Of a stretch of DNA of 42,904 nt, positions 1-42,904 are shown in pieces. The notes beneath the pieces are model-generated. The model was given only the letters and a program-made list of their open reading frames with translations. It was not told the DNA's origin and did no database searches. This DNA is from an uncultured Flavobacteriaceae bacterium. Lineage in GTDB: Bacteria; Bacteroidota; Bacteroidia; Flavobacteriales; Flavobacteriaceae. The number at the start of each line of letters is the position of its first letter. The stretch's first letter is position 1. A program made the position numbers and the translations under genes. The stretch covers positions 1 to 42,904 of the forward strand of contig CAJQNZ010000040.1 in NCBI GenBank assembly GCA_905479835.1. The letters run 5' to 3'.

Positions 1-1798
1 TAGCGCCTCCACAAGATGGGGCAGCACTTACAACTGGAGCTGAAACAGTTAAATCTGTTCCACAATTAGTGGTAACCGTAGGAACTGTAATTCCACTTCC
101 GTCTGCAGCAGCAGCACAAGCAACAGTAGTTCCTGCAGCAGCAGGTTGTGTATAAGTTGGTACAGAAATCGTGTAAACGTAATCCCAAGTATCTGTTTGT
201 CCTTCACAATCAGTATAGGTATAGGTATAAGTTCGCGAACCACCACAAGTAAGGTCACTTGGATTATTTGTAATTACAGCTGCTGAAGGCGATAAAGTAT
301 TAAGACAAGCATCTTGAACTGTTGGTAAAGTAAAAGTTTCGGTTGCACTTGATACACATTCTACTGTAAGCGCACCATTGGCTGTAGCAATTGTAAACGC
401 TGGCTGAACTACAGATACATTATATGCCCAATCTTGTGTGTTTCCCTCACAATCTGTATAGGTTTACGTATATGTTGTTATTGCACAATCACCCATTACT
501 TGAACATTGGTAATTGTTTCATTCGTAGGAAGAAGTGTTACACCACAATTATCTACTACGGTAGGAAAAGTTGTAGGAGCAGCGATGTCGGCCACACAAT
601 CTACGGTAACAGTTACATCTGTAGGATCAGTAAATGGTTCATATTCTATCTTATATACATAATCCCACGTATCCGTGTTAGTGGCACAATCTGTATATGT
701 ATATCTATAGGTTCTAGTCCCTTCGCAAGTTATTGGATCTGGACTATCAATAATACTCTGGATAGGTGTAAGGGTAGTTCCGCACTCATCTACAACTGTT
801 GGCGGAGTAATTCCCATACCATCTGCAGCAGATTCACAAGCAACCGTAAGCGCTCCATTTGCATCTGGGATTGTAAAAGGGCCTCTTACAACTTCTGTAA
901 TGGTTTGGTTAAAAACAGCATCTGGAATAACCGTTAATACATCAGGATTAGCAGGATTATAAAATCCGTTTAAAGCTGTAGGTATAGATAAGGTCCATTC
1001 TCTTGAAATTGTTTGAACACCAGGACAAAAATCAAATGCTGCGCCAGTATCTACATAACTTACATTTGCCAAACAATAATCTGCCTCTGCAATTGTCGTA
1101 GTTCCTGCACTTGTAACAATGGCTGGGATGGTAACATCTCCACCCAATGTTTCATATAAAGGTAAATCAAAACATCCTGAAAAATCTGGATTTGTTCCTG
1201 CATCAGTACATGCCAAACTAGTATTTGGTGGTGCACTACCAAAATCAATTGGTGCACAATTAGAAAAAATTATCCTAAAATCTGCTCCACTAAAACCGCC
1301 TTGTTTCCATGTTAATATTCTTATACTGCCGCCAGAGGTAATGGTTGTTGACAACTCCATAGGAGTGTTACCACCTGCCGTTACTGGTGTTGCACAACTT
1401 CCTGGTCCAGAAGCCTGACCTTCAACTATAGCACCACGCGTACCTTTTCCACCTACAACTACCGTCACACACATAACTGGCGTACAACAGGCTCCAGGGC
1501 TTGCAAAATCGGGCGCCGTAATATCTAGCTGTACAGCTGCTGCACTACCCCCTACAGGTCCGGATACATCACAACTAGTAGGGTTGTAACCAGATGCTAC
1601 TTTAAAATTATCACTAAAAACAGATTCTGTTCCATCAAAAACAATAGTCGCTTGATTGAAACCAGTACTATTTTCTGGAGCTCCTGGAACAATATAACCA
1701 TAGGTAACTGTTGCTTGAGCATATGACTCAGAAGGGTTTATAAGAAAAGCGATTAAAAGAAAAGGAATTAGAAAACTTAAATTGTAACTTTTGGTCAT
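1..1798 (-). pseudogene. Large secreted Cys-rich Ig/HYR-like repeat protein, 5' part, interrupted by one in-frame TAA
   Basis: Reads leftward from ATG at 1796-1798; a TTG two codons earlier is less likely. The N-terminus MTKSYNLSFLIPF.. is a signal peptide ending near SYA-QA. A unique region of about 300 residues follows, then Ig-like repeats of about 80 residues, each with spaced cysteines and a YTYTDC..N/Q..DTWDY signature. These start near 880, 640, 400 and 155. At 464-466 the frame hits TAA inside the second repeat. Reading on in the same frame gives TYTDCEGNTQDWAYNVSV and two more good repeats, with no further stop to base 1. By alignment with the other repeats, the TAA replaces a Tyr codon (TAT/TAC). 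The family is typical of gliding or T9SS adhesins, but the C-terminus is outside the window. The gene is either a point-nonsense pseudogene, a phase-variable or truncated product of 444 residues, or a sequencing error. Confidence 0.8.
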
Positions 1799-2040
1799 AA
1801 TCAAAGGGATATTTAAAGGGTCTTAATAATTAAGACTATATTTAATTTAATTCTTTAATAATCTCTAATTGAAGAGATTTAAAAAATTTCTTAATTTAGT
1901 ATGCATAAAAAAATGTACACTTTATTATATTTTAGACACATGACTTATTTAAAAGTCACATAAATTTTAACAAATCTAACAAATAATTAGCAAATAATTA
2001 GCAATAGTTTTGTTTAATAATTTTTTAAATAAACTTATAT
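1799..2040. other. Divergent A/T-rich intergenic region
   Basis: Lies between the leftward repeat protein and the rightward phosphoesterase. It holds two small perfect hairpins on the adhesin side, GTCTTAA/TTAAGAC (1820-1836) and AATCTCT/AGAGATT (1860-1879). These could form in the adhesin mRNA leader. The phosphoesterase promoter is on the right. No ORF is seen. Confidence 0.5.
2005..2012 (+). promoter_or_regulatory. -7 box TAGTTTTG for the phosphoesterase gene
   Basis: Matches the Bacteroidetes TAnnTTTG consensus and lies 28 bases before the ATG at 2041. No clear TTTG -33 element is seen. Confidence 0.4.
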
Positions 2041-2949
2041 ATGGTCCAACAAATACTTGCCAATTCTTATAAAAAAGCCAAACAAATTACTATAGATAAA
2101 AAATCTAAACTTATTTTTTTTAGTGATTGTCATCGTGGTGACAATAGTTACGCAGATGATTTTTCTCAGAACAAACAAGTTTACCTACATGCTTTAACTA
2201 ATTATTATAACAATGGGTTTACCTACTTTGAACTTGGTGATGGAGATGAATTATGGGAAAATAGAGACTTTGCGACCATTTTCAATGCTCATAAACCGAT
2301 TTATGATCTTCTTAAAAAATTCCATGAAGAAAAAAAATTGCATATGATTTATGGAAATCATGATATGGTGTATAGAAAACCAAAAATTGTAAAAAAAATA
2401 TTGGGAAGTTATTTTGATGTTATTTCAGGCACCAATAAAAGCCTATTTTCAGAATTAACTTTTCATGAAAGTATTATCTTGAATGTAGAAGGGATGAAAA
2501 AAAACATACTTTTAATTCATGGACATCAAGCAGATTTTTTTAATTATGTATTGTGGAAATTAAGTCGATTTTTAGTGCGATTTTTTTGGCAACCACTTCA
2601 GAAAGTATTTGGTATAAAAGATCCGACAAGTCCTGCAAAAAACTATAAAGAACTCATAAAAGTAGAGCGAAGAATAAAAAAATGGATCCTCAATAATAAC
2701 AATCAGATGGTTATTGCAGGCCACACACATCGTCCGAGATTCCCTGAACCACATGAAGTTCCTTACTTCAATGATGGAAGTTGCGTACATCCAAGAGCAA
2801 TTACTGGAATTGAAATTGAACAATTAAAAATCTCATTAATAAAATGGCATACTATTACGAATGCTGATGGAACATTTCAAGTTAAAAAAGTTGTACTTGA
2901 AGGACCTGTAGAATTAAGTTCTTATTTAAATGAAGAAAAGCGCCATTAA
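2041..2949 (+). CDS. Calcineurin-like metallophosphoesterase
   Basis: A 302-residue cytoplasmic protein with all the metal-binding blocks of the calcineurin-like phosphoesterase fold: SDCHRGD (D29, H31), GDGDE (D67), GNHD (105-108), HGHQAD (about 160) and AGHTHRP (227-232). These hold a two-metal centre that hydrolyses phosphomono- or diesters. The layout recalls LpxH-like UDP-diacylglucosamine pyrophosphohydrolases and diadenosine tetraphosphatases, but the substrate cannot be read from the sequence. The gene is monocistronic: it has its own promoter box and its stop codon lies in the loop of a terminator hairpin. Confidence 0.88.
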   Translation: MVQQILANSYKKAKQITIDKKSKLIFFSDCHRGDNSYADDFSQNKQVYLHALTNYYNNGFTYFELGDGDELWENRDFATIFNAHKPIYDLLKKFHEEKKLHMIYGNHDMVYRKPKIVKKILGSYFDVISGTNKSLFSELTFHESIILNVEGMKKNILLIHGHQADFFNYVLWKLSRFLVRFFWQPLQKVFGIKDPTSPAKNYKELIKVERRIKKWILNNNNQMVIAGHTHRPRFPEPHEVPYFNDGSCVHPRAITGIEIEQLKISLIKWHTITNADGTFQVKKVVLEGPVELSSYLNEEKRH

Positions 2950-2964
2950 GGCGCTTTTTCTTTT
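2936..2964 (+). terminator. Rho-independent terminator of the phosphoesterase gene
   Basis: AAAAGCGCC (2936-2944), loop ATTAA, GGCGCTTTTT (2950-2959), then more T. The TAA stop (2947-2949) is part of the loop, so the 3' stem arm is the only untranslated part. Confidence 0.85.
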
Positions 2965-3093
2965 GGGGTTAAAATTGTGGGACACTAATCAACTGTCTTA
3001 ATTCTTTTCTTTTTTCCCTTTTTTAATTAATTCATTCAAATCTTACAATTAATAAGACACAAGAAAATATATATAGTCACATTATTTTTAAAA

Positions 3094-3124
3094 TAAAAAA
3101 AGAATGTCTCTTTCGAGACACTCT
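3094..3124 (-). terminator. Terminator for the leftward TerB/J-domain gene
   Basis: On the minus strand GAGACATTCT pairs with the AGAGTGTCTC arm around a GAAA loop (3101-3124), with one mismatch. A run of T follows (A-run at 3096-3102 on the plus strand). It lies about 100 bases after the gene's stop. Confidence 0.65.
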
Positions 3125-3220
3125 TGGGGTTATACTCAACTCAACTAACCATAATAAAGTTGCAATAACTATTCTTATGACACATACTTTTCTGACAAGT
3201 CACAATTAAATATATATTTT

Positions 3221-3967
3221 TTACATTCCTCTTTCCTTCTGAATACTTTCATAAGCTTTCTGAATCTGACGAAATTTCTCCTCTGCACCTTTTAAATGCT
3301 CTTTACCAAGGTGTTGCAACTTATCAGGATGGTGTTTTTTTACGAGCCTTCTATAAGCCGATTTTACTTGAGCATTGCTTACAGATTTTTCAATTTCCAA
3401 TACTTTATACGCATTATCAATTCCACTATAGAACATTGCTTTAATAGATTCAAAGTCTCGATGACTTATATTTAAATATCCAGCAATCTTTTCAATCATG
3501 TAAATTTCAGATTCTGTTACGAATTCATCGGATTTCGCTATGCCAAATAAAAAATGAAGTAATTGCAATCTTGAAGCATGTGTCATATTCTGTTGAATCT
3601 GCAAACATACTTGTCGTGTAGAAATATTTTTATTTTTAATAATTCCATTAAACAATTTAAAAGCATGATTGGCTCTTGTGCTACCATACATTCTAGTAAA
3701 ATGGTTACGTACATAACTCAACTCTCTCTTGTCAATTTTTCCATCAGCCTTTATAACAACTGCAGCAAGAACGAGTAAACTCATTTCAAAATCTCCTGAT
3801 TGTGTTCTTGAAGATTGAGTTCTTCTAGATGATGGACCTTCTATTCTAATGTTTTCTCCAGCCAATCCATCTACTACACTTCCTAGTACAAATCCTATTA
3901 TAGCACCTATCGGACCACCAAATGACCATCCTATGGATGCTCCTAAATATTTTGTAAAACTTGCCAT
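3221..3967 (-). CDS. TerB and J-domain co-chaperone (DjlA-like)
   Basis: A 248-residue protein in three parts. The N-terminal 35 residues are Gly-rich and hydrophobic (GWSFGGPIGAIIGFVLGS) and look like a membrane-inserting segment. Residues about 60-165 are a TerB-type helical domain (VLAAVVIKADGKIDKRE, and a second acidic repeat near KSDEFVTESE). Residues about 185-248 are a J-domain with the HPD motif at 213-215, which stimulates DnaK ATPase. The order matches DjlA-type membrane-anchored J-proteins. The gene diverges from the bacilliredoxin gene; both start close to TATCTTTG boxes. The family call is firm but the client is unknown. Confidence 0.85.
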   Translation of the reverse strand: MASFTKYLGASIGWSFGGPIGAIIGFVLGSVVDGLAGENIRIEGPSSRRTQSSRTQSGDFEMSLLVLAAVVIKADGKIDKRELSYVRNHFTRMYGSTRANHAFKLFNGIIKNKNISTRQVCLQIQQNMTHASRLQLLHFLFGIAKSDEFVTESEIYMIEKIAGYLNISHRDFESIKAMFYSGIDNAYKVLEIEKSVSNAQVKSAYRRLVKKHHPDKLQHLGKEHLKGAEEKFRQIQKAYESIQKERGM

Positions 3968-3983
3968 AATTTTTTTTGAAATT

Positions 3984-3991
3984 CAAAGATA
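3984..3991 (-). promoter_or_regulatory. -7 box TATCTTTG for the J-domain gene
   Basis: The minus-strand TAnnTTTG box ends 17 bases before the ATG (3965-3967). It is 32 bases from the divergent bacilliredoxin box, so the two promoters nearly overlap. Confidence 0.5.
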
Positions 3992-4023
3992 CAGAAGAAG
4001 ATCAAAAATCAATCCAATTTCTT

Positions 4024-4031
4024 TATCTTTG
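4024..4031 (+). promoter_or_regulatory. -7 box TATCTTTG for the bacilliredoxin gene
   Basis: TAnnTTTG match 25 bases before the ATG at 4057. No good TTTG -33 element is seen. Confidence 0.5.
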
Positions 4032-4056
4032 TACCGAATAATTAAATATACACAAT

Positions 4057-4467
4057 ATGTATCCAGAAGAACTCGTAAAACCTATGCAAGCAGAACTTGA
4101 AAATGCAGGTTTTACATCATTACATAATCCTGAAGAAGTTGAAGCGGCATTGGCCAAAGAAGGAACTACACTCGTTATGGTAAATTCAGTATGTGGTTGT
4201 GCAGCAGGAACTGCTCGTCCAGGCGCAATACATTCTTTACTGAATGATAAAAGTCCAAGCCAATTAACTACAGTATTCGCAGGTGTAGATACTCAAGCAG
4301 TAACGAAAGCTCGCGAATTCATGATCCCATTTCCTCCTTCTTCACCAGCAATCGCTTTATTTAAAGATGGACAATTGGTTCATATGCTTGAACGTCATCA
4401 TATTGAAGGGCGTTCTGCACAGATGATTGCAGCAAACTTGGCAGAAGCATATGATGAATTCTGTTAA
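4057..4467 (+). CDS. Bacilliredoxin, BrxA/BrxB (YphP/YqiW) family
   Basis: 136 residues, full length for this thioredoxin-fold family. The hallmark CGC redox motif is at residues 46-48 (VNSVCGCAAGTARP), followed by FAGVDTQAVTKAREF and FPPSSPAIALF. A further Cys is the last residue. In Firmicutes these enzymes remove bacillithiol or related thiols from proteins (de-bacillithiolation). Bacteroidetes also carry the family, and some make bacillithiol, so a low-molecular-weight thiol redox role is inferred. Monocistronic, with a terminator 58 bases after the stop. Confidence 0.9.
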   Translation: MYPEELVKPMQAELENAGFTSLHNPEEVEAALAKEGTTLVMVNSVCGCAAGTARPGAIHSLLNDKSPSQLTTVFAGVDTQAVTKAREFMIPFPPSSPAIALFKDGQLVHMLERHHIEGRSAQMIAANLAEAYDEFC

Positions 4468-4524
4468 CATTTCGACTGACGTAGATTCTAAATAACAGAA
4501 CCATTACTGATTAAAAACATTTAT

Positions 4525-4560
4525 AAAAATCCTCAATAAATTGAGGATTTTTATATTTTT
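4525..4560 (+). terminator. Rho-independent terminator after the bacilliredoxin gene
   Basis: AAAAATCCTCAA (4525-4536), loop TAAA, TTGAGGATTTTT (4541-4552), then ATATTTTTAT. Confidence 0.85.
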
Positions 4561-4569
4561 ATAGAATAG

Positions 4570-4612
4570 TTATCGATACATGTCCCTAAGGCGGACACTC
4601 GAACTGACGCTA
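4570..4612 (+). repeat. Half copy of a dispersed palindromic element
   Basis: TTATCGATACA followed by ACACTCGAACTGACG (4595-4609) resembles the right-hand half of the elements at 19091-19210 and 20821-20962 (CTCGATACA .. TCACTCGAACTGACA). It lies just upstream of the HD-hydrolase start. A looser trace, TTTCGACTGACG, lies at about 4472. Confidence 0.55.
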
Positions 4613-4633
4613 ATTTTAATTTTATTACAATTC

Positions 4634-5299
4634 ATGAATATTTCCGAAGAAAAAATTATAGAAAATACAATTTCATTTGTCAAAAAAAAACTTGAAAATG
4701 CTGAGGGTGGACATGATTGGTTTCATATTCAAAGAGTCCTTAACAATGCTCAACTTATTGCCAATAGTGAGCATGTAAACACTTTTATTGTGGCTTTGGG
4801 TGCCTTATTGCATGATATTGCGGACCCTAAATTTCATAATGGAGATGAAACTGTAGGTCCCAAAATTGCACGAGAGTTTCTTTTTTCTCAAAATGTGGAT
4901 AGCACTGTGATTGAACATGTCGTACATATTATTAATTATATTTCATATAAATCTTCATTAGAAAAAAACAAAACACCTTTTTCTTCTCATGAATTAAATG
5001 TGGTTCAAGATGCAGATAGACTCGATGCAATTGGAGCTATTGGGATTGCAAGATGTTTCAATTATGGAGGGTTTAAAAACCGTAGTTTATACAATCCTGA
5101 CATTCTTCCGAATTTAAATATGACCAAAGAAGAATATAAAAATTCTGATGCGCCAACGATCAATCATTTTTATGAAAAATTATTACTTCTAAAAGATAAA
5201 ATGAATACAAAAACAGGGTTGCGAATCGCCCAAGAAAGGCATGAATATATGGAGCAGTTTTTGGACCAATTTTATGCTGAATGGGACGGTAAAAAATAA
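4634..5299 (+). CDS. HD-domain metal-dependent phosphohydrolase
   Basis: 221 residues from ATG 4634. An 18-residue upstream extension starting at 4580 is open, but it is encoded by the repeat remnant (..SLRRTLELT..), so I reject it. HD superfamily signatures in order: GGHDWFHIQRV, ALLHDIAD (the HD pair), VVQDADRLDAIGAIGIAR (the distal Asp), and C-terminal RIAQERHEYMEQFL. This matches the YedJ/YpgQ-type small HD hydrolases that act on nucleotides or other phosphorylated small molecules with a divalent metal. The substrate is unknown. No promoter box is obvious. Confidence 0.85.
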   Translation: MNISEEKIIENTISFVKKKLENAEGGHDWFHIQRVLNNAQLIANSEHVNTFIVALGALLHDIADPKFHNGDETVGPKIAREFLFSQNVDSTVIEHVVHIINYISYKSSLEKNKTPFSSHELNVVQDADRLDAIGAIGIARCFNYGGFKNRSLYNPDILPNLNMTKEEYKNSDAPTINHFYEKLLLLKDKMNTKTGLRIAQERHEYMEQFLDQFYAEWDGKK

Positions 5300-5398
5300 A
5301 GTTCTGACAGATAGTTCTCAAAACAATTTTTTATCAAAAATCTCTCAAACTGACTTTCTTGTCATTAAATAATTGCAATTCAATAAATTGTAGTTGTT

Positions 5399-5572
5399 TT
5401 AACTTTCTTTAGCCGCTTCTAAAGAGGTTATTTTATGTTCCAAGATTGACAATTCTTCTCCACTTGTGATTATTTCTTCAACAGTTAAATTTTTGGAGTT
5501 ATTGACGTTATCTACTATTTCTTTACTTTTAAAATTGTAATATTCAAGTGTTATATCTATTTTATCTTTCAT
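5399..5572 (-). CDS. 57-residue acidic hypothetical protein downstream of the AraC gene
   Basis: ATG at 5570-5572, TAA at 5399-5401. It starts 15 bases after the AraC-type gene stops and is on the same strand, so the two are probably co-transcribed. The product (MKDKIDITLEYYNFKSKEIV.., ending KITSLEAAKES) is soluble, acidic and predicted helical. It has no motif I recognise. The open frame, the tight spacing and the absence of other content in this gap are the support; homologues would decide. Confidence 0.5.
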   Translation of the reverse strand: MKDKIDITLEYYNFKSKEIVDNVNNSKNLTVEEIITSGEELSILEHKITSLEAAKES

Positions 5573-5587
5573 AGCAGTAACTTTTAA

Positions 5588-6460
5588 TTATTGAACAAGA
5601 TTGGTCTTTTCGTTTCTATATTTGGAAGCAGATTTTCCGGTAAATTCTTTAAACAATTTATTGAAATGAGAAAAATTATTAAATCCACATTCATAACATA
5701 TATCTGTGATACTTTTTTGACTTTCAGATAGCAATTTCGTTGCATGCACTATTCGATATTCGTTTACCAATTTCGTAAATGTCTTCCCTGTTGTTTTTTT
5801 AAAAAACCTACAGAATGCTGGAACTGTCATACTCACTAGATTGGAGATTTCTTCCAAAGTTATATGTTGGTCAAAATTTTGATTTATATATTTAAATATT
5901 AAATCAATCTTACTACTATTCTGAGGTTGAATTTCAAAGACAAATCCATCAGCATTTAAAATTGTATAGTCATCAGATTTAGATAATGTATGTAAAACCT
6001 CTAAGAGCAATAAAATCTGTTTAAAACCTCCTTTTTGTGAAATTTTTTCAATTTTTGAACCTAATTTTCTTTTCGTCTTTACGCCAAATACTATTCCGTT
6101 TTTTGCTTTTTCCAATAATCTTTTAATAGAAACCATTTCTGGAACATTGAAAAAATTATTTCCTAAAAATTCTGGATTAAATTGAATTAATGTCTCTGAA
6201 CCATTGGTCGTTAATCTATCAGTAAAACCATTGTGTGGCAAGTTGGAACCTATTAACAATAATTGACTATTATTAAAATACGATAGATGATTCCCTATAT
6301 GCGTCTTTCCTTTTCCTTTATTAACATACACCAATTCAATTTCTGGATGAAAATGCCAAGATGCAGGCGTATGCTTTAAAAATTCAGTATGTGTGCTTGC
6401 CAAGATAGAACTTCCAAAATCTAAAGTAATTTTTTCTAATGTTGGTTTTCCTTTTTTCAT
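5588..6460 (-). CDS. AraC-family transcriptional regulator with cupin sensor
   Basis: 290 residues. The N-terminal cupin-like domain (about 20-110) has the PASWHFHPEIELVYV and GSNLPHNGF blocks. The C-terminal double helix-turn-helix (about 190-285) has QHITLEEISNLVSMTVPAF and the family signature SITDICYECGFNNFSHFNKLFK. This is the layout of AraC regulators that sense sugars or other small ligands; the ligand and targets are unknown. The gene heads a two-gene leftward unit with the 57-codon ORF. A minus-strand TATTTTTG box sits at 6477-6484. Confidence 0.92.
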   Translation of the reverse strand: MKKGKPTLEKITLDFGSSILASTHTEFLKHTPASWHFHPEIELVYVNKGKGKTHIGNHLSYFNNSQLLLIGSNLPHNGFTDRLTTNGSETLIQFNPEFLGNNFFNVPEMVSIKRLLEKAKNGIVFGVKTKRKLGSKIEKISQKGGFKQILLLLEVLHTLSKSDDYTILNADGFVFEIQPQNSSKIDLIFKYINQNFDQHITLEEISNLVSMTVPAFCRFFKKTTGKTFTKLVNEYRIVHATKLLSESQKSITDICYECGFNNFSHFNKLFKEFTGKSASKYRNEKTNLVQ

Positions 6461-6476
6461 CCATTCAATTTAATAA

Positions 6477-6484
6477 CAAAAATA
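6477..6484 (-). promoter_or_regulatory. -7 box TATTTTTG for the AraC-type gene
   Basis: TAnnTTTG match 16 bases before the ATG on the minus strand. TTTG-like sequence lies upstream, but at non-ideal spacing. Confidence 0.4.
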
Positions 6485-6625
6485 CCAAACTTATAAATAG
6501 CAAAATAGTTGAAATTATCCTTTTTGTGTTCTATATTAACATTCTATCATGTAAATTGTATTAAAACCAATAAAATAGTATATAAATATCCCAATTCTGA
6601 TGTTATACTACATCCATATTTAAAA

Positions 6626-6633
6626 TATTTTTG
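6626..6633 (+). promoter_or_regulatory. -7 box TATTTTTG for the 37-residue membrane peptide
   Basis: TAnnTTTG match 17 bases before ATG 6651. With the terminator at 6807 it frames a complete small transcription unit in a 382-base gap. Confidence 0.4.
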
Positions 6634-6650
6634 TGATAAAATATTAAGTT

Positions 6651-6764
6651 ATGGTAAAAGAAGATGAAATCGTATTTATTACAACAACAATAGTTTTTAT
6701 GGTACTACTTACCATACAATTTTTATTTATACTATTCCTAGTGATGAAAAGAACCAAAAAATAA
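6651..6764 (+). CDS. 37-residue single-pass membrane peptide
   Basis: ATG 6651, TAA 6762-6764. An acidic N-terminus (MVKEDE) precedes a hydrophobic helix of about 24 residues and a basic tail (MKRTKK), suggesting N-out, C-in insertion. It has its own candidate promoter box, and a strong terminator follows. The sequence resembles the N-terminal anchor of small flavobacterial sensor kinases, so it could be a gene remnant rather than a functional peptide. No function can be assigned. Confidence 0.45.
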   Translation: MVKEDEIVFITTTIVFMVLLTIQFLFILFLVMKRTKK

Positions 6765-6806
6765 ATTTGTAATTAGTATCAACAACAACTACAATAAATT
6801 TTGGAT

Positions 6807-6836
6807 AAAAGCGAGTCTTCTATAGACTCGCTTTTT
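6807..6836. terminator. Bidirectional terminator between the membrane peptide and the crotonase gene
   Basis: AAAAGCGAGTCT (6807-6818), loop TCTAT, AGACTCGCTTTTT (6824-6836). There are A and T runs on both sides. The leftward crotonase stops at 6843. Confidence 0.85.
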
Positions 6837-6842
6837 ATATGT

Positions 6843-7619
6843 TTAAGAAAAGTTCGGTTTTCTCTTTTCTAAAAAAGCAGTAGTTCCTTCTTCGAAATCT
6901 GAAGTTCCAAAACAGTTTCCGAAATTGATTTTTTCAACCTCATAACCATTTAATTTTTTATCATAATTGGCATTGACAGCCGATATCGCATTTGCAATTG
7001 CACTACTTGAGTTACGTGCAATTTTTGATGCCAATTTTTCTGCTAAAGGCAACAACTCTTCTAGATCTACAACATGATTTACGAGTCCCCATTCTTTTGC
7101 CTCTTCTGCAGTCAACATATTGGCAGTCATAATTAGTTCCATTGCTTTTCCTTTGCCTATCAATTGTGGTAGTCGTTGTGTTCCTCCATAACCTGGAATT
7201 ACTCCAAGTGATACTTCTGGCAATCCCATTTTAGCATTGGAACTTGCAATTCTAAAGTGCGCACTCATTGCCAATTCTAAACCTCCTCCAAGAGCAAATC
7301 CATTGATTGCTGCAATCACTGGAGTGCCTAAATTTTCTACAAAATCAAATAACAATTCATGTCCGCTTTTGGATAGATTTTCTCCTTGTTCTTCATTAAA
7401 ATTGGCAAATTCTTTAATATCTGCTCCTGCAATAAAGGCCTTAGTTCCACTTCCTGTAAGTATGATTGCTTTTATTTTAGGATCCGTATTTGAATCAGTC
7501 AATGCCTTATTTAATTCTAAAATTGTGGCTAAATTTAATGCGTTTAATTGATTGGGGCGATTGATTGTAATCGTTGCAATAGATTCGTTTGTAGTAACTA
7601 GGATGTTTTCGAAATTCAT
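6843..7619 (-). CDS. Enoyl-CoA hydratase/isomerase (crotonase)
   Basis: 258 residues, the usual crotonase length. It shows the oxyanion-hole segment AFIAGADIKEF (about 62-72), the family signature AINGFALGGGLELAMS (about 103-118) and the second catalytic Glu region LPEVSLGVIPGYGGTQRLP, with both catalytic glutamates in place. It hydrates trans-2-enoyl-CoA to 3-hydroxyacyl-CoA in fatty-acid or phenylacetate-type degradation. No other beta-oxidation gene is adjacent, so the pathway is not fixed. It reads leftward after the sensor kinase, across a repeat-bearing spacer of 118 bases. Confidence 0.92.
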   Translation of the reverse strand: MNFENILVTTNESIATITINRPNQLNALNLATILELNKALTDSNTDPKIKAIILTGSGTKAFIAGADIKEFANFNEEQGENLSKSGHELLFDFVENLGTPVIAAINGFALGGGLELAMSAHFRIASSNAKMGLPEVSLGVIPGYGGTQRLPQLIGKGKAMELIMTANMLTAEEAKEWGLVNHVVDLEELLPLAEKLASKIARNSSSAIANAISAVNANYDKKLNGYEVEKINFGNCFGTSDFEEGTTAFLEKRKPNFS

Positions 7620-7655
7620 TTGGTATGATTTATATTAGGTTCTTAGTTTTATTTT

Positions 7656-7724
7656 GGATCACTTCGACTGCGCTCAGTGACCACCACTCAGTGACTATCG
7701 TTCAATGATGGACTCAGAATGTCA
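7656..7724. repeat. Dispersed palindromic repeat (CACTTCGACTGCGCTCAGTG type)
   Basis: The spacer between the kinase and crotonase genes contains CACTTCGACTGCGCTCAGTG, then CCACCACTCAGTGAC and a degenerate copy TCGTTCAATGATGG. Such GC-richer palindromes stand out from the A/T background. They are common between flavobacterial genes. Confidence 0.65.
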
Positions 7725-7737
7725 TTAATATTTGGTT

Positions 7738-9192
7738 TTATTCTTTGGGCAATACTATTTTAAATACAGTTCCTTGCATGTCTTGTGTCGTAAATGAAAT
7801 CGTTCCATCATAGGCTTGAATAATATTCTTCACCATTGGCAATCCAAGTCCCATTCCACTTGATTTAGTAGTGAATTTTGGCTCAAATATTTTTTCTTTT
7901 ACTTCATCTGACATTCCTTTTCCATTATCTGCAACTGTTATAATAACATTGAGATTCTCTTCTACAACTTTTACTTCGATAGTAGGAGTTTTAACTTCTT
8001 CAACAGCTTGTGTTGCATTTTTCAAAAGGTTGGTGATGACTCTTGTTATTTGCATTTTATCAAGATTGGCTTGGATAATTTCCGCACTTGTATGGAAAGA
8101 AATATAGGATTCTGTGAAAATCTCTGTAGCATGTTTTACAACTTCCACAAGATTGATTTTTTCTCTTTTTTGAGTTGGCATTTTGGCAAAATCAGAAAAA
8201 GCAGAAGCAATAGAACTCATCACGTCTATTTGTTGAATAATTGTCTTACTATATTCTTTTAATTTTATGATAACATTTGGGTCCGTTGGGTCAAATTTCC
8301 GTTCAAAATTCTGAACAGTCAATCGCATAGGTGTTAGTGGATTTTTAATTTCATGTGCCACTTGCTTTGCCATTTCTCTCCAAGCTTCTTCTCGTTCATT
8401 TTGTGCCAATTTTACTGCACTCTCTTCCAAGTCGTCCACCATACTATTATAGGAGTCAACAAGATTATATATCTCTTGACTAGCATCATTTAGTACAATT
8501 TTCTCGTTGCGTTTATTCAATCGTGTTTCGCTCATTTTATCACTTACCGTTTTTAAAGATCGCGTGATGTAACTTGAAATAAAATAAGCAAGTGCAAACC
8601 CTATTAAAAATATTAATAAAAACCCTATTCCAAGACGTGCCAAGACTTCTTTTAACTCTTTATCTTGTTGGCTATTATCTTCAAGATAGGGTAAGTGGAG
8701 TATTCCTAAAGGTTTATAAATATCATCCAAAAGATAGGTGTAAGAAGATTGATATAGTTTCCCATTAATTTCTTCTGGTTCCACATACCTATGATCAGGG
8801 ATATTGGCAAGTTGTGTAAGAATATTTTTATCGATTGCAAGTATTGAATCTTGGTCGAAATCTTTATTGGACGAAATAATAAAATTACCTTGAAGATCAT
8901 AAATTTCCAATTCCAAATTATGAATCTTAGAAATATTAAAAATCTTGTCTTGAGTTCTGAAAATATACTTTAAATTTTTAGGCGAAATAATAAAACTTGT
9001 ATTCTCAAGTTCCACTCCAAGATGCTTTCGTATCGCACTTTCTTTTCGTTCTAGTCTTCCTTTATTATATTCTTCTGCTTGTTCATTGTATTGATATATC
9101 ATCACAATAGCGATCAAAATAGAGGCTACCAATACCAACAATAACATTGCTAAAAAAACACGATTTTGTAAAGAAAGTCTTTTGCTATTCAT
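7738..9192 (-). CDS. Membrane sensor histidine kinase (NtrY-like)
   Basis: 484 residues. TM1 is at about 12-32, followed by a periplasmic sensor region of about 150 residues and TM2 near 190-210. A HAMP-like linker (SSYITRSLKTVSDKMSET) follows. The HisKA domain has phospho-acceptor H280 in VAHEIKNPLTPMRL, and the HATPase domain has NLLKNA (N box), DNGKGM (G1) and SSGMGLGLPMVKN (G2). The HEIKNPLTPM form is typical of NtrY-type kinases. No response regulator is adjacent, so it is an orphan here and its partner is unknown. The SemiSWEET gene lies 67 bases upstream on the same strand. Confidence 0.92.
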   Translation of the reverse strand: MNSKRLSLQNRVFLAMLLLVLVASILIAIVMIYQYNEQAEEYNKGRLERKESAIRKHLGVELENTSFIISPKNLKYIFRTQDKIFNISKIHNLELEIYDLQGNFIISSNKDFDQDSILAIDKNILTQLANIPDHRYVEPEEINGKLYQSSYTYLLDDIYKPLGILHLPYLEDNSQQDKELKEVLARLGIGFLLIFLIGFALAYFISSYITRSLKTVSDKMSETRLNKRNEKIVLNDASQEIYNLVDSYNSMVDDLEESAVKLAQNEREEAWREMAKQVAHEIKNPLTPMRLTVQNFERKFDPTDPNVIIKLKEYSKTIIQQIDVMSSIASAFSDFAKMPTQKREKINLVEVVKHATEIFTESYISFHTSAEIIQANLDKMQITRVITNLLKNATQAVEEVKTPTIEVKVVEENLNVIITVADNGKGMSDEVKEKIFEPKFTTKSSGMGLGLPMVKNIIQAYDGTISFTTQDMQGTVFKIVLPKE

Positions 9193-9259
9193 TCTATGTA
9201 TTATGAAGTAAATATACTCAATATTTTAAGGAATAACAGCAATAAATATACCAAGAATA

Positions 9260-9517
9260 TTATTTATATCGAAACTTAAAAAAGAGGATTATACATACCA
9301 AAATTGCCGTAACAATATTGGCCAATATAATTGAAATACTATCCAAATAGATTCCATAAGTCAGCCAAAGTAGTACTCCTGTTAACATCACAAGATACAT
9401 GGATAAAGAGAGGTTTTCTACATCTTTGGTTTTCCATGTTTTAACTACTTGAGGTACAAATGCTGCTGTTGTACAAGCTGCTGCCATCAATCCAATAATT
9501 TCGATATTAAAACTCAT
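9260..9517 (-). CDS. SemiSWEET sugar transporter
   Basis: 85 residues with three hydrophobic helices, the size of a bacterial SemiSWEET half-transporter that dimerises to pass small sugars. The conserved PQ motif of helix 1 is in TTAAFVPQVVKTWKTKD, and SLSMYLVMLTGVLLWLTYG gives helix 2. Inner-membrane location and facilitated diffusion are family knowledge; the sugar is unknown. It is probably read with the downstream kinase. Confidence 0.9.
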   Translation of the reverse strand: MSFNIEIIGLMAAACTTAAFVPQVVKTWKTKDVENLSLSMYLVMLTGVLLWLTYGIYLDSISIILANIVTAILVCIILFFKFRYK

Positions 9518-9532
9518 ATTTAATTTATCTCT

Positions 9533-9562
9533 AAATGTCAGGTCGAGCGCAGTCGAGACCTT
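9533..9562. repeat. Dispersed palindromic repeat (GGTCGAGCGCAGTCGAGACC)
   Basis: TGTCA followed by GGTCGAGCGCAGTCGAGACC (9541-9560) in the spacer between leuS and the SemiSWEET gene. Same core family as 7660-7680 and the in-gene copy at 10971-11030. Confidence 0.65.
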
Positions 9563-9650
9563 GTCTTTTTTTAGTTCTCGAAAACTACGTTTCTATCTTC
9601 AAAATAAATTTCTTTATTTTTCAATAATACTCGAACAGAAAATGTTTGCG

Positions 9651-12600
9651 TTACCCTACAATATTGACAATTTTTCCAGGAACAACAATCACTTTCTTTG
9701 GTGTTCTGCCGTCCAATTGAGCAATTGTTTTTTCGTTTGCAAGTACTGCTTTTTCAAGTTCTTCTTTATTCATATCTAATGGAAACTCCAACATAAAACG
9801 CATTTTTCCATTGAATGAAATCGGATAATTCTTCGAACTTTCTACCAAATGCTTTCCATCAAATACTGGAAATTCAGCAGTTGAAATAGATGCTGTATGA
9901 CCCAATTTATTCCATAACTCTTCTGCAATATGAGGTGCATACGGCGAAATTAAAATTGCCAATGGTTCTAATATTGCACGCTTATCACATTTCAATGCTC
10001 CCAACTCATTTACGGCAATCATAAACGAACTTACCGATGTATTGAAAGAGAAATTGGCAATATCCTCATCTACTTTTTTGATGGTCTTGTGTAATGTTTT
10101 TAACTCTTCTGCAGTTGCTTTATCTTCTGATACAACAAACGTTCCTTCATCTCCAGAATGGTATAATTTCCATAATTTCTTTAAGAAAGAATACACTCCA
10201 GAAATACCTGAAGTTTTCCAAGGTTTTGATTGCTCCAAAGGTCCTAAGAACATTTCAAACAATCGCAAAGCATCCGCACCATATTCCTCACAGATTGCAT
10301 CTGGATTGACAACATTGTACTTAGATTTAGACATTTTTTCTACTTCACGAGAAACTTTAAATGTTCCATCTTCTTCTGAAATAAATTCAGCGTCTTTATA
10401 TTCTTCCCTCCAATTTTTAAAAGCTTCAATATCTAATTCATCTGATGTGTTTACAAAAGAGACATCAGAATGAATTGGAATGAAAGAACTCCAAGAAGTT
10501 TCTCCATCAGTTGCAAAACTAAAGACACCTTTTTTATCTTTATTTGAATCAACTATGGATGGTCTTATCTTTTCATATTCTGGATAATCTGTGATAGATT
10601 TTTTCTCTTTTATTGCTTTTTCGATAAATGATTTACTCACAAAAACAGATTGTTTTAATTGTGTTGTATTCAACCTATAAACAAAAGCACTCGTTCCAGT
10701 AATCATTCCTTGGTTGATCAGTTTCTTCGCAAACTCATCTACTGGAACAATATTTCTATCAAATAAGAATTTCTGCCAAAAACGTGCGTATAATAAATGT
10801 CCTGTCGCATGCTCGCTTCCACCAATATATAAATCCACATCTTTCCAATAGTCCATGGCTTCTTTACTTGCAAATTCTTCTGAATTCGTTGGATCCATAT
10901 AACGGTTGAAGTACCAAGAACTTCCCGCCCATCCAGGCATTGTGTTTAGTTCTAGTGGATAAATTCCGTTGTCTTTAGATTTCTCGCCTCTCGACTCCGC
11001 TCGAGATGACTTACTCGAAATGACAAGACTGTTATCAACAATCTCATTAGTTTTTGTATTCCATGACCACTTTTCTGCTCTTCCCAGCGGCGGGTCGCCG
11101 CCTTCGGTTGGTAAATATTTTTCAACTTCTGGCAATGCGATTGGTAAATGTTTTACATCAATCATTTGCGGCATTCCATCTTTATAATACACTGGAAACG
11201 GCTCTCCCCAATATCGCTGACGAGAGAAAACTGCATCACGCAATCTGTAATTTATTTTACCATAACCAATACCACGTTTTTCCAATTCGTAGATAGCAAG
11301 TTTTAATGCCTTCTTATATTTTAATCCACTTAAAAAATCAGAATTGGCAATAACTGTTCCTTCTTTTCCTTCATGTGCTTCTTCAGAAATATCAGCATTC
11401 TCAAAAATATTAGGAATATCAATGTCAAAATGTTTTGCAAAATCATAATCACGTTGGTCACCACAAGGAACCGCCATGACAGCACCTGTTCCGTAACTTG
11501 CCAACACATAATCTCCAATCCAAATCTGAACTTTTTTGCCCGTAAAAGGATGCTCTGCATACGCTCCAGTAAATACTCCTGAAATGGTCTTTACGTCCGC
11601 CATTCTATCGCGTTCAGAACGCTTTGCAGTTGCTTCAATATATTCGTTAACTGCTTTCTTTTGCTTATCTGTTACGATTTGAGATACCAATTCGTGCTCT
11701 GGAGCCAAGGTCATAAATGACACTCCGAAAATGGTGTCAGGACGTGTAGTAAACACCTCTATTTGGTGATTGATCGGAGTCGAAACCCCTTTTTTAGTCT
11801 TCTTTTTAGCAACTTTTTGCTGTTCTGCTATCTTTGGAAATTGAATTCCGTTATTGATTTTAGAAAGTACTGTATCTATATTTTCCAACACTTCATCATT
11901 GGTAATATACACTACCGTATATCCTTCTGATGCAAAATAATTTGCTCTTGCAATTTCATCTTCTTTTCCTACAAACTCAACAATCGTCTTTTTATTGAAG
12001 CATACAAAATCGGTCAAGAAATCACCTAAAATATATTGTTGTCTGAATTTTACAGCCCCTTTTTTCTTTCTCAACACATCCCAAAGCGCACTTGTTGCTT
12101 TTGGAGAATTTTGACGCAATTCCTTTATCTCTTCAATCTTTTTATAAGAAAGTGTTCCTTCTTTTTCTTCAGATGTTTCATTTGGCAACACTTTAAAAGA
12201 AACCATCGCTCCTTGAGAACGACCAATCCAGTTTGTCTGAGAATCTTTCAATGGCTGAGGCCAATCAATCGTATTTAATCCTTCTAAAAGACGTTGTGCG
12301 TATGCAGAAATTCGCATAGACCATTGCATCATTTTCTTACGAACTACAGGATGACCTCCACGCTCTGAAACTCCGTTGACGATTTCATCATTTGCAAGAA
12401 CAGTTCCCAATGCTGGACACCAATTCACTTCAGTTTCTGACAAAAATGTTAATCGATATTGTAATAATATTTCTTCTTGTTTTTTCTTCGAAAACTTCTT
12501 CCAAGCAGCAGCAGTAAATGATTGAATTTCATCATCACTTACAGCATTTACTTTTTTATTTCCAGCTGTTTCAAATATTGAAACAAGCGTTGAAATATCT

Positions 12601-13064
12601 TCTGCCTTGTCGGAATCTTTATTGTACCAAGAGTTGAACAATTGGATAAAAATCCATTGCGTCCATTTATAATATTCAGGATTAGAAGTACGAACTTCTC
12701 TTGACCAATCAAATGAAAAGCCAATTCTATCTAGCTGTCTTCTATATGTTTTTATGTTTTCTTCGGTCGTTTTAGCAGGATGTTGTCCTGTCTGAATCGC
12801 ATACTGCTCTGCAGGTAATCCAAACGAATCATAGCCTTGAGGATGCAATACATTAAAGCCTTTATGACGCTTATAGCGTGCATAAATATCAGATGCAATA
12901 TATCCTAATGGATGACCAACATGTAGTCCTGCTCCTGACGGATAAGGAAACATATCTAAGACATAATATTTCGGTTTATCTGAATGATTACTAGCCTTAA
13001 ATGTTTGATTTTCTGCCCAATGTTTTTGCCAATTAGCTTCTATCGCTTTGTGATCGTATTGCAT
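9651..13064 (-). CDS. leuS: Leucyl-tRNA synthetase with DUF559-like insertion in the editing domain
   Basis: 1137 residues, against about 920-960 for most Bacteroidetes LeuRS. HVGH at 48-51 and KMSKS at 910-914 form the ATP site. The CP1 editing domain opens with NWIGRSQGA (about 278-286), resumes at VFTTRPDTIFGVSFM (about 437) and keeps GTGAVMAVPCGDQRDYDF. Between these, residues about 302-407 hold an extra domain. Its LWDVLRKKKGAVKFRQQ, LGDFLTDFVCFNKKTIVEFVG and YTVVYITNDEVLENI match the DUF559/Vsr-like fold. A second insert (679-698) is a translated genomic repeat. A third expanded loop follows TSAFVYRLN (about 797-865). The enzyme charges tRNA-Leu and edits mischarged amino acids; all core motifs are intact, so the gene should be functional. 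Confidence 0.96.
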   Translation of the reverse strand: MQYDHKAIEANWQKHWAENQTFKASNHSDKPKYYVLDMFPYPSGAGLHVGHPLGYIASDIYARYKRHKGFNVLHPQGYDSFGLPAEQYAIQTGQHPAKTTEENIKTYRRQLDRIGFSFDWSREVRTSNPEYYKWTQWIFIQLFNSWYNKDSDKAEDISTLVSIFETAGNKKVNAVSDDEIQSFTAAAWKKFSKKKQEEILLQYRLTFLSETEVNWCPALGTVLANDEIVNGVSERGGHPVVRKKMMQWSMRISAYAQRLLEGLNTIDWPQPLKDSQTNWIGRSQGAMVSFKVLPNETSEEKEGTLSYKKIEEIKELRQNSPKATSALWDVLRKKKGAVKFRQQYILGDFLTDFVCFNKKTIVEFVGKEDEIARANYFASEGYTVVYITNDEVLENIDTVLSKINNGIQFPKIAEQQKVAKKKTKKGVSTPINHQIEVFTTRPDTIFGVSFMTLAPEHELVSQIVTDKQKKAVNEYIEATAKRSERDRMADVKTISGVFTGAYAEHPFTGKKVQIWIGDYVLASYGTGAVMAVPCGDQRDYDFAKHFDIDIPNIFENADISEEAHEGKEGTVIANSDFLSGLKYKKALKLAIYELEKRGIGYGKINYRLRDAVFSRQRYWGEPFPVYYKDGMPQMIDVKHLPIALPEVEKYLPTEGGDPPLGRAEKWSWNTKTNEIVDNSLVISSKSSRAESRGEKSKDNGIYPLELNTMPGWAGSSWYFNRYMDPTNSEEFASKEAMDYWKDVDLYIGGSEHATGHLLYARFWQKFLFDRNIVPVDEFAKKLINQGMITGTSAFVYRLNTTQLKQSVFVSKSFIEKAIKEKKSITDYPEYEKIRPSIVDSNKDKKGVFSFATDGETSWSSFIPIHSDVSFVNTSDELDIEAFKNWREEYKDAEFISEEDGTFKVSREVEKMSKSKYNVVNPDAICEEYGADALRLFEMFLGPLEQSKPWKTSGISGVYSFLKKLWKLYHSGDEGTFVVSEDKATAEELKTLHKTIKKVDEDIANFSFNTSVSSFMIAVNELGALKCDKRAILEPLAILISPYAPHIAEELWNKLGHTASISTAEFPVFDGKHLVESSKNYPISFNGKMRFMLEFPLDMNKEELEKAVLANEKTIAQLDGRTPKKVIVVPGKIVNIVG
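10971..11030 (-). repeat. Palindromic repeat copy inside leuS, translated in frame
   Basis: Contains CTCGACTCCGCTCGAG (10990-11005) flanked by GATGAC and TCGAAATGAC. These are the same word types as the intergenic repeats. It encodes about 20 polar residues (SSKSSRAESRGEKSK core, LeuRS 679-698) in a loop just before the conserved PLELNTMPGWAGSSWY block, and keeps the frame. Confidence 0.7.
11844..12161 (-). other. DUF559/Vsr-like domain inserted in LeuRS CP1
   Basis: Codes LeuRS residues about 302-407. DUF559 hallmarks are LW..LR, K-FR-Q, a D in LTDFVC (about 352), an E in VEFVG (about 363) and a final YITNDEVL strand-helix. D and E match the first two acidic positions of the PD-(D/E)XK-type core, but the usual H/D segment after the Glu is shortened. 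Activity is uncertain. Boundaries are estimated from where normal LeuRS sequence breaks off and resumes. Confidence 0.75.
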
Positions 13065-13086
13065 TTTTTACTCTTTTAAGAAGTTG

Positions 13087-13094
13087 CAAATTTA
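13087..13094 (-). promoter_or_regulatory. -7 box TAAATTTG for leuS
   Basis: Minus-strand TAnnTTTG match, 22 bases before the leuS ATG. Confidence 0.45.
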
Positions 13095-13219
13095 CGCTTT
13101 CTATAGAAAAGAGTGAAGCGTTTGCATCGATTAATATTTTTGGCAAATATTATGAAGTAATAAATGAATGTAATGAAAAGGTTTTTGTAATTTCACATTC
13201 ATAAAAAACCTAAATACAA

Positions 13220-14125
13220 TTGACTAAAAATCTTTACAAAGCACATTTTGCACTGCTTGGAGCCAATCTAATTTACGGTGTCAATTATATTGTTGCTAAA
13301 GGCATAATGCCTAATAAAATAGGACCTTCAGCATTTATTTTTCTTCGAATTTTAGGAGCTGGAATTCTATTTTGGTTCATCAAATCTTTTATCAAAGAAA
13401 AAGTAGAACGAAAAGATTTTTTAAGGTTAATTTTATGTGGAATCTTGGGAATTGCAGTAAATCAATTGTTATTTTTTCACGGGCTCAATTTAACTTCTCC
13501 TATTGATGCTTCCATTATTATGACTTCTCTTCCTGTAATTATTATGATTTTTAGTTTTTTTATGTTAAAAGAAAAACTAACAAGAAATAAATTGCTAGGA
13601 ATTGCTATTGGATCTATTGGTGCAATTGTATTGATTGGCTATGGCAACAAATCTGGAGGAACAAGTTCTCTTGTAGGAAATTTATTTATTTTTACTAATG
13701 CGTGTTCGTATGGACTGTATTTAGTTATTGTAAAGCCATTGATGAAAAAATACAATACCATTACAATTATCAGTTGGATTTTTCTTTTTGGATTTGTATT
13801 TATGTTTCCATTTGGGATTCAAGATCTACTTGCTACAGATTTTTCTAATTTTACCACAAGTACCTATTTGACCATAACATTTGTCATTCTTGGAACAACT
13901 TTTTTCGCCTATTTATTTAATATTTATGCTCTGAATCATGTGGCTCCATCAATTGCTGGAAGTTATGTGTATCTGCAGCCTGCAATAAGTTTTATAATGG
14001 TTGCTCTATATGCATTTGTCTTTAATCAAAAAGAATACGAGCAAGATATTAATAGTGTAAAATTGGTGAGTTGTTTATTTGTTATGATAGGTGTTTATCT
14101 TATTAGCAAAGAAAAAAATAAGTAA
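13220..14125 (+). CDS. DMT-superfamily (EamA) exporter
   Basis: 301 residues with about ten hydrophobic helices in two EamA halves (about 8-138 and 152-297). Signatures are the N-terminal ALLGANLIYGVNYIVAKG, HGLNLTSPIDASIIMTSLPV at the end of half one, and the mirrored NHVAPSIAGSYVYLQPAISF in half two. These inner-membrane carriers export amino acids or other metabolites; the substrate is not readable. No ATG lies near the start. TTG 13220 gives the full first helix and is the best choice. The stop lies inside an A/T hairpin. Its position beside the metal genes may be coincidental. Confidence 0.88.
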   Translation: MTKNLYKAHFALLGANLIYGVNYIVAKGIMPNKIGPSAFIFLRILGAGILFWFIKSFIKEKVERKDFLRLILCGILGIAVNQLLFFHGLNLTSPIDASIIMTSLPVIIMIFSFFMLKEKLTRNKLLGIAIGSIGAIVLIGYGNKSGGTSSLVGNLFIFTNACSYGLYLVIVKPLMKKYNTITIISWIFLFGFVFMFPFGIQDLLATDFSNFTTSTYLTITFVILGTTFFAYLFNIYALNHVAPSIAGSYVYLQPAISFIMVALYAFVFNQKEYEQDINSVKLVSCLFVMIGVYLISKEKNK

Positions 14126-14141
14126 ATTTATACTTATTTTT
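14115..14141 (+). terminator. A/T-stem terminator after the DMT gene
   Basis: AAAATAAGTA (14115-14124), loop AATTTA, TACTTATTTT plus T (14131-14141). The ten-base stem is perfect but weak, with the TAA stop in its left arm and loop. Confidence 0.5.
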
Positions 14142-14156
14142 AGTCTTGTCTAAAAA
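14137..14156. promoter_or_regulatory. Palindrome, candidate DtxR-type operator before the regulator gene
   Basis: TTTTTAGTCTTGTCTAAAAA is an inverted repeat with TTAG/CTAA arms, 27 bases upstream of the TATCTTTG box of the metalloregulator gene. Self-binding of the encoded regulator is an inference from position and from the TTAG..CTAA form seen in DtxR-family sites. Confidence 0.45.
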
Positions 14157-14183
14157 TTTATTTTTACAAGCGTAAAATAGTTG

Positions 14184-14191
14184 TATCTTTG
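14184..14191 (+). promoter_or_regulatory. -7 box TATCTTTG for the metalloregulator gene
   Basis: TAnnTTTG box ending only 5 bases before ATG 14197. Transcription should begin at or next to the start codon, so the mRNA may be leaderless or nearly so. Confidence 0.5.
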
Positions 14192-14196
14192 CAGCT

Positions 14197-14862
14197 ATGT
14201 TGAAAAACTTATCTCATACTGAAGAGAATTATTTAAAAGCTATTTTTAGTCTTTCAAATAAAAGTGAAACTGCTGTAAGCACAAATGAATTGGCTGAAAA
14301 AATAGTTGCAAAACCTTCTTCTGTTACTGATATGGTGCAAAAATTGGCTGAAAAAAAGTTAGTCGATTATAAAAAATACCAAGGAGTCTATTTGACCTCA
14401 AATGGGAGAAAAACTGCTGTTTCGATTATTAGAAATCATCGTCTTTGGGAAGTTTTTTTAGTAGAAAAATTAGATTTTAAATGGGATGAGGTTCATGATT
14501 TTGCAGAGCAATTAGAACATATAAAATCAGATACTTTAATTGAAAGGTTAGACGCTTTTTTAAATTTTCCAACACATGATCCTCATGGTGATCCAATTCC
14601 AGATAAAAACGGAAATATTGCCCAAAATCTCCGCGAACCATTATCAAATATAAATATCGGAAGTACTTGTACTTTAGTTGGAGTTAATGATTCTTCATCA
14701 AAATTTTTAAAATTTCTAGACAAATCAAAGATCAAATTAGGAAGTACAATTAAAGTACTGCATAAAGAAGAATTTGACAATTCTATGCATATACAAGTTG
14801 ACAAAAATAAATTATCAATATCACATCAAATAACTAAAAACTTACTCGTAAAAATTATATAA
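14197..14862 (+). CDS. DtxR/MntR-family metal-dependent regulator
   Basis: 221 residues. The N-terminal winged helix (about 5-70) has the family opening HTEENYLKAIFSLS, the recognition helix VAKPSSVTDMVQKLAEKKLV and YKKYQGVYLTSNGR. The metal-binding/dimer domain (about 75-140) has RNHRLWEVFLVEKL, HDFAEQLEHI and PTHDPHGDPIP, which supply the Cys/Glu/His-type ligands. A C-terminal FeoA/SH3-like domain ends near 218. It would repress metal uptake genes when loaded with Mn(II) or Fe(II). The ZIP transporter starts one base after its stop, and feo genes follow on the other strand, so control of divalent metal uptake is a strong inference. The exact metal is not. Confidence 0.92.
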   Translation: MLKNLSHTEENYLKAIFSLSNKSETAVSTNELAEKIVAKPSSVTDMVQKLAEKKLVDYKKYQGVYLTSNGRKTAVSIIRNHRLWEVFLVEKLDFKWDEVHDFAEQLEHIKSDTLIERLDAFLNFPTHDPHGDPIPDKNGNIAQNLREPLSNINIGSTCTLVGVNDSSSKFLKFLDKSKIKLGSTIKVLHKEEFDNSMHIQVDKNKLSISHQITKNLLVKII

Positions 14863-14863
14863 T

Positions 14864-15724
14864 ATGGATCAAATAATTGACTATTTTGGAAAACTAGACC
14901 CAATCGTTGCAGCTCTTTATGCTGGACTATTTACATGGTGTTTAACGGCTATCGGAGCAGGATTGGTTTTCTTTTTTAAAGCCTCAAATAGAAAGTTATT
15001 GGATGCTTCTCTAGGTTTTACAGGAGGTGTTATGATTGCTGCAAGTTTCTGGTCATTGTTATCACCTGCAATTGAATATGTGGAAATGCAAAAGGAAATG
15101 GGATTGACTTCTCTGCCTTCTTGGTTTGCTCCAGCAGTTGGCTTCTTTCTAGGAGCGCTGTTTTTATATGCTTTAGACAAATTAATTCCACACCTACATT
15201 TGTTTAAAAAAATTGAAGAAGCAGAAGGCCCAAAAACGAAATGGAAAAAAACAATCTTACTGGTTCTTGCTATCGCATTGCATAATATTCCAGAAGGACT
15301 GGCAGTTGGTGTTGCTTTTGGAGCGCTTGCCAATCCTGAATTACTAGGAATGGAAGGTCATAGTGTATTTACAATTGGATCTGCAGTTGCATTGGCAATT
15401 GGAATTGGAATTCAGAATTTTCCTGAAGGCTTTGCAGTTTCCATGCCATTAAGAAGACAAGGCGTAAGTAAGTTCAAATCCTGGCAATGGGGACAATTAT
15501 CTGCTATTGTTGAGCCTGTTTTTGCTGTGATAGGAGCTGCAATTGTGATGACTGTTTTACCTATTTTACCGTATGCATTAGCATTTGCTGCTGGAGCAAT
15601 GATTTTTATCGTTGTAGAAGAAGTAATTCCTGAAAGTCAAAGTGGTGGAAATACTGATCTCGCAACCATAGGATTAATACTCGGATTTATTGTGATGATG
15701 ACACTTGATGTAGGATTAGGATAG
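14864..15724 (+). CDS. ZIP-family divalent metal transporter
   Basis: 286 residues, about eight membrane helices. The two metal-site helices are visible as LHNIPEGLAVGVAFGA (about 143-158) and NFPEGFAVSMPLRRQG (about 185-200), the HNxPEG/N-PEG pattern of ZIP carriers. A cytoplasmic loop between helices 3 and 4 carries HLHLF. It is closest in layout to the GufA/ZupT group, which takes up Zn, Fe or Mn. It is co-transcribed with the DtxR-type gene (one-base gap), so it is probably a target or partner of that regulator. Confidence 0.92.
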   Translation: MDQIIDYFGKLDPIVAALYAGLFTWCLTAIGAGLVFFFKASNRKLLDASLGFTGGVMIAASFWSLLSPAIEYVEMQKEMGLTSLPSWFAPAVGFFLGALFLYALDKLIPHLHLFKKIEEAEGPKTKWKKTILLVLAIALHNIPEGLAVGVAFGALANPELLGMEGHSVFTIGSAVALAIGIGIQNFPEGFAVSMPLRRQGVSKFKSWQWGQLSAIVEPVFAVIGAAIVMTVLPILPYALAFAAGAMIFIVVEEVIPESQSGGNTDLATIGLILGFIVMMTLDVGLG

Positions 15725-15779
15725 AAAGAAGAACGCTTCGCTTAAAGAATCAAGAGCAAAGACTGATGACTAAAAAAAA

Positions 15780-15911
15780 CTAATGACAACCACAATTATC
15801 TTTTCCACAAGATTTTGAAGTTTTCTTAGGCTTGTAAAAATATTTTTTGACAAGAAAAGCGACAGCTAATAAAACTGTGATGTAAACTAATATTTCTTGC
15901 GTATTTATCAT
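15780..15911 (-). CDS. FeoB-associated Cys-rich membrane protein
   Basis: 43 residues, ATG at 15909-15911, TAG at 15780-15782. An N-terminal membrane helix (EILVYITVLLAVAFLV) is followed by a basic stretch and the Cys cluster SCGKDNCGCH at the C-terminus. This is the hallmark of the small protein found after feoB in many bacteria, playing a FeoC-like accessory role in ferrous iron uptake. It starts 38 bases after the feoB stop on the same strand. The family is recognised from its form and position; the precise function is unknown. Confidence 0.85.
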   Translation of the reverse strand: MINTQEILVYITVLLAVAFLVKKYFYKPKKTSKSCGKDNCGCH

Positions 15912-15949
15912 AAACTATAAGTCGTATTTCTTATTCTTAATTACAACAT

Positions 15950-18064
15950 TTACTTTAAAAATTGAAAAGAAATCAATGCAACAACATAAGCAATTGCGGT
16001 CATTCCAAACAATTGAATCATTGGCCATTTCCAACTATTGGTTTCCTTTTTTACAATAGCCAAAGTCGCCATACACTGCATTGCAAATGCATAAAACAAC
16101 AATAGTGATATTCCACTTGCAAGTGTAAATATTTTTTCACCATTCGGATACACTTCTGCGGCCATTTTTTGCTTGATTGTCCCTTCTTCTTCACCCGCAC
16201 TTCCTACGCTGTAAATTGTTGCTAAAGTACCAACAAAAACTTCTCGTGCGGCAAATGAAGTTACTAGTGCAATCCCAATTTTCCAATCATAACCTAAAGG
16301 TTTGATAACTGGTTCAATCGTTTTCCCAACAATACCAATATAAGAATGTTCTAATTTATAAGATGCAATTTTATCATCCAGTTCTAAAGTACTTAATTCC
16401 TGATTTACAACTTCTGATTTCACTATATTTTCAGCATCACTAAATTCTTTTCCAGGACCATAAGAAGCCAAAAACCACAATACTATTGAAATTGCTAAAA
16501 TTATTTTACCAGCATCTATAAGGAACGCTTTTGTCTTTTCAAAAACATTGATAAATACGTTTTTAAACATCGGAAGTTTATAATTGGGCATCTCAACAAC
16601 AAAGTAAGATTTGCTTTTTATCTTCAATACTTTGTTTAAAATATATGCCGAAATAATCGCTGCTGCAAAGCCTAACAGATATAAAAACATTAAGGTTAAA
16701 CCTTGCGCATTAAAAACTCCTAAAATTCTCTGATCTGGTATTACTAATGCAATCAAAATAGCATACACTGGTAATCTTGCTGAACAGGTTGTAAATGGTG
16801 TTACCAATATGGTTATCAATCTTTCTTTCCAACTCTCAATATTTCTTGTTGCCATAATTGCAGGAATGGCACATGCAGTTCCTGAAATAAGTGGCACAAC
16901 ACTCTTACCACTCAAGCCAAATCTTCGCATGATTCTATCCATAAGAAACACCACACGACTCATATAACCACTTTCTTCTAAGACTGAAATAAATAGAAAC
17001 AAAAAAGCGATTTGAGGAATAAAAATTACGATTCCTCCAAGTCCTGCAATGATTCCATCTACCAATAAATCTGTAAAAACTCCTCCAGGAAGTGTATGTC
17101 GTACCCAATCTCCTAATGACGCGAATGAACTATCAATAAAATCCATAGGTACACTACTCCAATCAAAAATTGCTTGAAATATCAACAATAAAACTCCAAA
17201 GAAAATCACATAACCAAATACTTTATGTGTTAAAACCTTATCCAATACACTCCGTAAATCTGTCGCTTTAGATTTATCAACTACATACCCTTTTTTAAGT
17301 GTATCATTAATGAATTTATAACGAGCTATTGTCTCTTTCTGCTGAAGTCTTTTTAATTCTGAATTTGATTTAGTAGCAAATGAAAAAGAAGTTTCGTCTT
17401 TCATTGGTTTTTTATCAATCTTTCCAAAATTTACATCTTGTGTGATAACCAACCATAATTTATATAAAGATTGATTAGGAAAAGCTTTTTTAAGCCTGTC
17501 AAAATATGTAACATCAATTAAAGAAGTGTCAAGACAAGCTTCTGATGAAATATTTTTATAGTCTTGTAATAAGGTTTTAATAGAGTCAATTCCATTTTTG
17601 GTACGAGAACTTACCAAGGCTATTTTTGTGTTTAATTCTTTTTCTAAAACAGGAATATCTATTGAAATACCTTTTCTCTTCATCCTGTCAGACATATTAA
17701 TTACAAGGATTGTAGGAATTTCTAATTCTTTAATCTGCGTAAATAAAAGTAAGTTTCTTTTTAAATTTTCAACATCAGAAACTACAATTGCAACATCTGG
17801 AAAATCATCACCGTTCTTGTTCATCAACAATTCTATCACAACGCTTTCATCAAGAGAGGATGCATTCAAACTATAGGTTCCAGGAAGGTCAATAATTTTG
17901 GCTTTACGATGTCTTGTAAGTTTACAGTAACCTATCTTTTTTTCAACCGTAATTCCAGGATAGTTCCCTACTTGTTGATTCAATCCTGTAAGATGATTGA
18001 ATACGGAGGTTTTTCCAGTATTAGGATTTCCAATTAATGCGACTTTTAGCATTTCAACACTCAT
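15950..18064 (-). CDS. feoB: Ferrous iron transport GTPase-permease FeoB
   Basis: 704 residues. The N-terminal G domain has G1 GNPNTGKTSVFNHLTG (about 12-27), the G2 region YPGITVEKK, G3 DLPGTYSL and G4 NMSD. A GDI-like helical linker follows (about 170-270). The permease part has two Gate repeats, with GSVVPLISGTACAIPAIMATR-type Cys (first Gate, about 385-410) and the CSARLPVYAILIAL segment. It imports Fe(II) across the inner membrane. It is translated 12 bases after feoA and followed by the Cys-rich partner, forming a three-gene feo unit. Confidence 0.97.
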   Translation of the reverse strand: MSVEMLKVALIGNPNTGKTSVFNHLTGLNQQVGNYPGITVEKKIGYCKLTRHRKAKIIDLPGTYSLNASSLDESVVIELLMNKNGDDFPDVAIVVSDVENLKRNLLLFTQIKELEIPTILVINMSDRMKRKGISIDIPVLEKELNTKIALVSSRTKNGIDSIKTLLQDYKNISSEACLDTSLIDVTYFDRLKKAFPNQSLYKLWLVITQDVNFGKIDKKPMKDETSFSFATKSNSELKRLQQKETIARYKFINDTLKKGYVVDKSKATDLRSVLDKVLTHKVFGYVIFFGVLLLIFQAIFDWSSVPMDFIDSSFASLGDWVRHTLPGGVFTDLLVDGIIAGLGGIVIFIPQIAFLFLFISVLEESGYMSRVVFLMDRIMRRFGLSGKSVVPLISGTACAIPAIMATRNIESWKERLITILVTPFTTCSARLPVYAILIALVIPDQRILGVFNAQGLTLMFLYLLGFAAAIISAYILNKVLKIKSKSYFVVEMPNYKLPMFKNVFINVFEKTKAFLIDAGKIILAISIVLWFLASYGPGKEFSDAENIVKSEVVNQELSTLELDDKIASYKLEHSYIGIVGKTIEPVIKPLGYDWKIGIALVTSFAAREVFVGTLATIYSVGSAGEEEGTIKQKMAAEVYPNGEKIFTLASGISLLLFYAFAMQCMATLAIVKKETNSWKWPMIQLFGMTAIAYVVALISFQFLK

Positions 18065-18076
18065 AATTGAATCTGA

Positions 18077-18304
18077 TTAACTTACTTTTTTAATTGAAAT
18101 ATGAATAGCCGTTTCTTTACGTATTGCAACATAACTATCATTAATATTGATATACAAGGGATCGTGAAAAGGTGCATATTGTACCAGCTCAACAAGATTT
18201 CCTGGCAAGCATCCCATTTCAATCAATTTTAATGGAATTAAATCAATATCAAATTCTTGAATAATTCCTTTTTCACCTTTTTTTAATGTTGCAATTGTAT
18301 GCAT
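18077..18304 (-). CDS. feoA: FeoA
   Basis: 75 residues, SH3-like fold: the family form TIATLKKGEKGIIQEF, LIPLKLIEMGCLPGNLVELV, then YININDSYVAIRKETAIHI. FeoA is a small cytosolic partner that supports FeoB function. First gene of the leftward feo operon, with an A/T palindrome in its promoter. Confidence 0.93.
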   Translation of the reverse strand: MHTIATLKKGEKGIIQEFDIDLIPLKLIEMGCLPGNLVELVQYAPFHDPLYININDSYVAIRKETAIHISIKKVS

Positions 18305-18329
18305 TAAAAGTAGTTTTTTAAGTAGAAAG

Positions 18330-18337
18330 CAAATATA
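18330..18337 (-). promoter_or_regulatory. -7 box TATATTTG for feoAB
   Basis: Minus-strand TAnnTTTG match 25 bases before the feoA ATG, directly next to the 19-base palindrome at 18341-18359. Confidence 0.5.
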
Positions 18338-18340
18338 CTA

Positions 18341-18359
18341 AATTAGAATCATTCTAATT
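18341..18359. promoter_or_regulatory. Perfect palindrome in the feo promoter, likely iron-responsive operator
   Basis: AATTAGAATCATTCTAATT is a perfect 9-1-9 inverted repeat in the spacer between the expected -33 and -7 elements of feoA. The inner TTAGAAT-C-ATTCTAA has the 7-1-7 form of Fur boxes and the TTAG/CTAA ends of DtxR-type sites. Repression by iron is inferred. Which regulator binds is open. Confidence 0.7.
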
Positions 18360-18370
18360 AGCAGAATTGA

Positions 18371-19051
18371 TTAGTTCTTAAGATATTCTTTTTGAAGTGT
18401 TTTAATATCTCCTATCAATCGTTCAATTTCTTGATCTAGTGTGCCATCATAATAGCCACGAATTTGTCTTTTCCTATCTACTAAAATAAAGTTTTCTGTA
18501 TGAATAAAATCCTGATCTCCACCGTCTCCCTCATCAACTACTGCAAAATAACTTTTTCTAGCCAACTCATAGATGTGTTTTTTATCGCCTGTAGTTATGT
18601 TCCATTTGCCATCAATAACTCCTTTGGTATTGGCATAATCTCGAAGTACAGAAACACTATCAATTTCTGGTGTAACAGAATGTGAAAGCAACATAACTGT
18701 AGAATCATTTTTAAATTCCTCTTGAACTTTTACCATATTATGAGTCATTATGGGACAAATGGTTGGGCATGTAGTAAAGAAAAAATCTGAAACATAAATT
18801 TTATCTTTATAGTCATCTTGAGTAATGATATCTCCATTTTGATTGATCAGAGAAAAATCTCCAATTTTATGATTGTTATTCACATGCAATAAAGATTGAT
18901 CTACCAATCGAGGATTTACATCCACTGGATTGTAAATACGTAATTTTTTTTCTGGTTTTAATATTGAATAAATTGAACTAATCATAAATACTGAGAAAAC
19001 AAGCATTATTATTGTTATTGGCAGTGATTTTTTAAAAAAGTTGAGATTCAT
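18371..19051 (-). CDS. SCO1/SenC-family copper chaperone
   Basis: 226 residues with an N-terminal membrane anchor (about 10-30) and a thioredoxin-like domain outside the membrane. The copper ligands are CPTIC (C94 and C98, in FFTTCPTICPIMTHNM) and the distal His H183 in DFIHTENFILVD. It delivers Cu to, or reduces, the CuA site of cytochrome c oxidase. It reads in the same direction as feoA, 66 bases upstream, but feoA has its own promoter and operator in the gap. Confidence 0.93.
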   Translation of the reverse strand: MNLNFFKKSLPITIIMLVFSVFMISSIYSILKPEKKLRIYNPVDVNPRLVDQSLLHVNNNHKIGDFSLINQNGDIITQDDYKDKIYVSDFFFTTCPTICPIMTHNMVKVQEEFKNDSTVMLLSHSVTPEIDSVSVLRDYANTKGVIDGKWNITTGDKKHIYELARKSYFAVVDEGDGGDQDFIHTENFILVDRKRQIRGYYDGTLDQEIERLIGDIKTLQKEYLKN

Positions 19052-19090
19052 TTAATATAACTTTAACCTATTACACATTTAAATAAAACA

Positions 19091-19210
19091 CGTCACTTAG
19101 AGTGAATTTTACAATTGAAATGAGTAAAATTTTTATCGAGAAGTAGAATGTTTAACTATTATTTTGTTCTCGATACAATTTTTCATTCTTCAAAATCACT
19201 CGAACTGACA
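19091..19210. repeat. Dispersed palindromic element, 120 bases
   Basis: Ends CGTCACTTAGAGTGA (19091-19105) and TCACTCGAACTGACA (19196-19210) are imperfect inverted repeats. The interior shares GTGAATTTTACAATTGAAATG-like and CTCGATACAATTTTT words with the 20821-20962 copy. It fills most of the 312-base gap between the sco and rseP genes; the rest of the gap is the rseP promoter and A/T-rich sequence. No ORF is present, so it is a non-autonomous MITE/REP-like element. Confidence 0.75.
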
Positions 19211-19356
19211 TTTTAAATTCATTTTAATCAAAAGACAAAAGATATCTTTTGTGCAAATTTACAACAAACGTCTTTTTTTATAAGCAATCACTACTAAAAG
19301 TTTGTTAAATCATTACCTTACTTTAAGTATCAGTTTTTAAACTCTATTTAAAACCG

Positions 19357-19364
19357 TACATTTG
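19357..19364 (+). promoter_or_regulatory. -7 box TACATTTG for rseP
   Basis: TAnnTTTG match 30 bases before ATG 19394. It covers the alternative GTG at 19364, which rules that GTG out as the start. Confidence 0.5.
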
Positions 19365-19393
19365 TGCGTTTTTTAAGACAATATAGCTACCAT

Positions 19394-20725
19394 ATGGAAA
19401 TATTAATAAAAGCATCACAATTTTTACTGAGTTTATCTTTACTGATTGTTTTACATGAGTTTGGTCATTATTTACCTGCAAAATTATTTAAAACAAGAGT
19501 AGAAAAATTCTATTTATTTTTCGATGCTTGGGGAAAGAAACTATTTAGTTTTACCAAAGGCGGAACGGAGTATGGAATCGGATGGTTACCACTAGGAGGA
19601 TACGTAAAAATCTCTGGAATGATTGATGAAAGTATGGATACTGAGCAGATGAAATTGCCTGCTCAACCATGGGAATTCAGGTCAAAACCTGCATGGCAAC
19701 GATTGATTATTATGCTTGGTGGAGTAATTGTAAATTTTATTTTAGGATTTTTAATTTACATTATGATCTTCAATGTATGGGGAGAAAACTATGTAAAGAG
19801 TGAAGATGTAAAGTACGGAATGGGTGTTTCAAAAACTTTAGAAAATTATGGTTTTCAACAAGGGGACAAACTTCTAAAGGCTAATGGAAAAGTAATCGAA
19901 AATGCATTGGATATCAATCAAATGCTTTTAATGAGAAATGTTACACGAGTTGAAGTGCAACATCAAGATGGCTCAACGGAATTAATTCAACTTCCTGAAG
20001 ATATTGACATGGAATTATTTCAGTCTGTTGGAATGGATGCGATGTCGCCTCGTTTCCCATTTGTGTTAGACTCTGTTCTTGAAGGTTCTACTTCGGCTAT
20101 GGCTGGATTACTTAAGACTGATAAAATCATCTCGGTAAATGAAACCCCAATTAATTACTGGTCAGATGTAACTTATGGAATTCAAAACGCAAAAGAATCT
20201 GCTTCTATTAAAGTAGAAAGAGATGGTGAAATACTAGATTTAGACGTTGCAATTGGAGAAAGAGGAAAAATAGGAATTGCGCCTAAATTAACAGACAAAG
20301 ATTATATTACGATGAGTCATCGTGAATTTTCAATAGGAGAGAGTATTCCTAAAGGTATCTCGGAAGCATATTGGAAATTACGTGATATTGTAGTCCAATT
20401 TAAATTTGTATTCACTTCAAAAGGCGCTTCAAGTCTGGGTGGATTTATAGCCATTGGAAATATTTTTCCTGCTAGTTGGAGTTGGCCAGCATTCTGGAGT
20501 ATTACGGCATTCTTATCGTTGATGCTTGGATTTATGAATCTATTACCGATTCCAGCATTAGACGGAGGACATGTAGTATTCACATTATGGGAAATGATTA
20601 CTGGAAGAAAACCAAGTGATAAGTTTTTAGAACACGCACAAGTTGTAGGGTTTATTTTATTGATGGGACTCCTACTGTTTGCCAATGGTAATGATGTTTA
20701 TAAATGGATTACAGGGCAGTTGTAA
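19394..20725 (+). CDS. rseP: RIP/site-2 metalloprotease RseP
   Basis: 443 residues from ATG 19394; the longer GTG version begins inside the promoter box. The zinc site HEFGH is at residues 21-25 in the first helix and the third metal ligand motif is NLLPIPALDGGH near 385. Two PDZ-like regions lie between (about 110-290). It cuts membrane-spanning segments of anti-sigma factors or other substrates, and also cleared signal peptides in some bacteria. Monocistronic, with its own terminator. Confidence 0.95.
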   Translation: MEILIKASQFLLSLSLLIVLHEFGHYLPAKLFKTRVEKFYLFFDAWGKKLFSFTKGGTEYGIGWLPLGGYVKISGMIDESMDTEQMKLPAQPWEFRSKPAWQRLIIMLGGVIVNFILGFLIYIMIFNVWGENYVKSEDVKYGMGVSKTLENYGFQQGDKLLKANGKVIENALDINQMLLMRNVTRVEVQHQDGSTELIQLPEDIDMELFQSVGMDAMSPRFPFVLDSVLEGSTSAMAGLLKTDKIISVNETPINYWSDVTYGIQNAKESASIKVERDGEILDLDVAIGERGKIGIAPKLTDKDYITMSHREFSIGESIPKGISEAYWKLRDIVVQFKFVFTSKGASSLGGFIAIGNIFPASWSWPAFWSITAFLSLMLGFMNLLPIPALDGGHVVFTLWEMITGRKPSDKFLEHAQVVGFILLMGLLLFANGNDVYKWITGQL

Positions 20726-20744
20726 CTTTTTTAAAGAACTAACT

Positions 20745-20784
20745 AAAAAGGGAGATTTATCTGTTGATAAATCTCCCTTTTTTT
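20745..20784. terminator. Strong terminator after rseP
   Basis: AAAAAGGGAGATTTAT (20745-20760), loop CTGTTG, ATAAATCTCCCTTTTTTT (20767-20784). The 16-base stem is perfect and has poly-A/poly-T on both sides. Confidence 0.9.
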
Positions 20785-20820
20785 ATAATGATCTTTAGTT
20801 ATTCTCATTTTGATAAATTC

Positions 20821-20962
20821 TGTCAATTCGAGTGAGTTTTACGATTGAAGTGAGTGGAATTTATACTTCCGTTTCGCTCAACAGAACTATCGATAATAAG
20901 AATCTTTGTCGCTTAATTAGTTTTCGACACAGTTTTTTAAGAAAAAATTACTCGAACTGACA
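20821..20962. repeat. Dispersed palindromic element, 142 bases
   Basis: Ends TGTCAATTCGAGTGA (20821-20835) and TTACTCGAACTGACA (20948-20962) are near-perfect inverted repeats. Homologous to 19091-19210 at both ends and in part of the interior (GTTTTACGATTGAAGTGAGTG, TTTTCGACACAG). Lies between the rseP terminator and the stop of the leftward TonB receptor. Confidence 0.8.
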
Positions 20963-21002
20963 TTTTGAACTTTGAATCAAATTCAGATTGACAATACATA
21001 CA

Positions 21003-22820
21003 TTACATACGATACCTCAATCCAAATAAGATGTTACTTGGAGGCATTGGCACAAACCCAGATTCTATGTATTCTGCATTAAAAATATTGTTCGCAGTCA
21101 CTGTAAAACTGAATTTATTAACGTCTACAATTACAGAAACATCCCAAACATTATAACTTGTTCCTATAGTTCGTTCTGCATGTCTGTAAATAATATTTTG
21201 TCGTACATTTTTAAAGAATTGAGAACTAAAACGTGTAATAAATTGATGCTTTAATGTATTTAAAGAATACCTCGATAAGTCTTTATTTTGGTTTAAAATA
21301 TCATCCTCTAAATAAGAATATCCCAAAGCCAACGTTTGATTAAAACTACTTGCTTTAAAAGTATAAGAACCGTCAACTTCCAATCCTTTTGTCGTTACTT
21401 CAGCAATGTTTGTTGCTGTAAAAACACTCTCATCAGTGTCTGTACGTATATAATCGATTAAGTTTTTAGAGTTTCTATTAAACAAAGCAATTGTTGCCGA
21501 AAAATTCTCTTTATTATATTTAAAACCAATCTCTTGAGCAAATGCCTCTTCTGGCTCCAAATTTTCATTTCCAGTAGTTACAGGATCGCTGTAAAACAAA
21601 TCTGTATAAGTTGGAATTCTATAGGTAATCCCAAGGTTTCCGTATGCCTTTAAGTTCTCTGATAGTTCAATACCAACATCTAAACCTGGAAAAGCGTGAA
21701 ATTTAAAATCAGAAAAATACGTAACTGCAACTCCTGGAGTAACATCAACATTTTCGCCAATCTTAAACCGATGTTCTAAAAACAAATTTGCCATCGTTCT
21801 ATCTCTCTCTCCCAAATTATTACTGCTAATCGATACCTTAGAAACATCTAGACCAAAACCTGTAATACCAAGATTAGAAGTATACGATGCGTTTGTTTCT
21901 ACTCCTATTTTATTTGTAATGTGAAGGTTTCTGTAAAAGCTTGGGTCGTCTCTTCTCAATAAAAAAATATCTTGACCTCTTTTCCAATAAATGGTCGGTT
22001 TTATTTTAAACTTTTCTGTTTTAAAAGTGGTTGAAACTCCTACTAAACTGTTTTGTGTTTCTTCATATTCGTGAAAAGTAGTATTGGTCGTGTAAAAATT
22101 TTCTGCACCAAATTTCTTGTCGTGAAAAGTAGCAATCATTTCTATAGGTTGTTTTGACTTATTGAAAACACCTTTTAAGAAATAATTGGTATTGTTATAA
22201 TCAGAATTGGTACGGTAACCATCAGAAGTTAAAGCGCCAACATGTGCAATAATTGATGAGTTTTCAAATTCTTTTCCTACAGTAACAGATCCATTTAATT
22301 GACCAAAAGAGCCTGTCTCAACATTAGCAGAAACGGTATTCTCTAAGTTGTTTTTAGTAACAATGTTTATCGCTCCAGTAAATGCATTTTGTCCAAATAC
22401 TCTTGCTGCTGGTCCTTTTATGATTTCTATTCGTTCTATAACTTCTATTGGCAAGGCTGCATTCATGGTGTGATGACCTGTCTGTGAATCATCCATTTTT
22501 ACGCCATCGATCAATAATAATGTTTGATCAAAACCTCCACCTCTTATGTATAAATCTGCTTGACTTCCTGCAGTTCCCCTCCTTCTTATATCTACACCTG
22601 CAACATTTTGTAATAAATCCGCAACATTGGTTGCTCCATTTTGTTGGATTTCAGCAGAAGTAATTACTGAAATTGTACGAGAATTTTCTTTGAAAGGTAA
22701 GTCTATTCTACTTGAAGTAATGACAACAGAGTCTAATTTTTCTATCTTTTCTTCTTGTGAAAAGGAGTAACTCGTTAACAACAGAGTTAATAGTAGTAGT
22801 ATTTTTATTTTAGCGTCCAT
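21003..22820 (-). CDS. TonB-dependent outer-membrane receptor (BtuB/CirA-like)
   Basis: 605 residues, smaller than the SusC type and without a carboxypeptidase-like N-terminus. Signal peptide 1-21 (LLLTSYSFSQ). A TonB-box-like LDSVVITSS is followed by the plug domain (about 45-155; TNVADLLQNVAGVDIRRRG, YIRGGGFDQTLLLIDGVKMDDSQTGHH.., IEIIKGPAARVFGQNAFTGAINI). The 22-strand barrel ends in ILFGLRYRM with the aromatic-containing last strand. It resembles receptors for vitamin B12 or siderophores. I see no cobalamin riboswitch in the 188-base leader region, so the ligand stays open. Divergent from the DUF2975 gene. Confidence 0.9.
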   Translation of the reverse strand: MDAKIKILLLLTLLLTSYSFSQEEKIEKLDSVVITSSRIDLPFKENSRTISVITSAEIQQNGATNVADLLQNVAGVDIRRRGTAGSQADLYIRGGGFDQTLLLIDGVKMDDSQTGHHTMNAALPIEVIERIEIIKGPAARVFGQNAFTGAINIVTKNNLENTVSANVETGSFGQLNGSVTVGKEFENSSIIAHVGALTSDGYRTNSDYNNTNYFLKGVFNKSKQPIEMIATFHDKKFGAENFYTTNTTFHEYEETQNSLVGVSTTFKTEKFKIKPTIYWKRGQDIFLLRRDDPSFYRNLHITNKIGVETNASYTSNLGITGFGLDVSKVSISSNNLGERDRTMANLFLEHRFKIGENVDVTPGVAVTYFSDFKFHAFPGLDVGIELSENLKAYGNLGITYRIPTYTDLFYSDPVTTGNENLEPEEAFAQEIGFKYNKENFSATIALFNRNSKNLIDYIRTDTDESVFTATNIAEVTTKGLEVDGSYTFKASSFNQTLALGYSYLEDDILNQNKDLSRYSLNTLKHQFITRFSSQFFKNVRQNIIYRHAERTIGTSYNVWDVSVIVDVNKFSFTVTANNIFNAEYIESGFVPMPPSNILFGLRYRM

Positions 22821-22839
22821 CTTTTATTATTTGATGCTG

Positions 22840-22847
22840 CAAAAATA
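22840..22847 (-). promoter_or_regulatory. -7 box TATTTTTG for the TonB receptor gene
   Basis: Minus-strand TAnnTTTG match 19 bases before the ATG, next to the first CAGTGTAGTAAA copy. Confidence 0.45.
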
Positions 22848-22855
22848 GTTAAACA

Positions 22856-22998
22856 CAGTGTAGTAAAACACTAAAGTTAACCTTATTTATAAGGTTATCT
22901 ATTTATTATTAATCAATATCATTTTTAAAAAATTATCTTTTTTTAATACTTTATTATTATTTATCAATAATTTATTTATATGTTTGCAGTGTAGTAAA
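22856..22998. promoter_or_regulatory. Divergent regulatory region with paired CAGTGTAGTAAA motifs and a hairpin
   Basis: CAGTGTAGTAAA occurs at 22856-22867 and 22987-22998, each beside one of the two divergent -7 boxes. Between them lies a perfect palindrome TAACCTTA-TTTA-TAAGGTTA (22878-22897). The first copy is also part of AGTGT..ACACT. The layout suggests one regulator acting on both the TonB receptor and the DUF2975/XRE genes. Confidence 0.5.
22979..22986 (+). promoter_or_regulatory. -7 box TATGTTTG for the DUF2975 gene
   Basis: TAnnTTTG match 22 bases before ATG 23009. The second CAGTGTAGTAAA begins at the next base. Confidence 0.5.
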
Positions 22999-23008
22999 CA
23001 ATATAGTT

Positions 23009-23530
23009 ATGAAATCAAACACAGAAAAACTACTTAAATTTATACATATACTTGCTTGGATTGTACTTATAGGATTATTAATTAAAGTAGGAACTCTTAT
23101 TACAACATATTTTATAAGTATAGGTAAAGAAGATCTTTCTAAAAATTTATTTGGCGCTTTAGACTTGTCTGATTATTATAGCCACAGTTTTTATCAATAC
23201 TCTTTGATTGTAGGTTATAAGGTAATTGTATTTGCTATCGAAGCATATATTGCCTACTTAATCACAAAACTACTGAGTACATTGAATTTAGAAAAACCTT
23301 TCAATTCTCAAGTCTATAAATTAATGCAACAAATAAGTTATAGTATTTTTTATTTATGGATTGTTGCAATGGTACATAATACTCATGTACAATTTTTAGG
23401 AAAACGATATGATTTCCCAATGGAATTATTCTCTAGCGATTTTATTTTTCTTGCAGGAATCATCTTTATTTTCGCGCAAATTGTAAAAAGAGGTATTGAA
23501 CTACAATCTGAAAACGAATTAACAATATAG
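23009..23530 (+). CDS. DUF2975-type integral membrane protein
   Basis: 173 residues with four hydrophobic helices (about 12-32, 65-90, 108-128, 140-160). The overall form and the strictly coupled small XRE regulator three bases downstream match the DUF2975/XRE pair common in Firmicutes and Bacteroidetes. No catalytic motif is visible. Function is unknown; sensing or regulatory-partner roles for such pairs are guesses. Confidence 0.8.
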   Translation: MKSNTEKLLKFIHILAWIVLIGLLIKVGTLITTYFISIGKEDLSKNLFGALDLSDYYSHSFYQYSLIVGYKVIVFAIEAYIAYLITKLLSTLNLEKPFNSQVYKLMQQISYSIFYLWIVAMVHNTHVQFLGKRYDFPMELFSSDFIFLAGIIFIFAQIVKRGIELQSENELTI

Positions 23531-23532
23531 TT

Positions 23533-23739
23533 ATGGCAATAATTGTAAATCTTGATGTGATGCTTGCCAAACGCAAAATGAAAAGTAAAGACTTGGCAGA
23601 AATTATTGGAATTACCACTGCCAATCTTTCTATTTTAAAATCTGGAAAAGCAAAAGCAGTTCGTTTTTCTACCTTAGAATCAATCTGTAAGGCATTAGAT
23701 TGTCAACCTTCAGATATTTTAGAATATGCAGAAGATTAA
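23533..23739 (+). CDS. XRE/Cro-family small transcriptional regulator
   Basis: 68 residues, essentially one helix-turn-helix: MLAKRKMKSKDLAEIIGITT, ANLSILKSGKAKAVRFSTL, then LESICKALDCQPSDILEY. This is the YozG-like type that travels with DUF2975. Start 3 bases after the DUF2975 stop, so the genes are translationally linked. A plausible reader of the CAGTGTAGTAAA motifs upstream. Confidence 0.92.
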   Translation: MAIIVNLDVMLAKRKMKSKDLAEIIGITTANLSILKSGKAKAVRFSTLESICKALDCQPSDILEYAED

Positions 23740-23767
23740 ATATTGATTTTCTTGTACCTTTACGGAT

Positions 23768-25027
23768 ATGTATGCCCTTGTAGATTGTAATAATTTTTAC
23801 GCATCCTGTGAGCGTGTTTTTAAGCCTCAATTGCGTAATAAACCTATCGTCATATTATCTAATAATGATGGCTGTGTCATTGCGCGTAGTGATGAAGCGA
23901 AAGCAATAGGAATTCCTATGGGAGCACCTGCATTTAAATATAAATCCTTTTTTAAGGACAATGATGTTGCCGTTTTTTCTTCCAATTATCCGCTATATGG
24001 AGATATGAGCGATCGTGTCATTTCTATCTTAAAACAGTTTACTCCAGATGTTGAACCGTATAGTATTGATGAGGCGTTTTTAGAGTTTAAAGGCTTTGAA
24101 AATTATGATCTACAATCCTATGGAGAAAAAATACAAAAACGCATTCTTAAATGGACTGGAATTCCGACAAGTGTTGGAATCGCTCCAACAAAGGCATTGT
24201 CAAAAGTTGCCAATAAAGTCGCTAGAAAGTTTCCTAAGGAAACAAATAATGTGTTTATAATACATACAGACGAGCAACGTGTAAAGGCTTTAAAATGGAC
24301 CAAAATTGAATCAGTTTGGGGAATTGGAAGACGATTGTCTAAACGATTGAAATCTCAAGGAATTAAAACTGCTTATGATTTTTCATTGCTTTCTGACGCA
24401 TGGGTTTTAAAAAACTTTTCTATTACTGAACTGAACCTTAAAAAAGATTTAGAAGGCAAGCCAACATTAAAACTTGAAGACACCACAAAATCAAAAAAAT
24501 CAATTGCAACAACGCGAAGTTTTGAAACGACATATTCTGATATAGATAATATCAAAGAACGTGTTTCGACATTTGCCGTAAGTTGTGCAGAAAAATTAAG
24601 AAAACAAAAATCTTCTTGTAATTTAATGATTGTATTGCTCAGTAGTGATCGGCATAAAAAAGATACTGAACAGCATCGAAAATCCATTCATATTGCATTA
24701 CCTAGTCCAACAGACTCCTCGTTAATTCTTTCTAAATATGCAGTAAAAGCCATTGAAAAGGTTTTTAAAAAAGGTGTAAAATATAAGCGTGCAGGAATAA
24801 TTGTAACTGGTTTAGTTCCTACAGACAATCATCAATTAAACTTTTTTGAGGCTCAAAATCCAAAACATACATCTTTAATGAAAGCTATTGATAAATTAAA
24901 TAGTAAATTAGGTGCATCTAAAATTAAACTTGGAAATCAAGACCTGAAGCGTACTTGGAAAATGCGTCAAGAACATTTATCACCAAGATATACAACAGAT
25001 AGTAATGAATTATTAATCATAAAATAA
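23768..25027 (+). CDS. umuC: Y-family DNA polymerase, UmuC-type
   Basis: 419 residues. Palm and finger motifs: MYALVDCNNFYASCERVF at the N-terminus with catalytic Asp6, the NNDGCVIARSDEAKA block, and YSIDEAFLEF with D101/E102. IPTSVGIAPTKALSKVANK lies in the thumb, with a helix-hairpin-helix near VWGIGRRLSKRLKSQGIKT. The little-finger domain and a C-terminal DUF4113 (about 365-418; KRAGIIVTGLVP, LKRTWKMRQEHLSPRYTT) complete the family layout. It is the catalytic subunit of error-prone Pol V. The order is umuC then umuD, the reverse of E. coli. Confidence 0.95.
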   Translation: MYALVDCNNFYASCERVFKPQLRNKPIVILSNNDGCVIARSDEAKAIGIPMGAPAFKYKSFFKDNDVAVFSSNYPLYGDMSDRVISILKQFTPDVEPYSIDEAFLEFKGFENYDLQSYGEKIQKRILKWTGIPTSVGIAPTKALSKVANKVARKFPKETNNVFIIHTDEQRVKALKWTKIESVWGIGRRLSKRLKSQGIKTAYDFSLLSDAWVLKNFSITELNLKKDLEGKPTLKLEDTTKSKKSIATTRSFETTYSDIDNIKERVSTFAVSCAEKLRKQKSSCNLMIVLLSSDRHKKDTEQHRKSIHIALPSPTDSSLILSKYAVKAIEKVFKKGVKYKRAGIIVTGLVPTDNHQLNFFEAQNPKHTSLMKAIDKLNSKLGASKIKLGNQDLKRTWKMRQEHLSPRYTTDSNELLIIK

Positions 25028-25029
25028 TA

Positions 25030-25464
25030 ATGGTAAACTCACAAACTCTTACATTTTTCACTCCTGAAATTCATCAGAATACAGGAGCAACATTTGTAGA
25101 TATAGGTATTTCAGCAGGTTTTCCTTCACCTGCAGAAGATTTTGTTCAAGAACGTGTAAGTTTAGATAAAATACTTGTCAAAAACCAAGAAGCAACTTTC
25201 TTTGCACGCGTCAGCGGACAATCTATGATTGATGCCGGAATTAATGATAAAGATTTATTGGTCATAGACAGAAGTCTAGAGCCTATAAATAATAAAATTG
25301 CGGTCTGTTTTATTGATGGTGAATTCACTGTAAAAAGATTGCGTGTAGATGGAACCAAAGTATGGTTGAAACCTGAGAATCCTGACTACCCTATTATAAA
25401 AATTACTGAAGAAAATGATTTTATGATTTGGGGAATCGTGACCAATGTGATTAAAAGTGTTTAG
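25030..25464 (+). CDS. umuD: UmuD, S24-type auto-cleaving Pol V subunit
   Basis: 144 residues. The self-cleavage site is SAGFPSPA (A29-G30), and the catalytic dyad is Ser65 in VSGQSMIDAGI and Lys102 in GEFTVKRL. The 37-residue spacing equals that of the E. coli Ser60/Lys97. RecA-stimulated loss of the N-terminus yields UmuD', the active partner of UmuC. Starts 2 bases after the umuC stop, so the subunits are co-translated. Confidence 0.95.
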   Translation: MVNSQTLTFFTPEIHQNTGATFVDIGISAGFPSPAEDFVQERVSLDKILVKNQEATFFARVSGQSMIDAGINDKDLLVIDRSLEPINNKIAVCFIDGEFTVKRLRVDGTKVWLKPENPDYPIIKITEENDFMIWGIVTNVIKSV

Positions 25465-25467
25465 CAA

Positions 25468-26004
25468 ATGATTTCCTATAAAAGGGTAGAAACAGATCAA
25501 GAGTTACTACAAATATTAAAACTCCAACAAGCTAATTTTTCATCTTCCATCTCCGAAGTAGAAAAAGTAAAAGAAGGTTTTGTAACTGTGCAACATGATT
25601 TTGATATTTTAAAATTAATGAATGATAAATGCCAACATATTATTGCAATTTATGATACTAATGTTGTTGGATTTGCACTGTCAATGGTAAAAGAATTTCA
25701 AGATAAAATTGAGGTCTTAAAACCTATGTTTGTAGAAATTGAAAAACATAAAAACCCTGAGAAATCCTATCTTGTTATGGGGCAAATATGTGTGGATAAA
25801 GAGTTTCGTAAAAAAGGTGTTTTCAGAGGTATGTATACTTTTATGCGAGATGAATTACACGAACAATATGATGTCTTAATAACAGAGATTGATAGCAGTA
25901 ATGAGAGGTCAATAAATGCGCATCAAGCTATTGGTTTTGAACAATTACATCTATTTACAGCTGATGATCATGATTGGGAGATTGTTGTTTGGAATTGGGC
26001 ATAA
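25468..26004 (+). CDS. GNAT-family N-acetyltransferase
   Basis: 178 residues. The acetyl-CoA-binding A motif is visible as VMGQICVDKEFRKKGVFRGMYTFMRDEL (pyrophosphate loop near residues 110-120), followed by ITEIDSSNERSINAHQAIGFEQ, the typical motif B. The acceptor is unknown. It starts 3 bases after umuD, making it the last gene of a DUF2975-XRE-umuC-umuD-GNAT run, with a palindromic terminator after it. Whether it shares in the damage response is not shown. Confidence 0.88.
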   Translation: MISYKRVETDQELLQILKLQQANFSSSISEVEKVKEGFVTVQHDFDILKLMNDKCQHIIAIYDTNVVGFALSMVKEFQDKIEVLKPMFVEIEKHKNPEKSYLVMGQICVDKEFRKKGVFRGMYTFMRDELHEQYDVLITEIDSSNERSINAHQAIGFEQLHLFTADDHDWEIVVWNWA

Positions 26005-26006
26005 AA

Positions 26007-26032
26007 AAACTCCAAACAATTGTTTGGAGTTT
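26007..26032. terminator. Perfect 26-base palindromic terminator between GNAT and atpC
   Basis: Each arm is AAACTCCAAACAA or its complement, meeting without a loop base at 26019/26020 (a few central bases must open). It serves the two convergent transcripts. Flanked by A-run on the left and T-rich sequence on the right. Confidence 0.8.
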
Positions 26033-26057
26033 AAAGTTTTATTGAAAATAATAGTTC

Positions 26058-26336
26058 TTAATCTGCTAAAATAATTACCTTGTTATCTCTCATTTCAATG
26101 GTTCCTCCTGAGATAGATAAGGTATGTACTTCATCAACTTTGGTAAATTGATCTTGAAAATCTTCATCAATATCAATAGTACTCCCACTTATTTTAATGG
26201 TTCCACTTGCCAATAAAGACACAATAGGTGCGTGATTATTCAGCATTTGGAACTCACCGTTAATTCCTGGTACAGCAACAGAATCTACATTAGAATTAAA
26301 TATAACTGCTTCTGGTGTTACGATTTCTAAAAACAT
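26058..26336 (-). CDS. atpC: ATP synthase epsilon subunit, short form
   Basis: 92 residues: only the N-terminal ten-strand beta-sandwich (MFLEIVTPEAVIFNSNVDSV, PGINGEFQMLNNHAPIVSLL, TLSISGGTIEMRDNKVIILAD). The C-terminal two-helix domain of about 45 residues, which inhibits the enzyme in E. coli and Bacillus, is absent and the stop is clean. Short epsilons occur widely in Bacteroidetes, so this is a family trait rather than damage. It is part of the F1 central stalk. Follows atpD by five bases. Confidence 0.95.
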   Translation of the reverse strand: MFLEIVTPEAVIFNSNVDSVAVPGINGEFQMLNNHAPIVSLLASGTIKISGSTIDIDEDFQDQFTKVDEVHTLSISGGTIEMRDNKVIILAD

Positions 26337-26341
26337 AATTT

Positions 26342-27862
<1,521 letters not shown>

Positions 27863-27911
27863 TTAATATTAGCTTTTAAACGTATTGAGATTCCTCTCAG
27901 TTTTCAAGGTG

Positions 27912-27919
27912 CAAAGATA
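27912..27919 (-). promoter_or_regulatory. -7 box TATCTTTG for atpDC
   Basis: Minus-strand TAnnTTTG match 61 bases before the atpD ATG. The leader between them holds a small GAGA-GGAA-TCTC hairpin. Confidence 0.5.
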
Positions 27920-27964
27920 TGAGTTTTAATTTAAAAATAAATTTATTTTAAATCTTTTTTATAT

Positions 27965-27998
27965 ATAAAAAAAAGCCTTCAAAATGAAGGCTTTTAAA
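27965..27998 (-). terminator. Terminator after the SGNH lipoprotein gene
   Basis: AAAAGCCTTC (27971-27980), loop AAAAT, GAAGGCTTTT (27986-27995). On the minus strand it ends in a run of eight T. Located 22 bases after the lipoprotein stop. Confidence 0.85.
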
Positions 27999-28017
27999 AA
28001 TTAATATTTTTATTTTT

Positions 28018-29493
28018 TTATTGTAATGCTGGAGAGTAATTTGTTGGGTAATCTCCTACATTTGATAACATTCCTGCTGCTTCAAAATTTGAACCATAAG
28101 TTGCATCAATTGCTTTTAAAAATTCATTAGAAAGAAATGCATAACCTCTTGAATTAGGGTGAACTCCATCTAAAGAGAATACTCCTCCTGTTACAAGATC
28201 TGAAGTTAATACGTAATTATCAGATGCCAAACCGCTAGTTGACAATTCTTGCATCAATGCATTTGCATCTACAAATGCAAATCCTAAAGCATCTGCTGCA
28301 GACTTAAGAGTTGCATTAAATGCATCTGTTGCAGCTTTAATTTCTGCCTGTTCACTTGGAACAAGCACCCATTTATCTGCCAATGGAATCGCAACTCCAT
28401 TCACTGTAAAAGGATTTCCAGGTAAAGCTTCAGTACCTATAAAACTAGCTGATGGCAATACAAATAAATCTTCCGCAGTTGCTTGTCTATAATTTGGTAA
28501 ACCAAGTCCTCCTAGATTTGTCAAACTTTCGTCTTCTATAACAACAGCATTATCTGAAGCCTCTATAAAATTAATAGTTCTTTGTGCTACCTCATCTGCA
28601 TCAATTAATCCAAATGACATTGCCAATTGCAATCCACCATTATATTGCGCATATGCTCCATTAACAAGTCCTGCTGTAGCAGCATCTAAAGGAATTACAT
28701 TATGAGTAACCGTCGTAAAATGAGGTGTTGTTTCAACATATGGTATGTTAGCCATTACACCTTGAACATTTGCTTGCTGTAATTCTGCAACTATTGTGTT
28801 AATTGAAAAATCAAATAGCCCTTGAGATGTTGGTCCTGCTGTTGAAGCTCCTGAAGTTGCATATCCTAAGACATCATTGTTTCCAATCCATAAAGTTACA
28901 AAACTTGGTGCTTGAGCTAATGCTAACTGCAAAACACTTGCGTCTGGAGTAGTTCCAGTCATTCTTACAAAATATGGGTTCGCTGTTGCTGGACTAGTAA
29001 ATAATCCATTAAGATTTCCATATCCTGGAGCAATCAAGTGAAAACTTGCTGCACCTGGAACTCCCATATTGTTGAAAGGTCCTGTTGGATTGTTAACCAA
29101 TAAATCTGTTGTTGGCATAATAGGACCGATAATTGATTCTAATGGAAGTGGAGCTCCACCAGTTGTTACTAATCTTGGCCCTAGAATTCTATTTCCTCCT
29201 AGAGAAATACCACCGAAATTATCATTCATTAATGGTTGTGTAAAAGATCCTCCTCCTAAGTACGCAAATTTTTGTGATAAAATATTTGGCATAGAATTTT
29301 CCTGAGTCGCTTTAAATAAAGCACCATCGGTAAATCCTGCTGTCAATGAATTTCCTATCGAAACGTAGGTTGAAAAATCTGCAGAACCTGCAGTTAATTG
29401 AACTGTTTCCTGTACTATTACTGTGTCATCATCATCATCACAAGCTATCAAGCCTACGAAAAGTAATAGTAACCATATATGTTTAATTTTCAT
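28018..29493 (-). CDS. SGNH/GDSL-type outer-membrane lipoprotein
   Basis: 491 residues. Lipoprotein signal ending LIAC at Cys18, followed by an Asp run (DDDDDT) that may help surface export. SGNH blocks: SIGNSLTAGF (block I, with Asn replacing the usual Asp of GDSL, Ser kept), Gly block near GVPGAASFHL, TLWIGNNDVLGYA (Asn block) and DGVHPNSRGYAF (Asp/His of the triad). It is probably an esterase or lipase outside the cell. Co-transcribed behind a TonB receptor with a gap of 11 bases, so it likely prepares or binds the substrate of that receptor. Confidence 0.88.
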   Translation of the reverse strand: MKIKHIWLLLLFVGLIACDDDDDTVIVQETVQLTAGSADFSTYVSIGNSLTAGFTDGALFKATQENSMPNILSQKFAYLGGGSFTQPLMNDNFGGISLGGNRILGPRLVTTGGAPLPLESIIGPIMPTTDLLVNNPTGPFNNMGVPGAASFHLIAPGYGNLNGLFTSPATANPYFVRMTGTTPDASVLQLALAQAPSFVTLWIGNNDVLGYATSGASTAGPTSQGLFDFSINTIVAELQQANVQGVMANIPYVETTPHFTTVTHNVIPLDAATAGLVNGAYAQYNGGLQLAMSFGLIDADEVAQRTINFIEASDNAVVIEDESLTNLGGLGLPNYRQATAEDLFVLPSASFIGTEALPGNPFTVNGVAIPLADKWVLVPSEQAEIKAATDAFNATLKSAADALGFAFVDANALMQELSTSGLASDNYVLTSDLVTGGVFSLDGVHPNSRGYAFLSNEFLKAIDATYGSNFEAAGMLSNVGDYPTNYSPALQ

Positions 29494-29504
29494 GATTGTT
29501 TATT

Positions 29505-32276
29505 TTATAAGTTATTAATTGTCAAAGAAACATAATACTGAGATCCGATGAATCCAGTACCAAATGCCGTAAAGTACTCATCTCCTAGCATATTTGTTGC
29601 TCCTGCTTTAAATGTAGATTTCCATTTTGGTACTTTATAGTTGATCTGAGCATCCAATGTGTGGAATGCTGGAATATCACCATCTCCGAAAGTTGCTTCC
29701 CAGAAATAATCATCACTCCATCTCCAAGAAACATTAAATCCAAAATTCTCAAAAAGATTTGTATTTCCAAATGAAGCTTTTACTTTATGTTCTGGTGTAT
29801 TGAAATTTGTTATAAAGTCAGGATTTGCTTCTTGATCAAAATCTTGTCTTGTAAAAGTATAGTTCGTACTGATATCGTAGTTTCCAAAAATTTTCGTAGA
29901 AAACTCAATAGATGCTCCGTAAGAATTTACATCTACTGCAGAATTCGTATACGTACTATATGCTTGATAGTCTCCGTTTGCAATTGCTGCAATTGAAGCT
30001 CCATTATCACCTACAGTTCCATAATAAGGAGAGATTACTGTTTCCTGAGAAATAAAATCTTCATATTTATTATAATAAGTACTAAAATCAACAATTAACT
30101 TATTGAATTTCCCTCTATAACCAATTTCAGCAGAGGTAACTTTTTCAGGTTTTACTAAGTCTGGATTTGCAATTGCATCAGGAGAAGCCAATACTGCTGG
30201 ATTTCCAGTTGCACCAAGTTCTGTAACGGCACTTAAAGAATAAGAGTTGTTATAAGCAACAGCACCTGTCTGTGTAACAGAACTAGGAGCGCCAAGCAAC
30301 TGACCTGAAGCACTTACATCAAAACTTCTACTATATCTATTTAAATTATCTGGAGCAGAACCTATTAAAATAGCTCTACCTGCATCCAATCCAATAAATA
30401 AATCTTGTGTTGTAGGGTTTCTAAATCCTGTCTGTACAGAAGCTCTTATATTATGGTTTCTGTTTACAGATAAACCTGCAGAAATTCTAGGGGATAAAAA
30501 TCCATCAAAAAACTCAGACTTATCATATCTTGCAGATCCAGTTAATTTTAACTCCATGTCTTCACCCAATTCAATATTTTTTTGAATCTGAGTATACACT
30601 CCGAATTCAGAATATTCTATTGGCCCATCTATATCCGTATAAATAGTTCCAGAAGAGTTCAATTGATATTGTCTATATGAACTTCCTACTTGAATTTCAG
30701 CAATATCAGTTAAATGACTAAAATTATAATTGGCATCAGCATGGTAATATTTTGAAGCATCTTGAAACTTAGAACCTGTAGATAAATCTGGATCATTTAC
30801 ACTTTTATTGAATGCATCAATAAATCCTTGAGATCCTGGCTCAAAACGTCCAGTTTCTGCTTGCGCTCTTGCCGCTGCATGTGATTGCTCCTCAGTAGCA
30901 CCACTTAAAGTAGCTCCTGCGAAAGTTTGTATATATTCTCCAAACCATTGTGTGTCGCTTTTCCATGCTCTATTGATATTTATTCCTGTAAACACCATAT
31001 CATAGGAGTCTCCAGCATCATCAGAAACCACATATCCTCTTACAAAGAAATTATCGTGCTTCACTTCAATTTTATGTTGTTGCTGTTCGAAATTCCTAAT
31101 ATTATATCTATTTGTTCCTTGATAGATTGTATTTCCTGAACCTACTTTTCCTTGGTAAGACAATTCTAAACTAGAATCAGTAATAGGTCGGTAATATAAT
31201 CCCCAATCTGCTTTGATGCTTTCAGCATTGTAGTTTGTCAAGTCACGTTCATTATACCCTGTTCTACTTACTACAACATCTGGAATAATTCCTAATCCTC
31301 CAGAAGCTGCTCTAATATTTGTAGAAACTTCATCTCCATAGACATTGATTCCATTGTAATCTATATTACCTGCTCTTGAACCTCCAACATTCACTCTGTC
31401 AACTTCGCTTGTTGCAGCCCAATCAGTACCTTTTAAATATCCAAAATTCACTTTTGCAGCAAACTTGTCTGAAAATTTATATGCAGCACGAAATCCTAAA
31501 TCATTGTAAGGGTTGTCTCCAGCAGATTCTTGAGAGGTAATTCCGCTTTTTAAATATCCACTAATTCCTGTATGGTCAAATGGATTTTTACTTCTCATAA
31601 AAAGAATTCCATTAAATGCATTGGCACCATATAGAGCAGAAGATGCTCCAGGTAATAATTCAACACTTAATACATCTGTTTCTGTCATCCCTACTAAATT
31701 TCCAATAGGAAAGTTTAAGGCTGGAGTAGAATTGTCCATTCCATCGATTAATTGCATAAAACGTGTATTTGCAAAAGTTGCAAATCCTCTTGTATTAATA
31801 GATTTAAACGTTAAACTATTCGTATTAATATCTACACCTTTTAAATTTTCTAATCCACCATAAAAATCAGCAGAAGCAGTGTTTTTAATATCTCTAAGTC
31901 CAAAACGTTCTACGGTAACAGGAGATTCAAAAATACGCTCTGGTGTTCTAGAAGCAGAAATAACAACCTCATCTAGTGATGTGGTGTTTTCAGACAACGC
32001 TACATTTAAGGATTGGTTGTTCTGAGTCACCTCAACATTTTTAGAAGCATAACCTATTATAGAAACTTCAATAGTAAAAGGAGGCGTTTGCGAAACTTCA
32101 AATGAAAAATTTCCATCAAAATCTGCAGCAGTTCCAGAAGTAGTTCCTACAACATTAACATTAACTCCAGGAATGGGTTGTCCTGTTTGTTCATCAGTAA
32201 CCGTTCCGGAAACTGTAGTTTGTGCTACTAAAACTGTCGAAAATAAGACAGCAATAATGCATAATAATTTTCTCAT
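29505..32276 (-). CDS. TonB-dependent receptor with carboxypeptidase-like N-terminal domain
   Basis: 923 residues from ATG 32274-32276 (MRKLLCIIAVLFSTVLVAQ, a clear signal peptide). An upstream start adding 31 residues would place hydrophobic nonsense before it and overlap the promoter. Residues about 20-105 are a carboxypeptidase D regulatory-like domain (VSGTVTDEQTGQPIPGVNVN). The plug follows (LDEVVISASRTPERIFESPV .. NGILFMRS) and then the barrel, ending QYYVSLTINNL. It imports a large or lipidic ligand, powered by TonB. Its partner is the SGNH lipoprotein rather than a SusD protein, so the pair is not a classical polysaccharide locus. Confidence 0.92.
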   Translation of the reverse strand: MRKLLCIIAVLFSTVLVAQTTVSGTVTDEQTGQPIPGVNVNVVGTTSGTAADFDGNFSFEVSQTPPFTIEVSIIGYASKNVEVTQNNQSLNVALSENTTSLDEVVISASRTPERIFESPVTVERFGLRDIKNTASADFYGGLENLKGVDINTNSLTFKSINTRGFATFANTRFMQLIDGMDNSTPALNFPIGNLVGMTETDVLSVELLPGASSALYGANAFNGILFMRSKNPFDHTGISGYLKSGITSQESAGDNPYNDLGFRAAYKFSDKFAAKVNFGYLKGTDWAATSEVDRVNVGGSRAGNIDYNGINVYGDEVSTNIRAASGGLGIIPDVVVSRTGYNERDLTNYNAESIKADWGLYYRPITDSSLELSYQGKVGSGNTIYQGTNRYNIRNFEQQQHKIEVKHDNFFVRGYVVSDDAGDSYDMVFTGININRAWKSDTQWFGEYIQTFAGATLSGATEEQSHAAARAQAETGRFEPGSQGFIDAFNKSVNDPDLSTGSKFQDASKYYHADANYNFSHLTDIAEIQVGSSYRQYQLNSSGTIYTDIDGPIEYSEFGVYTQIQKNIELGEDMELKLTGSARYDKSEFFDGFLSPRISAGLSVNRNHNIRASVQTGFRNPTTQDLFIGLDAGRAILIGSAPDNLNRYSRSFDVSASGQLLGAPSSVTQTGAVAYNNSYSLSAVTELGATGNPAVLASPDAIANPDLVKPEKVTSAEIGYRGKFNKLIVDFSTYYNKYEDFISQETVISPYYGTVGDNGASIAAIANGDYQAYSTYTNSAVDVNSYGASIEFSTKIFGNYDISTNYTFTRQDFDQEANPDFITNFNTPEHKVKASFGNTNLFENFGFNVSWRWSDDYFWEATFGDGDIPAFHTLDAQINYKVPKWKSTFKAGATNMLGDEYFTAFGTGFIGSQYYVSLTINNL

Positions 32277-32299
32277 AATATAAATTGTATTAGTTATCA

Positions 32300-32345
32300 A
32301 CGTTGCAAAATACAATTTTTTTTGGATTAGAATCAAATGAATAAA
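32300..32345 (-). promoter_or_regulatory. Candidate promoter of the TonB receptor/SGNH operon
   Basis: The minus strand has TTTG (near 32336), about 21 bases, then GTATTTTG (near 32307-32314), an off-by-one match to TAnnTTTG, about 30 bases before the ATG. The rest of the 131-base gap to the protease stop is A/T-rich with no ORF. Confidence 0.35.
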
Positions 32346-32407
32346 TAAAAATAATTTATTTATATGCATTGTAAATTGAAGTATGATGAAATATGTATAG
32401 CTATTTT

Positions 32408-35137
32408 TTAATTTATAGCAATTCTTTTGGAAATAATCTTATTCCCTTGAGAAACTTTTAAAATGTATATTCCACTAGAAATAGCACCATATGTAAATTG
32501 CTTAGTAAACCTTGAAGTAGTTGTGGTATATTTTTTATTTCTTATCAATCTTCCTGTGATATCATATAAATCAACATGAACTTCCTCGTTTTGATTCGCC
32601 AATAAAGATATATTTATCGCTCCATTAGAAGGATTTGGAAAAATTTTAAAATCCTTGAAGGTTTCTTCTTCAACGTCTAAAACTGTAGTAGTGCTTGTAC
32701 ATATTTCAATACTCCAATCGTTTAAAATCCCTATATCTTCAACTCCATTATCATTTAATGAAATACTCCAGTTTCCTGAAGAATTCAAACCTGAAAACAC
32801 ACTCAAAGGTGTTGAAGGGCTGTAATTTCCTACTGTAGGTTCAGCACATACAATCGATGGATTACCATCTTTAAATGTGATATTAAGATTGTTTTCGTCG
32901 AAACATTCTTTACTCCATAAACTGGAAAAAATAGTTCCATCAGGATGATTTAATTGAATTGTTAAGTCGCTTACATAAGAATGATCAAGATCAACATTAA
33001 CACTTATGTAATCTATAATTTCTGAATCTCCTACATTAATAGAATTTAAAAGTGTTGCTCCTGTATTATCGGGAATTGGGAGGTTTAAATTTTGTCCTGA
33101 AGAATAGGTTGTGCATTCTGTGGTAATTGAATAATCTATTGCAAAATTTTCAGTGTTTATAGCAAAATAAATATTATCCACAGGTTGAATCATTATTCTA
33201 CAAAAAGCCGCTGGAGTATTTGGAACAATTATACTTTCCGATCCATCATTTGGTGTGTTCGCAATCAACGTTTCTGTGTAAGTGAGACCTCCATCAAGAG
33301 AAAGTAAAATATTAACATGTGAGGTATTTACAGGAGCCACATTGGTATTGGCAACATCCCAAGTAATTAATTCTGAGGTACCATTACTCCATAGTATTCC
33401 AGTTGTATTTTGAGACAACACTTTTAATGGTCCAGAATCTCCATCAACTGTTATCGTTGTATTATCAGTTGCTGTCTGTCCTCCTCGTAGATCGTTATCT
33501 CGGACTGTTAATTGAAAGTTAATGACTCTATCTACTGAGGCTAATTTTTCCCAAGTTGTAGACGTTCCACCATTATTTAAAATGGCAGTCAAGTTTGGAA
33601 TGTATCTTATTGGATCTGTTGTTCCTTCAAATGATCTTAAAAGCGGTCCTGATGTATTCGTCTCCATAGGTAACACAGATGTCCCTAAATCATACTGTTC
33701 CCAAGTATAGGTATGTGAGGTCGTTCCATCAATATCTGTTGAAGAACCTTCCAATTTATAAGGTGTCAATCCTGGAATAGTAAATGAGTTTCCGGCTTGA
33801 GCAGTAGGGGAGGTATTTCCTGTTGAAGATAAAGAAGCACAATTACTGCCGTTGGTTGAAGTGATATTATTCCAGATTTTCTGCAAACTTACTTGATGAA
33901 AGTAAGCGTCACTATTGGCCTGCACATTCTCAGGAGAACATATTCCTGCATATCCCATAATTGTAGAGCCACTTCCAGGTTCATAAGCAAGTGCTGCTGC
34001 TCTAGTTCCTCCACCACAATTCGCAGAAGTACTATTAAATGTATGATCAGACCCAAACTGATGTCCCATTTCATGTGCAACATAATCTACATAAAAAGGG
34101 TTTCCTACTGGTGAAGATAGACCTGTAACCCCTCCAGCCTTTGATGAACCGCAAGGTGAGTTAAGAAAAGCGACTCCTCCTCCTCCTGTACTGAATACAT
34201 GACCTATGTCATAATTAGCTGTTCCGATTGCTCCATCAATAACTGTCTGATTTTGAGTTAACATAATACTTCCATTATCATTACTATATGTATCGGTATC
34301 AATAAAAATGATAAGATCATTCTCAGCGACCAATTTCATAGTCAACGAGAGTTCTCTTTCATAAATTCCATTTACACGAGTCATTGCAATTACTAATTCT
34401 GCCATTACAGCAGCCTTTTTTTGTGATTCAGTTGTTAGCGTACATCCACAAGCAGCTTCGGCTGCAGCAACATGAAATGCAGAATACTCTATTGTTGTTG
34501 CAAGTGCTAATCTGAATTCTCGCATCATACCATCATTGGCATTTAAGACACTTTTAGTAGATGTTTTATTTTCAACACTACTGTCTTGCACAAAACCACA
34601 TTCAAATTTTTCTTTTGGATTAGATACATCTCTTTTGGAATAAAGAGTGTGAATATTTTTATCTTTTAAAGATGGATCAATATATAGTGTCCCGTTTTTT
34701 GCAGAAAAAATCATTGCATTCAATCCTTTGGGAGTGATGCTAAATCGAATTGTTGATTCTGGCTTGTTTATATCCTGCCCTACAAATGATTTCAATTCTG
34801 GATATTTTTTTTGAAGTTCCGAATCCATTACAGAAGCTTCTTTAATACGATATTGATTCATTTTCCCATTTTGCCCAGGAAAATCAACAATGACTTTAAA
34901 AACTTGTTTATTTATTTCTCTTTTAGTGGCTGTTCTTAATTTTGTTTTTAATTCATTAATATCTAGTATATAATACTTTGTTTTTTTAGTTACTGTATTA
35001 TTCTTTAACTTTTTACTTTTCAATTCTTTTTCTGAAAGTTTATTCCATATCGATTTTTTATGCTGCGAATAAGATGTAGCAACAAAAAAGCAAACAAAAA
35101 ATAGAATGTTTATTGAAGATTTATATTTCAGATTCAT
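32408..35137 (-). CDS. Secreted reprolysin-like metalloprotease with P domain and T9SS sorting domain
   Basis: 909 residues. Signal peptide 1-24 (FFVCFFVATSYS). A propeptide-like region runs to about 200. The M12B-type catalytic domain has the zinc site HEMGHQFGSDH (H355, H359, H365). Further on are Ig-like/PKD-like linkers and a proprotein-convertase P/Homo B domain (about 685-815; IDYISVNVDLDHSYVSDLTI, GNWSISLNDNGVEDIG). The last 80 residues are a type A T9SS C-terminal domain (FKIFPNPSNGAINISL .. SSGIYILKVSQGNKIISKRI). It is exported through the outer membrane and released or anchored, where it degrades proteins. Monocistronic with a good promoter. Confidence 0.94.
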   Translation of the reverse strand: MNLKYKSSINILFFVCFFVATSYSQHKKSIWNKLSEKELKSKKLKNNTVTKKTKYYILDINELKTKLRTATKREINKQVFKVIVDFPGQNGKMNQYRIKEASVMDSELQKKYPELKSFVGQDINKPESTIRFSITPKGLNAMIFSAKNGTLYIDPSLKDKNIHTLYSKRDVSNPKEKFECGFVQDSSVENKTSTKSVLNANDGMMREFRLALATTIEYSAFHVAAAEAACGCTLTTESQKKAAVMAELVIAMTRVNGIYERELSLTMKLVAENDLIIFIDTDTYSNDNGSIMLTQNQTVIDGAIGTANYDIGHVFSTGGGGVAFLNSPCGSSKAGGVTGLSSPVGNPFYVDYVAHEMGHQFGSDHTFNSTSANCGGGTRAAALAYEPGSGSTIMGYAGICSPENVQANSDAYFHQVSLQKIWNNITSTNGSNCASLSSTGNTSPTAQAGNSFTIPGLTPYKLEGSSTDIDGTTSHTYTWEQYDLGTSVLPMETNTSGPLLRSFEGTTDPIRYIPNLTAILNNGGTSTTWEKLASVDRVINFQLTVRDNDLRGGQTATDNTTITVDGDSGPLKVLSQNTTGILWSNGTSELITWDVANTNVAPVNTSHVNILLSLDGGLTYTETLIANTPNDGSESIIVPNTPAAFCRIMIQPVDNIYFAINTENFAIDYSITTECTTYSSGQNLNLPIPDNTGATLLNSINVGDSEIIDYISVNVDLDHSYVSDLTIQLNHPDGTIFSSLWSKECFDENNLNITFKDGNPSIVCAEPTVGNYSPSTPLSVFSGLNSSGNWSISLNDNGVEDIGILNDWSIEICTSTTTVLDVEEETFKDFKIFPNPSNGAINISLLANQNEEVHVDLYDITGRLIRNKKYTTTTSRFTKQFTYGAISSGIYILKVSQGNKIISKRIAIN

Positions 35138-35170
35138 TAAAAATTAAATTAAATGTGAGGATGTTTTTTT

Positions 35171-35202
35171 CAAATCTAATCCTTAATTAGCATTTATTCA
35201 AA
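35171..35202 (-). promoter_or_regulatory. Full Bacteroidetes-type promoter of the metalloprotease gene
   Basis: Minus strand TTTG (35199-35202), 20-base spacer, TAGATTTG (35171-35178). This is the best complete TTTG-N19/21-TAnnTTTG match in the window. The ATG is 34 bases further on. Confidence 0.65.
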
Positions 35203-35244
35203 AAAAATAACGCCCTTTTGGATTATCAATTATTAATAATACTC

Positions 35245-35252
35245 TAAATTTG
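35245..35252 (+). promoter_or_regulatory. -7 box TAAATTTG for ribF
   Basis: TAnnTTTG match 26 bases before GTG 35279. A TTTG lies at 35217-35220, a slightly long spacing of 24. Confidence 0.5.
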
Positions 35253-35278
35253 TCGTTGAATTCATATTTTCTTACTGA

Positions 35279-36214
35279 GTGAAAGTAACACACGATTATT
35301 CTCAATTCTCTACAACTAAAAAAACAATTGTTACCATTGGTACTTTTGACGGTGTGCATATAGGACATCAAAAAATCATCTCACAACTTTTAAACGCCTC
35401 TAAAAAAGAAAATGAAACTTCTGTTTTATTAACTTTTTTCCCACACCCGAGAATGGTTCTCCAAAAAGATAGTTCTATTAAACTCATCAATACAATTGAC
35501 GAGAAAATACACTTATTAGAAAAAATAGGGCTAGAAGAATTAATCATACATCCATTTAATAGAGAATTTTCAAGACTGACTGCGTTGGAATTTGTCAGAG
35601 ATGTTTTGGTAAACAAACTCAATATTTCAAAATTAATTATTGGTTACGATCATCATTTTGGTAAAAATAGAGAAGGAAATTTCGAGCAACTTCAAGAATA
35701 TGGTGAAATGTTTGACTTTAAAGTTGAAGAAATTCCAGCGCAAAACATCAATGATATTTCAGTAAGTTCTAGTAAAATACGAAAGGCATTGAATGAAGGA
35801 AATATTGAAAAAGCCAATAAATATCTTGACTATAACTTTATGATGTCTGGAAAAGTAGTTTCTGGAAATAACCTCGGCTCTAAAATTAACTTTCCTACTG
35901 CCAACATCCATATTGAGCAAGATTATAAATTAATTCCCAAAAATGGCGTTTATATCGTAAAATCAACCATTTCAGACGTTGATTATTTCGGAATGTTGAA
36001 TATTGGAAATAGGCCTACTATTGATGGAAAACAGCAAACGATCGAAGTGCATTTCTTTGATTTTGACAAAAACATTTATGAAGAAGGTATTCAGATTGAA
36101 CTTTTGAAATTCATACGTGAAGAAGAAAAGTTTGATTCAATAGCTGATTTAAAAAATCAATTGGAAAAAGATGAAATAAATATTAAAAAAATCATTTCAA
36201 CTGAATTTCATTAA
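35279..36214 (+). CDS. ribF: Bifunctional riboflavin kinase / FAD synthetase
   Basis: 311 residues from a GTG start; no ATG fits upstream. N-terminal adenylyltransferase (about 1-180): GTFDGVHIGHQKI (21-33) and FSRLTALEFVRDVL, GYDHHFGKNREGN, ISSSKIRKAL-type block. C-terminal flavokinase (about 185-307): SGKVVSGNNLGSKINFPTAN, KNGVYIV, GMLNIGNRPTI and EVHFFDFDKNIYEE. It phosphorylates riboflavin to FMN and adenylates FMN to FAD. Divergent from the metalloprotease gene. Confidence 0.96.
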   Translation: MKVTHDYSQFSTTKKTIVTIGTFDGVHIGHQKIISQLLNASKKENETSVLLTFFPHPRMVLQKDSSIKLINTIDEKIHLLEKIGLEELIIHPFNREFSRLTALEFVRDVLVNKLNISKLIIGYDHHFGKNREGNFEQLQEYGEMFDFKVEEIPAQNINDISVSSSKIRKALNEGNIEKANKYLDYNFMMSGKVVSGNNLGSKINFPTANIHIEQDYKLIPKNGVYIVKSTISDVDYFGMLNIGNRPTIDGKQQTIEVHFFDFDKNIYEEGIQIELLKFIREEEKFDSIADLKNQLEKDEINIKKIISTEFH

Positions 36215-36219
36215 ATCCT

Positions 36220-36227
36220 TATATTTG
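36220..36227 (+). promoter_or_regulatory. -7 box TATATTTG for the lipoprotein gene
   Basis: TAnnTTTG match just after the ribF stop, giving a leader of about 85 bases before ATG 36321. A five-codon ORF (ATGAAACGAGCATGTTAA, 36231-36248) sits at the front of that leader; its meaning is unknown. Confidence 0.5.
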
Positions 36228-36320
36228 TCTATGAAACGAGCATGTTAAAATCTTTATCATCCATGAAAATGATTAATAGCGAAGAGCATGTGACCGTTAA
36301 AAAACAATACGTATAAACAC

Positions 36321-36848
36321 ATGAAATCTTTTGTAACTATCCTATTTTGTATACTATTATTTGGCTGTAAAGCAAAAAAGTCTAATATGATTTCAGAAAA
36401 ACAAGAATTTAATTCTTCTAGTTATTGTGCTGAAGATGGTGTCTGTTCTATTGAATTGATACCTGATAGTTCATTGGACCTGAAAAAAGGAACTTTAGGC
36501 GAATTGTATGCTACAGTGGAAGAAGGTGAAAACATTGTTTTTAAATTTACTTATAAAAAAACGATTCCTGAAGGTGTAATGGATGCTCAATATATTGAAG
36601 AAGTGTATGCGGAACTTGATCCAAATTTATCTGATATAAATATAAGTGGAAAAGAACTCAGCAACGTAAAATTTATCTATAATAGGATCTGTTATTGTAA
36701 GGGTCAGACTGGTTTTTACAAGATTAACAACGGAAATTTATTTGTCAAAAAAACAGCTGCTAAAACCTACAATATTCAATTTGAAAGTAAGGTTAAAGAA
36801 GTTCCTCAAATTGTTACTCGAATAAATGAAACGTTTATACTCGAATAA
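36321..36848 (+). CDS. Hypothetical lipoprotein
   Basis: 175 residues with a lipoprotein signal ending LLFGC (Cys16). The mature part has a Cys pair near the N-terminus (SSYCAEDGVCSIEL) and a second pair (NRICYCKGQTGFYKI), which may form disulphides in the periplasm. The predicted fold is mostly beta. No known domain is recognised. It lies between ribF and serS with its own promoter, so context gives no function. Confidence 0.8.
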   Translation: MKSFVTILFCILLFGCKAKKSNMISEKQEFNSSSYCAEDGVCSIELIPDSSLDLKKGTLGELYATVEEGENIVFKFTYKKTIPEGVMDAQYIEEVYAELDPNLSDINISGKELSNVKFIYNRICYCKGQTGFYKINNGNLFVKKTAAKTYNIQFESKVKEVPQIVTRINETFILE

Positions 36849-36864
36849 ACAACTTCAATTTCAT

Positions 36865-36872
36865 AAATTTGT
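36865..36872 (+). promoter_or_regulatory. -7 box TAAATTTG for serS
   Basis: TAnnTTTG match 28 bases before ATG 36901. Confidence 0.5.
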
Positions 36873-36900
36873 GCTTTTATAAAAGATAAATTTTAAAAGC

Positions 36901-38175
36901 ATGTTACAAGTAGCATTTATCAGAGAAAATCAAGAGACGGTTATAAAAGGGCTAGCAAAACGTAATTTTGCCAATGCTGAAACTGTTCTAAACAATGTAT
37001 TGTCAACTGACGAAAATCGAAGATCAACTCAGACTGAACTAGACAATATTCTTGCAGAATCTAATAAATTGTCTAAAGAAATCGGAATGCTTTTTAAAAA
37101 TGGGGAGGCTCAAAAAGCAACCGTTTTAAAAGAAAAAACAAGCCTATTAAAAGAACAATCTAAAGAATTGGCTGAAAAACTAGGTCAATTATCAACAGAT
37201 TTACAAGAACTTTTATATCAAATTCCTAATGTTCCTCACGCTTCTGTTCCTGCAGGAAATAGTGAAGATGACAATGAGACTATATTCGAAGAAGGTGTAA
37301 TCCCTCAATTGCATGAAGAAGCAATTCCTCATTGGGAATTGGCAAAAAAATATGACATTATAGATTTCGAACTCGGAACTAAAATTACAGGTGCAGGATT
37401 TCCAGTTTATAAAGGTAAAGGTGCAAGATTGCAACGTGCATTGATCAATTATTTTCTTGATAAAAATACGGCTGCAGGTTATACAGAGATTCAAGTTCCA
37501 CATCTTGTAAACGAAGAGTCCGGAAAAGGAACAGGTCAATTACCTGACAAGGAAGGACAAATGTATCATGCTGGAATTGATAATTTATATTTAATTCCTA
37601 CTGCAGAAGTCCCTGTTACCAATATCTATCGTGATGTAATCGTTAAAGAAACTGATTTTCCTATAACAAATACTGCTTATACTCCTTGTTTTCGTAGAGA
37701 AGCAGGAAGTTATGGAGCACATGTTAGAGGATTGAATCGCTTGCATCAATTTGACAAAGTAGAAATTGTACGCATTGAACATCCATCATCTTCTTACCAA
37801 GCCTTAGACGGAATGGTTGAACATGTGAAAGGTATCTTACAAGAATTAGAGTTGCCCTATCGTATTTTAAGATTATGCGGAGGAGATTTAGGATTTACAG
37901 CTGCGTTGACTTTTGACTTTGAATTGTTTTCTACAGCACAAGATCGATGGTTGGAAATAAGTTCAGTTTCCAATTTTGAAGCATTTCAAGCCAATCGTTT
38001 AAAACTCCGTTTTAAAAATAATGATGGTAAAAGTGAATTGGCACACACATTGAACGGAAGTTCGCTCGCATTGCCTAGAGTACTTGCAGGTTTACTTGAA
38101 AACTGTCAAACTCCTGAAGGAATTAAAATCCCTAAAGTATTGGTGCCTTATTGTGGGTTTGAAATGATAGATTAG
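36901..38175 (+). CDS. serS: Seryl-tRNA synthetase
   Basis: 424 residues, typical length. An N-terminal coiled-coil arm (about 30-105) binds the long variable arm of tRNA-Ser. Class II motifs: motif 1 near ALINYFLDKNTAAGYTEIQVP, LIPTAEVPVTNIYRD, motif 2 CFRREAGSYGAHVRGLNRLH and motif 3 NGSSLALPRVLAGLLEN. It charges tRNA-Ser (and tRNA-Sec where present). The stop overlaps the end of the opposing 47-codon ORF by four bases. Confidence 0.97.
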   Translation: MLQVAFIRENQETVIKGLAKRNFANAETVLNNVLSTDENRRSTQTELDNILAESNKLSKEIGMLFKNGEAQKATVLKEKTSLLKEQSKELAEKLGQLSTDLQELLYQIPNVPHASVPAGNSEDDNETIFEEGVIPQLHEEAIPHWELAKKYDIIDFELGTKITGAGFPVYKGKGARLQRALINYFLDKNTAAGYTEIQVPHLVNEESGKGTGQLPDKEGQMYHAGIDNLYLIPTAEVPVTNIYRDVIVKETDFPITNTAYTPCFRREAGSYGAHVRGLNRLHQFDKVEIVRIEHPSSSYQALDGMVEHVKGILQELELPYRILRLCGGDLGFTAALTFDFELFSTAQDRWLEISSVSNFEAFQANRLKLRFKNNDGKSELAHTLNGSSLALPRVLAGLLENCQTPEGIKIPKVLVPYCGFEMID

Positions 38176-38315
38176 TTTGCGGTAACAGCAACCATTAATC
38201 TTTTATATTTATTCATTTCTAGTAATGCTTCAAAATAAGCGTTTAGTTGACCATTTTTCATAAAAGCCGTTGCTTTGTTTTTAGCGCTTTCGTATTTTTT
38301 TATTAAATCTTTCAT
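38172..38315 (-). CDS. 47-residue basic hypothetical protein convergent with serS
   Basis: ATG at 38313-38315, TAA at 38172-38174, overlapping the serS stop. The product begins MKDLIKKYESAKNKATAFMK and ends YKRLMVAVTAN; it is basic and predicted to be one or two helices, with no membrane segment. The whole interval carries an uninterrupted frame with normal codon use. I believe similar small proteins occur in other flavobacteria, but cannot confirm it here. Function unknown. Confidence 0.65.
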   Translation of the reverse strand: MKDLIKKYESAKNKATAFMKNGQLNAYFEALLEMNKYKRLMVAVTAN

Positions 38316-38425
38316 TTTGGTTAGTTTTAATAGTTCTATACTCTTAAGACAAGATTCGTGCCAAAACGTTACAGCTGTGTTTTAAAATAGTACTGAATTT
38401 ATAAAAATTTTAACAGTTTCTTCTT

Positions 38426-38433
38426 TATCTTTG
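38426..38433 (+). promoter_or_regulatory. -7 box TATCTTTG for the TPR gene
   Basis: TAnnTTTG match 18 bases before ATG 38452. Confidence 0.5.
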
Positions 38434-38451
38434 AGGCTGATCTACATGTAA

Positions 38452-40224
38452 ATGCGAAAAATAATTTTCTTTTTTTTATTTCTAATTCCTCTAATTTCTT
38501 GGTCTCAAGAGCAACAACTTGCTTATGATTATTTCAGAAAAGGTGAATATGAAAAGTCTGCAAGTATTTATGAAAAATTATATGTAGAAAATAAGTTCAA
38601 TGCTCATTATTTAAGCAAGTTGATTGATTGTTATCAGCAATTGGAAGATTTTACAAAAGCCAAAGAAACAATAGATAAGCATCTTAAAGAGTTCCCTAAA
38701 CAAGTTCAATTTTATGTTGAAATAGGATATAATTACGAGTTACAACACTTACAAGAACAAGCAGATTCTTTCTATGAAAAAGCACTGAAAACACTAGATG
38801 TCAATACACATTATGGGTATTCTGTAGGAAAAGCATTTCAAGACAATCATTTACTTGATTATGCTTTACAAGCCTATAAAAAAACAATGGAAGAGAATCC
38901 TAAAGCCAATTATAACATACAAGTTGCATCAATATATGGCGAAAAAGGTGAAATAAATAACATGTTTGACACGTATCTTTCTATGGTAGATGCGGATGAA
39001 AAATATACCAAAACTATCATGCGCTATATTGGAAAATATATTACTGATGATAGCCGAAATGAATACAATGTTATTTTTAAAAAATCAGTTTTAAAACGCC
39101 TTCAATCCAATCAAAAAAATTCCTGGAATGAATTAATGAGTTGGTTGTTCATGCAACAAAAAGACTATAATAAAGCGTTTATTCAAGAAAAAGCTCTTCA
39201 TAAAAGAAGTCTTGAAAGTCTTGAAGGAATTATAAAGCTAGGCGAAATTTCATTTGACAATAAAGATTATGAAACGACCGAAAAATGTTTCGATTATGTA
39301 CTAGAAAACACAGTTGATGTTGTCGAAATTATGGATGCTAAATTGTATAAATTATATGTAAATATTGAAACTTCCATAGATCTTGACCTTGTAAATTCTC
39401 AATTCCAATCTCTTTTTAATGAATATGGAAAAACTACCAATACCATAGATATTCAGATTGCTTATGCTGATTTTTTAACTTTTAAAAATAACCAACCAGA
39501 TCAAGCTATTGCCGTTTTAAAGGAAGCTTTAAAATTGAGAAGTACTGATTTTCAAAAAGGTGCTATTAAGATTAAACTTGGAGAGGTATTGGTTTTTAAC
39601 AATCGATTCAACGAAGCTTTGATCTATTTTTCACAAGTGCAAGCAACTTTAAAAAATCACATTTTGGCTCAAAAAGCACGTTTCAAAGTTGCACAGACAA
39701 GTTATTATAAAGGCGATTTTGATTGGGCAGAAACACAATTAAAAGTCTTAAAAGGATCTACATCTCAGTTGATTGCAAATGATGCTTTGGATTTAAGTTT
39801 AATAATTAACGACAACATTGTTCAAGATTCCTTAAAAATAGCATTAAAAACCTATGCTCAAGCAGATTTATTGGCATATCAGCATAAAAACCAACAAGCT
39901 GTAGATTCCCTAAATATAATTTTAACACAGCACAAAGGGCATTCGATTGAAGACGAAGCGCTATTTAAACAAGCTCAAGTATTTGAAGAAATGAAATTGT
40001 ATAACATGGCAGCGTCCAATTATTTGAAAATCATCAATATTAATGCTGAAGATATATTGGTTGATGATGCATATTATAAGTTAGGAGAAATAAGTTTTCA
40101 GCTAGATAATATCGAAAAAGCCAAAGAGTATTATCAAAAGATTATTTTTGATTTTCCGTCAAGTATTCACTTGGTTGAGGCTCGTAAAAAATTCAGAAAA
40201 CTTCGTGGAGACTTGATTAATTAA
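38452..40224 (+). CDS. Exported tetratricopeptide-repeat protein
   Basis: 590 residues, signal peptide 1-18 (FFFLFLIPLISWSQ). TPR units run through nearly the whole mature protein: AYDYFRKGEYEKSASIYEKL at the start, then FYEKALKTLDV, YALQAYKKTMEENP, QAIAVLKEALKLR, and last IEKAKEYYQKIIFDFPSS. The final units resemble outer-membrane lipoprotein BamD/YbgF-type repeats. It is probably a periplasmic or outer-membrane scaffold for protein-protein contacts. The partner is unknown. Confidence 0.88.
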   Translation: MRKIIFFFLFLIPLISWSQEQQLAYDYFRKGEYEKSASIYEKLYVENKFNAHYLSKLIDCYQQLEDFTKAKETIDKHLKEFPKQVQFYVEIGYNYELQHLQEQADSFYEKALKTLDVNTHYGYSVGKAFQDNHLLDYALQAYKKTMEENPKANYNIQVASIYGEKGEINNMFDTYLSMVDADEKYTKTIMRYIGKYITDDSRNEYNVIFKKSVLKRLQSNQKNSWNELMSWLFMQQKDYNKAFIQEKALHKRSLESLEGIIKLGEISFDNKDYETTEKCFDYVLENTVDVVEIMDAKLYKLYVNIETSIDLDLVNSQFQSLFNEYGKTTNTIDIQIAYADFLTFKNNQPDQAIAVLKEALKLRSTDFQKGAIKIKLGEVLVFNNRFNEALIYFSQVQATLKNHILAQKARFKVAQTSYYKGDFDWAETQLKVLKGSTSQLIANDALDLSLIINDNIVQDSLKIALKTYAQADLLAYQHKNQQAVDSLNIILTQHKGHSIEDEALFKQAQVFEEMKLYNMAASNYLKIININAEDILVDDAYYKLGEISFQLDNIEKAKEYYQKIIFDFPSSIHLVEARKKFRKLRGDLIN

Positions 40225-40410
40225 TCATTCATAAAATGTGATAATATAGCGTTGTAAAGATCAGTGAAATCACAATTCAATATCATTTAGTAATACCAAC
40301 ACTTGTGAGTTTACTATTTTAAATTATTATAGAAGAGTTAATCAAAAAAATCAAGTACAGTACCAATAAAATTGATACATTGCTTCATTAAAAAAAATTA
40401 CATTAAAACC

Positions 40411-40722
40411 ATGTACATATACAACGTTACAATTAATATAGATGAAAGTATTCATCAACCTTGGTTAAAATGGATTGATAAGCACATTCAAGATGTTCTT
40501 GGTACAGGTAAATTTATCAGTGCGAAACTCACCCAAGTTCTTGTAGAAGAAGAAATGGGAGGAACAACGTATTCCGTTCAATACACTGCAAAAACTAGAC
40601 AAGATCTTGACGATTATTATAAATATGATGCAGATGCGCTAAGAAAGGATAGTGATATCTTCAATGGTAAATTTGTTGCTTTCAGAACTGAATTGAAAAT
40701 TATAAAAGAGTTTAAAGCGTAG
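40411..40722 (+). CDS. DUF4286-family small protein
   Basis: 103 residues from ATG 40411; a TTG 13 codons upstream would give a poor extension. Family features: MYIYNVTINIDESIHQPWLKW at the N-terminus, then SAKLTQVLVEEEMGGTTYSV and RQDLDDYYKYDADALRK. It looks like a small alpha/beta (ferredoxin-like) soluble protein. Commonly next to ksgA in Bacteroidetes, as here. No function is established. Confidence 0.85.
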   Translation: MYIYNVTINIDESIHQPWLKWIDKHIQDVLGTGKFISAKLTQVLVEEEMGGTTYSVQYTAKTRQDLDDYYKYDADALRKDSDIFNGKFVAFRTELKIIKEFKA

Positions 40723-40740
40723 ATTGGAAATTAAGACTTG

Positions 40741-40764
40741 TCATTCCTACGTTCACAGGAATGA
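40741..40764. repeat. Small palindromic repeat before ksgA
   Basis: TCATTCCT-ACGTTCAC-AGGAATGA, an 8-base stem with an 8-base loop, 18 bases before the ksgA ATG and preceded by CTTG. It is a different word from the TCGA-core repeats but of the same intergenic palindrome class. It lacks a T-run, so I do not call it a terminator. Confidence 0.5.
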
Positions 40765-40782
40765 TAAAAAAGAAAAAAATAC

Positions 40783-41565
40783 ATGAGCGTAAGAGCAAAA
40801 AAACATCTAGGACAACATTTTTTAAAAGACGAAGAAATTGCTAAAAATATAGCGGATTCTTTAACTCTTAAAGGGTATAATGATGTGCTCGAAATAGGCC
40901 CAGGAATGGGTGTTCTTACTAAATATTTATTAAAAAAAGATGTCGTTACTCATGTGATTGAAATAGATTGGGATTCCGTAGCGTATCTTCAAGCCAATTT
41001 CCTCCATCTTGCTCCAAGAATTATAGAAAAAGATTTTTTAAAAATTAATTTAAAAGATTACTTTAAAGAAAATCAAGTTGCTATTATTGGGAATTTTCCA
41101 TATAATATTTCTACTCAGATACTTTTTAAAACTCTAGAAAATCGTGAAAGAATTCCTGAATTTGCAGGGATGTTTCAAAAAGAAGTAGCACAACGAATTG
41201 CTGAAAAAGAAGGAAGTAAAATATATGGTATTTTATCTGTATTGACACAAGCCTTTTATGACGTAGAATATCTTTTTACAGTTCCACCAACTGTTTTTGA
41301 TCCTCCTCCCAAAGTGGATTCGGGAGTTATACGATTGACCAGAAAAGAAAATTATACCCTTCCAGTAGATGAAAAATTGTTTTTTAGAGTGGTAAAAACT
41401 GGCTTCAACCAACGTAGAAAAATGTTGCGTGGAAGTTTAAAATCACTCAATTTATCGGATAAATTAAGAGAAGACCCTATATTTGTCATGCGTCCTGAAC
41501 AGTTATCAGTTTCGTCATTTATTGAACTGACTGCAAAAATAGAGCAAGATGGAATTAGAGATTAA
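40783..41565 (+). CDS. ksgA: 16S rRNA A1518/A1519 dimethyltransferase KsgA
   Basis: 260 residues. SAM-binding motif [14 protein letters not shown] (about 38-51), acidic ribose contact VIEIDW, and catalytic motif [10 protein letters not shown] (about 105-112). The basic helix [13 protein letters not shown] in the C-terminal domain contacts rRNA. It dimethylates two adenosines in helix 45 during 30S assembly. Its last 17 bases overlap the mgtE start, so the two genes are translationally coupled. Confidence 0.97.
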
Positions 41566-42904
41566 CAAAAATCTTATCGAGCAAATTGAGCTTCTGATCG
41601 AAGATCAGAATGATGTGGCTATTCTTGAACTCATTGGAGAAGAACACCATGCTGACATAGCAGAGATTCTTGATGATTTAAATTTTGATGAAGCCATCTA
41701 TATTATCAAACTTTTAGACAGCGAAAAAACATCTGACATTTTAATGGAATTGGATGAGGATCTTCGAGAAAAAATCCTAAGAAACCTTTCTGCTAAAGAG
41801 ATTGCTGAAGAAATCGAAGAGTTAGATTCTGATGATGCAGCAGATATTATTGCTGAACTTCCAGAAGAGCGGCAAGAGCGTGTCATCTCTCAAATAGAAG
41901 ATGAGGAACATGCTGCTGATATCAAAGAATTATTAACCTATGAAGACAATTCTGCCGGAAGTTTAATGGCCAAAGAATTGGTGAAAGTAAACGAAAATTG
42001 GACCATTCCTAGATGTGTTAAAGAAATGCGTATTCAAGCCGAAGAGGTGACACGTGTACATTCAATTTATGTGATTAATGATCAAGATCAACTTATAGGA
42101 AGGCTTTCCTTAAAAGATCTTTTAATTACTCCTGCCAAAGGTAATATCTCAAAAATTGTAAGACCAAAAGTTGATTCTGTAAATGTGAATGATGATGTGG
42201 AGGATGTTGCTAAAGTCATGCAGAAATATGATTTGGAAGCCATTCCAGTAGTTGATGATAAAATGGTGTTATTAGGTAGAATTACCATTGATGATATCGT
42301 TGATGTAATTAGAGACGAAGCAGAAAGAGATTATCAAATGGCAGCCGGAATCTCTCAAGATGTAGAAGCGGATGATAGTATATGGGAATTGACTAAAGCA
42401 AGACTTCCATGGCTTGTATTAGGTCTTTTTGGAGGTTTAGGGTCTGTATTTATAATGGAAAGTTATGAAAGCATCATGGCAAATCCAGCGCTTGGAAAAT
42501 TATTTTTTTTCACACCCTTAATTGCTGCAATGGCAGGAAATGTAGGCGTACAATCCAGTGCAATTATTGTTCAAGGATTGGCTAATGACGTGGTAAAAGG
42601 AAGCCTTTTTAATAGGTTGATAAAAGAGGTTGGGCTAAGTTTAATTAATGGTTTAGTCTTAGGAATCTTAGTAATTCTATTTGGGATTATTACTGAAATG
42701 GGAATTATGTTTAGCCTTACGATTGCTATTTCAATGCTATGTGTAATTATTGTTGCAGCATTGATTGGGACATTTGTACCGATAATTCTGGATAAGAAAG
42801 GGATAGATCCTGCGATTGCAACAGGTCCTTTTATTACAACCAGTAATGATATTTTTGGGATTTTCTTGTTCTTCTTTATTGCGAAGTTGATGCTTGGGTT
42901 TTAA
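41549..42904 (+). CDS. mgtE: Magnesium transporter MgtE
   Basis: 451 residues, complete: the TAA is the last three bases of the window. Acidic N domain of MgtE repeats (about 1-130; [20 protein letters not shown]), tandem CBS domains (about 135-255; [20 protein letters not shown] and [20 protein letters not shown]), a plug helix, then five membrane helices. The Mg-selective pore residues are in [21 protein letters not shown] and [12 protein letters not shown]. Cytosolic Mg closes the channel through the N and CBS domains. It overlaps ksgA by 17 bases. Confidence 0.96.

Follow-up and report, generated by a model that had tools for sequence, protein, structure and literature searches.

Selfish nucleases known from essential genes are removed from the gene product by the intron or the intein that carries them. 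Inteins with homing endonuclease domains and group I introns with homing endonuclease genes have much in common with the inserts described here: a nuclease placed inside conserved genes, a patchy presence, insert lineages that are tied to their site, and decay after fixation. They splice, whereas no splicing module was found in the DUF559 inserts that were scanned, and the domain seems to remain part of the protein. A Vsr-like fold is also used with RNA, in the RAP domains of mitoribosomal proteins. These are eukaryotic and their similarity to the present insert is distant, the match found here being to mitoribosome chains of Toxoplasma.

Palindromes provide another set of precedents. Rickettsia palindromic elements lie in frame in unrelated genes and are translated into protein (PMC10969869, in its accessible part). 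The DUF559 elements resemble them as palindromic DNA of mobile type, in frame and translated. Yet the Rickettsia elements measure about 150 bp and code for a conserved peptide that is short (same part of PMC10969869), whereas the product of the DUF559 elements is a folded nuclease whose active site is conserved; many DUF559 copies have inverted repeats at both ends, and they belong to a different phylum. As to in-frame palindromes inside genes, the mark of the Rickettsia elements, many relatives of the copy studied here have inverted or hairpin repeats, and that copy itself has none. REPs inside genes and REPtrons have likewise been described, the latter combining a RAYT transposase with REP palindromes: a small enzyme gene has palindromes on either side, and these are also found by themselves (PMC3733652, in its accessible part). 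RAYTs are tyrosine transposases, whereas the DUF559 elements have a Vsr-like nuclease fold and lie inside host reading frames.

Among nucleases, the EDxHD homing endonuclease I-Bth0305I, which is Vsr-like, shares its catalytic fold with our insert. It belongs to group I introns of phage type and is a long enzyme of several domains (PMC3943268, in its accessible part), whereas the insert consists of the catalytic fold alone and the copy studied here lacks the catalytic loop. Caulobacter VsrA, a stand-alone Vsr-like DUF559 protein, has been proposed as a mismatch-repair nuclease (PMC12907096, in its accessible part); both are DUF559 proteins, one standing alone and the other an insert. Among the papers listed by our literature search, conducted mostly outside subscription papers, none deals with DUF559 inserts in housekeeping proteins.

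A nuclease-type domain within leucyl-tRNA synthetase

The window, that is, the whole stretch of 42,904 nucleotides that was analysed, comes from an uncultured member of the Flavobacteriaceae. Its leucyl-tRNA synthetase (LeuRS) gene has the following features.

9651..13064, minus strand: leuS, leucyl-tRNA synthetase, 1137 aa, host of the DUF559 insert
12207..12224, minus strand: GRSQGA, CP1 motif of the host, upstream of the insert
11769..12188, minus strand: whole extra segment, about residues 293-432 (linker, DUF559, lysine-rich linker), from comparison with insert-free relatives
11847..12131, minus strand: DUF559 domain, residues 312-406, apparently a nuclease-dead copy (PF04480, AF2 model, fold match to 3hrl and 3r3p)
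12009..12011, minus strand: D352, equivalent of Vsr D51, kept
11946..11978, minus strand: residues 363-373, EFVGKEDEIAR, at the position of the catalytic loop (E-x-D-G-x-x-H...D..R in relatives)
11733..11750, minus strand: TTRPDT, editing-site motif of the host, downstream of the insert, intact

The host protein matches the equivalog profile TIGR00396 with 863.7 bits, against a cut-off of 548.4, and has both the TTRPDT and the KMSKS motifs. It is the single LeuRS found in the genome bin of the window (G000; 1.9 Mb, 82% complete), which has one strong editing-domain match, and it carries the only DUF559 domain above cut-off in that bin. A sequence-only reading of the window had placed this domain in CP1, between GRSQGA and TTRPDT, and it is there: PF04480 covers residues 312-406 (E 1.9e-18, 66.7 bits against a curated cut-off of 20.6), and the insert matches in sequence an endonuclease-like protein, PDB 3hrl (E 6.7e-9). 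The correspondence that the reading gave between positions 11844-12161 and LeuRS residues 302-407 is exact, with the quoted motifs in place, but the full extra segment is wider than this span, from about residue 293 to 432. In the same-genus relatives L012, L014 and L023, WIG(R/K)S is separated from TTRPDT by 30, 30 and 38 residues, as against 166 in the window, which marks the segment as a genuine insertion, some 140 residues long. These insert-free relatives rule out a normal CP1 subdomain, in agreement with the reading, which was also right in stating that the flanking editing motif is intact and that D352 and E363 are present; the loop that follows is about 8 residues shorter than in intact relatives.

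An AF2 model of the insert, built with 16 relatives, has a mean pLDDT of 74.4, with blocks over segment residues 61-130 at 89-92. Searched with Foldseek against the PDB, it finds 3hrl at rank 1 (E 3.5e-6, TM-score 0.85 by target), followed at ranks 2 and 3 by the catalytic domain of I-Bth0305I (E 9e-4 and 1e-3). Toxoplasma mitochondrial ribosome chains come after these nucleases (E from 1.6e-3), and E. coli Vsr is reached only at E 0.69. Profile and top fold match agree on the nuclease-type DUF559 fold that had been proposed. When the whole LeuRS is modelled (mean pLDDT 72.4), the insert stands apart as a domain of its own between two strands of CP1, and its linkers, 297-308 and 413-431, fall below pLDDT 50.

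Each of ten genomes tested has one strong match to the LeuRS editing domain (150-177 bits). A second match, of 30-39 bits, falls in a different frame, which is 447 aa long in G000 and 878-926 aa long in the nine other genomes and which we take to be probably ValRS. Since the fused LeuRS is the sole LeuRS of each of the ten genomes, it is presumably functional; the same count led us to discard the idea that LeuRS is inactive and a second gene makes up for it.

DUF559 inside other proteins of Bacteroidota

At least 121 of the 299 genomes of the family have a DUF559 match (1e-5 or better), and many of those listed lie in long frames, of about 346-395, 848-865 and 1038-1282 aa. In the LeuRS loci that we read, the domain is found both at the window's site and elsewhere in the protein; one LeuRS of 1386 aa (L317, in genome G688) has two, one at the window's site and the other further along the editing domain. 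Bearers at the LeuRS site include Polaribacter, Tenacibaculum, Lutibacter, Cellulophaga baltica, Leeuwenhoekiella marinoflava, Gillisia marina and Maribacter halichondriae, the filled leuS of the last (L153) having its motifs in different frames of the record. MetH has inserts at two sites of its C-terminal half (with full-length MetH further out in the phylum), RecG has one between DEQH and TATP, and IleRS, a UvrD-type (RecB-like) helicase and AroC are further in-frame hosts. There are also fusions rather than inserts, C-terminal in HisD and N-terminal in HemD. Further out in the phylum, the hosts comprise IcmF, an M23 peptidase, HsdR, HsdM, Eco57I-type and type ISP proteins, and C-terminal fusions are found in an N-formylglutamate amidohydrolase (FGase) and a PurL-type glutamine-amidotransferase protein. 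Profiles confirmed the host names of a number of examples (10 proteins with NCBIfam, 8 and then 6 with Pfam); the remaining names rest on blastp to these examples or on resemblance. Among the 33 best matches (at least 138 bits) of a scan of 345 genomes of the phylum, six are short stand-alone frames, so that life inside proteins is not absolute.

The fusions at the N-terminus of HemD (uroporphyrinogen-III synthase) come from nine genomes (L067, L077, L079, L083, L087, L088, L089, L091, L095; the profile check covered L083 alone) and form one clade of the DUF559 tree. DUF559 is also frequent inside restriction-modification proteins of type I, type ISP and Eco57I type (L173, L175, L177, L178, L179, L299-L304, L306, L311, L312), several of them named by resemblance; those included in the DUF559 tree belong to its other main clade.

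Two other identities were tried and set aside. That it is a known defence protein was rejected for want of any PADLOC match at E up to 1. As for carriage by phages or plasmids, a DUF559 match was found in three phage records, at 38% identity or less, and in 34 plasmid records, at best 52%, with none of Bacteroidota among the 15 records and the 10 genus names listed.

Signs of a mobile unit

This family of in-frame nucleases preserves the host frame, is patchy in its distribution, is often bounded by repeats, and in one case has been duplicated as a unit. The duplication is found in a metH gene of genome G250, where two DUF559 copies at different sites are alike at 345 of 418 bases and both limits of the 418-bp match fall at an inverted repeat, AGCCCCCC..CCCCCAAAGGGGGAGC. 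A search for closely related species with filled and empty sites for this double insert covered a genus with one genome and gave no such pair. In many live copies the flanking linkers are palindrome-encoded peptides, SFPKGE and PPSGARG for example. Inverted-repeat scores of at least 14 were obtained for 33 of 108 in-protein copies other than those of the window's own type (hereafter window-type), as against 1 of 540 control places; the count was 7 of 24 for short stand-alone frames and 0 of 16 for window-type copies, and about two thirds of the in-protein copies tested fell below that score. L140, L182, L194 and L295 were left out of this test. A second draw, also without L298, L313 and L316 (host doubtful), gave 31 of 105 in-protein copies, 7 of 24 stand-alone frames, 2 of 525 controls and 0 of 16 window-type copies; the host of L298 was later identified by Pfam as a glutamine-amidotransferase protein, and L313 holds a masked run. 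In one genome, G905, a UvrD-type helicase gene contains a copy (L293), another copy follows an amidotransferase gene (L298) and two are short stand-alone frames (L307, L308); the right ends of these four match pairwise over 36-54 bp at 81-88%.

The insertion sites themselves were compared in LeuRS, MetH and RecG, without any clear target-site duplication, the relatives being much diverged; in filled MetH loops, some host residues are missing. Conservation of the flanks places the insertion site in the top 24% of windows in LeuRS and in the top 8.5% in RecG; this is above average without being extreme, and no more than moderate evidence of homing. An intein or an intron was rejected: scans with Pfam and NCBIfam at the thresholds used revealed no splicing (HINT/intein-type) domain, and Rfam gave no group I or II intron at gathering threshold in five element loci and in the window at 9000-14000.

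Histories of insert and host

The DUF559 tree is a quick one, based on a short alignment of 116 copies, four of 120 having been dropped (L140, L182 and L194 as duplicates or near-copies, L174 as degenerate). A branch with SH-aLRT 97 has on one side 82 of the 116 copies, hosted by LeuRS, MetH, RecG, IleRS, UvrD-type helicase and HisD, and none of the 19 stand-alone frames of the set. Copies group by host gene and site, with 20 label changes as against 74.4 in shuffles. The 16 window-type inserts make up one clade (SH-aLRT 100), whose stem is long, at 1.41 changes per column. Live inserts from the LeuRS site often lie near each other.

For the host, 106 LeuRS loci were tried, 104 of which had both motifs (L147 and L152 were missed); after removal of L133 and L197 (short) and of L140 (duplicate), 101 rows were used for a quick tree. 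Presence and absence of the insert change 22 times on this tree, at least 10 of the changes being forced by well-supported branches, and 26 changes are counted when window-type and live inserts are told apart. A careful tree of 30 rows rejects the union of 15 window-type hosts in one clade (p-AU 0.00026), for a group that was chosen after the first tree had been seen. Two pairs of sister hosts combine a window-type with a live insert: Lutibacter L138 and L139 (100/99), at the same site, and another pair with support 98/86. A comparison of LeuRS with and without the insert, proposed in the sequence-only reading, thus ends in a conflict between insert and host trees. In LeuRS, the gene for which both histories were compared, presence at one site is patchy and the history of the insert is unlike that of the host; the conflict there points to replacement or re-insertion, as homing predicts.

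Filled and empty sites coexist within a single genus, g146. Of its 91 genomes searched for RecG, 86 gave a match and 4 have the insert; in the remaining 82 the match is limited to the part after the insert, and all 26 of these that were read directly have an empty junction, with remnant-like peptides in three (L232, L233, L236). The LeuRS site is filled in seven genomes of the genus (71 searched, 69 with a match, that of G707 to DUF559 only), while direct reading of 23 other LeuRS loci showed no DUF559 at the site and, in several of them, short in-frame repeats in its place. Four near relatives of the window lack the LeuRS insert (L012, L014, L023, L024).

When empty, the CP1 site of LeuRS is a hotspot of short repeats that keep the frame and are of several unrelated kinds, AAAGTCGAAAGTC and TTTCAAGTTTC among them (L203, L206, L209, L213, L215-L217, L219, L225, L027).

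Loss of the catalytic loop and retention of the domain

As a reference of five positions we used the catalytic residues that were proposed for Caulobacter VsrA from a predicted structure (PMC12907096, in its accessible part). The Vsr-equivalent E, D, D, H and D are present in 8, 16, 0, 0 and 0 of the 16 window-type rows, as against 104, 104, 104, 100 and 103 of the 104 other rows (84 from within proteins, 20 from stand-alone frames, with three duplicate rows kept). Thus all 16 window-type copies have lost the D of ExDG, the H of DGxxH and the last D, and in the window the first catalytic E is replaced by T (KATSALW). Where the catalytic loop should be, the alignment reads EFx(G/A)Kx(D/E)E in all 16. 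The motifs have decayed separately in two other LeuRS inserts, L174 and L201; decay after invasion has been described as the usual course for homing endonuclease genes (PMC13405050, in its accessible part).

With dS near saturation, dN/dS of the insert is about 0.11 in the seven closest sequences, as against 0.05-0.07 in host regions, 0.27 over all 16 window-type copies, and 0.18 in 15 live LeuRS inserts. To judge from its sequence, the window copy looks like a dead DUF559 nuclease, a retained or domesticated descendant that is under purifying selection, for which folding constraint alone may account.

A probable selfish nuclease tolerated in host proteins, and rival readings

The window insert is probably a nuclease-dead and retained descendant of a family of selfish elements. 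A captured selfish endonuclease domain, one of the alternatives offered by the sequence-only reading, is well supported, mainly by relatives: their in-frame copies, their inverted repeats, the 418-bp unit and the tree conflict. As to how the family lives, we lean, with more reserve, towards a palindrome-bounded unit of about 0.4 kb, coding only for a Vsr-like nuclease, that would home into conserved housekeeping genes of Bacteroidota and stay there as an unspliced in-frame domain of the host protein; it may also spread its terminal CCCCC..GGGGG palindromes, and in the window the nuclease would be dead and the domain fixed in LeuRS. Under the first and more probable of these two readings, the intact element, also of about 0.4 kb, would consist of a DUF559 frame without a start or a stop of its own, between inverted palindromic repeats; it would lie in loops next to important motifs of housekeeping genes, in phase with the host frame. 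Since it would be translated along with its host as an additional domain and not spliced out, the host gene would provide for its expression and keep its frame open. The nuclease would nick or cut alleles or sites without the element, and repair would then copy the element into the cut site, as in homing, new sites being reached by rare jumps. Once fixed, copies would decay: in the clade of the window, catalytic loop and repeats are gone, and the folded domain is kept within an essential enzyme and evolves under purifying selection. What we infer from comparison of the copies is mobility and DNA cleavage, and with them the copying of the element into empty sites by way of its nuclease, hosts that tolerate the domain where others would splice it out, and the eventual death of the nuclease.

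Much of this would be superfluous if the domain were an ordinary old fusion with LeuRS, inherited vertically and occasionally lost. Such a history would agree with the DUF559 tree, in which live inserts from the LeuRS site frequently lie close together, yet it is made improbable by the 22 presence/absence changes of the quick host tree, at least 10 of them forced, by the different insert types at one site in the sister Lutibacter hosts, and by the occurrence of the same family, with inverted repeats, in many unrelated genes. A better candidate, if still a rather unlikely one, makes the nuclease a passenger: palindromic repeats would be moved by a REP-type transposase or by recombination, and DUF559, serving repair or defence, would be carried along. 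The same LeuRS sites are indeed occupied by short repeat peptides without DUF559, and TnpA-REP is believed to mobilise the REPs of other systems (PMC8266576, in its accessible part). A passenger would however not account well for catalytic residues that hardly vary over 104 copies, of which 84 lie in unrelated host proteins, for a fold near that of a homing endonuclease, or for the grouping of in-protein copies by host gene and site.

Domestication, which is compatible with a selfish origin, concerns the present role of the window copy: the dead domain would have become a useful RNA- or tRNA-binding subdomain, RAP-like, beside the editing site. We regard this as a tentative possibility, the strongest of the rivals considered. 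It draws on the purifying selection, on the signature common to all 16 window-type copies, on a mean net charge of +2.8 in these 16 inserts as against -1.9 in 20 live LeuRS inserts, and on the structural matches to Toxoplasma mitoribosome chains. Four near relatives do without the insert, which must then be dispensable or easily replaced, and a low dN/dS also follows from folding constraint alone in an essential protein, so that a useful function is no more than possible. That the copy might still be an active nuclease, on tRNA or DNA, coupled to LeuRS had been suggested by its fold and by the presence of D352 and E363. With three of the five Vsr-equivalent positions absent in every window-type copy, this suggestion finds no support, and we consider such an activity extremely improbable.

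If selfish nucleases of this kind do home into housekeeping genes, they illustrate a further way of life for homing elements in essential genes, one in which host proteins seem to tolerate an extra nuclease domain, and in one genome even two in a single LeuRS. They would be a source of new domains for old enzymes, and a candidate for the enzyme behind the spread of palindromic repeats in Bacteroidota. DUF559, a domain of 'unknown function' in Pfam, would be given a testable role. The steps from parasite to part would be visible within one enzyme, the window standing at the end of the life cycle of the element.

Further repeats in host genes

Some observations accompany this work. The locus of a metH that bears DUF559 has a SAM riboswitch (L070:7416-7563). 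At the N-terminus of MetH, L072 and L093 have repeat peptides without DUF559, SPLGRKGGARPLKLSGLEP and PPLGARGLKLSGLEP. In the window, leuS contains a second in-frame palindrome-like repeat, SSKSSRAESRGEKSKD, at 10974-11021 (LeuRS residues about 682-697), before NTMPGWAGS. Of the 17 rows compared at this place, 13 others have no apparent repeat, L004 has a shorter form of it, and L009 and L023 have repeats of other kinds. In L148 and L152, it is DUF559 that is found there.
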